DNA of 52,717 nucleotides, taken from Coleofasciculus sp. FACHB-T130. Its GTDB lineage: Bacteria > Cyanobacteriota > Cyanobacteriia > Cyanobacteriales > FACHB-T130. The translations under genes and the position numbers were made by a program. The DNA is taken from assembly GCF_014695375.1 (NCBI RefSeq), contig NZ_JACJOG010000031.1, positions 1 through 52,717 of the forward strand, written 5' to 3'. Numbering within the stretch: position 1 is the stretch's first letter; each line of letters starts with the position of its first letter. Of this stretch, positions 1 to 52,717 are shown piece after piece. Below the pieces are notes generated by a model that saw nothing but the letters and a program-made list of their open reading frames with translations, was not told the DNA's origin and ran no database searches.

Positions 1-30
1 GTCATCCCGTAAGGCATAGCGACGTGTCAT
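1..30 (-). CDS. IS5-family-like transposase, N-terminal 10 codons only (runs off the window)
   Basis: Reading the minus strand from 30, an ATG opens the peptide MTRRYALRDD, which continues past the window edge. This resembles the usual start of IS5-family transposases, where a basic-Tyr-x-Leu segment is followed by Asp-Gln-Trp. An AGGAG ribosome site lies about six bases upstream on the same strand. Only ten codons are visible, so the family call is an inference from the start peptide and from its position beside another transposase. Confidence 0.5.
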   Translation of the reverse strand, partial: MTRRYALRDD

Positions 31-111
31 GATAGCACTCCTGTTGTGTGACTTAATAGAATCCAGTTATCGATTTTAAGCCCGTTGCAGACCTAATTGA
101 TGACACGCCCT
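1..111 (-). mobile_element. Probable end of an IS5-type insertion sequence
   Basis: The stretch between the truncated IS1634-type reading frame and the start of the IS5-like transposase looks like the 5' terminal region of an insertion sequence: about 80 bases of leader, a ribosome site, then the transposase start. The probable element boundary is near 105-111, where the minus strand reads GGGCGTGTCATCAATTAGG. This is where the older transposase frame changes to unrelated residues and stops. The exact terminus and any target duplication cannot be fixed because the other end is outside the window. Confidence 0.4.
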
Positions 112-1115
112 AGTTCATCGGCAGCAGCAAGCGCATCGGCAGAACACGCAAACCGTTTACGGCTCAACTTTTGCAGTTGGGCGTTCGCCTTTTTCTTTTG
201 CTCCGTCACCTGTTGACTCAAATGCTTCAAGTCTGATGCTTTGCGGGCTTCACTTTCAACCACCAACCAGCGTTGTTCAATTGCGCCAAATTCGCGCCTC
301 AGTGCAGCCACTCGATAACCCGATAGTTCGGTTGCCACCAATGCTGCTTCAGCAGTGTCCTGCAAGCATTCCTTGGCTTGGGTGAGGGTGGCAGGCACTC
401 GCGTCAACCAGCGCAACCCCGCTAACGCTTGCAGGTTCTCCTGGCTATAAAGGGCACTGTCTGCCACAAATAACGCATTGAAATCCAACTGGGCTTGGAA
501 GTGCCGCATCAATTGGGCAAACACCGCTTTGTCCGACTCATTGCCATCGCCTACTCGCAAATACAGGGGAATATCGCCGTCTCCACTACAGATCAAATCC
601 ACCACAAACTGTTTCAAGTCCGTTCGGTGGTCGCGCGAGTACCCGTAAGTAATCGCAATCGCCGCCGGCTCATCCGTCTGTGTCGCCCTCCCCTCGTATT
701 CGCCATCGACATGAAAGGAACTTGAATCGAGATGCACACTCGTCGTTGCTACTCCGAATCGCTGCGCCGCTTTGAGGGCGCTCTCAACAAATAGTTTGGT
801 CAATCCCACCTCAAACAACTCATCGAGAACTCGTCCCATGCGGTCATCGTTCAGGTGTTCTGCCCGAATCCCTTCCCCCAACAAATGCTCCGTTGCTTTG
901 CCCACGAAAAACTGCTCGAACAAATACAAAGGTGCGCTGACAAAGCCTAGTCCGTTGAGAATCATGGCTTTGACCGCTTGCCCGGGGCTAACCACCTGCA
1001 ACGGGTGTTGCTTAAGGCGCTGGTTGATTTGCTCAACCAAGCCCATCTCGTCGATGACCCCTGCCACAATCCCACTGTGGTCAATATCTTGTACTCTAAT
1101 CTCAGATGCACTCAT
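93..1115 (-). pseudogene. IS1634-type (DUF4277) transposase, C-terminally truncated
   Basis: The 340-residue frame has the N-terminal DUF4277-like region of IS1634-family transposases (GVIDEMGLVEQINQ near residue 20). It is followed by the first two catalytic acidic contexts of an RNase-H-fold transposase, VHLDSSSFHVDG near 127 and FVADSALYSQENL near 217. Full-length members are usually about 500 residues or more. This one ends soon after a Lys-rich segment, so the part with the third acidic residue is missing and the enzyme should be inactive. The last five codons (GRVIN, stop) appear to come from the inserted IS5-type element. A possible outer terminus lies near 1147-1165. Confidence 0.75.
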
Positions 1116-1431
1116 GCATCAAAAATACAATAACTCCATGCCAGAACCTGCGGAATATGGGATTGAATATTTGAAACGCAAAGGTACGCTAAGGAAAACG
1201 CAAAGTACGCGAAGTTAGATTGATTTCTCTGCGTATCTTTGTGTAAAAAGTAGATATTAGCGTTGAAGTTATATGCTTAATTTTTTCGCTAATTTAATAT
1301 CATCGAAGTTGGGAAAGGCAGGCATTGAGAAGATAGCGATTATAGTAAAATTTTACCCCTAGCTACGCTTACCGACTAGCAACGTTTAGGTGAGTTACCA
1401 GAATAGCATTGGCAAAAGATTGAGTTAATTT
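1116..1431. other. Spacer: IS left flank and leader of the histidine kinase gene
   Basis: No gene is seen. The first part probably holds the terminal region of the IS1634-type element. Around 1177-1250 there are loosely repeated motifs (ACGCAAAGGTACGC, ACGCAAAGTACGCG, then CTGCGTATCTTTGTGT), of the small-repeat kind common in cyanobacterial spacers. No clear promoter could be chosen. Confidence 0.4.
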
Positions 1432-2910
1432 ATGTTTCAAGCTACTCGTCGGCGATTAGCTATTTGGTACACGGCTGTTACAGCGGTACTGCTACTGCTA
1501 TTTGCTACTGGGGTTTATTTGTATGTCCGCAACACGCTGATTGAGCGCGTGGATGACACGCTCAATCATGTAGTGGAAGTGGTGCAGCGATCGCTCGTGA
1601 TTGAAACCGCCCCGAATGGCAGTTCATCCGTCAACGTCGAAGCCAGTTTTCGCAACGATGCAGAAGCCGCTGAAGACGACCACATCGACCTAGAGTGGTT
1701 TAGCCCCACAGGTGAATTACTCTGGTCAACTCTCTCCGAACCTTTAGATATTCCCATTCATCTCAACCGCACTGGTGAAACCGTGCCGGTCGTTCGGGCT
1801 TCCTGGCAAGGGATATTAGACTCGGAATTTTGGTCTTCGACCAGGGAGGCAACGAAGGACTCCAAGCTGCTTTTGCGACAGGTGACGCAACGAGTGCAAA
1901 TGGGGCGTCAGGTACTAGGATATCTGCGGGTCAGCCATCCTTGGTTTGAGGTTGCCAAACCGACTCGCTTGTTGATGGTTGATTTGATTTTTGGCACCGG
2001 ACTAATGTTGATTTCTGTGGCGACTAGCGGCTGGTGGCTTTCCGGTTTGGCGATGGAACCCGTGAGAGAGTCCTACCAACGGCTTAAACAATTCACCGCT
2101 GACGCCTCCCACGAACTGCGGAACCCGATTGCCATGATTCAAACGAATGTGCAGGTGGCGCTGGACGATCCCGACCTGATAGCGGCATCTGGGGCGGCAC
2201 CTATCCATTACCGACAACAGCTGAAGGTTGTAGAACGGCTAACCAGGCGTTTAGGGCGTTTGGTGGACGATCTGCTATTTCTGGCGCGGCAGGATAGTGG
2301 CATGAAACAACGCACTTGGGTTCAAGTTCACCTTGATGCCTTGTTGATGGAGGTGATTGAAGAACAACAGCTAGTCGCTGCGGAGAAAGGTGTCAAGCTA
2401 TCTCTCGATTTTGGATTGCCAATTTTAAATATGGGAATGATTGAGGAAGAAAATCTCCCCTCTCAAATCCCAAATCCCAAATTTGAAGAGGATGCCTTTG
2501 CTATTGAAGGTGACTGGGATCAGCTGGCGCGTCTCTTCACAAATCTGGTTAGTAACGCCCTGCAATACACTCCAGCAGGGGGTAAAGTTGATGTGACATT
2601 GCAATGGATCGATACCATGAATCGCCTCGCCACGAAACGCCACGGGATGCCCCATCTGCAAGTCAGAGTCAGCGACACTGGCATCGGCATTCCAGAGTCG
2701 GCACTGCCCCACATTTTCGACCGATTCTATCGAGTCGATCCAGCCAGAACTCATATCGCGGGAAATACAACGGTAACGGGATCTGGATTAGGGTTAGCGA
2801 TCGCGCAGGCAATTGTTGAAACTCACCAAGGTCATATCCAGATTGAAAGTATTCTCCATCAAGGTACAACCGTTACCGTCACTTTACCGGCAGCCACAGA
2901 AGAATATTAG
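1432..2910 (+). CDS. Membrane-bound sensor histidine kinase (orphan)
   Basis: Two-component sensor kinase of 492 residues. An N-terminal membrane helix (about 11-31) is followed by an extracytoplasmic sensing region to about 180 and a second helix (about 183-207). The HisKA segment FTADASHELRNP (about 221-232) contains the phospho-accepting His. The ATPase region shows the N box (LFTNLVSNALQYTP), a DTGIGIP G1 box and a GSGLGLAIAQ G2 box. The architecture resembles cyanobacterial RppB/NrsS-type kinases, but no response regulator gene adjoins it; IS remains lie upstream instead. Between HisKA and the ATPase core, residues about 327-350 are encoded by a stretch containing tandem AAATCCC heptamers, which looks like an in-frame repeat insertion. 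The ligand is unknown. Confidence 0.85.
   Translation: MFQATRRRLAIWYTAVTAVLLLLFATGVYLYVRNTLIERVDDTLNHVVEVVQRSLVIETAPNGSSSVNVEASFRNDAEAAEDDHIDLEWFSPTGELLWSTLSEPLDIPIHLNRTGETVPVVRASWQGILDSEFWSSTREATKDSKLLLRQVTQRVQMGRQVLGYLRVSHPWFEVAKPTRLLMVDLIFGTGLMLISVATSGWWLSGLAMEPVRESYQRLKQFTADASHELRNPIAMIQTNVQVALDDPDLIAASGAAPIHYRQQLKVVERLTRRLGRLVDDLLFLARQDSGMKQRTWVQVHLDALLMEVIEEQQLVAAEKGVKLSLDFGLPILNMGMIEEENLPSQIPNPKFEEDAFAIEGDWDQLARLFTNLVSNALQYTPAGGKVDVTLQWIDTMNRLATKRHGMPHLQVRVSDTGIGIPESALPHIFDRFYRVDPARTHIAGNTTVTGSGLGLAIAQAIVETHQGHIQIESILHQGTTVTVTLPAATEEY
2463..2484. repeat. Short tandem heptamer repeat inside the kinase coding sequence
   Basis: Tandem copies of AAATCCC occur in frame inside the histidine kinase gene and encode a low-complexity linker (SQIPNPKFEE). 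This type of 7-bp tandem repeat is normally intergenic in cyanobacteria. Confidence 0.5.
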
Positions 2911-3080
2911 CCAGGACAAATTCATTCATCTTTCATCCCCTTCCTCATCCTTCCGAAGACTCTACTTTAGAAATGCTTCCCCTGGCAGATGCAGGGATCA
3001 AGCTTGACCTACTAATTTCTTGAATAGCGGCTAAGGCAATTTAGCCAAATTTAGACCCAAAAGTGGTTTTAAAACTCTCT

Positions 3081-3110
3081 TTGAGTTTCAATTGCTCTAC
3101 TCGTTATATA
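3081..3110 (+). promoter_or_regulatory. Candidate sigma-70-type promoter for the DUF2267 gene
   Basis: TTGAGT (3081-3086) and TATATA (3105-3110) are separated by 18 bases and lie about 80 bases upstream of the ATG at 3189. This is pattern-based only. Confidence 0.35.
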
Positions 3111-3188
3111 CGAGTCCTTTCTTATGGAAAGTTTAGGGCAAAGCGCCGCGTTTACTAAATCCGACATTCAAAATATAAGGAGATTCTG

Positions 3189-4043
3189 ATGACAATACCC
3201 TTAAGAGAAGATGTTGCTTACATTTTACTCAAAAAAATTCACGAAGGTGACAGCGAACCGGGTAAGCATGAAGTAGCCTTCACGGCGGCAGACTTCGCTG
3301 GTAGACAAGTCACAGAAACCGACCTGATGGGGCACTTAGATTATTTAAATCAAAAGCAGTATATCGATGCTGAATTTACTGGCAATGCTTACGCTAATCA
3401 GGAAGATACCACGGATGTCGTTAATCCGAAAGAGTTCGACTTCCGCATTGCCAATTCCTACGATCCCTCTGATGGTTTAGCACCTCATCTAATTAAATTT
3501 AAAAGTGCCAGACTGACCGAAAAAGGGCAACGCCTGTTGGAAAAAATGGAGGAAAACCCGCCAGCAGCCCTTAAGGAAGGTCCTGTGGTTCCCATTGCCA
3601 CAAAAGATATGCCCTTCCTAGAGAAAGTGATGTTCAGGGGCGAACTGGAAGATATCTTTGATGCTAGAGATATCAGTGAGGTTGTGTTCCGTACCATGCG
3701 GGATATGATGACGAATGAAGCCGCCGATCGGGTGACTTCTGAACTGCATGAACCAGTAGAACCGACAGAAGATAAGGCGCTGCAAAACGAAATTGCTGAC
3801 TTGTGGCAGGATACCAATCCAATTGTCCATTTCCTTAGCCGGATTCGTCCTCCCCTGATCATTAAGGCTGATACTTTTCTATTCCGGATTCGCCAAGAAG
3901 CAGGTTTGCCGCAAGGGGTAGAACCAGAAATGGCAATTAAGGCTGTGTTCTCGGCGACAAAAGATGAATTGTCCGAAGAACGGATTCAGGAAATTGCTGG
4001 CTTCTTACCCGACAAAATTAGAGAACTCTGGGAGCAAGCCTAA
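3189..4043 (+). CDS. DUF2267 domain protein
   Basis: A soluble 284-residue protein with no signal peptide or membrane helix. The C-terminal half, from about residue 150, matches the DUF2267 pattern: a helical segment with DISEVVFRTMRDMM, then TNEAADRVTSEL, and near the end AIKAVFSATKDELSEE and LPDKIRELW. The N-terminal 110 residues form a separate acidic region with a winged-helix-like feel (VAYILLKKI, LMGHLDYLNQKQYIDAEF, ARLTEKGQRLLEKM), which could be a small DNA- or protein-binding module; that part is inference. An AAGGAG ribosome site sits seven bases before the ATG. The biochemical role of DUF2267 is not known. A promoter-like pair lies upstream and a hairpin follows the stop. Confidence 0.75.
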   Translation: MTIPLREDVAYILLKKIHEGDSEPGKHEVAFTAADFAGRQVTETDLMGHLDYLNQKQYIDAEFTGNAYANQEDTTDVVNPKEFDFRIANSYDPSDGLAPHLIKFKSARLTEKGQRLLEKMEENPPAALKEGPVVPIATKDMPFLEKVMFRGELEDIFDARDISEVVFRTMRDMMTNEAADRVTSELHEPVEPTEDKALQNEIADLWQDTNPIVHFLSRIRPPLIIKADTFLFRIRQEAGLPQGVEPEMAIKAVFSATKDELSEERIQEIAGFLPDKIRELWEQA

Positions 4044-4052
4044 CTTTTTGAA

Positions 4053-4095
4053 AAAGGCAAAAGTAAAAAGAGCAAATTCTTTACTTTCGCCTTTT
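4053..4095 (+). terminator. Hairpin after the DUF2267 gene
   Basis: A 15-base arm at 4053-4067 pairs with 4081-4095 with a single mismatch, just after the stop at 4043. The 3' arm ends in TTTT but no longer U-tract follows, so termination is plausible rather than clear. Confidence 0.4.
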
Positions 4096-4122
4096 ACTGA
4101 CTAGAATTTAAATCTTTTTTTG

Positions 4123-4158
4123 CTGCCCGACGAGTACCAAATTGCTGAAGTCGGGCAG
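4123..4158 (+). promoter_or_regulatory. Inverted repeat in the leader of the secreted repeat protein
   Basis: CTGCCCGAC (4123-4131) and GTCGGGCAG (4150-4158) are perfect 9-base arms around an 18-base loop, 42 bases upstream of the ATG at 4200. It could be an operator or a leader hairpin; nothing decides between them. Confidence 0.35.
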
Positions 4159-4199
4159 TATAAATGCTTTTAAAAAACTGAATTAAAGGAGAATCAATA

Positions 4200-5030
4200 A
4201 TGATTCACAAACATCAGCCAATCAAAAAAACATTAGCGTTAGCAGGCGCGATTTGTGGGAGTTTGCTCTTTGGCTTACCAGCGCTGGCTCAGATGAACTC
4301 GGCTCCAGGGGAGATCGACCAACCGCGCGATACTCGCGATCGCCTGATGCAACCCCCCGCTAGTGGAGAGGGCATGATGCAACCGCCTGCAAGTGGCGAT
4401 CGCATGATGCAACCACCTGCAAGTGGCGATCGCATGATGCAAAATAACTCCACTCCCAGCAATGTCAACCAATTGCAGAATAACGCTCAGGGTGCTTCGC
4501 CGCTAAATCCTTGTCCTAGCATTTTCTACGAATCTAGATACATTCAAGCGGGCATTCGTCCTCCCGCAGGTTGCCCAGCCGCTCCGCCACTCCAGCCAGG
4601 TTCCGCAACTGAGACAACATCCCCAGCGCCGCCAAGACCGGGCGCTGAGACGGCACCGCCGACACAACCGGGTGCTGTGATTCAAGCACCAGCCCCGGAA
4701 CAGCTACAATCTCCCGCTTCTAACGTTATGCCCATGAACGGGATGGTGAATGTCAGGCTGATCAACCAAACCGGCGATCCCATTACTTACCAGGTGCTGG
4801 GCGATACCAATCAGCGAAGACTACCGGGTAGAGATAATATTACGCTCCAAGGCTTGAAAACCCCTGTAAATCTGACCTTTCAACGTCCGAATGGGGCACT
4901 GTTGAGAGTCGTTCCCCAAACATCAGGCGAACAAGGAATGTTAGAGGTGGTTTTGGAAGAAACAACGGATCTCAGTGTTGACAAAAATGCTATGACTATT
5001 CAGGAAAACGGGAATGTCTTGCTGAACTAA
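4200..5030 (+). CDS. Secreted Pro-rich protein with decapeptide repeats
   Basis: A 276-residue protein with a clear Sec signal: a basic start (MIHKHQPIKK), a hydrophobic core (LALAGAICGSLLFGLPA) and an ALAQ cleavage context near residue 30. The mature part begins with about three and a half decapeptide repeats of the type MMQPPASGDR (about 49-81). A Pro/Ala-rich region follows with NPCPSIFYESRY and two Cys residues near 100 and 120. The last 100 residues look like a small beta-rich domain (VNVRLINQTGDPITYQVLGD). The likely location is periplasmic or cell surface. AAAGGAG lies eight bases before the ATG. No enzyme motif is visible and the family is not recognised. Confidence 0.7.
   Translation: MIHKHQPIKKTLALAGAICGSLLFGLPALAQMNSAPGEIDQPRDTRDRLMQPPASGEGMMQPPASGDRMMQPPASGDRMMQNNSTPSNVNQLQNNAQGASPLNPCPSIFYESRYIQAGIRPPAGCPAAPPLQPGSATETTSPAPPRPGAETAPPTQPGAVIQAPAPEQLQSPASNVMPMNGMVNVRLINQTGDPITYQVLGDTNQRRLPGRDNITLQGLKTPVNLTFQRPNGALLRVVPQTSGEQGMLEVVLEETTDLSVDKNAMTIQENGNVLLN
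4344..4440 (+). repeat. 30-bp coding tandem repeat with embedded HIP1 octamer
   Basis: Units start at 4344, 4374, 4404 and 4434 (period 30) and encode MMQPPASGDR-type decapeptides. Two units carry GCGATCGC across the Gly-Asp-Arg codons. Confidence 0.8.
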
Positions 5031-5053
5031 CTGTTTCCATCTTTCTGACCCGG

Positions 5054-5095
5054 AGCGTAGAGATGCAAAGCTTTGCATCCCTACGCTGGTTTTTT
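5054..5095 (+). terminator. Rho-independent terminator between convergent genes
   Basis: AGCGTAG (5054-5060) through GATGCAAAG pairs with CTTTGCATC and CTACGCT (5071-5087), with one mismatch, followed by TTTTTTT (5089-5095). It closes the plus-strand gene ending at 5030 and faces the minus-strand gene ending at 5108. The palindrome belongs to the GTAGAGAYG...CRTCTCTAC type seen elsewhere in this window. Confidence 0.75.
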
Positions 5096-5107
5096 GATTC
5101 AAACGCT

Positions 5108-6214
5108 TTATCTAATCCGAATTTGAGCCAAATTGTTGAGCAAAAGTGCTTCTTCCTGCTCATCCCCAAGGGTACGCGCCAAAGCGATCGCTCGTTGATA
5201 GAAAGTCCGTGCCGTTACTGGGTTGCCGCTGACCTGATAAAGTTGGGCAAATAACCTGAGCGATTCTAGTTCTTGCCGCAAATTTTGCGATTCCTGAGCC
5301 AAGGTTAAGCGGCGATCGAGCAGTTCAAAACCCTCCTGATACTGCCTAAGCTTGCTGTAGACGACCAGCAGACCATCAATCGCTCGATATTGAGTTGAGC
5401 GATCGCGTGTTTGCCGACCCAATCTCAGTGCCCCACGGTATGAAATCTGGGCATCCCGATATTGATTGAGTGCCAGATAAGCATCTCCCAAATTATTCAC
5501 TGTATTCGCCTCGCCCAGCGGGTCTTTCCCCCGACGCCGAAAAATCAAGGCTTCTTCGTAACGTTTAATCGCTTGCAAATAATCGCCGCTATTTGCCGCC
5601 GCCAATCCTAGATTACTTAGCGACAGTCCTTCCCCGGCTTGGCTGTTGATGCTTTGGGCAATTGCCAGTGCTTCAGAAAAGCTTGCTGAAGCCGCCTGCA
5701 CGGCACCTCGTTGCAGCAAAACGGTGCCGACGTTATTTAAGCCATAAATCTGCCCCTGGAAGTCTGGTTCGTCGCGGGCAACCGCCAACCGGCGTCGCAG
5801 GGCATCTTCCGCCTCAAAGTAGCGTCCCAAGCGGGCGTAAGTAAGACCTAGATAATCGTATGTCTGACCGATTGCCCGCCGATCGCCTATTTGTTGGTAA
5901 ATATCCAGTGCTTGTGTCCAGTAGGGAATTGCTTTTGCCAGGTTCCCTCTCTGTTCCTCCTGTGCGCCCAATCGCAGCAGTCGGTCAGCATCTTCCCTCG
6001 CATATCCTTGGGTGCCATTGTTCAAGGGGATACTGAGTTGTTGGTCAATACTAACGGCTTTGGCACTGCTCGGCAAGTAAAAAGTAAACAGTAAAAAGAT
6101 AAAAGAAACAGAAAAGAATCTCAATTTATTAGCATTGTTCTCTTTTATTTTTTGTGCCCTATTTTTGCCTAGTTTAGCGAATGCTGCAAACAACCACCCT
6201 CGCTCCTCATAACT
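5108..6214 (-). CDS. Exported or membrane-anchored TPR protein
   Basis: A tetratricopeptide-repeat protein. I prefer the ATG at 6214 (MSYEERGWLF) over the longer frame opening at 6250: it overlaps the upstream stop by only eight bases (ATGAGTTATGA), a normal translational-coupling arrangement. After about 35 residues a hydrophobic stretch (FFSVSFIFLLFTFYLPSSAKA) acts as a signal or anchor. At least six TPR-like units follow (for example AIPYWTQALDIYQQIGD, TVNNLGDAYLALNQY, LLLNNLAQIRIR), so the protein is almost all TPR and probably a periplasmic adaptor. It is coupled to the sigma-like gene upstream, so a regulatory or envelope role is possible, but the partner is unknown. Confidence 0.75.
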   Translation of the reverse strand, partial: SYEERGWLFAAFAKLGKNRAQKIKENNANKLRFFSVSFIFLLFTFYLPSSAKAVSIDQQLSIPLNNGTQGYAREDADRLLRLGAQEEQRGNLAKAIPYWTQALDIYQQIGDRRAIGQTYDYLGLTYARLGRYFEAEDALRRRLAVARDEPDFQGQIYGLNNVGTVLLQRGAVQAASASFSEALAIAQSINSQAGEGLSLSNLGLAAANSGDYLQAIKRYEEALIFRRRGKDPLGEANTVNNLGDAYLALNQYRDAQISYRGALRLGRQTRDRSTQYRAIDGLLVVYSKLRQYQEGFELLDRRLTLAQESQNLRQELESLRLFAQLYQVSGNPVTARTFYQRAIALARTLGDEQEEALLLNNLAQIRIR

Positions 6215-6878
6215 CATAGCTAATCGCTCCACTTGCCTCTTGCTTCTCACCTTTTTGTTGCTTAGCTGCTCCTACCAGATAAATTGTGCGAATATCCTCT
6301 GGTAAAGAAGCTTCTAACAGTTGATACCCTTCTTGGAGCTTGACTTGAACCTGTGCGGGAGAAATTGTTTCTCCCTCTGCCTGGAGATAAGCGGCAATCC
6401 GCGTATGACTCCAGTTAAAGGTCTGCGCCATCAGCACCATCAATCGCAGCATCGGCGGGAATCGCTCCAACGCTTGTTCGACATAACACCACAGGGGCGG
6501 GGAAGCCGCTTGTAGGTTGTAATGAATTGACTCCACGGGCGGCAATTCTGCCTGGTTGATACATACAGCAGTAATGTTGATCAGCCAGTTCTGGAACGTT
6601 AGCATCCCAGTCCCGCTAACATCGCGCAAATCCAGTCCGCCTAGCTCGAAGTAGATGTGCCGCCAGGTGAGGGCGAAGAGGTAGTCTGCTTGTACAGGCG
6701 ATCGCGCCAAATGCTGAATCAGGGTATAAACAATCGGACTATAGCGACTGAAAAGCGCTACGAAGAAGCGCCCCTGCTCCGGATGGCGCTGAAACAAAGT
6801 CAGTAATTCCTGATCGCTGTAATGAAACAGCGATTTGACAATCGGATGATTGCTTTCAGGGAAATGAGGAATTTGCAC
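6207..6878 (-). CDS. Sigma-70-like protein (ECF-like layout)
   Basis: A 223-residue protein. Residues about 20-75 (DQELLTLFQRHPEQGRFFVA, then YSPIVYTLIQHL and FALTWRHIYFEL) resemble sigma region 2. Residues about 140-195 (ERFPPMLRLMVLMAQTFNWS, then IAAYLQAEGETISPAQVQVK) resemble a region 4 helix-turn-helix. The middle is a poorly conserved linker. This matches divergent cyanobacterial proteins annotated as sigma-70 family, though key core-binding residues cannot be checked by eye. The gene is translationally coupled to the downstream TPR gene (8-base overlap). It could instead be a degenerate sigma-like regulator. Confidence 0.6.
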   Translation of the reverse strand: MQIPHFPESNHPIVKSLFHYSDQELLTLFQRHPEQGRFFVALFSRYSPIVYTLIQHLARSPVQADYLFALTWRHIYFELGGLDLRDVSGTGMLTFQNWLINITAVCINQAELPPVESIHYNLQAASPPLWCYVEQALERFPPMLRLMVLMAQTFNWSHTRIAAYLQAEGETISPAQVQVKLQEGYQLLEASLPEDIRTIYLVGAAKQQKGEKQEASGAISYEL

Positions 6879-7101
6879 GATTTTGAATCACTTACTGGAG
6901 TCATTCTATCCAGGAACGATCCCTAATATATCTAGTGTTTTCAGGAATGGAAATGATACTTGTATTTTTAGTCGGTGGGAAGAGTGCCAATCGCCCTTTA
7001 TTTTTTTAGCTGATGCGATCGCTTCAGTGCGATGGATTGAGTAGCGATCGCGCTCAACAAACTCGCATCCTTCTGATTATCTTTCTCATTTTGTAAAGGC
7101 A

Positions 7102-7134
7102 AGATACCCGACTTCATAGAGAAATCGGGTATCT
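7102..7134. repeat. Dispersed palindromic repeat, copy 1
   Basis: AGATACCCGACTTC is followed by a short loop and a near-complementary GAAATCGGGTATCT. The same palindrome with perfect 14-base arms occurs at 43013-43046. Confidence 0.75.
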
Positions 7135-7261
7135 GAAATCGTAGCGATCGCCTTGTCTCAGTATCGAGCTAGATGACTTGCTGCGTCAGTTTTATTAACT
7201 TCGGCAGACTTGCAGAGTATTTTAGAGACTCGTTTAAGCTTGATAGAATTAAATAGCGCTC

Positions 7262-7290
7262 TTGACTGGTTTACAGTCAAAGTGTTATGT
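7262..7290 (+). promoter_or_regulatory. Candidate promoter of the VOC-fold gene
   Basis: TTGACT (7262-7267), a 17-base gap and TTATGT (7285-7290) lie about 50 bases before the ATG. The -35 element is strong and the -10 moderate. The inner part also holds an inverted repeat (TTGACTG and CAGTCAA). Confidence 0.45.
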
Positions 7291-7339
7291 GCAACCGTAA
7301 GTTTAGTTTTCAATAGAGTTCTTCAAGCCTTGTAGGTTC

Positions 7340-7942
7340 ATGGTTCTAGCAGCAATTGATACGATTTCTCTTCTGCCTCAGCTCGTTCATTTAGGTGCTT
7401 TTTTCCCTGAATTACCTCTAGATGGTCTCTTGTCTACTCAAGGCATCATGGTGATGCTCTTGGCAGCCTACGCTGGTGCTATGTGGATGTTTCTCACCAG
7501 CGCCCCAAAAGTCCATACCGTCATGGTGTCCGATTTAGACACGGCGCGACAGTTTTATGAAGGCTTGTTAGATTTGCCAGTCGCAGAAGTGCCGCTGCAC
7601 TACTACTACAACTACGAGCAAACGTTGGGAGCTACTGCCATCGATCCGCTTTATCTCTCACCCACGTTGGGAGGAAGCACCGCTACCCAAAAGCTGAATG
7701 GTACGGAAGGTTTATGGTATCAGCTCAAGAAGAACACCCAACTGCACGTAATTTCTGGAGCCAGTTTGGGGAAGAAAAACCAGCAGCGCCACGTTTGTTT
7801 TGACCACGATTGCCTAGAGATGGTGCTGATGCGGGTGCAAATGCGGGGCGTCAAGCACAAAATTCGCCGCGACAAACCATTGAATTTTTTGGTAAAAGAT
7901 TTGGATGGTCGCGTGATTGAAATGGCAGAAGTATCGAATTAG
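7340..7942 (+). CDS. VOC-superfamily (glyoxalase-like) protein with N-terminal membrane helix
   Basis: A 200-residue protein. Residues about 30-53 form a hydrophobic helix (LLSTQGIMVMLLAAYAGAMW). From residue 57 a vicinal-oxygen-chelate fold begins (KVHTVMVSDLDTARQFYEGL), with the usual second half (HVCFDHDCLEMVLMRVQMRG, FLVKDLDGRVIEMAEV). His in VHTVMV, His in RHVCFD and Glu in VIEMAE sit where metal ligands are expected in this superfamily, so a metal-dependent lyase or dioxygenase role is possible. The substrate cannot be told. The gene stands alone with its own promoter-like sequence and a strong hairpin downstream. Confidence 0.75.
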   Translation: MVLAAIDTISLLPQLVHLGAFFPELPLDGLLSTQGIMVMLLAAYAGAMWMFLTSAPKVHTVMVSDLDTARQFYEGLLDLPVAEVPLHYYYNYEQTLGATAIDPLYLSPTLGGSTATQKLNGTEGLWYQLKKNTQLHVISGASLGKKNQQRHVCFDHDCLEMVLMRVQMRGVKHKIRRDKPLNFLVKDLDGRVIEMAEVSN

Positions 7943-7971
7943 CGATCTTGACCTTTCCTTAACTCCTCCCT

Positions 7972-8016
7972 ATTTCTCCCGAACCCTCCCCTTGTAGAGG
8001 AGGGTTCGGGAGAAAT
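7972..8016 (+). terminator. Long hairpin downstream of the VOC gene
   Basis: 18-base perfect arms at 7972-7989 and 7999-8016 (ATTTCTCCCGAACCCTCC and its complement) enclose a nine-base loop. It lies between convergent genes and probably stops transcription from both sides, although only TTTG follows. Confidence 0.6.
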
Positions 8017-8075
8017 GTTTGTTAGTGGGAAAGAACAGGAAGAAATTTTTGGATTTTTTGGTTCTTTTTAATTCT

Positions 8076-8098
8076 CCCCTTCCATAGTCGGGAAGGGG
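8076..8098 (-). terminator. Hairpin downstream of lysS
   Basis: CCCCTTCC (8076-8083) and GGAAGGGG (8091-8098) form an 8-base stem with a 7-base loop just past the lysS stop. There is no clear U-tract, so it is a weak candidate. Confidence 0.4.
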
Positions 8099-8104
8099 CA
8101 GGGG

Positions 8105-9625
8105 TTAGGTTGATTCTGGGGGAGCGTCGGATTTTTCGGGTTTGAGGAGAGGGAAAGCGATCGCATCCCGAATGCTGGCACAATCGGTTAACAGCATCAC
8201 TAAGCGGTCAATCCCAATCCCTAAACCACCTGTCGGCGGCATTCCATACTCCAGCGCTGTCAGGAAATCTTCATCCACGCCTTGCGCTTCCAAATCTCCC
8301 GCTGCCTTCCGCGCCGCTTGCGCTTCCAGTCGTTCACGCTGATCGATAGGATCGGTTAATTCTGAGAAACTATTTGCCGTCTCCCGTCCGACAATAAATA
8401 GCTCAAATCGCTCTACCAATCCTGGTTTCGAGCGGTGCGGCTTAGCCAGGGGAGAAATTTCCACCGGATAATCCAGCACAAACGTCGGCTGAGTCAGATT
8501 TGGTTCGCATTTTTGCTCAAAGGCTTCGTTAAGGATTTTGCCAATCGATTCGCATTCTTCTGCGCCTCCGATACCTGCCTCACTTGCTGCTGCTTTGGCA
8601 GTTTCCAGCGTTGGGAAAGCGGTAAAATCTAAGCCAGTTTGCTCCTTCACTAAGTCGTGCATGGTAACGCGACGCCAAGGCGGTGTTAAGTTAATCGGTT
8701 CGCCTTGATAAGTAATTTCCAGCGTCCCCAGCACCTCTTGCGCCACAGTGGTAATAATTCCCTCCGTCAGCGCCATCATGTCCTGATAGTCGGCGTAGGC
8801 TTGATAAACCTCAATCGTGGTGAATTCGGGGTTGTGGCGGGTAGAAATCCCCTCATTCCGGAAAATCCGCCCCAGTTCAAACACCTTCTCAAATCCACCT
8901 ACAATTAGCCGCTTTAGATGGAGTTCTGTGGCAATCCGCAGATACAACTCCATATCCAGCGTGTTGTGATAGGTGATGAAGGGACGCGCATCCGCACCGC
9001 CAGCTTCTCCTTGTAACACTGGCGTTTCAATTTCAATAAAGCCCAGTTTATCCAAATAGCGGCGAATTCCGGCGGTAATGAGAGCGCGGCGGCGGAAGGT
9101 TTCCCGCACTTCCGGATTAACAATCAAATCCACGTAACGCTGACGATAGCGCTTGGCGACATCCGTCAATCCATGCCACTTATCCGGTAAAGGCAGCAGC
9201 GACTTGGTGAGAATCGCGTACTGCTTGACGTAAACCGATAGCTCACCCTTTTCCGTGCGTTTAACTGTCCCCTTGGCTCCCAGAATATCCCCGGCATCCG
9301 TTAGATCCTTTAGGTGTTTAAAGACATTCGGGACATCCGCCATCCCTTCATCGATTCTTTTCTTCTCCAAGTACAGCTGAATCGAGCCAGTTTCGTCTTG
9401 CAAGGTAAAGAAGGCAAGTTTGCCGAAGACGCGACGCGCCATAATGCGTCCAGCAATGGCGACTTCTACTTCAACTTCTTCACCGCTTGGCAAATCTGCG
9501 TATTTTTCCTGCAATTGAGCCGCATGGTGGCTGGATTCCCACTGGTAAGCGTAGGGATTCATTCCCAGTTGCTTGAGCTGTTCGATTTTCTCTAACCGCG
9601 TGGCGCGGATATCATCTGAGGACAT
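8105..9625 (-). CDS. lysS: Lysyl-tRNA synthetase, class II
   Basis: Charges tRNA-Lys with lysine in the cytoplasm. The 506-residue length is normal for the family. The N-terminal OB-fold anticodon-binding domain (about 55-150) shows [19 protein letters not shown] and [12 protein letters not shown]. The class II catalytic core follows with motif 1 near [14 protein letters not shown], motif 2 at [14 protein letters not shown] (arginine and glutamate contacts for ATP and amino acid) and motif 3 at [15 protein letters not shown] near the C-terminus. The first codon is an ATG whose product starts [20 protein letters not shown], as in cyanobacterial LysS. The gene is monocistronic as far as visible. 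Confidence 0.97.
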
Positions 9626-9821
9626 GGTAAGGAACTTTTAGGGGCAATCTTTGATTTTAGGATGCTCTAGGCAAGTCTGTTAACTATTGTGTCTTGTTTT
9701 TGCGAGATGGGAAGGCAAGGAGAGTGGAGGATGCGATCGAACCTCTGGCTCAGATGGCTTTTCTAAAGCAGTCACCTAAGAAAAAATGAAAGCAGAAGTG
9801 AAAGTCATCTGCTGATTATTC

Positions 9822-10850
9822 TCAGTGAACGGTAACAATATTTTTTGATGACTTTTTGCGACTAGCAGAAGTAGATTTCGCTTTGGATGGTAAGTCTGTC
9901 AGACTGTCATCCCACTTTTCCACTGTCGGCTTATACAACCAATGCTCCAGTTTAGTGTCCTCGATATAGCCTCTCAGTTCAGGATCGGGCCAAATATGAA
10001 GCCGATCGATACATCCTATCTCTTTGGCAGCTGCTTCAATTTCTTCCCATTGTGTTTTGAAGCGTTCCGCCCATGAGTGTCTAGTCATAATTGAACTGGC
10101 AAATTCTAATCCTGCTGCTACCATCCGTTTTCCATTAGTCCCACGAGCATTGATAGGTTCCCAAAAGATAACTTCTGGCTCGAATTGCATGATTTTCTCG
10201 AAATATCTTCTAAAATCATCTAAAGCCATTTTTGGAGGAGTAGGAGCGGCTGCAACATACAACCGACACCCAGCTTGATGACCTTTGAGTAAAGCTTTAT
10301 AGCGTTCCGAAGGAGGAGGTGCATGAGGTTCAATCTTGCGACTAAGTTCATCATCCAAGTATGGAAGGCTCATGCCAACAATCACGTTGGGATGTTTGAG
10401 AATGTCGAGGTCATTTAGCCATAATGGGCTACGAGTTAGAATTCTGACTCGTTTGTTATGTTTCAAGAGAGCCTGAACAGCACCACGAGTTACGCTTGCA
10501 GTCTGCTTGTTTTGATATGGATCTGTGCCTGAACAGAGTAGAACTACACCTCTACCTTCTCGTGTCGCGTGCCAAGACTTCTTACGACTGAGGGTTTTCT
10601 CTAGTTGATCAGGTATCTCTTCACGGATAAAAAGATACTGTCCCCAGTCCATCTGAGGATCGATTACTCCTTTATCCCGAAGCTCTGCTTGCCTTGTCCG
10701 AATTGCCGGAGTTGAAGGTACATAACAAAAAGTGCATCCATGTAAACAACCTGATGCTACATTGATTACATAGTCACACAAACCTTTTTTATTAAGCGCA
10801 CTTTGCTGAAGTGGATTAACTATTTTTTCGCTTCCTTTAATAACAGACAT
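9822..10850 (-). CDS. Radical SAM protein of the SplB/COG1533 type (three-Cys-motif partner of TcmP)
   Basis: I start at the ATG at 10850 (MSVIKGSEKIVNPLQQSALN), because the longer frame begins with TTG and has no ribosome site. The radical-SAM cluster motif is CLHGCTFCYVPSTPAIR (CxxxCxxC, residues about 38-45), inside NVASGCLHGC. The remaining TIM-barrel strands include VVLLCSGTDPYQ, VRILTRSPLWL, VIVGMSLPYLDDELSRKIEP and VIFWEPINARG, all typical of spore-photoproduct-lyase-like COG1533 proteins. The C-terminal 40 residues are a Lys/Ser-rich tail. The gene diverges from a TcmP-like gene, and such pairing is a known but functionally unassigned association. A substrate cannot be named; DNA repair, RNA modification and a defence-type role are all possible. 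Confidence 0.8.
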   Translation of the reverse strand: MSVIKGSEKIVNPLQQSALNKKGLCDYVINVASGCLHGCTFCYVPSTPAIRTRQAELRDKGVIDPQMDWGQYLFIREEIPDQLEKTLSRKKSWHATREGRGVVLLCSGTDPYQNKQTASVTRGAVQALLKHNKRVRILTRSPLWLNDLDILKHPNVIVGMSLPYLDDELSRKIEPHAPPPSERYKALLKGHQAGCRLYVAAAPTPPKMALDDFRRYFEKIMQFEPEVIFWEPINARGTNGKRMVAAGLEFASSIMTRHSWAERFKTQWEEIEAAAKEIGCIDRLHIWPDPELRGYIEDTKLEHWLYKPTVEKWDDSLTDLPSKAKSTSASRKKSSKNIVTVH

Positions 10851-11020
10851 AGCACTTAGTTTCCTGAATTTTATAAACGTTATCAACAGTAATCAAATAA
10901 AGTTTTTTAAATAATATTCTTCAATTAATTATTGAATTATAGCATAATTAGGTTTTACTTCTATTTAAATATTATATCTTAAATAATACTTAAGGAAAAC
11001 AAATACAAACAAGGAGATTA
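10851..11020. promoter_or_regulatory. AT-rich divergent promoter region of the radical-SAM/TcmP pair
   Basis: This 170-bp spacer between two outward-facing genes is markedly AT-rich compared with flanking lysS and the monooxygenase. It must hold both promoters. Several TATAAT-like stretches occur (for example around 10935 and 10970), but none has a convincing -35 partner. Confidence 0.45.
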
Positions 11021-11899
11021 ATGATGATAAAACAAAGCTTTGGGGGAGATTGGACAGAAGAAAAATTAAGTCGTGTTCGTAAATATTTGGCTGCTTATGC
11101 AACAATTATGAAAGAGTACAATTTTCAATATGCTTATATAGATGCTTTTGCAGGTACAGGGTATAGAACGCTTAAGCAATCTGAAGATGAAACTACATTG
11201 ATGCTACCTGAACTTGTAGAGCCAGAATCTAAAAAATTTTTAGAAGGTTCGACACGCATAGCACTTCAGATACAGCCAAGATTTAGTAAATATATTTTTA
11301 TTGAGAAGGATGAAAGTAAAATCAACGAGCTAAATAAATTAAAAATGGAATTTAAACATCTTTCTAATGATATCCGCATAATTAATGAAGACGCAAATAT
11401 ATATATTAATAATTTATGTGATAGAAATTGGGAAAGTCACCGTGCGGTACTTTTTCTAGATCCTTTTGGAATGCAAATTCGTTGGGAAACGATTACCGCA
11501 ATTGCCAGAACCAAAGCTATTGATCTTTGGTATTTATTTCCAGTCGGCGTAGCAGTTAATAGGTTACTAAAAAAGGATGGGAATATAAATGATTCAATAA
11601 GAAAAAGACTGGATGAAACATTTGGTACAACAGATTGGTATGACAGGTTCTATCAAAAACGGGAGGAAATAAGTTTATTTGGTGGTTACTATTCAGTGAC
11701 GGAAAAAATAGTAGATTGCAACTTAATTGGTCAATATTTTGTTGAACGCTTAAACACAGTGTTTGAAGGTGTTGCAAAAAATCCTCTTTTATTAGTAAAC
11801 TCAAAAAATACCCCTTTATACTTGCTTTGCTTTGCCGCAGCAAATAAGAAAGCCGCAAAGACAGCAATTAAGATTGCACAAGATATTCTGAAAAAATAG
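11021..11899 (+). CDS. tcmP: Three-Cys-motif partner protein TcmP-like (methyltransferase-like fold)
   Basis: A 292-residue soluble protein that reads like the TcmP family: WTEEKLSRVRKYLAAYATIM, YAYIDAFAGTGYR (residues about 40-55), FIEKDESKINELNKL (about 96-110), RIINEDANIYINNL, then VLFLDPFGMQIRWETI (about 146-161). DAFAGTG looks like the glycine motif of SAM-dependent methyltransferases, FIEKDE like the acidic second strand, and DPFG occupies the place of the DPPY-type catalytic motif of amino-methyltransferases. A methyltransferase activity is therefore an inference. AAGGAG precedes tandem ATG codons at 11021 and 11024. Codon use is clearly AT-rich, suggesting transfer together with the divergent radical-SAM gene. 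Confidence 0.8.
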   Translation: MMIKQSFGGDWTEEKLSRVRKYLAAYATIMKEYNFQYAYIDAFAGTGYRTLKQSEDETTLMLPELVEPESKKFLEGSTRIALQIQPRFSKYIFIEKDESKINELNKLKMEFKHLSNDIRIINEDANIYINNLCDRNWESHRAVLFLDPFGMQIRWETITAIARTKAIDLWYLFPVGVAVNRLLKKDGNINDSIRKRLDETFGTTDWYDRFYQKREEISLFGGYYSVTEKIVDCNLIGQYFVERLNTVFEGVAKNPLLLVNSKNTPLYLLCFAAANKKAAKTAIKIAQDILKK

Positions 11900-12050
11900 C
11901 GTTTGCTCCACTTTCTCAGCCTACTTGCCAATCGCTGATGAGTAATATCTAAACATATCCAAATTAGCGATGCCTCAGTAAAGATAAGCGCGATCGCTGT
12001 TAGATGAAGACTAAGGTAAGATTATTAATAGATTGGCAATCTGTCGCTTT

Positions 12051-12092
12051 GAGGCTGGAGCTGCTTAGAATTTAAAAAGCAGCTTCAGCCTC
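12051..12092. terminator. Long hairpin between convergent genes
   Basis: GAGGCTGGAGCTGCTT (12051-12066) pairs over 16 bases, with one G-U, with 12077-12092 around a 10-base AT-rich loop. The octamer GATTGGCA occurs as a direct repeat on both sides (12031-12038 and 12095-12102). It sits between the tcmP-like gene and the epoxide-hydrolase-like gene, so bidirectional termination is likely; an insertion of a small palindromic element is an alternative. Confidence 0.5.
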
Positions 12093-12165
12093 TTGATTGG
12101 CACCTTGAAAGCTAATATCAGCAATAAAGTGAGCCAATCTTAAAAGTTGCAGAATAAACTATCGC

Positions 12166-13038
12166 TCAGATGTTGGTAGCGGCAAGGAACTCTCGCATAT
12201 ATTGAGTGACCAGTTGCGGTTTCTCTTGCTGAACCCAATGGCTAGAGTCGGGGATGTATTTAATCGTCAAGTCTTTGACATACGCTTCAGTTCCGTAAGT
12301 CAGTTCTTTACCAAGTGCAGTATCTTGCTCTCCCCAAATCATTAGCGTAGGAACCTGGAGAATACTCCAATCTTGACTGAGCATTCTCTGCTGAAAAAGA
12401 TTGCGATAATAGTTCAGGCTGGCTGTCAGGGCACCGGGTTTTGCAGCAGCTTGTTTGTAGGCATCCAGATCGGCTTTAGTGAAAGCATTCTTATCAACAG
12501 CCATACCCGCGATAGCCGTTTCAATCGATTGGTAATCGAAGGATTGTAAGAGAAATTCTGGTAGCCACGGTAGCTGAAAAAAGAAGATATAGGAACTGCG
12601 TAACAGTTGTTGGGGATTACGCATATTTTCGGCAAATTTGGCAGGGTGAGGCAGATTTAGCACAATCAACTTGTCCACCATCGTGGGGTATGCGTAGGCA
12701 AAATTCCAAGCGATCGCGCCCCCCCAGTCATGACCCACCAGCACGCAGCTAGAGTATCCGAGTCCCTGAATTACCCCTTCAACATCTTTAATAAATTCAT
12801 CCATCACATAAGCCGATTGGTCTGCTGGCTTATCGCTGTCGTTATAGCCGCGCAAGTCAAGGGCGACGACTTTATAATCTTTGGCAAATTCGGGGATTAG
12901 ATGCCGCCAGGAGTACCAAAATTCCGGGAACCCATGCAGCATCAGCATCAAAGGGCCTTCTCCCTGAGTGACGTAGTGCAGCTTAATTCCGTTGCTGGTG
13001 ATATATTCGTGCTTCCAAGAACCCTCTAGCACAGACAT
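12166..13038 (-). CDS. Alpha/beta hydrolase, epoxide-hydrolase-like
   Basis: I choose the ATG at 13038 (MSVLEGSWKH, 290 residues) over the upstream one at 13065, because AAAGGAGG lies five bases before it. The fold is that of soluble epoxide hydrolases and haloalkane dehalogenases: oxyanion-loop HGFPEFW (35-41), VALDLRGYNDSDKP (58-71) and nucleophile elbow VGHDWGG with Asp104 instead of Ser. The catalytic His is in DSSHW (His267) and a charge-relay Asp is likely in IWGEQDTAL. The Asp nucleophile and the HGFPE motif favour an epoxide hydrolase; the residues that would mark a dehalogenase cannot be judged by eye. It is the last gene of a minus-strand run behind an FAD monooxygenase, with 61 bases between them. 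Confidence 0.85.
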   Translation of the reverse strand: MSVLEGSWKHEYITSNGIKLHYVTQGEGPLMLMLHGFPEFWYSWRHLIPEFAKDYKVVALDLRGYNDSDKPADQSAYVMDEFIKDVEGVIQGLGYSSCVLVGHDWGGAIAWNFAYAYPTMVDKLIVLNLPHPAKFAENMRNPQQLLRSSYIFFFQLPWLPEFLLQSFDYQSIETAIAGMAVDKNAFTKADLDAYKQAAAKPGALTASLNYYRNLFQQRMLSQDWSILQVPTLMIWGEQDTALGKELTYGTEAYVKDLTIKYIPDSSHWVQQEKPQLVTQYMREFLAATNI

Positions 13039-13099
13039 AGATACCTCCTTTGCTGTTGTAGTCATGGCATCGGCAATTCATCGCCGATGCGGACACTAT

Positions 13100-14581
13100 T
13101 CAGGTTAACGAATCAACAGCAGAAGACGGCAGCTTCGGAAGAGATAGTTCATTAGCATTCGGTTGATCTTGGTGACGCCGAGTGATTACCTGCCTTAGCA
13201 CTTGCATTAAGATACTAGGCTGAAACAACGCGGTGGGCGGTTTCAGCAGGTGCAGCACTTCTATGAAAACTTTGAACGCTACGGGACTCTCAACCGTGAT
13301 TAACCTCACACGATCCAGATACCGTTGCATAAATCGGGTCCTTAGATCGGGTTGACCGCCCTCGGTCGTAGGCCAGCGGAAATCCTCGCCGGTCGCCATC
13401 AGCCAAGGGATATGATTCACTTTAGCCAGTTGCTTTTGAAAACGCCGCGTTAAACCCGTTAAATCGTCTTGAGAGTGACGCTGAAATTGCTCTTTCAAGC
13501 ACTCCTCCAGGGTTAATGCAGCCATCGCCGCCGCGGTCATACCTTGACCGTAGATAGGATTGAAGGAACAGACGGCATCACCTAAGACGACAAAGTTTTC
13601 TGGCAATCTAGATTGTTCGTAGTGGCGCAGGCGGTTTTCTGTGCCGCGATGACAGTAGATGGGTGAAATCGGTTGGGCTTGTTTGACCACTTCGTAGAGA
13701 ATCGGCGATCGCAAGCTGCGGGCAAATTCCAAATAGCCAGCTTCGTCGCTGGGTGGATAGTCTCGACCCAAACCAGCCAGGGTGATCACAAAAGCGTCAC
13801 CCTCACAGGGATAAAGCAGCCCACCGCGAGAGTTTTCCCCTGGTTTAGACCACACCACGATGGATTTCCAATCGCTTTGGAAATCCGCTGGACGTTGATA
13901 CCAACGGCTGGCGTAGCCTAAAAAGGAGTTAATGACTGTCTCTTGAGGCGGTGTGTAACCTAATGCCTTTATCCACTCAGGGGTTTTGGAATTCCGTCCA
14001 GTTGCATCCACGACCAGATCGGCTGGTAGAGACGCGGAATTTTGCGTCTCTACATCTGCGGCGCTAGTGTTTTGCCCGTGGTTGTGAAATTGCACCTGCA
14101 CGCCCGTCACCTTAGTTTTGCTGGTGTCGGACAACAACTCGGTTGCTTGGCATTCTTCCAGAAAGCGTACATTGCTGTAAGCAGCCAGTCGGCGGCGAAT
14201 CATCCACTCCAGCAGGTTTCGACTACAGGCACGAGTCACCAGTCCGGAGGAAAAGCGGGGTGCCCAGCCGCCAAAATCTAGCATGGGACAGTCTAACGTC
14301 CAGTCCAAAGCAGTAGCGCCAGCAGCCGCTAATTCAGTACCCAACCCAGGAAACAGTTGCTCTAAAATCTGCTGCCCCCGCAACAGCAGAACGTGAGCTT
14401 GGTGGGCTTGGAGTACGCCTCGGCGCGTCTCAGGTTTGTCTGGGATGCGATCGCGTTCAATAATCGTCACTTGGTTAAAGCGTTCGGCAAGCACTCGCGC
14501 TGCCAGTAGCCCAGCCATACTGCCACCGATGACAATGGCTTGTCTATTGCTGCCAACCGCCAGTTGGTGAGGGACGGACAT
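13100..14581 (-). CDS. FAD-dependent monooxygenase (PHBH-fold type)
   Basis: A 493-residue flavoprotein. The N-terminal dinucleotide motif is VIGGSMAGLLAARVLAERF, followed by an acidic strand end (VTIIERD). The family's middle motif appears as LVVDATGRNSKTPEW (about 190-205) and the second FAD motif as LGDAVCSFNPIYGQGMTAAA (about 333-352). A substrate domain includes WYQRPADF and LLYPCEGDAFVITLAG. It is thus an aromatic-hydroxylase or epoxidase class enzyme with unknown substrate. It lies 36 bases behind the cytochrome-b-like gene and just ahead of the epoxide-hydrolase-like gene, which suggests an oxidation-then-hydration route. A 28-bp palindromic repeat is embedded in the coding sequence (14026-14053) and encodes a short acidic linker. 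Confidence 0.85.
   Translation of the reverse strand: MSVPHQLAVGSNRQAIVIGGSMAGLLAARVLAERFNQVTIIERDRIPDKPETRRGVLQAHQAHVLLLRGQQILEQLFPGLGTELAAAGATALDWTLDCPMLDFGGWAPRFSSGLVTRACSRNLLEWMIRRRLAAYSNVRFLEECQATELLSDTSKTKVTGVQVQFHNHGQNTSAADVETQNSASLPADLVVDATGRNSKTPEWIKALGYTPPQETVINSFLGYASRWYQRPADFQSDWKSIVVWSKPGENSRGGLLYPCEGDAFVITLAGLGRDYPPSDEAGYLEFARSLRSPILYEVVKQAQPISPIYCHRGTENRLRHYEQSRLPENFVVLGDAVCSFNPIYGQGMTAAAMAALTLEECLKEQFQRHSQDDLTGLTRRFQKQLAKVNHIPWLMATGEDFRWPTTEGGQPDLRTRFMQRYLDRVRLITVESPVAFKVFIEVLHLLKPPTALFQPSILMQVLRQVITRRHQDQPNANELSLPKLPSSAVDSLT
14026..14053. repeat. Palindromic repeat inside the monooxygenase gene
   Basis: GTAGAGACGC (14026-14035) and GCGTCTCTAC (14044-14053) are perfect 10-base arms with an 8-base loop. 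The palindrome type resembles the terminator stem at 5054-5087 and the weaker copy at 36604-36626. Here it lies in frame within a coding sequence. Confidence 0.7.
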
Positions 14582-14617
14582 AGACGTTTGAGTTTTTTTG
14601 GGTGATTTAGATGTATG

Positions 14618-15238
14618 TCAGCTTAATTTTGCTTCTGATTCTATCAGCGTCTGCTTCTCTTCTTTTTCTTGTAGCAATAGTCCTCCGAGATGAATCACTG
14701 CCAGAATCAGTGCCCCAATTGAAAGAATGTAACTATGCAACGTGTACAAATGGGCAACTGTTACCGTATTGATGGCTCCACCCCCCGTGAGGATTTCTCG
14801 GAGTAGGGAACCAATTCCAGGGACGGCTTCTACTGTGCCTAATTCGATGGTGAAACGCCAGTACCCTAACTGTGTCCAATCGAGAAGCATGGCAGTCCAA
14901 CCAAGCGCGATCGCTACCAAAGTTAATAAAATTCCGCTAATCCAAGCCGTCAGCCAGCTTCGGCGAAATTTTTCACCGAGAAACATCACAACAATCGCTA
15001 TCAGAGAAGCCCCAATTAATCCATTTCCAGCAATCTCATGGAGACGCTGAATTAGCCAACCGTTGGGAATCTCTGATTTGATTTCCCTCAAGGAATTATA
15101 GGCTCCACCTGCGGTCGGTTCGTAATAGAAAGATAGAAGAATTCCGGTGACGGCTGCTGTCAGGCTCAAAGACAAAATTGCTACAGCCAAAATAGTAGCC
15201 AGTCGTCGAAGTACAAAAGCGTACTGCACATTGTTCAT
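14618..15238 (-). CDS. Cytochrome-b-like membrane protein (PetB N-terminal-domain type) lacking one heme ligand
   Basis: I start at the ATG at 15238 (MNNVQYAFVLRRL, 206 residues), with GGAG seven bases upstream; the longer frame adds an unrelated stretch. Four membrane helices follow the cytochrome b6 pattern: GILLSFYYEPT (compare FYYRPT in PetB), WLIQRLHEIAGN, a third helix, then HLYTLHSYIL...VIHLGG. In cyanobacterial PetB the ligands are paired His residues spaced 14 apart in helix B and 15 apart in helix D. Here helix D keeps both (His168, His183) but helix B keeps only His67, with Ala at +14. The Cys that holds heme c(n) in b6 is replaced by Ile. So one b heme should be normal, the other altered or absent. 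It is the first gene of a run with an FAD monooxygenase and may feed it electrons (inference). Confidence 0.75.
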   Translation of the reverse strand: MNNVQYAFVLRRLATILAVAILSLSLTAAVTGILLSFYYEPTAGGAYNSLREIKSEIPNGWLIQRLHEIAGNGLIGASLIAIVVMFLGEKFRRSWLTAWISGILLTLVAIALGWTAMLLDWTQLGYWRFTIELGTVEAVPGIGSLLREILTGGGAINTVTVAHLYTLHSYILSIGALILAVIHLGGLLLQEKEEKQTLIESEAKLS

Positions 15239-15456
15239 GGCTAACTCCAACCTTTTTTGGTTGAATATGTATTTATACTTATTGTATTTATTTTTTCTGA
15301 TTTGAACCCAAGAAATTATTAAATTTGTGAGGAAAACGAGCAGCAAAGAGAACGCATACGCCAAGACCCGGAACGCAATTCAGGGGATGCTCTCGTTACT
15401 GTCTCTATAGGGTGTTAGGAAAATCCACATTCTCAGAACAAAACAGCCGATTTTCC

Positions 15457-18400
15457 TCACCACTGATGCTCTGCCGCCATGAATGTCTCGACAGATGCAA
15501 CATCCAGAGGTCGGGAGAAAAAGTAACCTTGTCCATACTCGCATTGCAGGGTTCTGAGTTGGGCAAGTTGCTCTGCTGTTTCTACTCCTTCTGCCACCAC
15601 ATCCAAACCCAAGTTGTGAGCCAGTGTGATAATGGTACGGACAATCTCCCAATTCTCGCTATCACTGCTCATTCTACCGACGAAAGAACGGTCAATTTTC
15701 AACGTATCAATCGGAAATCGGTGCAGATAGCTTAAAGATGAATAACCTGTGCCGAAGTCATCAATATATATCTGGACGCCTAGTTTTTTTAATTGTAAGA
15801 GGGTCGCGATCGCAGATTCAGCATTTTCCATCACCGCGCTTTCAGTGATTTCTAACCGCAAACAGCCAGGATCTAAACCTGTTTCCTCTAAAATCTGATG
15901 GATTGCTTGAGCGAGATGAGGTTGCGTAAACTGTTTGCTCGATAGATTTACGCTAATAGTTAATGGTTGATGGTTGATGGTTAATGGTTTGTTGCCAGGA
16001 ACACCGGATGATGAATCATTAACAAGTTGTTTTTGCCATACATACATCTGACGGCACGCTTCCTGTAATACCCACCAACCGATAGGAACGATTAGTCCAG
16101 TTTCTTCTGCTACTGGAATAAACTCAGCTGGAGAAATCAAACCGCGTTCTGGATGCTGCCAGCGCGCTAGAGCTTCAAATCCAGTAATTTGACCTGTGGA
16201 GAGCGAAACAATGGGCTGGTAGTGAAGTAGAAACTCTTGGCGATTAACAGCCTGCCTCAAGTCAGTTACTAACTGCAAAAGTTCCACAGCGTGAGTGTGC
16301 ATCGTCATGTCGAAGACCTCATGACGCGCTCTACCCAATGCCTTAGCACGATACATGGCAATGTCGGCATCGCGTAAGAGGTCTTGCGGCTGGTGAGAAT
16401 CTGTAGTGTTAAAGGCAATGCCAATACTGGCACTGGTAAAGACTTCCTGCCCGTTTAGGTTAAAAGGTAAAGCGAGTTCATTTTGAATTTGGTTCGCAAC
16501 GCGGGTGGCGTCACTCACATCTTGAATATCTTCTAGAAGAATCGTGAACTCATCTCCCCCAAGACGGGCAACCATATCTCCAGGACGCAGACACCTCTGG
16601 AGCCTGTAAGCGATTTCGACAAGTAGTTGATCGCCGATTGTATGTCCAAGGCTGTCATTAATCACCTTAAAGCGATCGAGATCCAGAAACAGTACAGCAA
16701 ACAAGTAATCTTGACGCCGTTTTGTCAGCTCAACCAAATGTCCGAGCCGCTCCATGAATAGAGCGCGGTTGGCTAAACCTGTCAGCTTATCGTGAAAGGC
16801 ATCGTGGATTAATAGATCCTCTACCAGTTTGCGATCGCTAATATCTGTGGCAACACCCAGCACTTGTCGGGCTTTCCCATCTGGTGAGACTAGAGATTTC
16901 TTGGTGGTTTGAAACCAACGCACGTTGCCTGTAGAGTCGGTGAGGGTCTCCTCAGAAATGATTTTTTCCGTTTCTCCTATTATCACTTCTCTGTCATCAG
17001 AGAGAAACCGTTCTACTTCCTCAAAATTCGGATTGAAATCTGCATCGGTTTTGCCAAGCAAATTTTCAACGGTTGTTCCATAAATACTTGCTAATGCTTT
17101 GTTAACCAGAGTAAATTTTCCGTCCCAGTCTTTGACAAAAATTAAATTTGGGGTGGAGTCAATCACATTGCGAAGAAACTCTTGTTGTACTCTAAGTGCT
17201 TCTTCCGCTTGCTTGCGGCTGGTAATATCTCGGCTCACAGCGAGGAGACATTGCTGATTGTCAAAGTCAATAATCTCTGCTGATAGTAATGCCACACGCG
17301 CCTCACCTGATTTTGTAAGGAAGGTAAATTCTATGTTGCGAACAGACCCTTCCTCCAGCAATATCTGCTTCATGCGATCGCGCTGCTCCTGATTTGCCCA
17401 AATCTTCAGCTCAACTGTGGTGCGACCGATGATTTCTTCGCGGGTATAACCAGTAATGTTTAGCAAGCTATCGTTGACTTCAATAAGGCGTCCCTCTGCC
17501 AGCGTACTGATAGTGATTGCGTCAGGAGTGGAACGAAAGGCTTTAAAGAATCTTTCTTCTGATGCCCGCCGCGCCGCTTCTGCTCGCTGGCGCTCTTCCA
17601 TTTCGGCTTGTAATGTCCGATTCGCTTTTTCTAGCTCTTGGGTTCGTTCCCAAACCCGATTTTCTAGCTTTTCGTGCGCTTTCTGGAGTGCGGTTTCTGT
17701 CCGCTGGCGCTCAATGGCAATTCCTGCTAAGTTTGTTGCTATTTCAATCAGTTGTAAATCATAAGAATTAGGGGTGCAAGGCTGGGAGTCGTACATGGCA
17801 AAAGTACCCAACACCTTGCCATCCGAATTAAGAATTGGTGTAGACCAACAAGCTCGCAGTTCGTTGCTCAACGCTAACTCGCGGTAATCTTGCCACAACG
17901 GATCGATGGCAATATCTGAGACAATTACAGGCTCTTTCCAATAGGCAGCTGTCCCGCAAGAAACAACACGCGACCCAATGGCGATTCCGTCAAGGGCACG
18001 ATTATAGCTTTCTGGAAGACTAGGTGCTGCGGCATGGCGGAGATTGCTCCCATTTTCATCCAGAAGTAGAACGGAACATCGCATTTTACTGGAATGTTTC
18101 TCAATATTGCGGCATAAGACGTTCAGGACGCTATTGAGAGAGTCTCCTCTAGCAATCATTTCCAGTACACGCTTCTGACTAGCTAAGAGACTTTCTGCTT
18201 GCAAGCGCTCAGCGATCGCTTGTCGCATATTTACTAAATTACGTCTTAGTTCTAGTTGCGCTACGACCTGACGACTCAGTGATAAGAGGGCTTCTTGCTG
18301 CTCAGGCTTGAGTTGACGCGGCACAAAGTCGATCGCGCACAGCGTTCCCAGCGCATAACCGGCGGGTGTGATTAAAGGCGCACCTGCATAAAAGCGGATA

Positions 18401-18831
18401 TTGGGGTCAGTCGTTACCAAAGGGTTCGTGGCAAACCGTTGGTCGGCTAATGCATCTGAGACGATAAACAAATCGGATTGCAGAATAGCATGGGAGCAAA
18501 AGGCGATATCTCGCGGTGTTTCTGATACTTCCACACCGACTTTTGACTTGAACCACTGCCGATTCGCATCGACGAGGCTGATTAGCGCAATCGGTGTTCC
18601 GCAAATATGTGCAGCCACACGAGCTAGATCGTCGAAAGCCTGTTCGGGAGCCGTATCAAGAATCTCATACTGCTGGAGGGCTTTCAGCCTTCCTGCTTCA
18701 TGGCTAGGCATAGGCGCTTTCACGCAGGATATTTCTCCAGATTCGATGCTTGCGACATTTTTGCTGGCACTAGCTTTGGTTATTTTTTGGGATATAGCTT
18801 CAAATATACCTATCCGGCTCAGATTTCCCAT
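15457..18831 (-). CDS. GAF-GAF-PAS-PAS-GGDEF-EAL cyclic-di-GMP signalling protein
   Basis: A 1124-residue cytoplasmic protein. Domains in order: GAF (about 45-200; ICGTPIALISLVDANRQWFK), second GAF (about 215-380; RMRCSVLLLDENGSN, GTAAYWKEPVIVSD), a coiled coil with alternating Glu/Ala/Arg (about 380-430), PAS (about 430-550), PAS with PAC (about 555-680; GKTDADFNP), GGDEF (about 690-850; RLGGDEFTILLED intact) and EAL (about 865-1115; GFEALARWQHPERG and DDFGTGYSSLSYLHRF). Both catalytic signatures are intact, so it could make and break c-di-GMP. The EAL part carries an insertion encoded by tandem heptamers (KPLTINHQPLTIS) just before VNLSSKQF. No membrane helix is seen. Confidence 0.9.
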   Translation of the reverse strand: MGNLSRIGIFEAISQKITKASASKNVASIESGEISCVKAPMPSHEAGRLKALQQYEILDTAPEQAFDDLARVAAHICGTPIALISLVDANRQWFKSKVGVEVSETPRDIAFCSHAILQSDLFIVSDALADQRFATNPLVTTDPNIRFYAGAPLITPAGYALGTLCAIDFVPRQLKPEQQEALLSLSRQVVAQLELRRNLVNMRQAIAERLQAESLLASQKRVLEMIARGDSLNSVLNVLCRNIEKHSSKMRCSVLLLDENGSNLRHAAAPSLPESYNRALDGIAIGSRVVSCGTAAYWKEPVIVSDIAIDPLWQDYRELALSNELRACWSTPILNSDGKVLGTFAMYDSQPCTPNSYDLQLIEIATNLAGIAIERQRTETALQKAHEKLENRVWERTQELEKANRTLQAEMEERQRAEAARRASEERFFKAFRSTPDAITISTLAEGRLIEVNDSLLNITGYTREEIIGRTTVELKIWANQEQRDRMKQILLEEGSVRNIEFTFLTKSGEARVALLSAEIIDFDNQQCLLAVSRDITSRKQAEEALRVQQEFLRNVIDSTPNLIFVKDWDGKFTLVNKALASIYGTTVENLLGKTDADFNPNFEEVERFLSDDREVIIGETEKIISEETLTDSTGNVRWFQTTKKSLVSPDGKARQVLGVATDISDRKLVEDLLIHDAFHDKLTGLANRALFMERLGHLVELTKRRQDYLFAVLFLDLDRFKVINDSLGHTIGDQLLVEIAYRLQRCLRPGDMVARLGGDEFTILLEDIQDVSDATRVANQIQNELALPFNLNGQEVFTSASIGIAFNTTDSHQPQDLLRDADIAMYRAKALGRARHEVFDMTMHTHAVELLQLVTDLRQAVNRQEFLLHYQPIVSLSTGQITGFEALARWQHPERGLISPAEFIPVAEETGLIVPIGWWVLQEACRQMYVWQKQLVNDSSSGVPGNKPLTINHQPLTISVNLSSKQFTQPHLAQAIHQILEETGLDPGCLRLEITESAVMENAESAIATLLQLKKLGVQIYIDDFGTGYSSLSYLHRFPIDTLKIDRSFVGRMSSDSENWEIVRTIITLAHNLGLDVVAEGVETAEQLAQLRTLQCEYGQGYFFSRPLDVASVETFMAAEHQW
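15960..15987. repeat. Four tandem heptamers inside the EAL domain coding sequence
   Basis: TTAATGG, TTGATGG, TTGATGG and TTAATGG follow one another without gaps (15960-15987), in frame with the EAL-domain gene on the minus strand. Confidence 0.8.
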
Positions 18832-19180
18832 ATTCTGTTTTTCCTCAGCTAGGTTAGTTATATTTATATTCGTAACTTTTACTTTTACCTTAATTTACAT
18901 AGGTTCTTGAGGGATCTAAGTCACAAGAATTTCGTTTTTCTGTCACAAATTCCCTTAATAAGTTTTTAATTTTATTAATTTTTAGATGTAGAAAGTTACT
19001 CTGTATACAGGATTACAAAGATTATTTAATTAATCTATTTACGACTTGGCTCGGTAGAAAAAAAGCTGCTTATTTAAATTTTTGCATTCTAGCTGGAGCA
19101 ACTGCAAAATTCAGCAACCGTGAAAATACGGGGATTTTATTATCTTTAGCAGAGAGTTGCCTAATTTTTTATAAATTTTA
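18832..19180. other. AT-rich spacer between two minus-strand signalling genes
   Basis: 349 bp, strongly AT-rich, without a plausible reading frame. It holds the leader of the GGDEF/EAL gene and the 3' flank of the ethylene-receptor-like gene. No hairpin followed by a T-run was found. Confidence 0.4.
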
Positions 19181-21097
19181 TCAAGATTTATACGGCTCTA
19201 AAAACAAGGCAGATGGCTTCACTAAAGCAGGCTGCCGACTGGTCTGGTGAATTGGAATTTCGATGGTAAATTCTGCCCCTTGTCCCGCTGCGGAAATACA
19301 TTTTAATTGACCACCGTGTTTTTCCACAATCTGATAACTAATGGATAACCCCAACCCCGTGCCTTTGCCGATGCTTTTTGTGGTAAAGAACGGATCGAAC
19401 ACTCGTTGCTGCACCTCTTGACTCATACCAGGGCCGTTATCAGCGATGTAGATTGCTACCTGATTGGTGTTTAGCATTTGAGTATGAATCCGAATCGTAG
19501 GTAATTGTTCATGGGTACTTTCTTCCCCATGATTCACAACCCGTGACCCATTCCCGATTGCCTCTTCGAGGGCATCAATTGCATTGCTGAGAATATTCAT
19601 AAACACTTGGTTGAGCTGACCTGGGTAGCACTCGACTAGCGGCAACTTGCCATACTCTTTGACCAGTTGAATGCCTAAAGTGCCTCCGACTTGTTTCAAG
19701 CGATGCTGCAAAATCAGCAAAGTGTTTTCAATTCCCTCATGAATATCAACGACTTTCATTTCCGCTTCATCCAGTCGGGAGAAGTTACGCAGCGACAAGA
19801 CAATTTGGCGGATGCGTTCTGCCCCCACCTTGATCGACGCCAGCAGCTTTGGGAGATCGTTCTTCATAAATTGGAAGTCGCTCATCTCTACATAGGCTTG
19901 AATTTCAGGAACCGGATGAGGATAGTGTTTCTCGTAGAGGGACAGCAGGTTGAGCAGTTCCTGAGTATAGTCGCTGATGTGGGTGATATTGCCGTAGATG
20001 AAGTTGACTGGGTTATTAATTTCGTGAGCAACTCCGGCGACTAACTGCCCCAAACTGGACATTTTTTCGCTCTGAACGAGCTTCGCTTGGGTTTGTTGCA
20101 GTTCTCGAAAAGCTTGTTCTAGCTGGTTTGTTTGTTGTCTCAATTGCGCTTCCGATTGCCGTAAGGCTTCCTCGGCGGCTTTACGTTCGGTAATGTCGGT
20201 AATCATTCCTAAGACACCGATGTATTGCCCTGTTTGATCGAAGATGGGATTTGTAGCAACAATCGCCCACAAGTTACAGCCATCTTTACGGGTGAATTTA
20301 AAGTCATGTTGTTCTTTAATTCCTTGGCGGCGACGTTCCATCTGAGCGATCGCGATCGCCTGACCTTCTTCATCCATGAATGCAAATAAAGTCTGACCTA
20401 GCATCTCAGGGATGGTATAGCCTAGCATTTGGGCCATCTGATTGTTCGCAAAAGATGTATTGCCTGCGGTGTCGAGAACCCAGATTCCCTCAGTCGTGGT
20501 TTCGACAATGCGACGATATTGCGCTTCGCTTTCCCGTAACGCCGCTTCTGTCTGCTGGCGTTCGACAATTTCCTGTTGTAACAAGATGTTGGCAGATTGT
20601 AGCGCCGCAGTCCTTTCTTCAACTCGTCTTTCTAACTCTAATGTGAGTTTTCGTAGTTCTTCTTCAGTGGCTTGGCGCTCGGCAATTTCCTTTTCTAGTG
20701 TGTTGTTGGCAGTTTCCAATAGCGCTGGACTAGGAAATGCAAGTGCTTGAGGAATTAAGGGCATTAGCATCAACGCCGTATACACAGAAACCCCAGCCGT
20801 AAAGGCTTTCAAGAATCCTGATAACCAATAATACGGATGCCACAGCGTCGCCACCTCTGCTAGATGCGTCGTACCGCACGCAACAATGAATGTTCCAAAC
20901 AACAGGAATATCCCATAAAAGGGCATATCTCGCCTTTTGGAGACAAAATATACCAGCATGATTGGAATCGAATAATAAGCGACTGCGATCAAAATATCAG
21001 ATGTAATGTGCAGCCACACTAATCCAGGCTTCCACAGGTAACAATGCCCGTGGGGAATAAAATCTTTTGACAAAAAATTTTGCACAAATTTTAGCAT
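19181..21097 (-). CDS. Ethylene-receptor-like (ETR1-type) PAS histidine kinase
   Basis: Start at the ATG at 21097 (MLKFVQNF); the frame one codon longer opens with TTG. Residues about 24-120 form three membrane helices matching the copper-dependent ethylene-binding domain of plant ETR1 and Synechocystis SynEtr1: SDILIAVAYYSIPIMLVYFV and FGTFIVACGTTHL. The residues known to matter in ETR1 are all present with a constant offset of nine: Asp34, Tyr41, Ile44, Pro45, Ile71, Cys74 and His78. A coiled coil, a PAS domain (about 190-315), a second coiled coil, HisKA (VAGVAHEINNPVNF) and an ATPase domain (GPGMSQEVQQRVFDPFF, GKGTGLGLSISYQIVEKHGG) follow. No receiver domain is fused and no response regulator adjoins. 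It likely senses ethylene at a cell membrane. Confidence 0.9.
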   Translation of the reverse strand: MLKFVQNFLSKDFIPHGHCYLWKPGLVWLHITSDILIAVAYYSIPIMLVYFVSKRRDMPFYGIFLLFGTFIVACGTTHLAEVATLWHPYYWLSGFLKAFTAGVSVYTALMLMPLIPQALAFPSPALLETANNTLEKEIAERQATEEELRKLTLELERRVEERTAALQSANILLQQEIVERQQTEAALRESEAQYRRIVETTTEGIWVLDTAGNTSFANNQMAQMLGYTIPEMLGQTLFAFMDEEGQAIAIAQMERRRQGIKEQHDFKFTRKDGCNLWAIVATNPIFDQTGQYIGVLGMITDITERKAAEEALRQSEAQLRQQTNQLEQAFRELQQTQAKLVQSEKMSSLGQLVAGVAHEINNPVNFIYGNITHISDYTQELLNLLSLYEKHYPHPVPEIQAYVEMSDFQFMKNDLPKLLASIKVGAERIRQIVLSLRNFSRLDEAEMKVVDIHEGIENTLLILQHRLKQVGGTLGIQLVKEYGKLPLVECYPGQLNQVFMNILSNAIDALEEAIGNGSRVVNHGEESTHEQLPTIRIHTQMLNTNQVAIYIADNGPGMSQEVQQRVFDPFFTTKSIGKGTGLGLSISYQIVEKHGGQLKCISAAGQGAEFTIEIPIHQTSRQPALVKPSALFLEPYKS

Positions 21098-21554
21098 CAA
21101 GATTTATGGCTGTAATAGTTTTTACATTTAATATTCAATTTGTATCTTATCTTGGAATATTTCATATATTTGTTGATTTTCATGAATAAGGTAACAATTT
21201 GCTTACAATTTGTGCAAACAATCGACTTTGACTATTTATGTGTTAATCGACAGATTTCAGAGAAATTACGGATAGCTAGCAGGTCATCTAGACAGCAACT
21301 ATCAGTTTATTTTTAGGCAGAAAACTTTTGACTAGAAATCTTTGTCGCTAACGCCCTGAAACAGCATTAGCTGGAGATACCGTCTACTGTAGAATTTCGG
21401 ATCTTTTATTACTTTGTAAGCGATCGCATCCATAGACAAGAAGCAATCGCTGAAAATCAATGTAAAATCGCAGCTGGTCTAGAATCCGGTTTTTTGCAAA
21501 AAAAGAACTTAAAAAACCGCTAAAATCATCACTGTGCCGCTGGTTGAGGAGAGA
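21098..21554. other. Divergent spacer, AT-rich
   Basis: About 450 bp between the ethylene-receptor-like gene (minus) and the DUF2358 gene (plus). One HIP1-like site occurs near 21420 (GCGATCGC). Promoters for both directions must lie here, but none stands out. No coding frame was accepted. Confidence 0.4.
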
Positions 21555-21989
21555 ATGCGGGTGGAATATCAATTACAAGTAGAACAAGTGGTGGAAACGC
21601 TTAAAAATGATCTACCCATGCTTTTTGAAAGAGATATTTCCTACGACATTTATACGCAGGATATCTACTTTGAAGATCCAGTGAATAAATTTAAATGGAA
21701 ATTCAACTATCGGATTATCTTTTGGACGTTGCGATTTCACGCGCAGCTATTTTTTACAGAAATATTTTTCGATCTTCATGATGTGGAGCAGAAAGATGAA
21801 GAGACGATTAGGGCAAATTGGACTGTGCGCGGTGTTTTGCGCCTTCCGTGGAAACCTCGCCTATTTTTTAATGGCTACTCTACGTATAACCTTAATAAAG
21901 ATGGGTTAATTTACAATCACATCGATACATGGGATCGCAAACCCAGCGAGATTTTGAAGCAGTTCCTGAAAAAGGGAGGGAATATCTAA
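21555..21989 (+). CDS. DUF2358 family protein
   Basis: A small soluble protein of about 144 residues. I take the ATG at 21555 (MRVEYQLQVEQVVETL); a GTG seven codons earlier is possible, and GAGGAG lies just before the ATG, rather close. The sequence ETLKNDLPMLFERDISYDIY, then DIYFEDPVNKFKWKFNY and FDLHDVEQ, TIRANWTVRG, IDTWDRKPSEILKQF is typical of DUF2358, an NTF2-like fold found mainly in cyanobacteria and plants. No catalytic role is established. It lies alone between two signalling kinases. Confidence 0.8.
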   Translation: MRVEYQLQVEQVVETLKNDLPMLFERDISYDIYTQDIYFEDPVNKFKWKFNYRIIFWTLRFHAQLFFTEIFFDLHDVEQKDEETIRANWTVRGVLRLPWKPRLFFNGYSTYNLNKDGLIYNHIDTWDRKPSEILKQFLKKGGNI

Positions 21990-22051
21990 GATCAAATTTA
22001 AATGAATGCCTTGATTTTAGGAATTATTTTGATAAAAATAATTCCTAGAAT

Positions 22052-24130
22052 TTATGAAGCTCGAACCAGAGGATTAATTGCCTCTACTTTAGACCCACAA
22101 TTACTTGAATAAAGGGTAACAGCAAAGGTCGTTCCCACTCCAATTTCACTGTTTACTGCAATTTTTCCACCGTGTAAATCTACACAATTTTTTACGATAG
22201 AAAGTCCTAATCCAGTACCCGGAATCGTCCCCACATTATCAGCTCGATGAAAAGATTCAAATAACCGCGTTCTGGCTTCGGGAGGAATGCCGATTCCTTT
22301 ATCTCGGATGAAAAAAAGTGCTGTTCCTTGTTCGCAAACTAAGTCGAACTGAATATTGCCGCCTTTCGGGGAATACTTGATGGCATTTGAAAGCAAATTC
22401 GTAAAAATTTGCCGAAGCAACTTTTCATCCATACAAAAATGCGTACTTTGACCTTGACAAGCGAAAGCGATCGCGTGTTGCTTGCTAATTGTCACTTGGA
22501 TATCTTCCACGAGGTCGTGACAGAACTTTTCTAAATCTAAAGGTGCTGGATTAAAGGCGAGCTTCTTGGCTTCGGCTTTACCAATAAACAACACATCATC
22601 TAATAGATGGGTCATATTCTTGGCAGCTGCTTGAATGCGAGCAAAATACTCGCGTTTTTTTTCTTCACTTGCTTGATGTGGGAAACGTTCTAGTAATCTG
22701 GCAGATAGAATGATGATGCTCAACGGGGTGCGAAATTCGTGGGATACGGTGGTAACAAAGCGAGAACGCAGTTCGCAGAGTTCCCCTTCTTTTTCCATCG
22801 CATTCCGAATTTCAGCATCAGCTCGTTTCCGCTCGGTGATGTCTTCAACCATGCCTAATTCATAGAGGACTTCTCCAATTTCATTCCGGATTACCGTTGC
22901 CGTTAACTTCACCCAGCAAATTTCTTGGTTTTTCTTGATATAACGCTTCTCAAGCTGATAGCTGTCTATATCTCCCTGAATGATTTGCTTGAGATAAGGC
23001 GTTTCTGTTTCCAAATCTTCGGGATGGTTAATCTCGAAAAGGTTGAGGGCGGTCAGTTCTGACTCCGTATAACCCAAAATTTCACAAAAGGCTCGATTCA
23101 CCATGAAAAACCGACAGTCAGGTTTTCTGACTAAGGTGATACCGATAGGAGCATCATCAAAAACTCGGCGGAATCTTTCTTCGCTCTCGCGCCGTGCTGC
23201 TTCTGCACATTGGCGCAGCGCAGCGTGTCGCCGACTTTGGCTAATTTCATCCCGGAGTTGCTCGTTTACCTGTTGTAATTCTGCTGTACGCTCTTCTACT
23301 CTACGTTCTAGTTCTTCGTTGGCTTCTTTTAGGGCGGCGGCTGCCCACTTTTGACTGGTAATATCTCTGACAGTGCTGAGGATTGCATCCACACTGGCAT
23401 CTGGATTATGGATGGGGGTGATAGTGTACTCGTAGTGCCTGAAACCCTCGATGGCGGGAAGGTAAGCTTCGCCAGTCATCGGTTGCCCGGTAGAAAATAC
23501 TGTCTGATGGTCCGCTTCAATTGACCCCATATTTTCCAGTTGCAAGCCGAGTTCTTGCCATGTCTTCCCTACCACGTCGCTACGCTGGAACCCTAGTGCC
23601 TTGGCACCTGCAAGGCTAGTATCGGCATATTTTCCCGCTCTATCGATCAGATAAATCCGATCTGGAGAAGCTGAGAGAATTTGGTCGAGGTTTGTGGATT
23701 GTTGCTTAACTTGGGCGGTGAGTTGTTGTAGTTCTAACTCAACGGCTTTATGCTCGGTGATATCTTTGGCAACTGCATAGAAGCATCCATTTTGATGCGG
23801 TAACGTTCTCCAAGACAGCCATCGATAGCTGCCATCCTGGCAGAGATAGCGATTTTCAAAATGAGCGATCGCATTGTCAGCAGATTCTCCGGATGCGGTT
23901 AGCGTTGCATTAACATCATCTGGATGGACAAATTCAATCCAAGGGCGCGACATCAATTCTTCCAGCGTCCAGCCCAAAACGCTCTCCCAGGCGGGGTTGA
24001 GTTTCTGGAAGTACCTATCTTGCCCGCAAATGCCTAAGAGATCGAGGGACAGGTTAAAAAATGCATTGAGTTCGGACTCTGCTTTCGCCAGCGGCTCAGT
24101 CGGTTCGCTTGGATGCTTGGGATTGTTCAC
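22052..24130 (-). CDS. Multi-PAS sensor histidine kinase
   Basis: A 692-residue soluble kinase. Three PAS/PAC units are visible: about 22-130 (FFNLSLDLLGICGQDRYFQK), about 150-265 (ILSASPDRIYLIDRAGKYAD) and, after a coiled coil rich in Glu/Arg (about 265-325), a third at about 325-440 (FDDAPIGITLVRKPDCRFFM). HisKA reads FVTTVSHEFRTPLSIIILSA, and the ATPase domain has the N box (IFTNLLSNAIKYSPKGG), RDKGIGIPPEA and GTGLGLSIVKNCVDLHGG. The length and order fit cytoplasmic PAS kinases. No receiver gene adjoins; the input signal is unknown. Confidence 0.9.
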   Translation of the reverse strand: MNNPKHPSEPTEPLAKAESELNAFFNLSLDLLGICGQDRYFQKLNPAWESVLGWTLEELMSRPWIEFVHPDDVNATLTASGESADNAIAHFENRYLCQDGSYRWLSWRTLPHQNGCFYAVAKDITEHKAVELELQQLTAQVKQQSTNLDQILSASPDRIYLIDRAGKYADTSLAGAKALGFQRSDVVGKTWQELGLQLENMGSIEADHQTVFSTGQPMTGEAYLPAIEGFRHYEYTITPIHNPDASVDAILSTVRDITSQKWAAAALKEANEELERRVEERTAELQQVNEQLRDEISQSRRHAALRQCAEAARRESEERFRRVFDDAPIGITLVRKPDCRFFMVNRAFCEILGYTESELTALNLFEINHPEDLETETPYLKQIIQGDIDSYQLEKRYIKKNQEICWVKLTATVIRNEIGEVLYELGMVEDITERKRADAEIRNAMEKEGELCELRSRFVTTVSHEFRTPLSIIILSARLLERFPHQASEEKKREYFARIQAAAKNMTHLLDDVLFIGKAEAKKLAFNPAPLDLEKFCHDLVEDIQVTISKQHAIAFACQGQSTHFCMDEKLLRQIFTNLLSNAIKYSPKGGNIQFDLVCEQGTALFFIRDKGIGIPPEARTRLFESFHRADNVGTIPGTGLGLSIVKNCVDLHGGKIAVNSEIGVGTTFAVTLYSSNCGSKVEAINPLVRAS

Positions 24131-24525
24131 AGTAGCCCTCTTGGATGTTTACTCCCCGTTATCTTTTATTAGTATTCCCATCGCTTCCGACAAATAATGC
24201 AGAGTATTCATCCCAATTCTTACAAAATTTTGCATTTTGTTTTTAGAATCCCAATTTATGTATTTACTCGGAAGCGATCGCGGATTTTCTGCCACTTCCT
24301 AAGTTTAAGAAGCTGGAGCATTGCGGTATACGCTGAGCAGGTAAGTGTAAATCTTCAAAAACCCGGATTTTGTAGGAACTGAAGTTATCTCCCTCCGGGA
24401 TTTTACGTTTAGTTTTACGAGATGTTTCGCTGCTAGGTGGCTGCATCAAAAGAGCGCGATCGCGTCCACTCCTGATAATCTAATCAAGTTATTCTCTTTT
24501 GAGGTTCTGGCAACCGCAAAAATCT
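24131..24525. other. Divergent spacer upstream of the symporter genes
   Basis: 395 bp between the PAS kinase (minus) and the DUF4212 gene (plus). It contains HIP1 octamers (around 24274 and 24458). No coding frame was accepted and no clear promoter could be assigned. Confidence 0.4.
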
Positions 24526-24780
24526 ATGCATCAAGATAAACGTCAGGCTTACTGGCGAGCCAATACTGCTTTAATTCGGAATCTTTTGATCGTTTGGGCG
24601 CTAGTATCCCTCGTTTTTAGCATTCTGTTAGTTGAGCCATTGAATGCGGTGCGTTTTGGTAACGTTCCTCTCGGCTTTTGGATGGCACAGCAGGGTTCTA
24701 TTTTTGTCTTTGTAGGGCTGATTTTCATCTACGCCGTGCAGATGGACAAGCTCGATCGCAAATACGATATCGATGAGTGA
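24526..24780 (+). CDS. DUF4212 small subunit of a sodium:solute symporter
   Basis: A small membrane protein of 84 residues starting at the ATG at 24526 (MHQDKRQAYWRANTALIRNL); the longer frame opens with TTG. Two membrane helices are seen (about 18-38 and 50-73), with the family's QAYWRAN start and VRFGNVPLGFWMAQQGSIF between them. DUF4212 proteins accompany VC_2705-type solute:sodium symporters. The stop TGA at 24778-24780 lies only eight bases before the ATG of the large subunit, so the two are surely co-expressed. Confidence 0.85.
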   Translation: MHQDKRQAYWRANTALIRNLLIVWALVSLVFSILLVEPLNAVRFGNVPLGFWMAQQGSIFVFVGLIFIYAVQMDKLDRKYDIDE

Positions 24781-24788
24781 GGGAAAGA

Positions 24789-26462
24789 ATGTCAGTTGAA
24801 ATCTGGACTATTTTATTGGTTAGTCTTTCTTTCATTGGGTACCTCTACATCGGTTGGCAGTCACGCGTTAAAGAAAGTGCAGGTTTTTTCGTGGCGGGAC
24901 GTGGAGTCCCACCCATCGCCAACGGTGCAGCAACAGCAGCAGATTGGATGTCGGCGGCGTCGTTTATCTCAATGGCAGGGTTGATTTCCTTCTTGGGTTA
25001 CGACGGCTCGATCTATCTGATGGGTTGGACGGGTGGCTATGTTCTGCTGGCGTTGTTGCTGGCTCCCTATTTGCGGAAGTTCGGTAAATATACGGTGCCG
25101 GACTTTGTGGGCGATCGCTATTACTCCAATGTCGCCCGTTTAGTGGCAGTTGTGGCGGCAGTTTTTGTTTCCATGACCTACGTCGCGGGACAGATGCGGG
25201 GTGTGGGAATTGTGTTCAGCCGCTTCTTGCAAGTGGATGTAAGCACTGGCGTGATCATTGGGATGGTGATTGTCGGCTTTTTCTCCGTTTTAGGGGGAAT
25301 GAAGGGGATTACCTGGACTCAGGTGGCACAGTACGGCGTGTTGATTATTGCCTACTTGATTCCCGCGATCGCGATCGCCATGCTGCTCACCGGCAACCCG
25401 ATCCCCCAACTGGCGTTCCCTTTTAGCGATATTGTCCCGAAATTAAACCAAATCCAGGTTGACCTCGGTTTTCAGGAATACACCAAACCGTTTGTCAACA
25501 AATCGATGCTGGATGTTTTGTTTACCACCATTGCTTTGATGGTGGGAACTGCGGGACTTCCCCATGTCATCGTGCGCTTTTACACAGTTCCTGATGTCCG
25601 TGCGGCGCGTTACTCAGCGGGTTGGGCGCTGCTATTTATCGCGATACTCTACACTAGCGCCCCCGCGCTCGCAACGTTTGCCCGTTATAACCTGATCGAC
25701 AGTTTGCACAACCAGACGATTCAGGAAATTCATCAACTCGACTGGGTGAACAAGTGGGAAAACACCAAGCTGCTTACTTTTGAAGATAAGAACGGGGATG
25801 GGCGGATTCAGCTGACGCCCGATAAAGCCACCAGCGAGATCGGCATCGATCCGGATATTATCGTTCTCTCAACACCAGAAGTGGCAAAACTCGCTCCGTG
25901 GGTGATTGGCTTGGTGGCGACGGGAGGGTTAGCGGCGGCGCTGTCTACCGCATCCGGTTTGCTTTTGGTAATCTCCAGTGCGGTTGCTCACGATATCTAC
26001 TACCGCATCATTAATCCAGGTGCGTCAGAATCGCTGCGAGTGATGGTGGGTCGAATTATGGTCGGGTTTGCGATCGCGATTGCCGGATACTTCGGCATCA
26101 ATCCCCCCGGTTTTGTCGCGCAGGTAGTGGCTTTTGCCTTTGGTTTGGCAGCAGCCAGCTTTTTCCCAGTCATCATTTTAGGCATCTTCGACAAGCGGAC
26201 AAATCGGGAAGGCGCGATCGCCGGGATGTTAGCTGGTCTTATCTTTACCATCTCCTACATTGCGGGTGTCAAATTTTATGGGATGCCACCCTGGTTTTTC
26301 GGCGTTTCTGCTGAGGGAATTGGCACCTTGGGCATGGCGATCAATTTTGTTGTCACCTGGGTTGTTTCGCGTCTAACTCCGCCACCGCCGCTAGAAATAC
26401 AGGAAATGGTGGAAGAGTTACGCACCCCAGGTGGGGAACCAGTCGCTTCGTCAAGCCATTGA
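24789..26462 (+). CDS. Sodium:solute symporter, VC_2705/acetate-permease-like
   Basis: A membrane carrier of about 557 residues starting at ATG 24789 (MSVEIWTILLVSL), with GAGGGAAAG just upstream. About 13 helices of the SSS family are evident; family signatures include FVAGRGVPPIANGAATAADW, GWTGGYVLLALLLAPYLRKF, TYVAGQMRGVG and GTAGLPHVIVRFYTVPD. It most resembles acetate/organic acid symporters (ActP-related) of the VC_2705 subgroup, which pair with DUF4212 proteins. Between helices, near residue 330, an extramembrane loop holds DKNGDGRIQLTPD, an EF-hand-like calcium loop lacking the usual Glu at position 12. The substrate is not decided by the sequence. Confidence 0.88.
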   Translation: MSVEIWTILLVSLSFIGYLYIGWQSRVKESAGFFVAGRGVPPIANGAATAADWMSAASFISMAGLISFLGYDGSIYLMGWTGGYVLLALLLAPYLRKFGKYTVPDFVGDRYYSNVARLVAVVAAVFVSMTYVAGQMRGVGIVFSRFLQVDVSTGVIIGMVIVGFFSVLGGMKGITWTQVAQYGVLIIAYLIPAIAIAMLLTGNPIPQLAFPFSDIVPKLNQIQVDLGFQEYTKPFVNKSMLDVLFTTIALMVGTAGLPHVIVRFYTVPDVRAARYSAGWALLFIAILYTSAPALATFARYNLIDSLHNQTIQEIHQLDWVNKWENTKLLTFEDKNGDGRIQLTPDKATSEIGIDPDIIVLSTPEVAKLAPWVIGLVATGGLAAALSTASGLLLVISSAVAHDIYYRIINPGASESLRVMVGRIMVGFAIAIAGYFGINPPGFVAQVVAFAFGLAAASFFPVIILGIFDKRTNREGAIAGMLAGLIFTISYIAGVKFYGMPPWFFGVSAEGIGTLGMAINFVVTWVVSRLTPPPPLEIQEMVEELRTPGGEPVASSSH

Positions 26463-26867
26463 TCCTCGTTTGGATTTTAGATTTGGGGGTTTGGACGACC
26501 AAACAAGCGCCGCAACATAACTTCAAAATTGGCACAAGCGGCAGATCTACAACAAAATGGTATAAATCAACACACAGGTAGGGGTGATTCATCAATCGCC
26601 CCTTTTTTGTAGGCTGGTGGAGTAATTTTTTGAGACTCGCTACGTAGATGCGATCGCTTTACAGGTCTACTAACTCTAGCTCTAAAGGTTTACCAACTTA
26701 TACCCATTCATTCTACTGGCGCTACACTTACGATTTTCTTTTTGCTCCCTTGTGAAGAAGGTTGGGATTTCTGATGGCTAGCATCACAAGGAAAAATTAG
26801 CATTGAAGTAAGTTCCACCATCCCGCTTTAAACAAGTAACCCTCTAGAGCCACTACCAAGTTTCCGG
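26463..26867. other. Spacer between symporter and unknown gene (convergent)
   Basis: 405 bp. It contains the symporter terminator at 26581-26608 and a HIP1-type octamer near 26650. The remainder shows no reading frame or repeat of note. Confidence 0.45.
26581..26608 (+). terminator. Rho-independent terminator of the symporter operon
   Basis: GGGGTGATT (26581-26589) pairs with AATCGCCCC (26594-26602), with one G-U, around a four-base loop. Six T residues follow at 26603-26608. Confidence 0.8.
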
Positions 26868-28226
26868 TTACTTCCGATACTTCCGAGAAAAAACTCGATA
26901 ACCCTTCCCATCCATACTATCCGACGGAGAGAGACTATCTTCCTCCATATTGACTAAATCGAATTGAACATTTTCTGTATAAATTGTTAAAGTAATTCTG
27001 ATTACTTCTAAAAAGTTAATTACCCAAGAACATTCTTCTTGCGAATATTCTTCATAGTATTGAATCAATTTAGCCAAACAAACTTCTAAATGAGTCCGAG
27101 TGGGAGGACAAATTAGAATAATCTTCAGCAGTAGGATTGCTAGAGTAACCGATTTTCCTTCAGAAGCTAATGAAACGAACAGAGAAGAAGGTTCGCCATT
27201 ATTCTTGATCGTTAAACATTCAATTACCCGTTTACAGGTTTTAATCAGCAGAAGGCTATTGATCTCTTCTTCATCAGCCTCTTTATAGATAAATTCTAAT
27301 ATTTTCCACAAATTAGTTTTTAAAGTCTCTACCTGACCTTGGCTTTCAGCCGAATAAAATAAATATTTTAGTAAGCCTTGCTTAAAATGCTTGTATTTCA
27401 ATTCTTTGGTTTGTTTTAAAAAAATATTTGCAATGTTTTCATAGCTAAACATTCCGCGTCTAGCGATAACTTTTTTAACTAAACGGAGTGCTTGATCGCC
27501 CAAAGCCGTAGGATTTTGGTTTTTCTTATTGTTAAATCCCCTAGACTCAGAATGAGCTGTGTACATTGCCAGATCAAACTTAAACTGGTCTTTCAACTGC
27601 TTTGATAAGCCTTTAGCAGCTTGGCGTTGTTCTTCAGGATTTTTCTTATTAACATACTGAGGCGCTAACAAATAAGATGTATAACGGCTCTTCCAATGGT
27701 CTTGCTCTCGATTTTCATATCTAGAAACAAATAGCTTAAGTTCCTCATAATCTTGGCTATTAACGAAATCTGCAAGCCAAGCCTTTAGACATTTTACACT
27801 TGGAGATGAGATGCTATCACAGTTAGCAGAATTAGAAATTAATTGAATTAAATCTTTTAAGGCTTGGTAGTGGCGAGCCAATATCCAGTTATTGAGAAGA
27901 ATATAACAAGAACGCTTTAATGTATTTTTAAATTCTTCTTCATTTTTAGAATCAACAATTGTTTTAAGTGCTTGCAGATGTGCTGAACCAATCGCCTTGA
28001 CTGGATTAATAAATAAAGTTTTAAACTCATACAGAACTAAATCTGGTGCCCATTGTTTAACAATGTCCAAAAAAAACTGACAAATTATTTCCTGAGGATC
28101 TGGAATCTTCGGCACCAGCTTGTTTGAATTAATGAGTGGTTCAGTCTGATGAGTATCTAATAAGACATCCTTAAGCGTGGATGTCTTAAGAACTCTTGAG
28201 TGCTTACTGGTTGCTTGAACTTGCAT
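26868..28226 (-). CDS. Unknown helical protein of 452 residues
   Basis: I do not recognise this protein. It is predicted to be almost all helical and soluble, with no signal peptide, no membrane helix and no obvious catalytic motif. Lys/Glu-rich amphipathic segments recur (for example DQFKFDLAMYTAHSESRG, ALRLVKKVIARRGMFSYENI, TLKTNLWKILEFIYKEADEE). The layout suggests an alpha-solenoid or scaffold rather than an enzyme. The C-terminal tail is charged (SLSPSDSMDGKGYRVFSRKY). The ATG at 28226 is taken because it is the first in frame. Base composition is more AT-rich than the symporter genes next door. It is flanked by long spacers, so it forms its own transcription unit. Confidence 0.65.
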   Translation of the reverse strand: MQVQATSKHSRVLKTSTLKDVLLDTHQTEPLINSNKLVPKIPDPQEIICQFFLDIVKQWAPDLVLYEFKTLFINPVKAIGSAHLQALKTIVDSKNEEEFKNTLKRSCYILLNNWILARHYQALKDLIQLISNSANCDSISSPSVKCLKAWLADFVNSQDYEELKLFVSRYENREQDHWKSRYTSYLLAPQYVNKKNPEEQRQAAKGLSKQLKDQFKFDLAMYTAHSESRGFNNKKNQNPTALGDQALRLVKKVIARRGMFSYENIANIFLKQTKELKYKHFKQGLLKYLFYSAESQGQVETLKTNLWKILEFIYKEADEEEINSLLLIKTCKRVIECLTIKNNGEPSSLFVSLASEGKSVTLAILLLKIILICPPTRTHLEVCLAKLIQYYEEYSQEECSWVINFLEVIRITLTIYTENVQFDLVNMEEDSLSPSDSMDGKGYRVFSRKYRK

Positions 28227-29118
28227 TGCGCTATCGAGAATTCTTTATTCTAAATGTAAACTTTTTCTTTAGAGGATTTGGTGATTGAAAACCTTGATAG
28301 CGTATGATAGTCGCCTCATGACTTAGTGAGGCTGGATACCGCATGAATGTGACGCCTGTCACGCAGACGTCACATTCATGCGGGTAGCAAGTTTTTACAC
28401 AGCGCGCTTTTTAGCATGATTGTCGCCCGTACAGGACTTCTCAGCCTACATCAAGAAGCGGGTGAATGCTGAGTAGTATGCTCTTTCATCTGATTAAGGC
28501 GCGGGGTATCATCTATGTCAAAGTATGTCAAAGGCAATGACCATAGAACTACCAATCTCTTTACCCCTAGAAACCGTACTATCTTAACAGGGTGCCCGAA
28601 AAGTATGGCAGGTAGGCATTGCTCGCCTAATTTCATGCAACGTCAAAGCAAAAAAAATCCCGACTTCCTATAGCAGCCGGAGTTCTGAAAGGCTGGCATC
28701 TTCCAACTGAAATTAGGATTGCGATAAGAGAACGCTTGAAAAATTTATTGATAAAGTTATTAGTTTTTATATTTTTAAATTGATTTTTTACCTTTAAAAA
28801 AAATTAATTTAAAGAATAAGTCACGTTTATAGCAACGATTAGAAAAAGTTAATGTAAAGACGGAATGTTGAAGAAGCATTTTCGGGACTCAAAGACAAAA
28901 TTTAAGTGTTATTCAACTATAGTTTTCTCTTAAGAGAACTGTTAGAAGCTGTCGTATAGCAGGGTTGAGGTCTGAAATCGGCAGGCTGAGGAGTGAGGTC
29001 TGAGGTTTGAATGAAAACAGGAATGCTCTCCTGCTCCCTCTCTATCTCTTGACCCTGACAGCGTTTGGGTTAACTGTGTTACCATCTGGAAAAATCTTCT
29101 CAATATCTCAATCACCCT
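28227..29118. other. 892-bp spacer with a large palindrome
   Basis: No convincing gene. Besides the palindrome at 28339-28383, it includes an AT-rich section (28740-28920) and, near 28965-29010, a run of GAGGTCTGA-like imperfect repeats. A short minus-strand frame (28451-28636) was rejected. The HNH gene promoter must lie near the right end. Confidence 0.4.
28339..28383. repeat. Large inverted repeat (16-base perfect arms)
   Basis: CCGCATGAATGTGACG (28339-28354) is perfectly complementary to CGTCACATTCATGCGG (28368-28383), with a 13-base loop that itself contains GTCAC and so could pair with the inner arm in an alternative fold. The outer bases (TACC and GGGTA) extend the pairing with one bulge. 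No T-run follows. Confidence 0.75.
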
Positions 29119-29616
29119 ATGGGCAAGGTTCTGGTGTTAAACGCCTCTTATGAACCGCTCAACATCACCAGCTGGCGGCGGGCTGCTGTCTTGTTGATCA
29201 AAGGGAAAGCAGAGCGGGTTGAACACAACGGCAAATACGTCTACTCAGAGTTTCCACTCCCGACGGTTATTCGGCTGCGCTACTATGTCCGGGTTCCTTA
29301 TAAGGAAATTCCCCTGACTCGTCGAAATATCCTCCACCGCGATAGTCATTCTTGTCAATATTGCGGTTATACCGGGGACGATTTAACGCTCGATCATGTA
29401 ATTCCCCGCTCTCGTGGCGGCGGCGATACCTGGGAAAACATTGTCACCGCCTGCGTGCGCTGCAATGTTAATAAAGGCAGCCGCACCCCCAAGGAAGCCA
29501 ACATGATTTTGCGGCAGCCGCCTCGCAAGCCTTACAGTAGTCTGCACTTTGAAGTTGCGAAACACCTCAAAAGTGGTACGCATCAGGAGTGGAAAAAATA
29601 TGTGATCGGCCTTTAG
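29119..29616 (+). CDS. HNH endonuclease family protein
   Basis: A 165-residue protein with one HNH module near the middle: HSCQYCGYTGDDLTLDHVIP with Zn-binding Cys pairs (CQYC and CVRC) and the Asp-His catalytic core, then RSRGGGDTWENIVTACVRCN. The N-terminal part (GKVLVLNASYEPLNITSWRR) and the C-terminal part match the widely conserved cyanobacterial single-HNH protein. It is much shorter than IscB or Cas9 and has no RuvC motifs, so it is not a guided nuclease. Its cellular role is not established. A strong terminator lies directly behind the stop. Confidence 0.88.
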   Translation: MGKVLVLNASYEPLNITSWRRAAVLLIKGKAERVEHNGKYVYSEFPLPTVIRLRYYVRVPYKEIPLTRRNILHRDSHSCQYCGYTGDDLTLDHVIPRSRGGGDTWENIVTACVRCNVNKGSRTPKEANMILRQPPRKPYSSLHFEVAKHLKSGTHQEWKKYVIGL

Positions 29617-29649
29617 CCCCCTGCATTTAAATCAACTGCGGGGGGTTTT
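29617..29649 (+). terminator. Terminator of the HNH gene
   Basis: CCCCCTGCA (29617-29625) pairs with TGCGGGGGG (29637-29645) around an 11-base loop, followed by TTTT. It begins immediately after the HNH stop codon. Confidence 0.75.
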
Positions 29650-29663
29650 AAAATTTGGCTAGT

Positions 29664-29835
29664 CAAGAGACTGGCAAGTACGGGTGGTGCCCCTAGTACT
29701 GGGGGCGGAGGAACATTGCACTCTTCCTTAACCCCTCATTGCCAATCGGTAGCCATGAAAGAGCAAGAGCGCAACTGTAAAAGGTCAAGACCGGAAAACG
29801 CGACCGCAGGGGGAGTGTCGTTTGCCAGTTTTTTT
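29664..29835 (+). ncRNA. Candidate structured small RNA in the HNH-DHH spacer
   Basis: A stretch of about 170 bases is closed by a terminal helix: ACTGGCAA (29670-29677) pairs perfectly with TTGCCAGT (29822-29829), extended by A-U and G-U pairs into a seven-T run (29829-29835). Inside, GCCCC and GGGGGC (around 29689-29707), the GGAGGA and TCTTCC segments, and GGTC/GACC form further local stems. The closing helix plus T-run is the expected 3' end of an independent small RNA. I could not match it to tmRNA, RNase P RNA, SRP RNA or a known riboswitch; a 6S-like long hairpin with an internal bubble is one possible reading. Family unknown. Confidence 0.45.
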
Positions 29836-29885
29836 GTCAAGATCTATGAATAGGTAGCTCTATATCAAGACAAGCGTAATCACGG

Positions 29886-29964
29886 CGTCTCTGGAAACCT
29901 GTTTTCGCAGTAAAGAGGCGAGCTTTCGCGGCATTTACAAGGGTTTCTGTACTGCGCTTTTTTT
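29886..29964 (+). promoter_or_regulatory. Attenuator-like leader before the DHH gene
   Basis: CGCAGTA (29906-29912) pairs with TACTGCG (29950-29956), which is followed by CTTTTTTT (29957-29964). GAAACC (29894-29899) can pair with GGTTTC (29942-29947), and CGTCTCT (29886-29892) with AGAGGCG (29914-29920). These pairings overlap or interlock, so they are alternatives or a pseudoknot. The T-run lies about 118 bases upstream of the DHH start. Confidence 0.4.
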
Positions 29965-30081
29965 GCCCTTTGGGCGATTGACTGAATCTGTCAAATACTT
30001 GGCAGGAAGCGTGAGGAGAGAGACTGTTGCAGCAACTGGAATACTAATTTTATAGCTTTGCACACCTGCATTATCCATAAT

Positions 30082-31374
30082 ATGCGATCTAATTTGCTCA
30101 AGCCTCTCAATGGTTCTCCAATCGCCGCCGAGTCAAAGCCTATAGACACCAAGCCAGATTCGGAATCTGTGGTTGAAATTCAACTAACAGAGGCGGCTCC
30201 CACACAGACAGTGAATGGATCTGGTAATTATTCAGCTAGAGGGTCTAGCGAACCCCCACTGGAAAGAATCGTGGAATCGCTACGACAGACTTTAGAGCGT
30301 CACCGGGGCGATCGCCATCTGGTAATTTTGCAAGATTTTCCCGACCCGGATGCCCTTTCGGGTGCTTGGGCGTATCAACTGATTGCCAAGCAGTACAACA
30401 TCCAATGCGAAATTGTGTACGCTGGCACTCTCAGCCACCAAGAAAATATTGCTCTGGTTAAACTTACAGGCTTACCCGCAAAACGCTTGGGCGTCCAGTG
30501 CCTGAAGGAAAAGGAGAAGGACTTGTCGGTGTATCAGGGCTGTGTTCTGATTGATAACCAGGGCACTACCTGTCAATTGCTGCCTTGGGTACAAAAGGCA
30601 GGAATTCCGATTACGGTGGTGATTGACCATCACAGTATACAGACGGAACTTCATGCTGAATTTACGGATATTCGCCCTTCTACACGAGCAACGGCGACGA
30701 TTTTAACCCAGTACCTCCAAGGAGGGTTGCTCAAGCTGGATAGCGGTATTGGCGAACACGTAAAATGTGCGACAGCACTGATGCATGGTCTGAGGTCAGA
30801 CACGAACCGGCTGATGCAAGCTCAGGAAGAGGATTTTCTAGCTGCGGGGTATCTCAGCCGTTTTTATGACGCCCAGCTGCTGAATGCAGTCTTGCAGGCG
30901 TATCGCTCAAAACGGGTGATGGATGTAATCGAGCGATCGCTAACCAACCGCACTGTCCAAAATAACTTCTCTATCGCTGGTGTTGGTTATCTTCGCTATG
31001 AAGATCGGGATGCCATCCCCCAAGCGGCAGACTTTCTCGTGACAGAAGAAAACGTCCACACGGCTGTCGTCTACGGAATCGTCCACGACGAAGACGAAGA
31101 ATTGGAAGTCGTAATTGGCTCCCTGAGAACCAGCAAGCTGACTCTCGACCCTGACGAGTTTATCAAAGAAGCCTTTGGGCAAGACAATCAAGGACGCTTT
31201 TTTGGCGGCGGACGACTTTCCGCGGGTGGCTTTGAAATTCCGATGGGGTTCTTGGGCGGCTTCAATGAAAATTCTGAGTACGCCAAGATGAAATGGGAAG
31301 TTTTTGACACCCAAATCAAGCAAAAGCTGCTTCGGTTGGTCAACCCAAAAGACCATCTGCTTCATGGGGAGTAG
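30082..31374 (+). CDS. DHH/DHHA1 superfamily phosphoesterase
   Basis: A 430-residue protein starting at ATG 30082 (MRSNLLKPLNG); the longer frame opens with TTG. After a low-complexity N-terminal 70 residues the DHH domain shows LVILQDFPDPDALSGAWAYQ (metal-binding DxDA type), VLIDNQGTTCQL and VIDHHSIQ (the DHH signature). A helical linker follows and then the DHHA1-like C-terminal part ending with GRFFGGGRLSAGGFEIPMGF. This matches RecJ/NrnA-type phosphodiesterases; nano-RNA or cyclic dinucleotide hydrolysis is known for relatives, but the substrate here is not settled. The leader contains attenuator-like pairings. Downstream, 57 bases separate it from the SixA-type gene, which may be co-transcribed. 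Confidence 0.87.
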   Translation: MRSNLLKPLNGSPIAAESKPIDTKPDSESVVEIQLTEAAPTQTVNGSGNYSARGSSEPPLERIVESLRQTLERHRGDRHLVILQDFPDPDALSGAWAYQLIAKQYNIQCEIVYAGTLSHQENIALVKLTGLPAKRLGVQCLKEKEKDLSVYQGCVLIDNQGTTCQLLPWVQKAGIPITVVIDHHSIQTELHAEFTDIRPSTRATATILTQYLQGGLLKLDSGIGEHVKCATALMHGLRSDTNRLMQAQEEDFLAAGYLSRFYDAQLLNAVLQAYRSKRVMDVIERSLTNRTVQNNFSIAGVGYLRYEDRDAIPQAADFLVTEENVHTAVVYGIVHDEDEELEVVIGSLRTSKLTLDPDEFIKEAFGQDNQGRFFGGGRLSAGGFEIPMGFLGGFNENSEYAKMKWEVFDTQIKQKLLRLVNPKDHLLHGE

Positions 31375-31431
31375 AAGCGAGTGGAAGAATGGAAATTGCG
31401 ACTCTTCCATTCTTCCATCAGCAATTAACCT

Positions 31432-31923
31432 ATGAAACTTTATTTGATCCGCCACGGAATCGCCGCCGAGCCATCTGAGGACGTCAAAGATGAAACGCGA
31501 TCGCTGACCCATGAGGGACGCAAGAAAACCGCTAAAGTAGCAAAACGACTGGATGAAATCGGTGTGCGCTTCGACCTGATCCTCACCAGTCCCTTGGTGA
31601 GGGCACGCCAAACCGCCAAAATTCTCGTCGCCGCCGGTTTGTGTCCCCATCTAGAAGAATCAATCGACCTAGCTCCTGGGGGTGGCATCCAAGCTTGGCT
31701 GAGATGGTTAGAGGAATGGCGGCGAGCGGGTGGATCTCAATTAGCCCTAGTAGGTCATCAACCTAACTTGGGAAATTGGGCAGAAATTTTGGTGTGGGGC
31801 GATACCCAAGAAGCGCTAATTTTGAAAAAAGCAGGCATGATTGGATTAAGCCTTCCAGAAACCCAGTCTGCCGTGGGTCATAGCCAGATGTTTTTGCTTT
31901 CCTCACCCAAGTGGCTGTTGTAA
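31432..31923 (+). CDS. sixA: SixA-type phosphohistidine phosphatase
   Basis: A 163-residue member of the histidine phosphatase superfamily. The RHG motif is at residues 7-9 (LYLIRHGIA), with the catalytic His8. DLILTSPLVRARQTAKIL carries the second Arg, and LVGHQPNLGNWAE the second catalytic His. Length and motif order fit SixA, which removes phosphate from His of phosphorelay HPt domains. Several histidine kinases lie in this window, but a link to any of them is speculation. It probably shares a transcript with the DHH gene upstream. Confidence 0.85.
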   Translation: MKLYLIRHGIAAEPSEDVKDETRSLTHEGRKKTAKVAKRLDEIGVRFDLILTSPLVRARQTAKILVAAGLCPHLEESIDLAPGGGIQAWLRWLEEWRRAGGSQLALVGHQPNLGNWAEILVWGDTQEALILKKAGMIGLSLPETQSAVGHSQMFLLSSPKWLL

Positions 31924-32017
31924 TCCCCGTTTAGAAATTCTGGTAAAACTAGCGACTACAAAAACGGTTTCTGGTAAGGTAACTTGAGTATGTTCCCCTC
32001 ACCCAATCCGTAGCAAC

Positions 32018-33154
32018 ATGACTGTCTGCGAGTATAAACCAGGTTTAGAAGGCATTCCCGCTGCCCAATCCAGTATCAGCTATGTCGATGGAAAACAGGG
32101 AATACTAGAATATCGCGGCATTCGCATCGAAGACCTCGCAGAAAAGAGTACCTTCCTAGAAACGTCGTATTTATTAATTTGGGGTACGCTCCCCACGCAG
32201 GAAGAACTTGAGGCCTTTGAAAGTGAAATTCGCTATCATCGGCGGATCAAATATCGCATCCGGGACATGATGAAGTGTTTTCCGGAAACCGGGCATCCAA
32301 TGGATGCGCTGCAAGCTTCTGCCGCTGCTTTGGGTTTGTTTTACTCCCGTCGCGCTTTAGATAACCCTGCTTACATTCGGGAAGCGGTGGTGCGCCTCCT
32401 AGCAAAAATTCCCACAATGGTGGCAGCGTTCCAACTGATGCGGAAAGGCAACGACCCCGTGCGCCCTCGCGATGATTTGGACTATTCTGCCAACTTCTTG
32501 TATATGCTGAACGAGCGGGAACCCGACCCCCTCGCGGCGCGGATTTTCGATGTCTGCTTGACGCTTCATGCAGAACATACGATGAACGCTTCTACCTTCT
32601 CGGCACGGGTGACGGCTTCAACCCTGACCGACCCCTACGCAGTCGTTGCCTCAGCGGTGGGAACTTTGGCAGGCCCATTGCATGGAGGGGCGAATGAAGA
32701 AGTCATCACCATGTTAGAAGAAATTGGCTCAGTGGAAAATGTCGGCGCGTGGCTAGAGGATGCCTTACAGCGCAAAGCGAAAATTATGGGCTTCGGTCAT
32801 CGCGTCTACAAAGTGAAAGACCCGCGAGCGACAATTCTCCAAAACTTGGCAGAACAACTGTTTGAGAAATTTGGTCACGATAAGTATTACGACATTGCTG
32901 TGGAGTTGGAACGGGCGGTAGAGGAAAAATTAGGTGAAAAAGGAATTTACCCAAACGTAGATTTCTATTCGGGTCTGGTTTACCGAAAGATGGGCATTCC
33001 TACCGATTTGTTTACACCCGTCTTTGCGATCGCTCGTGTTGCTGGTTGGCTGGCTCACTGGAAGGAACAGTTAGGAGAAAACCGCATCTATCGTCCGACT
33101 CAAATTTATAAAGGTTCTCGCGAAGCTGGCTACATTTCTATAGAACAACGATAG
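32018..33154 (+). CDS. gltA: Citrate synthase
   Basis: Condenses acetyl-CoA with oxaloacetate at the entry of the citric acid cycle. The 378-residue length is that of the short, Gram-positive/cyanobacterial type. Key parts are visible: GILEYRGIRIEDLAEKSTF near the start, LHAEHTMNASTFSARV (catalytic His), GPLHGGANEEVITML (CoA/oxaloacetate region) and MGFGHRVYKVKDPRA with the second catalytic His, then YPNVDFYSGLVYRKMGIP with the catalytic Asp. The ATG at 32018 begins MTVCEYKPGLEGIPAA, as in other cyanobacteria. A HIP1-based terminator follows the stop. Confidence 0.96.
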   Translation: MTVCEYKPGLEGIPAAQSSISYVDGKQGILEYRGIRIEDLAEKSTFLETSYLLIWGTLPTQEELEAFESEIRYHRRIKYRIRDMMKCFPETGHPMDALQASAAALGLFYSRRALDNPAYIREAVVRLLAKIPTMVAAFQLMRKGNDPVRPRDDLDYSANFLYMLNEREPDPLAARIFDVCLTLHAEHTMNASTFSARVTASTLTDPYAVVASAVGTLAGPLHGGANEEVITMLEEIGSVENVGAWLEDALQRKAKIMGFGHRVYKVKDPRATILQNLAEQLFEKFGHDKYYDIAVELERAVEEKLGEKGIYPNVDFYSGLVYRKMGIPTDLFTPVFAIARVAGWLAHWKEQLGENRIYRPTQIYKGSREAGYISIEQR

Positions 33155-33174
33155 TCATCTAGAACCCGAAAAAA

Positions 33175-33224
33175 CGCGATCGCTTCCGACAAAAATTGTA
33201 TAGAGAAGCGATCGCGCTTTTTTT
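33175..33224 (+). terminator. Terminator with HIP1 octamer as its stem
   Basis: CGCGATCGCTTC (33175-33186) pairs perfectly with GAAGCGATCGCG (33205-33216), followed by C and seven T (33218-33224). Each arm carries GCGATCGC. Confidence 0.8.
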
Positions 33225-33333
33225 GTGGCAGAGATGGGAGGAGCGATCGCTGGTTCCGAAAATCGGGGTAGATGGGGAAGCTTACTGTTAATTGGTTGAC
33301 CTTCGTAGGGATTAGTTGCCTCAGTTGACCAAC

Positions 33334-33450
33334 AGATGCAAGAGCCGGATTCAACAGATACCCATCGCTCAATTAGAGGAGTTGGGTGAGGCGCTGTTGG
33401 ATTTTACGGCACCGACGGATTTAGCCGTCTGGTTCGAGCAGTATCAGTGA
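33334..33450 (+). pseudogene. C-terminal remnant of a DUF4351 (Rpn-type nuclease/transposase) gene
   Basis: An open frame without a start codon encodes IQQIPIAQLEELGEALLDF followed by TAPTDLAVWFEQYQ and a TGA at 33448-33450. This is the pattern of the C-terminal DUF4351 helix pair of cyanobacterial Rpn/PD-(D/E)XK proteins (Leu-x-x-Leu-xx-ALLDF). Everything upstream is missing. A second remnant of the same family lies at 51099-51227. Confidence 0.55.
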
Positions 33451-33690
33451 TAATTACACAGGCGATCGCACTTTCACCCGCCACAACAAGCGATCGCGCC
33501 TCCCTTCTTCCTGACCACAGAAAACTTTAACTTAAGGATAAGTAGAATTTCTTATTTGCTGCGCTGGGCTGGATGCGCTCCAACGATATACTAGGCTGTG
33601 TAGCTGAAAAAAATCTTCACAAAAGAACAGATAGATTGATTCGATACATCTTGTCTCGAATTGTCCTAGTAATTACTTCGTTCGGGAAAC

Positions 33691-34809
33691 ATGAACCCAG
33701 GTATTGACCTACAAGGAACTTTTATCCAATCCCTCAGGGATCTGGGCATCCCAGCAGGTGCCGCCAAAGCCATTTGGATGCCGCTGCCGATGTTTCTGAT
33801 GATTATTGGTGCTACCGTAGGGGTGCTAGTGGTCGTCTGGCTGGAGCGGAAGATTTCTGCTGCGGCTCAGCAGCGAATTGGACCAGAATTCGCCGGACCA
33901 CTGGGTGTTTTGCAGCCGGTCGCCGATGGTCTAAAGCTGGTTTTCAAAGAAGATATTGTCCCAGCCAAGACCGACCGCTTGCTATTCACGCTAGGCCCAA
34001 TCATCGTTGTCATCCCAGTGTTTTTGTCCTTCCTGATTGTGCCGTTTGGGCAAAACCTGGTAATCTCTAACGTCGGAATGGGCGTCTTTTTGTGGATTGC
34101 CCTCTCCAGCATTCAGCCGATTGGCTTGCTGATGTCCGGCTATTCTTCAAACAACAAGTATTCCCTACTAGGGGGTTTAAGGGCGGCAGCGCAGTCGATT
34201 AGTTACGAAATTCCCTTAGCGCTTTCCGTACTTGCGATCGCGATGATGTCCAACAGTCTTAGCACCATCGACATCGTAGAACAGCAATCTGGCTACGGCG
34301 TCCTCAGCTGGAACATCTGGCGGCAACCCGTAGGTTTCCTCATCTTTTGGATTGCCGCTTTGGCAGAGTGCGAAAGACTCCCTTTTGACCTGCCAGAAGC
34401 AGAAGAAGAACTGGTTGCCGGTTATCAGACCGAATACGCCGGGATGAAATTCGGTCTATTTTATATCGGCTCTTACGTCAACCTCGTCCTCTCTGCCCTG
34501 CTAGTTGCAATCTTGTATCTAGGCGGATGGGAATTTCCGATTCCCCTCTCAATGTTAGGCGGCTGGCTAGGAGTTAATGAAACCAGTCCCTGGTTGCAGG
34601 TGATTGATGCATCACTGGGGATCACCATGACCCTCCTAAAAGCCTACTTCCTCGTTTTCATAGCGATTCTGCTGCGCTGGACTGTACCACGGGTTCGCAT
34701 TGACCAACTGCTCGATCTAGGGTGGAAGTTTCTGCTCCCAGTGTCTTTAGTCAACCTGCTACTGACCGCAGCCCTAAAATTAGCATTTCCCGTTGCTTTT
34801 GGCGGGTAA
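33691..34809 (+). CDS. ndhA: NDH-1 complex subunit NdhA (NuoH type)
   Basis: A membrane subunit of the NAD(P)H-plastoquinone oxidoreductase at the junction of membrane and peripheral arms. The 372-residue protein has eight or so helices and the conserved [58 protein letters not shown] and [22 protein letters not shown] segments that mark NuoH/NdhA. The ATG at 33691 gives the usual start ([20 protein letters not shown]). It is the first gene of the ndhA-I-G-E operon. Its TAA stop is the first triplet of a heptameric repeat tract. Confidence 0.97.
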
Positions 34810-34834
34810 TTGGTAATCGGTAATCGGTAATAAG
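34807..34834. repeat. Tandem heptamer repeat overlapping the ndhA stop
   Basis: TAATTGG, TAATCGG, TAATCGG and TAATAAG follow at 34807-34834. The ndhA stop codon TAA is bases 34807-34809. A partly complementary tract lies at 34862-34877, so the ndhA-ndhI spacer can fold. Confidence 0.75.
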
Positions 34835-34904
34835 TCGTGGGAAAAATTACCTTTTTCTACAATCACCAATAACCGATTCTCTAATCAGAGAGAGACACAG
34901 AACA

Positions 34905-35489
34905 ATGCTTAAGTTCCTCAAACAAGTTGGCGATTACGCCAAAGAAACCGTCCAAGCGGCTCGATATATTGGTCAAGGGTTGTCTGTAACCTTCGACCAT
35001 ATGCGGCGGCGTCCGATTACCGTGCAGTACCCCTACGAAAAACTCATTCCTTCCGAGCGTTTCCGGGGTCGAATTCACTTTGAATTTGATAAGTGCATTT
35101 CCTGCGAAGTCTGCGTGCGGGTTTGTCCCATCAACCTGCCAGTAGTGGATTGGGAGTTTGACAAAGCAAGCAAAAAGAAACTCCTCAAGCACTACAGCAT
35201 CGACTTCGGAGTTTGTATCTTTTGCGGCAACTGCGTGGAATACTGCCCGACCAATTGCCTGTCAATGACCGAAGAGTACGAGCTTAGCACCTACGACCGT
35301 CACGAATTGAATTTTGACAACGTGGCACTGGGTCGTTTACCGTACAAAGTCACGCAAGACCCAATGGTGACGCCGCTGCGCGAACTTGTCTACCTACCCA
35401 AGGGCGTCATGGACCCGCACGACCTGCCAGAAGGTTCCCGTCGCCCCGGTCAGCTTCCAGCGGAAATTCTGGAACAAACGGAAAAATAA
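34905..35489 (+). CDS. ndhI: NDH-1 complex subunit NdhI (two 4Fe-4S clusters)
   Basis: A ferredoxin-like subunit that passes electrons along the peripheral arm of NDH-1. Residues about 62-76 ([17 protein letters not shown]) and about 101-116 ([17 protein letters not shown]) are two classical CxxCxxCxxxCP motifs, which hold clusters N6a and N6b in the complex I nomenclature. Length 194 is within the normal range. The start [19 protein letters not shown] and the phrase [20 protein letters not shown] are characteristic of cyanobacterial NdhI. It is separated from ndhA by 95 bases and from ndhG by 93 bases, both containing heptameric repeats. Confidence 0.97.
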
Positions 35490-35494
35490 AAGTG

Positions 35495-35553
35495 ATTTGT
35501 CATTCGTCATTAGTCACTTGTAAAAAACTAATGATGAATGACGAATGACAAAT
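35495..35553. repeat. Heptameric repeat forming a long hairpin in the ndhI-ndhG spacer
   Basis: GTCATTC, GTCATTA and GTCACTT (35499-35519) face AATGATG, AATGACG and AATGACA (35530-35550). ATTTGTCATTCGTCATT (35495-35511) is perfectly complementary to 35537-35553 over 17 bases. Confidence 0.85.
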
Positions 35554-35582
35554 AAACGATTGACTACTGACAAAGGACAAAA

Positions 35583-36215
35583 ATGAATCTAGCTGAAGGC
35601 GTTCAGATTGTTTCGTTTGGCCTGCTGTCGCTGATGATGATTGGCTCAGCTTTAGGAGTGGTGCTGTTTACTAATATTGTCTACTCAGCCTTCTTACTGG
35701 GTGGAGTTTTTGTCAGCATCGCTGGGCTGTATCTTCTTCTCAATGCAGACTTTGTAGCGGCGGCGCAGGTTCTCATTTATGTTGGAGCGATTAACGTCCT
35801 GATTTTGTTTGCCATCATGCTGGTAAACAAGCGGGAAGATTTTGCACCCATTCGCAATCGCTGGATTCGCCAAGCATCAACGGCTTTGGTCTGTATCGGC
35901 TTATTTGGGCTTCTGGGTACGATGGTGATCAGAACTCCCTGGACTTTAGCGGTCTTGACCACTCCCATTGAAAGTAGCATTGTGCAGATTGGTCTGCATT
36001 TCTTCAGTGACTTTTTGCTACCCTTTGAGTTGGCATCTGTGTTGTTGTTGATGGCAATGGTGGGCGCAATTGTTCTGGCACGTCGTGAGTATATTCCAGA
36101 AGAAATTTCACCTCAGCTAACTCAACCAACCTCTTTAACGTTGCCGGAACGTCCTCGCGAACTTTTGACGGTCGGCTCCGAAAGCGGTAAACTCCCCGCA
36201 GATACCAACACCTAG
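35583..36215 (+). CDS. ndhG: NDH-1 complex subunit NdhG (NuoJ type)
   Basis: A 210-residue membrane subunit with five helices (for example FGLLSLMMIGSALGVVLFTN, SAFLLGGVFVSIAGLYLLL, INVLILFAIMLVNKRED). The Glu/Lys pattern and AAQVLIYVGAINVLILF segment are typical of NuoJ/NdhG. A cytoplasmic tail rich in Pro/Thr follows after the last helix (LLLMAMVGAIVLARREYIPE). The ATG at 35583 gives MNLAEGVQIVSFGLLS. The stop lies 15 bases before ndhE, so these two are surely translated from one message. Confidence 0.95.
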   Translation: MNLAEGVQIVSFGLLSLMMIGSALGVVLFTNIVYSAFLLGGVFVSIAGLYLLLNADFVAAAQVLIYVGAINVLILFAIMLVNKREDFAPIRNRWIRQASTALVCIGLFGLLGTMVIRTPWTLAVLTTPIESSIVQIGLHFFSDFLLPFELASVLLLMAMVGAIVLARREYIPEEISPQLTQPTSLTLPERPRELLTVGSESGKLPADTNT

Positions 36216-36230
36216 AAACCAAGAAAACTC

Positions 36231-36542
36231 ATGCACCTAGAACTTCAGTATTTTCTACTGCTAGCCGCTGCCCTCTTCTGCATCGGTATCTATGGCTTGA
36301 TTACCAGCCGTAATGCTGTTCGCGTGCTGATGTCGATTGAATTGCTGCTGAATTCTGTCAACCTGAATTTAATGGCCTTTTCAAATTTTCTCGATCCTCA
36401 AGAAATTAAAGGTCAGGTTTTTTCCGTCTTTGTGATTACTGTTGCAGCTGCTGAAGCCGCTGTGGGTTTGGCGATTGTGCTGTCAATCTATCGCAACCGC
36501 GAGACGGTGGACATGGAGCAGTTTAATCTGTTGAAGTGGTAA
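36231..36542 (+). CDS. ndhE: NDH-1 complex subunit NdhE (NuoK type)
   Basis: A 103-residue membrane subunit with three helices: [40 protein letters not shown] and [20 protein letters not shown]. The conserved Glu residues of NuoK, in IELLLN and AAAEAAVG, are present; they are implicated in proton transfer. The size is standard for the family. It is the last gene of the ndhAIGE operon and is followed by a heptameric repeat hairpin rather than a classical terminator. Confidence 0.96.
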
Positions 36543-36990
36543 TGGTTAATGGGTAATGGGTAATGAGTGTTTTGAGTTGAAGAAAGCTCTTGAATTCAAA
36601 ATTTAGAGGCGATAATGGCGTCTCTAGAACTGAAAAGTTTTTACCTATACCAATTACCCATTATTCCTTACTAACAACGCCAGAAAAATCAGTGATTAAT
36701 ATTTAGGGATATAAATGTAGATTGATGAATCTACAAGCGTTTTTAATATTTATATTTATCTTCAGATTTATCTCCAGTAACGTTGAACCCTTATTTTTAG
36801 TTTTGCCTGATAAATTTGAGTAGTTAAATCGTGGACAAGGTTGAGAGTCAAACATTTCAGGTATCCAGCCCACATCTATCCTTAGTATTAGTTGTCTGAA
36901 ATACATTGTTATAGAATGACAGAGGGCTGGAGAAAATAGGCATTATCAAATAAAAGCGATCGCGTCTTTGCAAGGAAGAGGAAAATAGCT
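36543..36990. other. Spacer between ndhE and leuC with heptameric repeats
   Basis: 448 bp. TTAATGG, GTAATGG and GTAATGA (36545-36565) have an imperfect complement at 36648-36670 (TACCAATTACCCATTATTC), enclosing a weak GTCTCTA-type palindrome (TAGAGGCG at 36604-36611 and CGTCTCTA at 36619-36626). The remainder is AT-rich; a HIP1-like octamer (GCGATCGC) is at 36956-36963, just upstream of leuC. Confidence 0.6.
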
Positions 36991-38310
36991 ATGGGGATGA
37001 CTCTCACCGAAAAAATCTTGGCTCGTGCCTCCGGTCGGGCTATTGTCGAACCGGCGGAGAATATTTGGGTTAACGTTGATTTGTTAATGACCCATGACGT
37101 TTGTGGTCCCGGTACAATCGGGGTGTTCAAGCGCGAATTTGGCGCTGATGCCAAAGTCTGGGACAAAGAAAAGATTGTTTTGATTCCAGACCATTACATT
37201 TTTACTGCCGACGAACGCGCTAACCGCAACGTTGATATTCTGCGCGACTTTGCCAAAGAGCAAGACATTAAATATTTCTACGACATCACCGACCGAGCCG
37301 ACTTTAAAGCCAATCCAGATTACAAAGGTGTTTGTCACATTGCCCTAGCACAAGAAGGTCACACCCGTCCTGGTGAAGTGCTGTTTGGTACCGATTCCCA
37401 TACCTGTAACGCAGGCGCTTTTGGTCAGTTTGCCACTGGCATCGGCAACACAGACGCTGGTTTCATTATGGGCACCGGCAAGCTGTTGATTAAAGTCCCG
37501 GCGACGATGCGCTTTGTCTTTGAGGGCGAGATGCCAAATTACCTGTTGGCAAAAGACCTGATCTTACAAATCATTGGAGATATTGGTGTTGCTGGAGCCA
37601 CGTATCGGGCGCTGGAATTTGCCGGTACTACCATTAACGGTCTGTCGATGGAAGACCGGATGACGCTGTGTAATATGGCGATTGAGGCGGGTGGCAAAAA
37701 TGGCACTGTCGCCCCGGATGAGACGACGTTTGAGTACGTGCGCGCCCGGACGGATAAGCCTTTCGAGCCAGTTTATACGGATGTTGATGCTCGTTTCTAC
37801 TCGGATCGGCATTATGATGTCTCTAAGTTAGAGCCGGTCGTCGCGAAGCCCCATTCTCCAGATAATCGTGCTTTGGCGCGGGAATGCCGGGATGTCAAGA
37901 TTGACCGAGTTTATATCGGTTCCTGCACTGGCGGCAAAACCTCAGATTTTATGTACGCTGCCCGCATTCTTAAGGGACAGCAGGTGAAAGTTCCTACTTA
38001 TTTGGTACCGGCAACGCAGAAAGTCTACGAAGACTTATTCACCCAGAAGTACGAAGGGCAAACTTTGTCTGAGATTTTCTTGGCGGCTGGTTGCATTGAG
38101 CCTGCGGCACCTTCCTGCGCGGCTTGTTTGGGTGGTCCGAAAGATACTTTCGGGCGTCTGAATGAGCCGGAAATTTGCGTTTCTACGACTAACCGCAATT
38201 TCCCCGGACGGATGGGGAATAAAGAGGCGGGGATTTATCTGGCGTCGCCTTATACGGCTGCGGCTTCGGCGTTGACTGGATATGTAACGGACCCCCGCGA
38301 TTTTATGTAG
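36991..38310 (+). CDS. leuC: 3-isopropylmalate dehydratase large subunit (aconitase superfamily)
   Basis: Isomerises 2-isopropylmalate to 3-isopropylmalate in leucine synthesis, together with LeuD (not in this window). The 439-residue length fits the shorter LeuC/HacA-like class rather than the approximately 470-residue enterobacterial type. The 4Fe-4S ligands are visible: Cys312 in IGSCTGGKTSDF and Cys376 and Cys379 in PSCAACLGG. Substrate and core motifs include FGTDSHTCNAGAFGQFATG and STTNRNFPGRMGNKEAGIYL. A homoaconitase activity is a possible alternative because the two families overlap, but cyanobacterial context favours LeuC. The start MGMTLTEKILARASG is normal, with GAGG about 14 bases upstream. 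Confidence 0.9.
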   Translation: MGMTLTEKILARASGRAIVEPAENIWVNVDLLMTHDVCGPGTIGVFKREFGADAKVWDKEKIVLIPDHYIFTADERANRNVDILRDFAKEQDIKYFYDITDRADFKANPDYKGVCHIALAQEGHTRPGEVLFGTDSHTCNAGAFGQFATGIGNTDAGFIMGTGKLLIKVPATMRFVFEGEMPNYLLAKDLILQIIGDIGVAGATYRALEFAGTTINGLSMEDRMTLCNMAIEAGGKNGTVAPDETTFEYVRARTDKPFEPVYTDVDARFYSDRHYDVSKLEPVVAKPHSPDNRALARECRDVKIDRVYIGSCTGGKTSDFMYAARILKGQQVKVPTYLVPATQKVYEDLFTQKYEGQTLSEIFLAAGCIEPAAPSCAACLGGPKDTFGRLNEPEICVSTTNRNFPGRMGNKEAGIYLASPYTAAASALTGYVTDPRDFM

Positions 38311-38347
38311 AGCCGTAGGAGAGGGGAATTCGGAACCTCACCCCCAA

Positions 38348-38371
38348 CCCCTCTCCGTGAACGGAGAGGGG
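38348..38371. terminator. Perfect GC-rich hairpin downstream of leuC
   Basis: CCCCTCTCCGT (38348-38358) and ACGGAGAGGGG (38361-38371) form an 11-base stem with a two-base loop. No T-run follows, so it may be a repeat palindrome as much as a terminator. Confidence 0.55.
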
Positions 38372-38430
38372 CAATATTGAGTGGCTCGACATTCGTGGAG
38401 AGGGGCAATATTGAATGGCTCGACCTTTGT
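38363..38430. repeat. Two tandem copies of a 34-bp unit
   Basis: GGAGAGGGGCAATATTGA(G/A)TGG followed by CTCGAC(A/C)TT(C/T)GT starts at 38363 and again at 38397. The first copy overlaps the right arm of the hairpin. Confidence 0.75.
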
Positions 38431-38493
38431 AGGAGGGGCAGGGGTGGGGCTATGTACTCCATCCCATAGAGAATTGCTAGAGTGCTAGAGACT

Positions 38494-38751
38494 TTAACCC
38501 AGGCTGTTAATCAGGTCAATATAATTGATCCAACCTTGGAAGATGTCTTGAATCGTCCCGCTATTTTCCTCAACAAACTGGCTACCTTCTTCTGAAAAAG
38601 GCGATGTGGCGATCGCATTATCCAATTCGCCGAAAAGATCCGTCAGCGCAGTTCCCCCGACGCAGGTAGCGGCGGCTTCATCAGCAAGTTCTTCCCATAA
38701 GGGAGACTCAGCAGAGATATTCGCTTGTTTGTTGATGGTGCTTTCTTTCAT
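38494..38751 (-). CDS. Small leader-peptide-like protein (possible RiPP/exported peptide precursor)
   Basis: I start at the ATG at 38751 (MKESTINKQANISAESPLWE, 85 residues), since AGAGG sits six bases before it; the longer frame reaches 38832 without a better site. Residues about 18-33 (PLWEELADEAAATCVGG) match the Glu-Leu-x-Asp-Glu-x-Ala-Ala-Thr-x-x-Gly-Gly ending of leaders found on many small cyanobacterial peptides, where cleavage after Gly-Gly by a transporter peptidase is known for related classes. The remaining 52 residues are acidic (TALTDLFGELDNAIATSPFS) and poor in Cys, with no modification motif. No transporter or modification enzyme is nearby. It diverges from the NACHT gene, with about 150 bases between them. 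Confidence 0.6.
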   Translation of the reverse strand: MKESTINKQANISAESPLWEELADEAAATCVGGTALTDLFGELDNAIATSPFSEEGSQFVEENSGTIQDIFQGWINYIDLINSLG

Positions 38752-38900
38752 AAAAAACCTCTGGGCATCAAAATTATCTGATATCAACTCCATACTAATG
38801 GGTGGTCGCGATCGCTCTTTCGAGACTCGCACGCTGAAAGCGATCGCGCCAACACACTGGTTATACTCGTAGTCTACGGAATTCAGTAGGTGCGAGGATT

Positions 38901-41900
38901 ATGGTGGATTGGTTATTGGTCTGGGGAGTTCATACTGTTGCGGGATTTGTGTTTACAGAGGTGTTGACTCCCTTAGCCAAAGGAGCTTTAGAGGATTACG
39001 TTAAAGATTTTTTCAAAGACAGCATCAAGGATTTTACGCGATTATTCCAGAAAGATACCCTGCAAAAGGCAGCGGGTAAAGCTCTGAAGGAATTTTTGCA
39101 ATTGGTGCAGCAAGAATTAGAAAGCGCTGACCTTTCTGAGGAACAATTGAAACCATACACTGAATCGTTAAACAAATTTATTAACGATGCTTCAGTGAAA
39201 AAAATACTAGGCAGTGGTTTTCAATATGACTGTCAAGCGATAGATACTAAGGAATTATCTAAAATTTGGTATCGCCTTGATTTGTTATCTTTACCAGAAG
39301 ATTTTGATTGGGGACGGATTGGTAAGCTTTATCTTAAAAAGGTTAAAGCCATCATCCGGGAGTCGGATGATTTACGCGCTATCTTTGACTCAAAAAACAT
39401 AGAAGCTATTCAACGAAACACTAAAGAAATTGCTGGAATTCCTACTGAATTTGACTTACAGCGATATCAGGAAGGACTACAAGAGCGATACGGCAATCTT
39501 AATTTAGATAGTTTAGATACGAGTGTTTACGACTATCGAGAAAAACTCAAAGTATGGCAAATTTTTCTAGCACAAAATGTGCGAGAGTGCCAGGAATATT
39601 TACCCCAAGTTTACGAGATTCCTAAAGAGCATCAAAAACGGCTAAGGGAGAGTAACCAACTCGAAGTAGATGTTGACCCCCAGGAGTGGGAACGATACAA
39701 AGAGGTTTATTATCAACAGCCAATTTGCTCAGTTCTGGATATTGTTAATGACTCTCAAACTTATCCTTATATTGTAATTTTGGGCGATCCGGGTTCGGGA
39801 AAATCTACGTTGTTGCAATACATCGCGTTGAATTGGGCGAGAACGCCTCTCAATACTATTATTGAACAGCCGATTCCGTTGCTGATTGAATTGCGGACTT
39901 ATATTCGCAATCGGGACTCTGGAGAGTGCAAAGATTTTCTGGAGTTCTTTCATAAGGGCTGTGGAATTGTCTGTCGCCTCAATCAGCATGAACTCCACGG
40001 ACGACTAAAAGCTGGCAAGGTTTTGGTGATGTTTGATGGGTTAGATGAGGTGTTCGATCCAGCGAAACGGGAGGAGGTTATTACTGATATTCATCGCTTT
40101 ACAAATGATTATCCAAAGGCGCGGGTAATTGTCACTTCCCGCATTATTGGCTACAAACCGCAACGGTTGCGAGATGCCCAGTTTCGTCCCTTCATGCTGC
40201 AAGATTTAGAGTCAGACCAAATTCAGGATTTTATTAACCGATGGCATGAATTAACGTTCACTGATGAGGCTGATAAAGTTAGAAAGCGGGAGCGACTGCA
40301 AAGGGCAATTGAGACTTCTTCCGCAATTGGAGAACTGGCGGGAAATCCTCTGTTGCTGACAATGATGGCGATTTTAAACCGCAATCAAGAATTGCCAAGA
40401 GATAGACCAGAACTCTACAACCAATCCTCCCGGTTACTGCTGCATCAATGGGATGTGGAGCAGAAATCGTTAGAAAATCCGAGGGTAGATTCGGTAACGA
40501 TTGACTATAAAGATAAGCAGGCGATACTGCGTCAGGTAGCCTACCACATGCAAGCTAGTGAAAAAGGTTTGGCTGGCAACTTGATTAGTGCAGATGATTT
40601 AGAAAAGATATTGACTGGTTATCTGAAAACTATAGAAGTTGAGCAAGCGAGAACGGTTGCTAGGGTACTAATTGAGCAACTGCGACATCGTAACTTTATT
40701 TTGTGCTTCTTGGGTGCTGATTACTATGCCTTTGTGCATCGGACATTTTTGGAATACTTTTGTGCTAGTGAGTTTGTTTGGCAATTTGAGAAGGAACGCA
40801 GTCTTTCATTGGAGCAGTTGAAAACTGAGGTTTTTGGCAAGCATTGGCAAGATGAGTCTTGGCATGAATTACTGCGCCTAGTTACGGGAATGATTGATAC
40901 AAAATTCGCAGGCGAAATTCTAGATTATCTGATGGCGCAAAAAGGCGATAATGAAAAGTTTATCAATTTATTTTTAGCAGCCGAGTGCCTTTTAGAAGTG
41001 AGGAATCGCTCGTTGATTGCACCAACATCTGACCAACTCCTCAATCAGATGAAGGGCTTAACTCAGTATGACCTCCCTTACTATTACAAATCCTATGGAG
41101 ATGAGGCACGCTTAGTTAGGGAAATTCGCACTCAAGCCATTTCATCTGTCGCCACAACTTGGAAAGATCATCCGGATACCTTAGCTTGGCTCAAACAACG
41201 GGCGCAAGCGGATAACGATCCGGAAGTGCGATATGTGGCGGTGCATGAATTAGCCCGTGGTTGGAAAGATCACCTGGATACCTTAGCTTGGCTCAAACAA
41301 CGGGCGCAAGCGGATAACGATCCGGAAGTGCGAGTTGCAGCGATGCATGAATTAGCCCGTGGTTGGAAAGATGACTCAGATACCTTACCCATGCTTAAAC
41401 AACGGGCGCAAGCGGATGACAATTGGGATGTGCGAGTTACAGCGGTGCATGAATTAGCCCGTGGTTGGGAAGATCACCCGGATACCTTACCCATACTCAA
41501 ACAACGGGCGCAAGCAGATGGCAGTGAGGATGTGCGATATGTGGTGGTGGAAGAATTAGCCCGTGGTTGGAAAGATCACCCGGATACCTTACCTATCCTC
41601 AAACAACGGGCGCAAGCAGATGGCAGTGAGTATGTGCGATGTGCGGCGGTGCAAGCATTAACCCGTGGTTGGAAAGATGAACCTGGGATGTTTGCATTTT
41701 TGTGCGATCGCACCCTGAACGACCCCTTTGAGCGTAAGGAAGACAGGCAATACAACCCTCGGCAAACTGCACTTGAGGGAATTATCAAAAATTATGCTAA
41801 CCATCCCCAGGCTTTAACTCTGTTGCGCGATCGCTCTCTCAATGACCCAGACCAGAAGGTGCGCGAGTTCGCTACAGAGAAACTAAAGAATTGGAGTAAA

Positions 41901-41912
41901 AGTTGCGAGTAG
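38901..41912 (+). CDS. NACHT-domain STAND protein with C-terminal HEAT-like repeats
   Basis: A 1003-residue STAND NTPase. The N-terminal about 120 residues form a hydrophobic-then-charged helical region of the kind seen in effector or membrane-targeting modules (VWGVHTVAGFVFTEVLTPLA). The NACHT core has the P-loop GDPGSGKST at 295-303, Walker B VLVMFDGLDEV with Asp379 and following acidic residues, ARVIVTSRIIGY (sensor) and, beyond, the winged-helix-type YAFVHRTFLEYFCASEF. The C-terminal region (about 754-930) contains six near-identical 34-residue HEAT-like repeats (LKQRAQADNDPEVRYVAVHE-type). Known bacterial NACHT proteins often serve in phage defence; that role is inferred here. GAGG lies three bases before the ATG. 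Confidence 0.88.
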   Translation: MVDWLLVWGVHTVAGFVFTEVLTPLAKGALEDYVKDFFKDSIKDFTRLFQKDTLQKAAGKALKEFLQLVQQELESADLSEEQLKPYTESLNKFINDASVKKILGSGFQYDCQAIDTKELSKIWYRLDLLSLPEDFDWGRIGKLYLKKVKAIIRESDDLRAIFDSKNIEAIQRNTKEIAGIPTEFDLQRYQEGLQERYGNLNLDSLDTSVYDYREKLKVWQIFLAQNVRECQEYLPQVYEIPKEHQKRLRESNQLEVDVDPQEWERYKEVYYQQPICSVLDIVNDSQTYPYIVILGDPGSGKSTLLQYIALNWARTPLNTIIEQPIPLLIELRTYIRNRDSGECKDFLEFFHKGCGIVCRLNQHELHGRLKAGKVLVMFDGLDEVFDPAKREEVITDIHRFTNDYPKARVIVTSRIIGYKPQRLRDAQFRPFMLQDLESDQIQDFINRWHELTFTDEADKVRKRERLQRAIETSSAIGELAGNPLLLTMMAILNRNQELPRDRPELYNQSSRLLLHQWDVEQKSLENPRVDSVTIDYKDKQAILRQVAYHMQASEKGLAGNLISADDLEKILTGYLKTIEVEQARTVARVLIEQLRHRNFILCFLGADYYAFVHRTFLEYFCASEFVWQFEKERSLSLEQLKTEVFGKHWQDESWHELLRLVTGMIDTKFAGEILDYLMAQKGDNEKFINLFLAAECLLEVRNRSLIAPTSDQLLNQMKGLTQYDLPYYYKSYGDEARLVREIRTQAISSVATTWKDHPDTLAWLKQRAQADNDPEVRYVAVHELARGWKDHLDTLAWLKQRAQADNDPEVRVAAMHELARGWKDDSDTLPMLKQRAQADDNWDVRVTAVHELARGWEDHPDTLPILKQRAQADGSEDVRYVVVEELARGWKDHPDTLPILKQRAQADGSEYVRCAAVQALTRGWKDEPGMFAFLCDRTLNDPFERKEDRQYNPRQTALEGIIKNYANHPQALTLLRDRSLNDPDQKVREFATEKLKNWSKSCE
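41161..41690 (+). repeat. 102-bp coding tandem repeat in the NACHT gene
   Basis: Units starting with GGAAAGAT-type sequence lie at 41161, 41263, 41365, 41467, 41569 and 41671 (period 102). They are nearly identical at the DNA level, which implies recent expansion. Differences cluster in the codons for residues corresponding to NDPEVRYV and AMHE. Confidence 0.85.
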
Positions 41913-42304
41913 AGTAGAGCTGAGGATGAGATCGCTATCTGATTGAAAAATCTTTCCGTGTAGGTTGGGTTTCAAGAGTTTTGGAGAGTCTTGCAGGTTT
42001 TGCTTCTTGAATTTTGTCAGTCAACCAGCGGCTGACCAGAAAGCTTTAGCTTACTTTAGCTTTAAGCCGGAAGTAAATTTCCCGGCTTTTTACGTGCTGC
42101 GATCGCTTCACAGGCACTTCACAGAAGCTTTACGATCGGGCGAGAATAACCGATTTATTTAAAGGATTGATAAAGATAGCCCTGATTTTATAGCACTTCT
42201 CCTTGGAGACTCCTTAAAGTGTAGGGGGAGCCTATAAGTATATTTACGGGGTTGTGAGAGGTTTGTTCACCATGCGGGTACTCTACTCAATTTAGGAAGC
42301 ACCC
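41913..42304. other. Spacer after the NACHT gene
   Basis: 392 bp. It contains a terminator-like hairpin (42064-42091) and a HIP1 octamer near 42101. No coding frame was accepted; the leader of the Ser/Thr-rich protein occupies the last part. Confidence 0.45.
42064..42091 (+). terminator. Hairpin with T-run
   Basis: AAGCCGG (42064-42070) pairs with CCGGCTT (42082-42088), partly extended inward by AA/TT, and runs into TTTTT (42087-42091). It may terminate the NACHT transcript about 150 bases after its stop. Confidence 0.5.
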
Positions 42305-42949
42305 ATGAATCCACGAACAAGATCAAAATCAGAAAAGTCATCGGCGGGGCAAAATTTAGTCAAAGGTTTTGTTGGCATCGCTGGATTTCTAGGAATCTGT
42401 TATTTGGTCAGTATTCCAGTCATGTCCCAACTCAATCAAAACTCTACTCTCAAGGAAACTGCTTCTGAGGAGACTGGTACGGCTGGGCGTTCTTCACCCA
42501 AAAAGACCAAGGCAAAACAGTCTACAACGACCGCCGATCCGACAACGATGTTCGGAGTCTATACAACCCAGCCGGATGCTACAACCCAACCAAATCAGTC
42601 TCCCGCCCCCCTGGGTAATACAACCTTGCCAGATGGGACGATAACGACTCCCGGCACCACCAGCTTACCGAGTAGCTATCCCACCACTCCCAGTACAAGC
42701 AATTCTGGCGGGTTAATCACGACTCCTGGCACCACCAGCTTGCCGAGTAGCTATCCCACCACTCCCAGTACAAGCAATTCTGGCGGGTTAATCACGACTC
42801 CCGGCACCACCAGCTTGCCGAGTAGCTATCCCATCACTCCTAGTACAAGCAATTCTGGCGGGTTAATCACGACTCCCGGCACCACCAGCTTGCCGGACAC
42901 AGGATTTTCAACTACACCCAATCCAACGCTCAACTATAGCGGGTTTTAA
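42305..42949 (+). CDS. Membrane-anchored Thr/Ser/Pro-rich repeat protein
   Basis: A 214-residue protein with a charged start (MNPRTRSKSEKSSAGQN), a single hydrophobic helix (about 21-41, VKGFVGIAGFLGICYLVSIP), then a Thr/Ser/Lys stretch. From about 117 three near-identical copies of a 25-residue unit follow (GTTSLPSSYPTTPSTSNSGG plus LITTP). It is likely anchored in a membrane with the repeat region outside the cytoplasm. No enzyme motif is seen and the family is not recognised. The DNA repeat has a period of 75 bases with few changes, so it is young. Confidence 0.65.
   Translation: MNPRTRSKSEKSSAGQNLVKGFVGIAGFLGICYLVSIPVMSQLNQNSTLKETASEETGTAGRSSPKKTKAKQSTTTADPTTMFGVYTTQPDATTQPNQSPAPLGNTTLPDGTITTPGTTSLPSSYPTTPSTSNSGGLITTPGTTSLPSSYPTTPSTSNSGGLITTPGTTSLPSSYPITPSTSNSGGLITTPGTTSLPDTGFSTTPNPTLNYSGF
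42653..42895 (+). repeat. 75-bp coding tandem repeat
   Basis: Three full units and part of a fourth (period 75; AGTAGCTATCCC at 42671, 42746 and 42821). They encode GTTSLPSSYPTTPSTSNSGG-type units. Confidence 0.85.
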
Positions 42950-43012
42950 ACGTTCAACTGGGTGTGTATCGCCTGATATAGCAATCCTATTTGAGTTGCG
43001 CCCCGGCTCTTC

Positions 43013-43046
43013 AGATACCCGACTTCTCTCTCGAAGTCGGGTATCT
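43013..43046. repeat. Dispersed palindromic repeat, copy 2
   Basis: AGATACCCGACTTC (43013-43026), loop TCTCTC, GAAGTCGGGTATCT (43033-43046): perfect 14-base arms. Same element as 7102-7134. Confidence 0.85.
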
Positions 43047-43156
43047 CGTCTTCACGAATCATTTACGACTGCGATACTTGAGGGAAAACTGAGACACAAC
43101 GCGATCGCGCTCTCAACCGAAAATACGATCGCCCTTAAACTTTCGGGCGAATTCTG

Positions 43157-43348
43157 CTACTGCCCAAACTGTTGTTTAGCTTGCTGATAAACTTCCACCG
43201 TTATTATTTTTTGCCCTGCTTCTTGTGCAAATTTTTCGATCTTTTTCCGAGCGGCGGGACGGACAAAAAAGGGAATTTCTTTCAACTTGGCTTCAGCTTC
43301 GGGTGTCCACTCTACGGCATTAGGTTGGTTCGCCACAGTTCTCTCCAA
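43157..43348 (-). CDS. Stand-alone PCP_red domain protein (ChlB C-terminus-like)
   Basis: A 63-residue protein, MERTVANQPNAVEWTPEAEA followed by KLKEIPFFVRPAARKKIEKF and QEAGQKIITVEVYQQAKQQF. It lines up with the last 55 residues of ChlB in this window ([40 protein letters not shown]): both share Trp-x-x-Glu-Ala, (Ile/Val)-Pro-x-Phe-Val-Arg, Glu-Lys-Phe-Ala and an Ile-Thr-(Val/Leu)-Glu-Val ending. This small domain (PCP_red) occurs alone in many cyanobacteria. Its partner is unknown; a role in assembling the dark-operative reductase is a possibility only. Confidence 0.82.
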   Translation of the reverse strand: MERTVANQPNAVEWTPEAEAKLKEIPFFVRPAARKKIEKFAQEAGQKIITVEVYQQAKQQFGQ

Positions 43349-43435
43349 AAAAACTCCTTAGGAGTTTAACAGGTAAGCGATCGCGCTTTCCAGAGTCCCA
43401 TCCAGAAGGCGATCGCTCCCAACCCTACCAACGAG

Positions 43436-43876
43436 CTACCACTTTTTGTAGGAGAGGAACTTGCCCGACATAATAATTTTTACGCGATCGCCTTTGGGAT
43501 CTTCTTCTTTTTCCACATCCAGAGTAAAGTCAATCGCGCTCATAATCCCGTCCCCAAACTTATCGTGAATGACGCTTTTTAGCGGCATTCCATACACTTG
43601 CATGATTTCATAAAAGCGATAAATCAGAGGGTCAGTAGGAACAACTGGCCCCAATCCTTTTAACGGGTATTCTGTTAGTTCTTTAACATAATTTTGGTCA
43701 ACTTCTAAGGCAAAGATAAGCTTGCTTGCCTCGTCTTCAGAAGCACTTGCTTGACGATAAATTACTGCTGCAATCCAGACTTCGTCGCGTCCAACAACCT
43801 TTTCTAAATCAGCAAAACTTAGCCCTTTTTCTTTTTTAGCAGCCAAAAGTATTTGAGTAATTTCAGGAATAGTCAT
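43436..43876 (-). CDS. cynS: Cyanate hydratase (cyanase)
   Basis: Converts cyanate with bicarbonate to ammonia and CO2. I start at the ATG at 43876 ([20 protein letters not shown], 146 residues), because GAGG lies seven bases upstream and the longer frame opens with TTG. The N-terminal helix-turn-helix-like part ([20 protein letters not shown]) and the C-terminal catalytic part ([20 protein letters not shown]) match the family. The catalytic Arg, Glu and Ser, R96/E99/S122 in the E. coli enzyme, are Arg87, Glu90 and Ser113 here, with a constant offset. No cyanate transporter gene adjoins it. Confidence 0.95.
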
Positions 43877-44053
43877 TAACAAACCTCAACAAAAAAGTAG
43901 CAACGAAATGTAACGACTGTAATGAATATTTGCTCAGTTTGGGAAACAGTTAAACTATCTCCTTTAACCGACAATCGATTCAGTTACATTCGCTACCTAT
44001 CCGCTGCTACTTTTTAAGTTTCAGACGTTTTAGGCAGGGATTTCCTACCCTAA

Positions 44054-44074
44054 TTTTGCCTTTTGCCTTTTGCT
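44054..44074. repeat. Tandem heptamer repeat downstream of ndhH
   Basis: TTTTGCC, TTTTGCC and TTTTGCT at 44054-44074, just beyond the ndhH stop on the minus strand. On the ndhH transcript this is a purine-rich run rather than a U-tract. Confidence 0.65.
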
Positions 44075-44077
44075 TTT

Positions 44078-45262
44078 TTAGCGGTCTACAGAACCCATGA
44101 TGATATCGATGCTACCCAAAATCACCACAATATCAGCGAGTTTTACACCCTTGAGAAGACTAGGGAGGATTTGCAGGTTGTTGAAATCGGCTGCACGAAT
44201 CTTCCAACGCCAAGGGAAGACATTATCATCGCCAATAATATAGATTCCTAGCTCACCTTTCCCACTCTCGACACGGACGTAATGTTCGCCCTTAGGAATT
44301 TTAAAAGTGGGAGCGATTTTCTTACCAATGTACTGGTAGTCAAAGCCATTCCATTCGGATTTTGGCCCTTCTGCCATACGCTTGGCTTCCAAGTTCTCGT
44401 AAGGACCACCGGGGAGTGCTTTGATAGCTTGGTAAATAATCTTGACAGATTCGCGCATCTCTCGAATCCGCACCAAGTAGCGGGCAAAACAATCACCGCC
44501 AGTTTCCGTATGCACTTGCCAGTCGAAGTCGTCGTAACATTCGTAGTGGTCAACTTTCCGCAAGTCCCACTTGACGCCAGAACCCCGCAGCATCGGGCCA
44601 GAAAGTCCCCAGTTGATCGCTTCTTCGCGGCTGATGGTGCCCACGCCTTCCACGCGACGGCGGAAGATGGGGTTGTCTGTAATCAAGCGCTCGTATTCGT
44701 CAACTTTTGGCAGGAAGTAGTCGCAAAAGTCTAAGCACTTGTCAACCCACCCGTAGGGCAAATCAACGGCAACTCCCCCAATGCGGAAGTAGTTGTTATT
44801 CACCATCCGATAACCAGTGGCGGCTTCCCACAGGTCATAAATCATCTCCCGTTCGCGGAAGATATAAAAGAAGGGAGTCTGAGCGCCCGTATCAGCCAAA
44901 AATGGTCCTAACCACAGCAAGTGATTGGCGATACGGTTCAATTCCAGCATGATGACGCGGATGTAGCTGGCGCGTTTGGGAACTGAGATACCGGCTAGTT
45001 TTTCCGGCGCATTAACGGTGACAGCCTCGTTAAACATTCCCGCTGCATAGTCCCACCGGCTGACGTAGGGGACGTACATGATGTTGGTGCGGTTTTCGGC
45101 AATTTTTTCCATGCCGCGATGCAGGTAGCCGATCACGGGTTCGCAATCCACGACATCTTCCCCATCCAGGGTAACGATGAGTCGCAGCACTCCGTGCATG
45201 GAGGGATGGTGCGGACCCATGTTCAGCACCATCGGTTCTGTTCTAGTTTCTATCTTTGCCAT
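44078..45262 (-). CDS. ndhH: NDH-1 complex subunit NdhH (NuoD type)
   Basis: The 49-kDa-type subunit of the peripheral arm of NDH-1, near the quinone site. The 394-residue protein opens [20 protein letters not shown], and the segments [54 protein letters not shown] and [15 protein letters not shown] (C-terminus) are diagnostic. It is monocistronic here and unlinked to ndhAIGE, as is common in cyanobacteria. A 253-bp leader separates it from the gene upstream on the same strand. Confidence 0.97.
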
Positions 45263-45515
45263 AGTTCAGCCATCTCTCCTTGAAGCCGATTTGGGCAGCC
45301 GCACCTGAAATTTCGTAAACACGCCAAAATCACTCCGACTGGCACTGTCTGTTTACTACTGAGTGTTGATTTTTGTTTCGCTTCCTTAATTATATGGAGC
45401 TTTGTCCGCAGGATACGTCGGAATTCGAGCTGCATTTAACCAAGGGGAATTTTGGCACAACGTAGAGAATCCGGCGTTGCTGAAATCGTAATCATTTAGG
45501 CAACGCCGCCAAAGG

Positions 45516-46265
45516 TTATTGGTGAGCGTTCAGCGCCAAGTTGGATGGAGATGGCTTTGCACTTGGAAAAGCGTGTTGTGTCGCAAAAAGCTGTGCAACC
45601 ATTTCTGTACGAGACGAAACCTCAAGCTTACGGAACATTCGCTTCAAAGCCTGCTTGACAGAATTCTCGGTAATCCAGAGTTCAGTTCCGATTTCTGTGT
45701 TGGTTCGACCCAGCGCCACCAAGTTGGCAATTTCCAACTCACGAGACGTTAAGCGATGGGTGTTCAACGGTTGGTGCTGAGGTTCCAAAATCGGGTCTTT
45801 AACTGTGCTTGGCGCGAATCGCACGCTGGCGATCCAAACCGATAGATGTAAACAAATGGCACTCAAATCAGCGATATCTTGGGCATCAAAGGCAGGCATT
45901 GATTTTTCACGGGTGCAACCCACTGAGCCCATTAATTGACCCCGATCGATAATTGGTCCTGCCATCACGTGCCAATGATCGGGACGAGGACAAATGATTG
46001 CCCAGGCTTTTGGGGATGTCACTAATCCTTCATGGACAGGCGTATGGCGCTCTGCTATGTAACGCGCCACAGGATTATGTTCAATGGATAAGACAACATT
46101 CAGCACTTTTTGAAACTTGCGGTCGCCTAAAAGCTGGTCGAAGAAAAAAATTCCCGAACGCTTGGCAGCAAAGTACTCACCAATTTTTGGCACGAGTTGC
46201 GATCGCAGGTCTTGTTCCTCTTTTACCTGACTGATGGCTTCAAATAAAAGCTGCAAGGAAATCAT
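45516..46265 (-). CDS. LuxR-type regulator with GAF-like sensor domain
   Basis: A 249-residue cytoplasmic transcription factor. Residues about 15-145 resemble a GAF domain (RSGIFFFDQLLGDRKFQKVL, PVHEGLVTSPKAWAII, AGPIIDRGQLMGSVGCTREK). The C-terminal part (about 165-230) is a LuxR/FixJ helix-turn-helix: LTSRELEIANLVALGRTNTE, IGTELWITENSVKQALKRMF, RKLEVSSRTEMVAQLF. The Cys residues in IICPRPDH and GSVGCTRE could be redox-sensing, but this is inference. It diverges from the DJ-1/PfpI gene with 114 bases between them and probably controls it. Confidence 0.85.
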   Translation of the reverse strand: MISLQLLFEAISQVKEEQDLRSQLVPKIGEYFAAKRSGIFFFDQLLGDRKFQKVLNVVLSIEHNPVARYIAERHTPVHEGLVTSPKAWAIICPRPDHWHVMAGPIIDRGQLMGSVGCTREKSMPAFDAQDIADLSAICLHLSVWIASVRFAPSTVKDPILEPQHQPLNTHRLTSRELEIANLVALGRTNTEIGTELWITENSVKQALKRMFRKLEVSSRTEMVAQLFATQHAFPSAKPSPSNLALNAHQ

Positions 46266-46379
46266 CTTGGATTGGGTGTTGTGCCTTAAAGAGTACTCAA
46301 TCGAGGACTAGGCGCGGTGGTTTGCCATTCCTAGTATAAGGATAGATTTCATTGCAAGCCCGATTAGTAGGATTGATGT
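46266..46379. promoter_or_regulatory. Shared promoter region, LuxR regulator and DJ-1/PfpI gene
   Basis: 114 bp between divergent starts. It must contain both promoters and the likely operator of the regulator. No clear inverted repeat was recognised. Confidence 0.4.
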
Positions 46380-47042
46380 ATGACTGACTCGCAAAAGCAC
46401 ATTATTGGTTTGGTTATCTATCCCGGCATGACCGCACTTGATATTGTGGGACCCCAGCAAGTTTTTAGTGCGCTTCCCAATGTCCAGATTCATCGAATCT
46501 GGAAAACGCTAGACCCGATCGAAACCGATGACGGCATGATGATTTTGCCAGATACCACCTTTGACCGTTGCCCGCCCTTGGATGTGCTCTGTGTGGGCGG
46601 CGGCTTAAAACAGATGGCACTCATAGACGATCCAGAGATCCTTGGATTTCTGCGTCGGGAAGGAAGCACTGCAAAGTTTATTACCTCTGTGTGCGGCGGG
46701 TCTATGTTTTTGGCGAAGGCAGGACTGCTGCAAGGCTATCGAGCGGCGACTCACTGGATGATGCGGGAACACCTAGCCGCGTTGGGGGTTGAAGTCGGAA
46801 CAGAGCGAGTCGTCATTGACCGAAATCGCATGACGGGGGGAGGGGTGACAGCAGGCATTGATTTTGGTCTCGTGGTTGCTAAAGCGCTTTGTGGTGAGGA
46901 AGCCGCCAAGATCGCTCAACTCTTGATGGAGTACAATCCAGCCCCACCCTTCGATGCTGGTTCACCCGAAAAAGCGGGGCCTGATTTAGCGAACAAGGCG
47001 ACGTCATACGCGATGGGGACATTGGGTTTACAAGTAGAATAG
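46380..47042 (+). CDS. DJ-1/PfpI-family protein, isonitrile-hydratase-like
   Basis: A 220-residue flavodoxin-like protein of the DJ-1/PfpI superfamily. LVIYPGMTALDIVGPQQVFS (about 12-31) is the family opening. The nucleophile elbow is FITSVCGGSMFLAKAGLLQG, with the Cys at about residue 105, followed by RAATHWMMREHLAAL. This order resembles isonitrile hydratases and AraC-type regulators' N-terminal halves, but no DNA-binding domain is attached. ATG at 46380 gives MTDSQKHIIGLVIY. Its neighbour is a LuxR/GAF regulator, suggesting induced expression. Substrate unknown. Confidence 0.8.
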   Translation: MTDSQKHIIGLVIYPGMTALDIVGPQQVFSALPNVQIHRIWKTLDPIETDDGMMILPDTTFDRCPPLDVLCVGGGLKQMALIDDPEILGFLRREGSTAKFITSVCGGSMFLAKAGLLQGYRAATHWMMREHLAALGVEVGTERVVIDRNRMTGGGVTAGIDFGLVVAKALCGEEAAKIAQLLMEYNPAPPFDAGSPEKAGPDLANKATSYAMGTLGLQVE

Positions 47043-47478
47043 GCAGCTTGACATGACTAGCAGATTCGGAAATTGACGGCGGTACAGCTTGGTTTTTCTG
47101 CGATTTCGATCGTCTTCAACAAGAGCTTGATTCCTCAGCGATTAAATTGAGAAGGCGATCGCTATCAATGCAGACCAGCTCCTTTCAGGGTGCGAGTTAA
47201 TTGGCGCTTTTCTCAAACAAGGGCAAATCCAGGCGGCAAACGTTTACCAAAAGCGTGCCCAAAATCACTACCAGCTACTATTGAAAGCAAGGCAAGAGCG
47301 CTCGACAATTAGCAACGGCGATAAATTTCCACTCTGAATAAACTGGTCTCGGAAATCCAGCTTCCAGCTCAAGCTTATGTCCTGCTCCTGTAACGATAAG
47401 CATGGGTATAACCAGAAAATCGGAAAAATTATAGGCAAAATAGAGGGTGCGCCTATTTATCGTCGCTAAGTTTTTTTG
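47043..47478. other. Spacer before rsmH with a possible gene remnant
   Basis: 436 bp. A start-less frame (47146-47337) and another frame just upstream look like a decayed helical protein gene. The rest holds a HIP1 octamer near 47155 and the rsmH leader. Confidence 0.4.
47146..47337 (+). pseudogene. Possible remnant of a helical protein gene (frameshifted)
   Basis: After a stop at 47143-47145, 63 codons read IEKAIAINADQLLSGCELIG, AFLKQGQIQAANVYQKRAQN and HYQLLLKARQERS to a TGA. A separate frame before it reads LQQELDSSAIKLRRR. Together these look like one helical protein broken by a frameshift. No start codon or ribosome site is present and no family was recognised. Confidence 0.25.
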
Positions 47479-48375
47479 ATGGATGAAATTGACAAGAGTT
47501 TGACGAATCAGACGGAAGCACCGGCATTTTTTCATCTGTCGGTACTGAGTCGGGAGTTAATTGCCGGGTTGGCAATCCGTCCGGGGGGACATTACCTGGA
47601 TGCGACGGTGGGGGGCGGCGGACACAGCCGGTTAATGCTGGAAGCCGCACCGGATGTGCGGGTGACGGCGATTGACCAGGATGAACAAGCGATCGCTGCG
47701 GCTAAAACCCAATTGCACGATTTTGGGGAACGCATCCAATTTTGGCATGGCAATTTCACCAAATATCAACCGAATGGTCTAACATTTGACGGAATTATTG
47801 CGGATTTAGGCGTGAGTTCTGCTCAGTTCGATGTTCCAGAGCGAGGCTTTAGTTTTCGACACCAAGCTGACTTAGATATGCGAATGAATCAGCAGCAATC
47901 GCTGACCGCCGCAGAAGTCATTAATCACTGGAAAGAAGCAGAACTGGCAGATATTTTCTTTAAATATGGGGAAGAGAGACTGTCACGACGGATTGCTAGG
48001 GCGATTGTAGAAAAGCGTCCATTTCAGACAACAACTGAGTTAGCAGAGGCGATCGCGTATAGCGTTCCCCGTCAGTACCGCTACGGCAGAATTCACCCTG
48101 CCACACGGGTATTTCAAGCGCTCCGAATTGTCGTCAACGATGAGTTAAAGTCTCTAGAAACTTTCCTCAATCAAGCACCCACCTGGCTCAAACCAGGCGG
48201 TAGGATTGGCATCATCAGTTTTCACAGTTTAGAAGATCGCTTGGTAAAGCATGGTTTCAGAGAATTGCCGATATTGCAGGTGTTAACCAAAAAACCGATT
48301 ACACCGCAAGACGATGAACTGGAAAATAATCCTCGCTCTCGCTCCGCTAAACTGCGAATCGCAGAACGAAAATGA
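47479..48375 (+). CDS. rsmH: 16S rRNA (cytosine(1402)-N(4))-methyltransferase
   Basis: Methylates N4 of C1402 in the 16S rRNA P-site region. The ATG at 47479 ([17 protein letters not shown]) is preferred over the TTG just before it. Motif I for SAM binding is visible as [20 protein letters not shown], and the family sequences [63 protein letters not shown] and [20 protein letters not shown] follow. Length 298 is typical. It is followed by rph, about 150 bases on. Confidence 0.96.
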
Positions 48376-48380
48376 TAGCA

Positions 48381-48423
48381 AACGACTCGCCGCCTTAGCC
48401 GAAAGCTATAGCAGTGAGTCGTT
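48381..48423. terminator. Inverted repeat downstream of rsmH
   Basis: AACGACTC (48381-48388) is perfectly complementary to GAGTCGTT (48416-48423) around a 27-base loop that holds another small pairing (TAGC and GCTA). No T-run follows, so termination is uncertain. Confidence 0.35.
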
Positions 48424-48523
48424 CCTAAATAAATCATCGTTGATTGTTAAAATTCAACAGATTAATTAACTTAAATTGACTGGTAACTGCTGTATCCTAA
48501 TCAAGAATTTTGAGGCAAGTGCG

Positions 48524-49252
48524 ATGTCTTGGCTGCGTCCTGATGGTCGGCAATTTTACCAACTGCGTCCGGTTCGATTTGAACGAATGTTCACCCGATT
48601 TGCCGCGGGTTCGGTTCTAACAAGCTGCGGCGACACTCATGTTCTCTGTAGTGCGACGATTCAAAAAGGTGTCCCCAGGTTTTTAGAAGGCACCGGCAAA
48701 GGGTGGCTAACGGCTGAATATCGGATGCTACCTGGTGCGACACCCCAACGCCAAGAACGGGAATTTATGAAGCTGTCTGGACGCACGCAAGAGATTCAGC
48801 GATTGATTGGGCGCAGCTTGCGGGCGTCGCTGGATTTAGAGGCACTCGGAGAACGCACGATAACGATAGATGCCGATGTTTTACAAGCGGATGCCGGAAC
48901 CCGCACAACATCGATTTTCGGCGGGTTTGTGGCACTTGCAGACGCGATAGAAAAGCTGATAGAGCATGGAGAGTTGACGCGATCGCCAATTCGCCATCAA
49001 ATTGCCGCAGTTTCGGTAGGACTGTTGCAGGGAGAGCCAGTTTTAGATTTGAATTACGTTGAGGATGTGGCGGCTGAGGTGGATTTCAACGTAGTGATGG
49101 ATGACCAATTGAACATCATTGAAGTTCAAGGAACGGCTGAGGAAGGCACCTTTAACCGGACTCAGCTCAATCAAATCTTAGATTTAGCCGAAAAAGGGAT
49201 TCAAGAACTGCTAGATGCACAGCGCAAAGCATTGAGTTCCTCGACCCATTAA
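48524..49252 (+). CDS. rph: RNase PH
   Basis: A phosphorolytic 3'-5' exoribonuclease that trims tRNA precursors. I start at the ATG at 48524 ([20 protein letters not shown], 242 residues), with GAGG about nine bases upstream; the frame extends 16 codons further without a ribosome site. Diagnostic segments: [73 protein letters not shown], and the late [18 protein letters not shown] with conserved acidic residues, then [12 protein letters not shown]. The length is normal. It sits between rsmH and chlB. Confidence 0.95.
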
Positions 49253-49499
49253 ATAAAGGAATATCCCTAAAAATTAAGAATCGTTTCAGATCGACGAGAG
49301 TGCGATCGCTCTTATACCAGCCTGGATTATATAGATGAAGGGCATTCCAGGCACTTTTGCCAGTTCACCAGAACCCTAACCGCTCATGAGATCGGGGTTG
49401 GTGGATGTTTGAGACAATCTGAGACAATTAGCCTTTGAAATCAACTGTTTCAGCTCATTCCAGATAGATAGATAGTCATCAGCACGAAGGGAGAACTCT

Positions 49500-51026
49500 A
49501 TGAAATTGGCTTACTGGATGTATGCAGGTCCCGCGCACATTGGTACTCTGCGGGTCTCCAGTTCCTTTAAGAACGTCCACGCCATTATGCACGCGCCAAT
49601 TGGCGATGACTACTTTAACGTCATGCGCTCGATGCTAGAGCGCGATCGCAACTTCACCCCAGTTACCATCAGTTCCGTTGACCGGAACGTTTTGGCGCGT
49701 GGTTCCCAAGAAAAGGTGGTGGACAATATCACCCGCAAAGACGTTGAGGAACATCCAGACCTAATTGTTTTAACTCCTACCTGTACCAGCAGCATTCTCC
49801 AAGAAGACCTGGAAAACTTCGTAGAACGAGCTTCCATAGAAACCAAGTCAGACGTGATGCTGGCGGACGTGAACCACTACCGCGTCAATGAACTGCAAGC
49901 AGCCGACATTACCCTGCGGCAAATTGTCCAGCTTTACATCGAGAAAGCCCGGAAAAAAGGCGATTTACCCGAAGGCAAAACTGAAAAGCCCTCGGTTAAC
50001 ATTCTCGGAATTTCCAGCCTCGGATTTCACAATCACCACGACTGCACCGAGTTGAAGCGGTTGATGGCTGACTTGGGGATTCAAGTCAACGAAGTAATTC
50101 CCGAAGGCGCATCAGTTCACAACCTCAAGAATTTGCCAAAGGCTTGGTTTAACCTGGTTCCTTACCGCGAAATCGGGCCAATGGCAGCTCAGTATCTGGA
50201 GAAAGAATTTGGGATGCCTTTTGTAGACATTACGCCGATGGGTGTGGTGGAAACTGCACGTTGCATCCGCAAAATTCAGGAAATCATTAACGCTCAAGGC
50301 GCAGATGTTAACTACGAAGACTACATCAACGAGCAAACTTTGCACGTTTCTCAAGCCGCTTGGTTCTCCCGTTCTATTGACTGCCAAAACTTGACAGGGA
50401 AGAAAGCTGTGGTGTTTGGCGACAGCACTCACGCCGCCGCCATCACGAAAATTCTGTCAAGAGAAATGGGGATTCACGTTGTTTGGGCGGGAACATACTG
50501 CAAGTACGATGCTGAGTGGTTCAAAGAGCAGGTAGGCGAATACTGCGATGAAGTGATCGTCACCGAAGACCACGGTCAAATTGGGGATGCGATCGCTCGT
50601 GTGGAACCTTCTGCCATCTTCGGTACCCAAATGGAACGTCACGTCGGTAAGCGTCTAAATATTCCCTGCGGCGTCATTGCAGCACCGATTCACGTTCAGA
50701 ATTTCCCCATTGGTTACAAGCCATTCTGCGGTTACGAAGGTACGAACCAAATTACAGATTTGATCTACAATTCCTTCACTTTGGGAATGGAAGATCACCT
50801 CTTGGAAATCTTCGGCGGACACGACACCAAGGAAGTAATTACTAAGGGGATTTCTGCTGATTCCGACCTCGGTTGGAACAAGGAAGCGCAAGCAGAACTG
50901 AACAAAGTTCCCGGTTTTGTGCGCGGTAAAGTGAAGCGCAACACTGAGAAATTTGCACGCGATCGCGGTTTCAACGTCATCACTTTAGAAGTGATGTATG
51001 CAGCTAAAGAAGCAGTCGGTGCGTAA
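49500..51026 (+). CDS. chlB: Light-independent protochlorophyllide reductase subunit B
   Basis: Subunit B of the nitrogenase-like enzyme (with ChlN and ChlL, not in this window) that reduces protochlorophyllide without light. The 508-residue length is standard. Asp36 in HAPIGDDYF is the residue known as the fourth cluster ligand in the NB complex. [12 protein letters not shown], the nitrogenase-like core and the C-terminal PCP_red domain ([20 protein letters not shown]) are present. AGGGAG precedes the ATG closely. The gene is transcribed alone; an 11-base hairpin follows the stop. Confidence 0.97.
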
Positions 51027-51050
51027 TTCAGCAGTTAGTCATTAACCATT

Positions 51051-51079
51051 TAGCAGCCAGCCCTAAAAGCTGGCTGCTA
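51051..51079 (+). terminator. Hairpin downstream of chlB
   Basis: TAGCAGCCAGC (51051-51061) pairs perfectly with GCTGGCTGCTA (51069-51079) around a 7-base loop. No T-run follows it directly. Confidence 0.55.
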
Positions 51080-51098
51080 GTCTCAAAAATCAGGAGCG

Positions 51099-51227
51099 AT
51101 CGCCCCCGATTTACAATCAATAATCAACAGCTTATCCGCAACTGCTCTCGATGAATTAAGCGAAACTTTATTAGACTTTTCGGATGAAATCGAGCTAGCG
51201 ACTTGCCTAGCACAGCATCAAGCATAA
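51099..51227 (+). pseudogene. C-terminal remnant of a DUF4351 gene, second copy
   Basis: A start-less frame ending with TAA at 51225-51227 reads LQSIINSLSATALDELSETL followed by LDFSDEIELATCLAQHQA. It shares the Leu-xx-Leu-xx-(A/T)LLDF pattern with the remnant at 33334-33450. No upstream part of the gene remains. Confidence 0.55.
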
Positions 51228-51281
51228 ACGTTTTGGATTTTGAGAGCGATCGCCCCTTTACTGAAAAGTATTCTGGAAGCA

Positions 51282-51893
51282 ATGAATTTTTTTAAGATAC
51301 TTACCAGAATTTCTTATTCTTTGTCTGTTGCTGTCACAGGAATAGTTTCTGGTACGGTAACAATAATAGTTTTATGCCTGGTCACTTTTGAAGTAATTTC
51401 TTGTAGAAATGGGTCAACCTTTCCCACCTATTTGTTGCCTAGCAGAAGATGTTATTCTAGTTATTGGGAAGTATTGCAAGGTTTTGCTACAAGTAGAGCA
51501 GGATTAATAATATTAGCTATTTTAATAATTCCACGCCTAATTACTTTTTGTGTACGGACATGGAACCTTCTTAATGAAAAAAACATGAGGAGCGCAAAAG
51601 GAAGGCGCTTGCGAGTGATAGTCTTGAATAAAATTGCACAGGATGTTGCTGTATATTGGTTAAAAGTTAGTTTTAAAATATCTTTATGGATCTTAATTGT
51701 AAACGGAGTATTCCTCTTATTTCCTTTAGCATTATGTGTAGGAAATGACTTATCAAAATGTACTATTTATCTACAATCCTTACCCTTTGGTTCAACAAAA
51801 GAAATTCTAATTAATATTTTAGTTTCTTTATTAATTATTTGTTTAGGTATTAAGGTGAGCAAGCACTTTGGGATAAGTTTATTAGAGGATTGA
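51282..51893 (+). CDS. Unknown membrane protein, AT-rich
   Basis: A protein of about 203 residues if started at the ATG at 51282 (MNFFKILTRISYSL); a TTG further upstream is possible. Four hydrophobic segments are visible: SVAVTGIVSGTVTIIVLCLV, GLIILAILIIPRLITFCV, ISLWILIVNGVFLLFPLALC and ILINILVSLLIICLGIKV, with a Cys-containing loop (ISCRNGSTFPTYLLPSRRCY) between the first two and a second Cys pair (CVGNDLSKC) before the last helix. No family is recognised. The AT-rich codon use is unlike chlB next door. Confidence 0.5.
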   Translation: MNFFKILTRISYSLSVAVTGIVSGTVTIIVLCLVTFEVISCRNGSTFPTYLLPSRRCYSSYWEVLQGFATSRAGLIILAILIIPRLITFCVRTWNLLNEKNMRSAKGRRLRVIVLNKIAQDVAVYWLKVSFKISLWILIVNGVFLLFPLALCVGNDLSKCTIYLQSLPFGSTKEILINILVSLLIICLGIKVSKHFGISLLED

Positions 51894-52576
51894 GTGATAT
51901 AAATTTGTGAGTATTTACTTCCATATTGACACTAAACTAGAAATATAAGAAAATTAATCCAGCCAACTAGATTTTTTTGTTAATGCTGTATTAAATACAT
52001 ACTAGAGTTTGGGTGTAAAAGAAACTTTTTTGCCAGCCGTTTAGTTATTTGAAAATTTGGTTTTATTAGGTTGTATTAATATCTAAGTCATAGCCTAAAA
52101 AATAAGGGATTTCATGGCTATTATCAAATCAAATTAGTACATGACAATAGCGTTATACTTAAGTGAATAAAGCAATGGAAATTTGTTTGAGCTAATAGTT
52201 GTTAGTTAATTTTAGGATGTAGTTATTTGCGAGTGTAGTTTTTGAGGAGAAGAGCGGTTGCATTATTTAATTAAAAGTGCGATCGCTTCCCCTTCATGTA
52301 TAGATGTTTGCGTTTGCTTTGGTGGAGATGAGCGCGATCGCATGACATCGTTACTTTTATTAACTGCACTCCTAGGCTTTTGTATCAGTTTGCAATTAGA
52401 GTAAGGATAGACGCGATCGCTACTGCACTCTTACTCACTAACCTTGAAGTTAAGTTTATCGTAGAACCTCAGATGATGGAAATTGGAATTGGAATAAGTT
52501 AAAGCTAGCACTGCCTTTTTATTTTTATATTTATGAAAAAACTATTTCTTGAAAGTTTGGGTGGCTTTTTAAGTGC
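51894..52576. other. 683-bp AT-rich non-coding region
   Basis: No gene is seen. It is AT-rich and contains several HIP1-type octamers (around 52281, 52334 and 52415). The right end, just downstream of the partial IS630-type gene, should hold that element's terminal inverted repeat, but its partner lies outside the window. Confidence 0.4.
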
Positions 52577-52717
52577 TTAAGCAAAATTAATTACATATTC
52601 GGTTCCGACTTTTTTTAGCACATTTTTGACATACTTTACTAAACTTTTCCAGTCCCGATAAGCCTCTATCTCTATCCATTCATATTTCATAAACTTCCAT
52701 AAGATTTCAATTAAGTT
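52577..52717 (-). CDS. IS630-family-like transposase, C-terminal 46 codons (runs off the window)
   Basis: On the minus strand from the window edge, NLIEILWKFMKYEWIEIEAY is followed by RDWKSLVKYVKNVLKKVGTE and YVINFA, then TAA at 52577-52579. Asn-Leu-Ile-Glu-x-x-Trp-Lys is the segment with the third catalytic acidic residue in IS630/Tc1-type transposases, and the YVINFA ending is typical of these proteins. The frame is open to the window edge, so it is the end of a full or truncated gene. Confidence 0.75.
   Translation of the reverse strand, partial: NLIEILWKFMKYEWIEIEAYRDWKSLVKYVKNVLKKVGTEYVINFA

Follow-up and report, generated by a model that had tools for sequence, protein, structure and literature searches.

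Background

TcmP-type proteins take their name from their co-occurrence with three-Cys-motif proteins. Their NCBIfam family TIGR04474 has a curated cut-off, and a match to it has no attached function. The closest described systems are found in PADLOC, where TcmP and DUF5131 represent the A and B genes of the candidate phage-defence systems PDC-M41 and PDC-M30 (that A and B are the two genes of each candidate was read from the PADLOC names). In the literature searched, we found neither a paper using the term PDC-M41 nor an experimental activity or functional study of any TcmP pair; the accessible parts of two papers deal with other candidates, or hold TcmP in a table only (PMC11514479, PMC12429752), and two papers mention PDC-M30. 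At the level of single proteins, TcmP can be compared with RlmJ, the 23S rRNA A2030 N6-methyltransferase, which acts on RNA, and its partner with spore photoproduct lyase and the PA0069/Rv2578c proteins.

Here we analysed a TcmP gene and its neighbour in a 52,717-nucleotide stretch of DNA from the cyanobacterium Coleofasciculus sp. FACHB-T130 (contig NZ_JACJOG010000031.1), hereafter the window. Like PDC-M41 and PDC-M30, the locus encodes an A component with an adjoining three-Cys partner, but instead of DUF5131 (B) this partner is a CxxxCxxC radical-SAM protein. The first-pass annotation had put the pair forward as an undescribed system, a description that has to be given up, as NCBI had already given a name to TcmP with its three-Cys protein, and PADLOC lists the TcmP and DUF5131 genes among its candidates. 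Since its TcmP is a PADLOC component A while the second gene is without PADLOC match, we regard the window pair as a partner-swapped variant of a listed, apparently uncharacterised candidate; the partner-swapped form itself is absent from PADLOC.

Results

The divergent pair and its surroundings

Both ORFs were found where the first-pass annotation had placed them, diverging from a common spacer (Table 1). The spacer length depends on the start taken for the radical-SAM gene: its ORF in full occupies 9822-10886 on the minus strand, opening at TTG 10886, and the family alignment of the protein begins at ATG 10850 (MSVIKG), so that the spacer measures 170 bp from this ATG and 134 bp from the upstream TTG.

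Table 1. Features of the locus, in window positions
Feature	Positions	Strand	Description
Radical-SAM gene	9822-10850	minus	342 aa from ATG 10850; CxxxCxxC at C35/C39/C42
AT-rich divergent spacer	10851-11020		170 bp, between both start codons
TcmP gene	11021-11899	plus	292 aa; RlmJ-like class I methyltransferase (predicted)
Island missing from same-genus genome G386	9705-11985		edges are BLAST ends, breakpoints unsure
Alpha/beta-hydrolase-like ORF	12166-13065		immediate right neighbour of TcmP; monooxygenase beyond

The pair is poorer in GC (0.424 for the radical-SAM gene and 0.329 for TcmP, with 0.33 and 0.239 at third codon positions) than lysS (0.512; 0.533) and the monooxygenase gene (0.528; 0.534), as had been noted before; the right neighbour, however, is not the monooxygenase but the hydrolase-like gene (0.47; 0.503). 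The names of lysS, hydrolase and monooxygenase were taken from the earlier annotation or recognised by eye. The island's two genes are also unlike each other in composition. Near the island edges lie GCGATCG at 9733 and GCGATCGC at 11990, the latter being HIP1. The complete absence of HIP1 inside the island was considered as a compositional signature and given little weight, because HIP1-free gaps of comparable size occur elsewhere in the window. A further AT-rich ORF of 452 aa is located at 26868-28226 (GC 0.342 in the 27001-28000 bin).

TcmP resembles RlmJ

The window TcmP matched TIGR04474 over its full length with 220.8 bits, about fourfold the cut-off of 53, with the three-Cys-motif gene next door. 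Its predicted structure is confident (pLDDT 91.7, pTM 0.88), and in a Foldseek search RlmJ chains took 11 of the first 12 ranks, the other going to a DUF519 protein; the tRNA methyltransferase Trm1 came next. The probability for RlmJ was 1.00, but the query TM-score reached only 0.38-0.47 with a large rmsd, and identity in the fold alignments was 10-15%. Furthermore, a profile of 59 TcmPs searched against PDB sequences found RlmJ as best match (E 5.6e-5), spanning profile positions 31-178 and thereby the SAM motif, the GS motif and the D-P-Y/F motif IV, and hhalign of TcmP against RlmJ gave a probability of 89.9; the nearby E. coli methyltransferase gene rsmJ, used as a single control, gave no match. 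Because fold, profile and hhalign all point to RlmJ, the earlier reading of DAFAGTG as SAM motif I and of LDPFG as a D-P-F/Y-G motif IV appears sound. Within these motifs (YIDAFAGTG and LDPFG), D41, G45 and D147 are invariant in 34/34 and 59/59 TcmP rows, window included. Thus, TcmP looks like a class I methyltransferase by its likely fold, with RlmJ as nearest solved relative by profile and model, and its substrate would most likely be the amino group of a base. TcmP differs from RlmJ in having DPFG instead of DPPY, in a motif IV that is one residue shorter in the alignment, and in being mobile and paired.

The partner is a radical-SAM protein

The CxxxCxxC radical-SAM identity assigned earlier was confirmed by the Pfam profile PF04055 (39.8 bits, cut-off 29.5) and by a radical-SAM fold, and the three cysteines are invariant in all 15 aligned rows, window included. 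A narrower assignment was not obtained from Pfam or NCBIfam ("COG1533 type" is a label of the first-pass annotation). The protein shares with spore photoproduct lyase and PA0069/Rv2578c the CxxxCxxC motif, the radical-SAM fold and a profile similarity that stays below the curated cut-offs: 12.3 bits versus 27 for the spore photoproduct lyase family PF20903, and, far below, 81.7/360 for PA0069, 60.6/430 for Rv2578c and 44.2/410 for TIGR04470 (radical-SAM mobile pair B). The predicted structure is of middling confidence (pLDDT 70.6). Among the 50 fold matches listed, 45 were radical-SAM or radical-SAM-like by name and five were dehydroquinate dehydratase; the best E-values belonged to the peptide-modifying enzymes SuiB and SkfB, and the best query TM-score (0.54) to spore photoproduct lyase.

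In two Okeania genomes (L003:5897-7852 and L007:736-2700), an intein with a LAGLIDADG domain interrupts the radical-SAM gene in frame; in L003, the one aligned, it sits directly before the third [4Fe-4S] cluster cysteine. This position suggests that the third cluster cysteine matters; it resembles that of the intein in Rv2578c proteins.

TcmP is nearly always paired, with exchangeable partners

Among 386 cyanobacterial genomes, TcmP occurred in 57, the window's radical-SAM family in 13, and DUF5131 in 73. We kept 56 of 61 TcmP places, some of them broken or fragments (omitted were second pieces of G312 and G385 as well as the sub-cut-off G328, G214 and G296), and compared 50 DUF5131 places; any omitted DUF5131 place in a TcmP-bearing genome is, by its coordinates, on a different contig or over 300 kb distant. 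A three-Cys partner was present within 3 kb at 55/56 places, namely DUF5131 at 43 and the window radical-SAM family at 12 (window included), never both, and the sole place with neither is a broken gene. TcmP and partner occur in four relative gene arrangements. Conversely, all ten full-length radical-SAM genes outside the window adjoin TcmP, as does one of three gene fragments (beside a TcmP fragment); the other two fragments are without TcmP. One Gloeothece plasmid and a pair of viral contigs, which may be fragments, carry the radical-SAM gene but no TcmP. On an 80-kb viral contig (L103:1526-6918), a window-family gene likewise without TcmP is located near two DndC/PAPS reductase-like genes.

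Pairing with a three-Cys protein extends to viruses, archaea and other bacterial phyla. A search for viral relatives with the single window TcmP as query found none; the viral set consisted of 94 loci which, less 15 repeat contigs and two radical-SAM-only loci, left 77 distinct TcmP contigs. Of these, 76 carried a three-Cys partner, and the remaining one is cut by the contig end. Partners were called by our own profiles (with L108, L112 and L196 checked against Pfam) as 69 DUF5131, six radical-SAM-type proteins of 252-265 aa with a CxxxCxxxC motif, and one of the spore-photoproduct-lyase type, the latter on L196, where TcmP is followed by a protein exceeding the spore photoproduct lyase cut-off (31.6 vs 27 bits). 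On haloarchaeal plasmids, tcmP lies directly beside the window radical-SAM family in all three cases opened of nine listed. Three of four TcmPs from other phyla, 44-51% identical to that of the window, adjoin DUF5131; the fourth (L004, frameshifted) is DUF5131-paired by our own profile, and the ORF tested there had no Pfam match.

In a tree of 124 out of 136 TcmP rows (omitting those below 225 aa, without labelled partner, or near copies), partner type changes at least seven times, with starred branches forcing three of these changes. DUF5131, which has the motif CxxxxxxCxxC, was itself rejected as the partner in the window, the radical-SAM protein having no match to PF07505 or to any PADLOC model; elsewhere in the source genome, DUF5131 is matched once, on contig C14 (G000:C14:134761-135546), and the genome's only TcmP match is that of the window. 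Nor could DUF5131 and the window radical-SAM family be joined into one family, as hhalign was weak (probability 33.8, E 4e-4). The CxxxCxxxC partners on L108 (5650-6432) and L112 (5880-6641) score over the PF04055 cut-off and under that of DUF5131, and could possibly represent a bridge between the two families, which may thus share common descent. The expectation that TcmP homologues co-occur with radical-SAM genes was hence upheld only in part: a three-Cys partner is nearly always there, but it is mostly DUF5131, whose kinship to the radical-SAM family is weak by hhalign.

TcmP was exchanged at the lysS site

In the same-genus genome G386, whose lysS is 96% identical, the sequences on either side of the island are shared (identity 92% and 96%) and enclose about 46 bases in its place. 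In contrast to this empty site, G387, of another genus in the same family, carries upstream of lysS, in the same orientation, a radical-SAM protein 89% identical to that of the window, and yet its divergent TcmP is only 22% identical to the window TcmP. The G387 TcmP is nearest to that of G167 (68%), whose radical-SAM protein is 69% identical to that of G387. A sister relationship between the TcmPs of the window and of G387 was rejected by an AU test (p 1.6e-34), whereas the two radical-SAM proteins are sisters (support 97/95; tree without the intein-containing Okeania row). Between window and G387, synonymous divergence is lower for the radical-SAM gene (dS 0.31) than for lysS (0.76), which fits horizontal movement. 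Thus, the pair is mobile, and TcmP was swapped at one chromosomal site beside a near-constant radical-SAM gene.

Other cargo was also found at this site. In G390, from the genus of G387, it holds weakly AbiL/PARIS-like genes (L229:2933-4690), namely an ATPase resembling AriA/AbiLi that is broken into two ORFs (best E 3e-13), and a gene that matches AbiLii weakly (E 7e-4). Two ORFs tested from this site in other relatives, again two genomes, gave no PADLOC match. Because TcmP pairs and AriA/AbiLi-like genes share it, the lysS-upstream site looks like a hotspot for defence-like cargo, as judged from few genomes.

Defence matches and neighbourhoods

In PADLOC, the window TcmP is a strong match to PDC-M41A (PDLC04635, E 4.8e-120), a long TcmP tested matches PDC-M30A first, and DUF5131 matches both PDC-M41B and PDC-M30B. 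The window radical-SAM protein gave no PADLOC match at E up to 1; a two-gene search for PDC-M41 or PDC-M30 would therefore be expected to miss the pair.

Several pairs have defence genes in their vicinity, given here as examples. For instance, BREX genes lie one gene away from the TcmP pair on the Nostoc plasmid C052, a PsyrT match lies upstream of the pair in G048 (with a PsyrA match within the same 90-protein scan), and Abi-family genes are near a TcmP+Gp37 pair in Leisingera. On S. meliloti pSymA, an 845-aa helicase is encoded 78 bp before a DUF5131-paired TcmP; we infer it to be Hna, as Hna (SMa2245) and TcmP (SMa2243) stand together in a table in the accessible part of PMC12445080. Among 148 viral neighbour proteins listed, drawn from 39 of the 77 contigs, repressor and regulator families were commonest (12, 6, 4 and 4, which may overlap), alongside DNA helicases (4), integrases (3 and 3) and DNA methyltransferases (3). 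Across 90 neighbours at 11 paired loci, however, the 25 Pfam families listed, of 141, were mostly metabolic, photosynthetic or otherwise non-defence. A survey of this kind had been proposed to look for defence islands, and its outcome is mixed: the pair forms a mobile island, some copies of which lie near defence genes or share a site with them, but most neighbour families are not defence-related.

Discussion

Taking these observations together, we tentatively favour, somewhat short of an even call, a modular and mobile two-enzyme system for nucleic-acid modification which is carried as candidate defence cargo. TcmP would act as an RlmJ-like SAM-dependent methyltransferase that likely modifies the amino group of a base, and its partner as a [4Fe-4S] radical-SAM enzyme distantly like spore photoproduct lyase. 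As both use SAM and one resembles an RNA adenine methyltransferase, they may share a nucleic-acid target, modifying it in turn or as a complex, and the resulting modification could hinder an invading phage or plasmid. The spread of the pair on islands, plasmids and phage contigs together with the replacement of TcmP points to conflict-driven turnover, as would be expected if the pair spreads as defence cargo, and makes TcmP, the more divergent and exchanged part, the likely determinant of target specificity, with the radical-SAM protein as the more constant part. Counted against this explanation are the low TM-scores to RlmJ and the shorter motif IV, the middling pLDDT of the radical-SAM model and its best E-values to SuiB and SkfB, as well as the non-defence neighbours, the radical-SAM genes without TcmP, and the ORFs at the lysS site lacking a PADLOC match.

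Much of the same evidence can be read differently. As phage contigs, plasmids and one chromosomal island all carry TcmP pairs, the pair could mark its carrier DNA against host restriction or BREX-type attack, in the manner of anti-restriction or epigenetic marking; the pair next to BREX genes would fit, as would the methylation of adenine at N6 by RlmJ (per its record name) and the DNA helicase and DNA methyltransferase families among the viral neighbours listed. We consider such self-protection unlikely, since RlmJ acts on RNA and a lone methyltransferase would suffice for simple protection. Moreover, the commonest viral neighbours are repressors and regulators, and such surroundings often hold cargo.

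Alternatively, the target might be a host or phage protein, altered as by a RiPP maturation pair. Radical-SAM enzymes joined to methyltransferases are a common theme that recurs in RiPP pathways, and SuiB and SkfB rank first by E-value for the radical-SAM model. However, the best relative of TcmP acts on RNA, and by query TM-score spore photoproduct lyase tops the 50 fold matches listed, so that we rate protein or peptide modification as quite unlikely; the ORFs examined were those of at least 50-60 aa, a range above small precursor-peptide genes. The similarity to spore photoproduct lyase, along with the viral protein that exceeds the cut-off for that family, could instead speak for a repair module for damaged DNA or RNA, with the radical-SAM enzyme working like a photolyase alongside the methyltransferase. 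This seems very improbable to us, because the patchy mobile distribution of both families among the cyanobacterial genomes, the presence on phage contigs and the swapping of TcmP are unlike housekeeping repair.

Returning to the favoured modification system, its bolder extension would have TcmP modules as a widespread antiphage class. Together with a three-Cys enzyme that can be exchanged (window type, DUF5131, CxxxCxxxC type or spore-photoproduct-lyase type), an RlmJ-like methyltransferase would build an undescribed hypermodified RNA or DNA base, with TcmP as the specificity part swapped under phage pressure. We hold this to be possible, yet rather doubtful.

Through the likeness to RlmJ, the near-constant pairing with interchangeable three-Cys proteins and the exchange at one site, what had been a "hypothetical partner" turns into a testable two-enzyme hypothesis. 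Relatives of the two enzymes occur in bacteria, archaea and viruses. Should the pair indeed install a base modification that is new, the few antiphage chemistries known so far would gain another.

The TcmP genes themselves vary in size and number. A long TcmP (L055:4216-5535) has a C-terminal match to a GMT-like winged-helix domain which, although below the cut-off (24.7 vs 27 bits), hints at nucleic-acid binding. Furthermore, two different TcmP genes accompany one three-Cys partner on the viral contigs L112, L114, L119 and L168 and on the plasmids L100 and L234.
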